6,178 bases of DNA from Chloroflexota bacterium (GTDB lineage: Bacteria > Chloroflexota > Limnocylindria > Limnocylindrales > CSP1-4), in the NCBI GenBank assembly GCA_021802185.1, contig JAKAAV010000149.1:1-6178 (forward strand), in the 5' to 3' direction. The notes under the pieces were generated by a model. That model did not search any database and had not been told where the DNA came from. It saw only the letters and a program-made list of their open reading frames with translations. Shown here one piece after another: positions 1 to 6,178 of the stretch. The position numbers and the translations under genes are program-made. Within the stretch, counting starts at the first letter, position 1. Each line of letters starts with the position of its first letter.

Positions 1-55
1 TGTCGGGGTGGCGGGCCTCATCGCCGTGCCCGGGAGTGTACCAGCCCCCTGGCGC

Positions 56-77
56 GGGCCCGTTCAGACACGGGCCC
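56..77. repeat. Perfect 8-bp inverted repeat
   Basis: GGGCCCGT at 56-63 is the exact reverse complement of ACGGGCCC at 70-77, with a 6-base spacer. No T-tract follows on either strand, so a classical intrinsic terminator is not supported. It lies between a minus-strand -10-like box (35-40) and the upstream region of the 278-1057 gene, so an operator or an RNA hairpin is possible. In DNA this GC-rich, an 8-bp repeat may also be chance. Confidence 0.3.
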
Positions 78-183
78 CTTCGGGCACGGGCGGCGGCGGC
101 GAGGTTCTCCTGCCCCGGAGCCCCGTCTCGGGCGAGGGCGTCCTGCCCGCGGCCCTTCCGCGCGGGTCTTCTCACGTCCGCGT

Positions 184-189
184 TACACT
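184..189 (+). promoter_or_regulatory. Possible -10 element upstream of the Cys/His-rich gene
   Basis: TACACT at 184-189, within TTACACTCCC, resembles a sigma-70 type -10 hexamer and lies about 90 bases before the GTG at 278. No convincing TTGACA-like -35 is found at 16-18 bases. The same hexamer occurs on the minus strand at 40-35 and at 6080-6075 (upstream of the tRNA), which gives mild support that it is a promoter box here. Confidence 0.25.
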
Positions 190-277
190 CCCGCCGGCGG
201 TGAGGCTCGCCCGCAGGCCAGCCCGCGATCCACGGCACGTGCCGTCGATGGCCTCTACTCGACCTCGAGGAGAAGCC

Positions 278-1057
278 GTGGCACTGCCAGCCCCAAACCC
301 CGGACGCGGATCCGGTCGCGTCCCCCCGCCGCGAGCGGTCGGCTCGCCCATCCTCGAGCCCACCGGTTCCGCGCTCGTGTCCCCCGTCGGCCACCCCCTC
401 GGCAGCCGCGAGATCGCCCACTTCTGGTCGGTCGGGGCCGGCCAGCTCGACTCGCTCGGCGTGCGCGCGGGTCTGTGGCAGTCATGGGGCTGGTGCGGCC
501 GCCACACCCTCGGGTTTCTGGCCGTCGAGGCAGCCGTCGAGCGCGGCTGGCTCTTCCAGGCGGCCGTCCTCTACGACGAGCTCATGCAGCACGCCGCCCG
601 GGCGCTCGCCCCCCACTGGCTGTTCGAGCGCGCACGGATCGAGGTCGCGCTCGAAGGGTCGGGGTGCCCGGCGTGCGAGGCGGGGCTGACGCGCGCGCAG
701 ACGCCGGAGGGGCACGACGCCGACCTCGTGGACGCCGGGGGGAGCCTCGAACCGCTCCGGGCGTTCGCCTCCGAGACGCGGCCCTGGTGGATGCCCTGGG
801 TCTGCGGCGCGTGCGCGGGCTCCGGCGCGGCGCCAGCGTGCCGGCCCCACCTGCGTGCGGCGCTGCGGAGCGGCGCGGACGTCGATCTTCCGGCCCAGCG
901 CGCGCTCGTCGGCGAGGTCGCGCGTCACGCCGAGGCGTTCGCGGCGTCGTTCAGCTGGGGGCGGCAGGGGTCGGCGACACCCGCCGACCGGGCGGGCCTG
1001 ATCGGTGCCGCCGGCTGGTGCGCGGGCTGGCGGGCGATCCTCGAATGGCTGCGGTGA
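278..1057 (+). CDS. Cys/His-rich protein of unknown function (possibly DUF6062-like)
   Basis: The frame encodes 259 residues from a GTG start. That start is chosen because AGGAG (268-272) sits 5 bases upstream; an in-frame ATG at 248 and earlier codons lack such a site and would add only a low-complexity extension. Residues 1-42 are Pro/Gly-rich and probably disordered. The rest is rich in Ala, Trp and Arg, with no signal peptide or membrane span, so it is probably cytoplasmic. Metal-site-like motifs are visible: C73-x2-H76 in a GWCGRH context, C130-x2-C133 (CPAC), C176-x2-C179 (CGAC) and C188-x2-H191 (CRPHL). A CPxC followed later by GxCxxH, with a helical 'AxLYxxL' stretch between, recalls the DUF6062 family. 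I make that link from memory and it is uncertain. The first Cys/His pair lacks the usual preceding CPxC. No enzyme motif is recognised. The gene appears monocistronic, or at most cotranscribed with the small membrane ORF downstream. Confidence 0.75.
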   Translation: MALPAPNPGRGSGRVPPPRAVGSPILEPTGSALVSPVGHPLGSREIAHFWSVGAGQLDSLGVRAGLWQSWGWCGRHTLGFLAVEAAVERGWLFQAAVLYDELMQHAARALAPHWLFERARIEVALEGSGCPACEAGLTRAQTPEGHDADLVDAGGSLEPLRAFASETRPWWMPWVCGACAGSGAAPACRPHLRAALRSGADVDLPAQRALVGEVARHAEAFAASFSWGRQGSATPADRAGLIGAAGWCAGWRAILEWLR

Positions 1058-1214
1058 TGGAGGCACGGGAGAGCATGGGCACGGTGCGCGCATGAGGCAG
1101 CCCGAAGGGTCGGCGGCCATCTGCATGACGTTGCAGGTTGAACAGGCCGTGGGCCGAGGCGATGCGTCGCGCCGGGACCATGTTCGCGGGCGGCGGTTCG
1201 CGGGCCGCGTGGTG

Positions 1215-1343
1215 ATGGGCGTCCTCTACGACGTGTCGATCCCGGCGCTCGTCGCGTTCTCCGTCGCTGCCGAGCTGCTCGCGATCCCGCTGATCGTGGC
1301 CGTCCATCGCCGACGCGGAGGTGCCGGTCGCGCGACAGCGTGA
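1215..1343 (+). CDS. Small single-span membrane protein, unknown function
   Basis: The 42-residue frame starts MGVLYDVSIPALVAF, continues as one hydrophobic helix of about 22 residues (roughly 7-29), and ends in a basic tail (HRRR, then Gly/Arg/Ala). This predicts an N-out/C-in single-pass peptide. Third codon positions are almost all G or C up to the basic tail, unlike the frame upstream of the ATG, which supports a real short gene. In-frame GTG codons at 1209 and 1212 are alternative starts, and no strong Shine-Dalgarno sequence is visible. It lies 157 bases after the Cys/His-rich gene and ends 52 bases before the riboswitch promoter. I recognise no family. A chance frame remains possible. 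Confidence 0.5.
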   Translation: MGVLYDVSIPALVAFSVAAELLAIPLIVAVHRRRGGAGRATA

Positions 1344-1395
1344 CGGGCGCCAGCGGCCGTGGGGGCCGGCGATAGGCCCCGACGCCGGACTCGGG

Positions 1396-1401
1396 TATCA
1401 T
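1396..1401 (+). promoter_or_regulatory. Likely -10 box of the riboswitch-controlled operon
   Basis: TATCAT, in the context GGGTATCATG, matches four of six bases of the TATAAT consensus. It places a start site near 1407-1410, just before the fluoride aptamer, as expected for a riboswitch leader. No clear -35 hexamer is seen. Immediately upstream (1362-1388) are overlapping GC-rich inverted repeats (GGGGCC/GGCCCC and CCGGCG/CGCCGG) without a T-tract. They could end the preceding transcript or be incidental. Confidence 0.5.
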
Positions 1402-1411
1402 GTTCGCAACT

Positions 1412-1473
1412 GAAGAGGCGCGATGAAGCTCGCGCCAAGCGTCCGACCCCGCATGGCGGGTGATGGCTTCTGG
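1412..1473 (+). promoter_or_regulatory. Fluoride riboswitch (crcB motif RNA) aptamer
   Basis: The leader fits the fluoride aptamer. A 6-bp stem GGCGCG (1417-1422)/CGCGCC (1431-1436) encloses the loop AUGAAGCU (1423-1430), giving the family's GCGAUGA signature. AA follows, then a second hairpin CCCGC (1448-1452)/GCGGG (1456-1460), then the conserved 3' segment UGAUGGCUUCU (1461-1471). GAAGC (1425-1429) in the first loop pairs with GCUUC (1466-1470), forming the required pseudoknot. Compared from memory with the structurally solved Thermotoga petrophila RNA (GGGCGAUGAGGCC, then GCUGAUGGCCUCU), loop length, the GAUG elements and pseudoknot placement agree, while the pseudoknot bases covary. The linker between the hairpins (1437-1447, 11 bases) is longer than the 5 bases in that RNA. 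Family knowledge: it binds fluoride through Mg2+ ions and turns on downstream genes. Identification is by eye; no covariance model was run. Confidence 0.9.
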
Positions 1474-1499
1474 AGTATCTCCAGGAGCCGTTTTCTTTT
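1465..1499 (+). terminator. Intrinsic terminator serving as the riboswitch expression platform
   Basis: The arms 1465-1475 and 1479-1489 form an 11-bp stem with one G-U wobble around the triloop UAU. It is followed by G and then TTTTCTTTT (1491-1499), the only such T-run in this GC-rich region. The 5' arm contains the aptamer's pseudoknot strand GCUUC (1466-1470), so ligand-stabilised aptamer and terminator cannot coexist. With fluoride the terminator should be blocked and the NUDIX operon transcribed; without it transcription should stop about 25 bases before the ATG at 1525. Confidence 0.92.
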
Positions 1500-1524
1500 G
1501 TCGAACGTCGAGAGTGAGAACACC

Positions 1525-1958
1525 ATGACTGCCCAGACCGCGCTGCGCCCCGTCAAGATCCTCCACCAGTCCGCCGGCGCGGTCGTCCTCGATGGCCCGT
1601 GGTGCCTGGTGCTGCGAACGGGCCGCGACTGGGTGTTCCCGAAGGGCCACATCGAGCAGGACGAGGCGCCCGAAGCCGCGGCGCGCCGCGAGGTGCGCGA
1701 GGAGACCGGGCTCGACGTGGCCATCGGTGAGTGGATCGGCGTCACGCGGTACGAGTTCGCCGACCGTCACCGTGGCGGCACTCGCAACCGGAAGACCGTC
1801 GAGTGGTTCCTGGCCCGGCCGGTCGGGGGTGAGCTCGAGCCAGAGCCACGCTTCGCCGAGGCCGCGTACGTGACGTTCGAGGAGGCGCTCGAGCGGCTCA
1901 CCCATGACGACGACCGGGATATCGCCCGACGCGCGTTCGAGGTCTCGAGGGGAGACCA

Positions 1959-1962
<4 letters not shown>
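1525..1962 (+). CDS. NUDIX hydrolase, diadenosine polyphosphate hydrolase-like
   Basis: This 145-residue protein has a complete NUDIX box at residues 41-63: G41, E47, then R55-E56-V57-R58-E59-E60-T61-G62-L63, fitting GX5EX7REUXEEXGU. The glutamates E56, E59 and E60 would bind the catalytic Mg2+ or Mn2+. The preceding WVFPKGH (36-42) and the later KTVEWFLARP stretch resemble bacterial Ap4A/Ap6A hydrolases (Ndx1/NUDT2 type), which cleave dinucleoside polyphosphates. Substrate assignment is inference, since NUDIX specificity is hard to read from sequence. The ATG at 1525 is chosen because an in-frame ATG at 1423 lies inside the riboswitch aptamer and would have to be read through the terminator. 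A weak purine-rich site (GAGAGTGAG, 1510-1518) precedes it. There is no signal peptide, so it is cytoplasmic. It is the first gene of the fluoride-controlled operon, and its stop overlaps the next start by 4 bases. Confidence 0.95.
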
Positions 1963-2933
<971 letters not shown>

Positions 2934-2982
2934 ACGCAAACGCCCGCGCCGCGATCCCATCCGCGCGTCCAGGAGCGGCCGC

Positions 2983-4218
2983 GTGAGCCGGGCGACCGGC
3001 CTCCTGGCCGCCGCGCTGATCGTCGGGGGCGCCGTGACGAGCACACTTGGCCTGGCGTTTGCCGGGTTTCTCGTGGGGCTCGCCTCGCTGCTCACCGAGC
3101 TCTGGAGCCGCTACGGGCTGCGGCGCGTCCGCTACGAGCGGCGCCTGGCCAACGATCGCGCGGTCTGGGGCGACGAGATCGAGCTCGACGTGGCCGTGTG
3201 GAACGACAAGGCGCTCCCGCTGGCCTGGCTCGCGGCCGACGACTACGTGAGCGAGGAGGCCGCGATTTCCGGCGGCGCAGTCCACCGGAGCGAGCGACCG
3301 GGCCTCGCCGTCCTCCGGAATGTCTGGACCATCGGGTGGTTCGAGCGCACGGTGCGCCATCTGTCGATCAGCGCGAACCGTCGGGGCACCTTCGAGTTCC
3401 AGAGCGTCCGGCTCTCGGTCGCCGACCTGTTCGGCCAGGGCGCGGCGGCAGAGGAACATCGGGCATCGCTGCGCTGGATCGTCCGGCCACGCAGCGTGCC
3501 GGTCCGCTCGCTCGGTGGCGACCAGCACGCGCTCGGCGCGCTGACGGCTCGCCACAGCCTGTTCGAGGATCCCTCGCTGTTCGCCGGCGTGCGGCCGTAC
3601 CAGCCAGGCGATCCGACGCGCCGGATCCACTGGCGCGCGACCGCCAGGACGGGCACGCCCGTGAGCAAGCGCTTCGATCCGTCGCGGACGCGTGACGTCC
3701 TGATCGCCCTCGACGTGCAGACGGTTGCGGGCCCGCACTGGGCGCTCCACTTCGACGACGACCTGCTGGAGAGTCTGGTCGTGGCTGCCCTGTCGCTCGC
3801 CCGCCACGCGGTCGCGGACGGTGCGGCCGTCGGGCTCGCGGCGGCCGGGTACACGGCCTCGCTGCAGCGGCTCGTGTTCCTCCCGCCGCGTGGCGGCGAG
3901 GACCAGCTCGCGACGATCGCCGATTTCCTGGGGCGACTGAGCGAGGTCCCGTCAGCGCCGTTCGAGCACCTCCTCGCGTCGCTGCCGCCGAGGCTCGCGC
4001 CCGGAACGACCGTCGTCGTGCTGTCTGGCCGGGACCCCGCTCCGTACGCGACGCCGCTGCGCCGGCTCGACGAATCCGGCTATCCCGTGGAGTTCGTCGC
4101 GATGGGCGCGCACGCCGAGAGCGCGATCGCACGCGTCCGGGCGTTCGGCCTCGGTGCGCGTCGAGCGACCCTCGCCCCCGACTGGCGGACCAGCAATGCG
4201 CTCGTTCTCGCTGGCTAA
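2983..4218 (+). CDS. DUF58 (VWA-like) domain membrane-anchored protein
   Basis: The 411-residue protein starts at GTG 2983, with AGGAG (2971-2975) 7 bases upstream; longer in-frame starts would run back into the MoxR gene. Residues about 7-37 are hydrophobic with a Gly/Thr turn, fitting one or two closely packed membrane spans as in DUF58 proteins. The rest should be soluble. The DUF58 signature lies at about 204-217: R204-P-Y206-Q-P-G209-D210-P-T-R-R214-I-H-W217. After it, VLIALD (239-244) begins a VWA-like fold; the following VQT does not give a classical DxSxS metal site. DUF58 proteins regularly pair with MoxR ATPases, and their biochemical role is not settled. The gene follows the MoxR gene by 49 bases and overlaps the next gene by 23 bases, so the three are cotranscribed. 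Confidence 0.93.
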   Translation: MSRATGLLAAALIVGGAVTSTLGLAFAGFLVGLASLLTELWSRYGLRRVRYERRLANDRAVWGDEIELDVAVWNDKALPLAWLAADDYVSEEAAISGGAVHRSERPGLAVLRNVWTIGWFERTVRHLSISANRRGTFEFQSVRLSVADLFGQGAAAEEHRASLRWIVRPRSVPVRSLGGDQHALGALTARHSLFEDPSLFAGVRPYQPGDPTRRIHWRATARTGTPVSKRFDPSRTRDVLIALDVQTVAGPHWALHFDDDLLESLVVAALSLARHAVADGAAVGLAAAGYTASLQRLVFLPPRGGEDQLATIADFLGRLSEVPSAPFEHLLASLPPRLAPGTTVVVLSGRDPAPYATPLRRLDESGYPVEFVAMGAHAESAIARVRAFGLGARRATLAPDWRTSNALVLAG

Positions 4219-5545
4219 CCTCACCGCTCCCGCGCTCGACGCCCTCGCCGAGGGCTCGCTCGTGTGGCTGGTGTACCTCTCGTTCGTCGGCCGCCAATCC
4301 GCCGCGCCGCTCGGCCTCCTCGAGTTCGTCCTCGCCGCCGCGTGCGGTGTCGCACTCGCCCGGAAGGTGGATGCGAGTTCGGTGCTCGCCGGTGTCGCGC
4401 TCGCGGCCGGGGCCGCGGCCTGGCTCGCGGATCCAGCGGCACGCGAGACACTTGTGCACGATGGGCTCCCGACAGCGCTGCTCGACAACCTGCCGGACTG
4501 GCTGGCGGGCGTGGCGGTACTGCGGGGCGCAGTCCACCGGCGGCCCGAACACGACGACAACGTGCTTGTCCGGGTGCTCGCCGTGGGCCTCGTGGTCCTC
4601 GTCCTGCCGTGGCTGCTGCACCTCGGGCGGTCGACCGGCGCGTTCGCAGCGTCGGTCGTCCTCGGCTCCGTCGTGTTCCTGGCCAGTGCCCTGCTCGCGC
4701 TGGCTCACGGCCGGCTCTCGGCACTCGGGCTCGACCCGGCTGGCAGCGAGGGCGGACGCGCGTGGAGGATCGTGGCGGCCCCCGTGACGGTCCTGCTCAC
4801 CGTCGTCGCGCTCGTCGCGGCCGTCGTGCTCGGCGCCCCGCTCGCGGCGATCATGGGAGCGCTCGGCGGACCGCTCGCGTTGGCTCTCGACGCGGTTCTC
4901 GGCGGAGCGGCAGCGCTGTTCGGTCCGCCAATCGACGCTGGCGGCCGTCTGCTTTCGATCGCACCGGGCCTGCCCAGCGGCGGACCGACGCCAGGCACGG
5001 CCGGTGCGTCTGGAGTCTCCGTCGCCGCGACCGCCGGACTGCCGCACGAACTCGTCGTCGCCGCCGTTCTCCTGGCGATCGCCGCGGCGGCGGCCCTGCT
5101 CGTCCGCTACCGGCGGATCCTGTCCGTGCCGCGGCCGCCGAAGTTCACGCCCGCACGGACCGAGGATCGCGATCGTCTCCTGCCGCGCCTCTCGCTGCGG
5201 ATCCGGATGCCCGCGTTCAGGCCGGCGCTCCCGCAACGCTCGAAGAACCCACGGACGGCGGTCGAGGCATACCTCGGCGTGCTACGGAAGCTCGAAGATC
5301 GCCCGGACTTGGCGCGACAGGACGCAGAGTCACCGATCGAGCACGTGCGGCGCCTCCGCGGCGTCGGCCTGCCGGACACGTCCCTGGCACTGCTCGCGGC
5401 CGACTTCGAGCTCGCGACGTACGGGGGCCGGACATTGTCGGCGCGGGAGGAGCGGAGGGCCCTGGAGCGTGGTCGGCGGGTGACGCGCGCAGTGGGATCG
5501 CGTGCCGGCTCGGTTGATCGCCAGCAGCGTGGGGCGAGGAGCTGA
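4196..5545 (+). CDS. Polytopic membrane protein with C-terminal DUF4129 domain
   Basis: This 449-residue protein starts at ATG 4196, with a weak GGCGG 6 bases upstream, inside the end of the DUF58 gene (23-base overlap). An in-frame GTG at 4154 is possible but has no ribosome site. About seven hydrophobic segments are visible (roughly 16-32, 37-55, 61-78, 122-143, 148-171, 191-243 as one or two, 281-303). A basic, Pro-rich linker leads to a cytoplasmic domain at about 351-430. NPRTAVEAYLGVLRKL, SPIEHVRRLRG and the FELATYGGR stretch match the DUF4129 pattern, which usually follows a transglutaminase core in TgpA-like proteins. Here no Cys-His-Asp transglutaminase core is evident, so only the membrane part and tail are present. 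Such shortened versions are common next to MoxR/DUF58 in some phyla. The function is unknown, presumably with the MoxR/DUF58 pair at the membrane. Confidence 0.88.
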   Translation: MRSFSLANLTAPALDALAEGSLVWLVYLSFVGRQSAAPLGLLEFVLAAACGVALARKVDASSVLAGVALAAGAAAWLADPAARETLVHDGLPTALLDNLPDWLAGVAVLRGAVHRRPEHDDNVLVRVLAVGLVVLVLPWLLHLGRSTGAFAASVVLGSVVFLASALLALAHGRLSALGLDPAGSEGGRAWRIVAAPVTVLLTVVALVAAVVLGAPLAAIMGALGGPLALALDAVLGGAAALFGPPIDAGGRLLSIAPGLPSGGPTPGTAGASGVSVAATAGLPHELVVAAVLLAIAAAAALLVRYRRILSVPRPPKFTPARTEDRDRLLPRLSLRIRMPAFRPALPQRSKNPRTAVEAYLGVLRKLEDRPDLARQDAESPIEHVRRLRGVGLPDTSLALLAADFELATYGGRTLSAREERRALERGRRVTRAVGSRAGSVDRQQRGARS

Positions 5546-5569
5546 GCGGGGGACCGGAGGGCGACGCTC

Positions 5570-5798
5570 GCCGGAGCCCATCTCCGCCTTCAGGCGCGAC
5601 CCGAAGCTGCTCTTGCCGCAGTCCCGCGCCGAAGAGCGCGATGTTCACCGGCGGCTCCGTCGAGATCACCGGGTCGGGGACGCGGGCAGCGGTGGGCGCG
5701 CGCTGAAAGCGGTCGCCCCCCTTCGACGCCAGGACGTGGTCGCGGATGAGGTCGGCCTCGGACAGGGGGACCGCCGGGTTGGGAACGGACGTGGTCAT
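5570..5798 (-). pseudogene. Frameshifted, truncated P-loop NTPase remnant
   Basis: A minus-strand frame from ATG 5798 encodes about 57 residues with strongly G/C-biased third codon positions: MTTSVPNPAV at the start, ending in VNIALFG (51-57), which looks like the first strand before a nucleotide-binding loop. In that frame the next residues (AGLRQEQ) are not a P-loop and codon bias decays. One frame over, CGKSSFGSRLKAEMG follows, with GKSS encoded at 5617-5606 and high third-position GC. Joined by one frame change near 5618-5627 (in or beside a GGG run), this reads as strand, Walker A GKSS and helix. Beyond about 5570 the sequence loses coding character and soon runs under the end of the DUF4129 gene on the other strand. 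Either it is a decayed gene fragment, or a sequence error hides a short protein. No ribosome site is seen. GTPase is the likeliest family, unproven. Confidence 0.4.
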
Positions 5799-5882
5799 CG
5801 GTTCGCGGGCAGGCAGGACGCGCTTGTGGAGGCAGGGTGGCCCCGTGCAGGCACAGCAGTCACTGGCGCCAACGAATATGCG

Positions 5883-5900
5883 CGGCGACCGCAGTCGCCG
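5883..5900 (-). terminator. Perfect hairpin downstream of tRNA-Leu, possible terminator
   Basis: CGGCGAC (5883-5889) and GTCGCCG (5894-5900) form a 7-bp stem with a 4-base loop, beginning 23 bases past the tRNA's CCA end on the minus strand. The flank that follows in the tRNA direction (CGCATATTCGTT) is only mildly T-rich, so an intrinsic terminator is plausible but weak. A processing or pausing hairpin is an alternative. Confidence 0.35.
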
Positions 5901-5923
5901 TGACGAAGACCGTGTGTGAAGGG

Positions 5924-6010
5924 TGGTGCCGAAGCCGGGGATCGAACCCGGACGACCTTGCGGTCAACGGTTTTTGAGACCGTCGCGTCTGCCTGTTCCG
6001 CCACTTCGGC
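5924..6010 (-). tRNA. tRNA-Leu (anticodon CAA)
   Basis: Read on the minus strand, the acceptor stem GCCGAAG (6010-6004) pairs with CTTCGGC (5934-5928). The discriminator is A (5927) and CCA is encoded (5926-5924). The D arm is GCG/CGC around a loop with GG. The anticodon stem ACGGT/ACCGT holds the loop CTCAAAA, giving anticodon CAA at 5976-5974, which reads UUG. A long variable arm with the stem GACC/GGTC and loop GCAA marks a class II tRNA. The T arm is CCGGG/CCCGG around TTCGATC. All stems are perfect Watson-Crick, so it looks functional. It is not near the riboswitch operon's transcript, being on the opposite strand and downstream. Confidence 0.98.
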
Positions 6011-6074
6011 ACGATCCGGCTCGCCGCATGCCCGGGAAGGGCCGCATCGGGGCGAGGAGAATTGCGCGTCCGCG

Positions 6075-6080
6075 AGTGTA
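6075..6080 (-). promoter_or_regulatory. Possible -10 element for tRNA-Leu
   Basis: On the minus strand TACACT (6080-6075) lies 64 bases before the mature tRNA 5' end, a plausible distance allowing a processed leader. The 9-mer GAGTGTACC on the plus strand (6074-6082) is repeated exactly at 34-42, also possibly a leftward promoter. No good -35 hexamer was found at standard spacing. Confidence 0.3.
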
Positions 6081-6178
6081 CCGCTCGGAATGCCGGGCTC
6101 GGGGCAGCGTGACGAACGCGCTCGGCGCACGACGATGAACATGCCGGAGCAAGCGCCTCACGCCGGCTCGGTACCCTC

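Follow-up and report, generated by a model that had tools for sequence, protein, structure and literature searches.

Fluoride-type leader RNAs in front of a NUDIX-MoxR-DUF58-DUF4129 operon and other genes in a genus of Chloroflexota

The window, the whole stretch of DNA analysed here (6,178 nucleotides from a Chloroflexota bacterium), is contig C123 of a 450-contig genome that is 76% complete. On its plus strand lie genes for a NUDIX hydrolase of 145 amino acids (1525..1962), a MoxR-type AAA ATPase (AAA_3, AAA_lid_2; 1959..2933) that overlaps the NUDIX stop codon, a DUF58 protein (2983..4218) and a DUF4129 protein (4196..5545) that overlaps the end of the DUF58 gene; the last two were assigned by domain match. 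The original prediction, made from the letters of this DNA, had placed a fluoride riboswitch before these genes and had named a NUDIX hydrolase as the first gene after it. We found that this first gene indeed encodes a NUDIX protein (PF00293, E 6.4e-21, 75.2 bits against a cut-off of 21.1), and that its start at 1525 is where the matches of relatives begin. The Nudix box residues G41, E47, R55, E56, E59, E60 and G62 are invariant among 30 aligned sequences, comprising the window protein and 29 others drawn from the 120 listed among 393 proteins. Upstream of the leader, a gene of 259 amino acids (278-1057) shares 44-48% identity with leader-led 245-amino-acid genes of sister species, and at its right end the window carries a tRNA-Leu (CAA), at 5924-6010 of the minus strand.

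The leader itself, at 1417-1499, is of the fluoride (crcB-like) type: P1, P3 and the pseudoknot of the aptamer are all present, and a terminator overlaps them. P1 is a hairpin of 6 bp at 1417..1436 (GGCGCG/CGCGCC, 1417-1422/1431-1436) with a loop of 8 nt, AUGAAGCU, and P3 is a hairpin of 5 bp at 1448..1460 (CCCGC-AUG-GCGGG, 1448-1452/1456-1460); both are supported by the letters, the fold and the model alignment. The 5' strand of the pseudoknot, GAAGC at 1425..1429, forms a 5-bp pairing with the 3' strand, GCUUC at 1466..1470. When the leader is matched to the numbering in the passages of PMC8752731, an A at 1463 takes the place of A40 and a U at 1471 that of its linchpin partner, U48. GAUG signatures stand at 1422-1425 and 1462-1465. 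An intrinsic terminator follows at 1465..1499, with an 11-bp stem (1465-1475/1479-1489) and a U-run, TTTTCTTTT, at 1491-1499, 25 bases before the NUDIX start. The segment 1459-1503 folds at -23.4 kcal/mol, and none of 200 shuffles folded equally low. Since the 5' arm of the terminator contains the 3' strand of the pseudoknot, the two structures compete for the same bases. The aptamer contains an ATG (1423) in frame with the NUDIX gene, so that a first-start gene caller stretches this gene into the riboswitch (179 amino acids). A ctRNA match (RF00489) at 1461-1501, which overlaps the terminator hairpin, was set aside at 20.5 bits against 50 (E 0.87).

The 5' half of a second aptamer lies on the minus strand at 1..25, broken off at the contig end; an intact copy on contig C282 of the same genome (237-297) stands 5' of a MutS-like gene pair. 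Contig C282 also matches window 870-1036 adjoining window 1-104, a junction that seems to represent a version in the population without the intervening stretch.

The original prediction proposed the Rfam covariance model as a check, and here it fared poorly. RF01734 aligned in full length to 1410-1479 on the plus strand; its score of 17.5 bits, for which the window search gave E 0.3, falls short of the gathering score of 34 bits, and by that model alone the leader fails. We therefore call it fluoride-type, a variant, and its identity as a riboswitch rests on the pseudoknot, the linchpin bases, the terminator and the content of the regulon. The alignment also revealed an insert in J1/3, 5' of P3, relative to the consensus: the leader departs from the conserved J1/3 (AAC-type) sequence and length, and J1/3 varies among leaders. 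Like the crcB motif of RF01734, the leader has P1, P3, a pseudoknot that joins the P1 loop to the 3' strand, the linchpin places A40 and U48, and a hairpin, of terminator or ribosome-site type, built on the pseudoknot strand.

Comparison among genomes raised the leader above chance. In the genus, RF01734 gave 27 matches at E 0.1, spread over seven of the eight genomes, the best with 32.6 bits and none at the gathering score. Because 8 of 14 control genomes also yielded matches at this threshold, the genus matches required a second test. The structure line of RF01734 includes P1 and P3 and leaves out the pseudoknot. We registered 26 of the 27 matches from their ends, leaving out one partial match, and read the pseudoknot strands without requiring them to pair. 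All 130 of 130 cells were paired in these 26 full-length matches, the third pair being G-C in 11, A-U in 11 and G-U in 4; no permutation of the strands did as well (0/2000, mean 124.3), a result inflated by the disregard of kinship. The A40 and U48 places held A and U in 26/26. The letters confirm the stem, GAUG signatures and pseudoknot of the original prediction, and the genus matches that were read keep the pseudoknot and the linchpin bases.

Two further counts point the same way. The pattern CGATGARGCYCG-N15..45-TGAYGGCYTC matched 35 times in 14 of the 177 genomes of the class and never in the reversed control. A structural rule matched 32 times in 295 kb, against a shuffle mean of 0.1 and none reversed, in loci mostly chosen because leaders were there; one of the 32 is counted as chance. 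A match to this rule at window 1154-1228 does not have the CGATGRRGC form and was excluded from later counts. On the structural-rule, pseudoknot-pairing and pattern counts we reject a chance origin of the leader. They also make it highly improbable that the leader is a plain intrinsic terminator or attenuator preceded by a chance hairpin, with no ligand sensing. Such an element would fit the weak single-sequence score and a terminator that is strong by itself, but not pseudoknot bases that vary yet stay paired, nor the excess of pattern and structural-rule matches over their controls.

In the survey of related genomes that the original prediction called for, the leader was found 5' of a NUDIX gene in 9 genomes of 3 genera. 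Eight of them, from two genera, have the NUDIX gene first, or second after an MFS gene or its remnant, and in the ninth the leader precedes a MutS operon whose end is a NUDIX domain; the association is thus real. NUDIX is the first gene after the leader in five genomes (G000, G002, G009, G035 and G118). A NUDIX fragment of 50 residues was matched in G035 at C6:11974-12123. The claim that the leader serves no exporter gene holds for the window; in the sister species G001 and G006, the corresponding operon begins with a gene for an MFS transporter. MoxR, DUF58 and DUF4129 follow NUDIX in G000, G001, G002, G006 and G009, and no MoxR match was found in the stretches examined around the leader-led NUDIX genes of G118 and G025. 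The G025 NUDIX lies inside a frame of 307 amino acids, behind another protein, which may reflect a fusion or a frame error. We observed two NUDIX groups. A second, leaderless MoxR-DUF58-DUF4129-NUDIX operon is present in three of the 9 leader-NUDIX genomes, and in others the switched copy is the only one found.

These arrangements bear on the possibility that the riboswitch is a real fluoride riboswitch with NUDIX as a passenger, the useful product being MoxR-DUF58-DUF4129, acting in envelope or protein-assembly stress, or the MFS protein of the sister species. The leading position of MFS in G001 and G006 and the three genes behind NUDIX in five genomes would suit this explanation, as would the leaderless NUDIX copies, four of five of which are adjoined by the same three genes (the fifth is broken off by a contig end). 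Against it, NUDIX comes first in five genomes and is leader-led in G118 and G025 with no MoxR match in the stretch examined, which makes NUDIX the more constant partner of the leader. We consider the passenger explanation possible, but clearly less probable than a role for NUDIX itself.

The window leader is one of several fluoride-type leaders in its genome. Leaders cluster, with five pattern matches in 11 kb of contig C82 of G001 and four on contig C72 of G002. Because several leaders occur in one genome, the module is a regulon rather than one operon; the new fluoride-response module that had been suggested is conserved and wider than the single operon first envisaged. Two leader designs were recognised; the counts given are of base pairing, as automatic terminator and ribosome-site labels misassign some leaders. 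Three or more of the five pseudoknot bases fall in a hairpin with downstream sequence in 37 of 41 leaders (shuffled tails: mean 24.8, maximum 30), and all five do so in 28 of 41 (mean 9.35, maximum 14). In NUDIX-type leaders a U-run comes after this hairpin. Leaders of another type have CUACCUC or GCCUCUGCAC opposite GAGGUGG or GUGCGGAGGC, a ribosome-site-like sequence just 5' of the start codon. We infer that the ligand would turn the genes on in both designs, through transcription in one and translation in the other.

Behind these leaders we found a tandem pair of MutS-domain-V genes in G000, G001, G002, G006, G007 and G025; in G118 a leader precedes the first such gene, where the stretch ends. 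Other leader-led genes encode a metallophosphoesterase and a CYTH-like protein accompanied by small proteins, a HEAT-repeat protein next to one of 470 amino acids that belongs to no Pfam family, and a 245-amino-acid protein of no Pfam family. In G002 alone, a leader precedes genes for a DnaJ protein and an inorganic pyrophosphatase, and another leads an operon resembling NADH dehydrogenase and antiporters. Enolase stands behind a leader in G000 only, as one of five island copies, the other copies adjoining leaders. That enolase lies directly behind a terminator-type leader (contig C332, 1126-2590 of L013) and has the catalytic loop SGAPTG, as against SGASTG in the other enolase starts of the genus that were inspected, a change that could be relevant to metal or fluoride binding, or could be a sequence error. 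The same locus carries a complete terminator-type leader at 135-176, behind which the gene caller predicts no gene. Two more leaders (L072 11119-11187 and L082 1398-1467) lie at or inside gene junctions, 5' of a protein of 176-200 amino acids; the one tested belongs to no Pfam family, and a similar protein precedes NUDIX in a single frame in G025.

Several of these partners are known. Passages of a 2010 study name mutS and formate hydrogen lyase as partners of the crcB motif (PMC2864571), and passages of a 2024 review name enolase, pyrophosphatase and antiporters as partners of fluoride riboswitches (PMC11139923). MutS-like, enolase and pyrophosphatase genes are leader-led in this genus too. 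In comparison with the partners named in those passages, the genus adds NUDIX, CYTH-like, metallophosphoesterase, HEAT-repeat and 245-amino-acid families, has two expression designs, and lacks a detectable known exporter. NUDIX is not named as a partner in the passages of PMC2864571 and PMC11139923, though it may figure in the gene tables of Baker 2012, and an open-literature search for fluoride riboswitches together with NUDIX led to a single paper, PMC7266159, whose NUDIX passages concern ykkC RNAs.

Known exporters were sought in the eight genomes of the genus, which are incomplete. Fluc (PF02537) was found in none of them and in 38 of 101 relatives. In nine relatives a fluoride-model match lies at most about 70 bases 5' of Fluc on the same strand, and in others such a match lies 5' of a Na/H-exchanger-like protein, of which one tested is PF00999. 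CLC proteins gave ten matches in seven of the eight genomes: six have GREGP and GxFGP, one is partial with GVFGP, and three are of a second type with GAEGP and GxLAP. Fluoride CLCs carry GREGT/V and GEVTP, according to passages of PMC5100911, and these motifs occur in 0 of the 10 matches from these incomplete genomes. A similarity search with one CLC of each type also spoke against CLC-F: the GREGP type (L110) matches chloride exchangers, with 0 of 47 entries at E 1e-5 named as fluoride CLC, and for the second type (L119), E is 1e-29 with chloride exchangers against 4.6e-9 with the fluoride CLC 6d0j.

The matches in front of Fluc also bear on the identity of the ligand. A variant aptamer for another ligand, such as another small anion or a Mg-related signal, driving a general phosphate or DNA stress regulon, would account for the divergent J1/3, a P3 closing pair that differs from the consensus, and scores below the gathering level throughout the genus; ykkC RNAs, as passages of PMC7266159 describe, do have ligand variants. 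We regard this as quite unlikely, given that both linchpin bases, A40 and U48, are kept in all 26 matches read, and given known fluoride targets within the regulon, and fluoride-model matches 5' of Fluc in nine relatives.

The best reading of the leader set is a regulon of variant fluoride riboswitches that would raise production of the poisoned enzymes, with NUDIX as a new gene partner. For the window, at a probability of roughly two in three for the whole reading, we propose that the leader is a fluoride-gated switch of NUDIX-MoxR-DUF58-DUF4129 transcription, likely compensating for a poisoned enzyme of the Ap4A-hydrolase kind. The leader differs from the RF01734 family in scoring below gathering and in its J1/3 insert, and would also differ in controlling this operon and not Fluc, CLC-F or an antiporter. 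In the Bacillus cereus fluoride riboswitch, A40 and U48 form a linchpin and the terminator invades the pseudoknot (passages of PMC8752731 and PMC11077080). By analogy, Mg-bound fluoride would lock the pseudoknot through A40-U48 and block the terminator; without fluoride, as the common strand suggests, GCUUC (1466-1470) would leave the pseudoknot for the terminator hairpin, and RNA polymerase would stop before NUDIX. The operon is one unit of a regulon whose leaders are partly terminator-type and partly ribosome-site-covering.

The structures nearest to the NUDIX protein are diadenosine polyphosphate hydrolases (Aquifex aq_158, 3i7u; Thermus Ndx1, 1vc8; Chlamydia CT771, 4mpo), with which it has a common fold, the Nudix box and 26-36% identity over the domain. 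Unlike those enzymes, the window NUDIX is linked with a riboswitch and with MoxR in an operon, and its putative Ap4A activity is proposed from these nearest structures. Ap4A hydrolases of the Nudix class are reported to be strongly inhibited by fluoride in vitro; the genomes now link this class with a sensor of the fluoride type. Knowledge of fluoride resistance is in large part about export. Because no known fluoride exporter was found in the genus, a strategy in which more of the inhibited Mg enzymes is made, and the ion is not exported, appears likely. Fluoride-type leaders of two designs, clustered on single contigs next to genes for phosphoryl-handling enzymes, raise the question of whether a cell can withstand fluoride by stepping up production of the enzymes that it inhibits.

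The MFS family is offered as a candidate exporter. Among 101 relatives, none of the 11 pattern-positive genomes has Fluc, against 38 of the 90 others (Fisher 0.006), and 5 of the 11 have the MFS protein, against 1 of 90; both comparisons ignore kinship, 7 of the 11 belonging to one genus. The MFS protein occurs in six genomes (G001, G002, G006, G007, G056 and G096) and has no match in the window's genome. A leader lies directly 5' of it in G001, G006 and G096, and none was found there in G002, G007 and G056. That the genus lost both known exporters and relies on a riboswitch-run regulon that remakes enzymes, with MFS as a third class of fluoride exporter, is an unlikely, speculative extension. 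In G096, which belongs to another family, the fluoride-model match just 5' of MFS scores 30.9 bits. It is one of two back-to-back matches (C84:13487-14893; L169, L183), the other facing genes for a 185-amino-acid and a DUF6062 protein. On contig C90 of G025, a leader likewise stands 5' of genes for a DUF6062 protein and another MFS protein.
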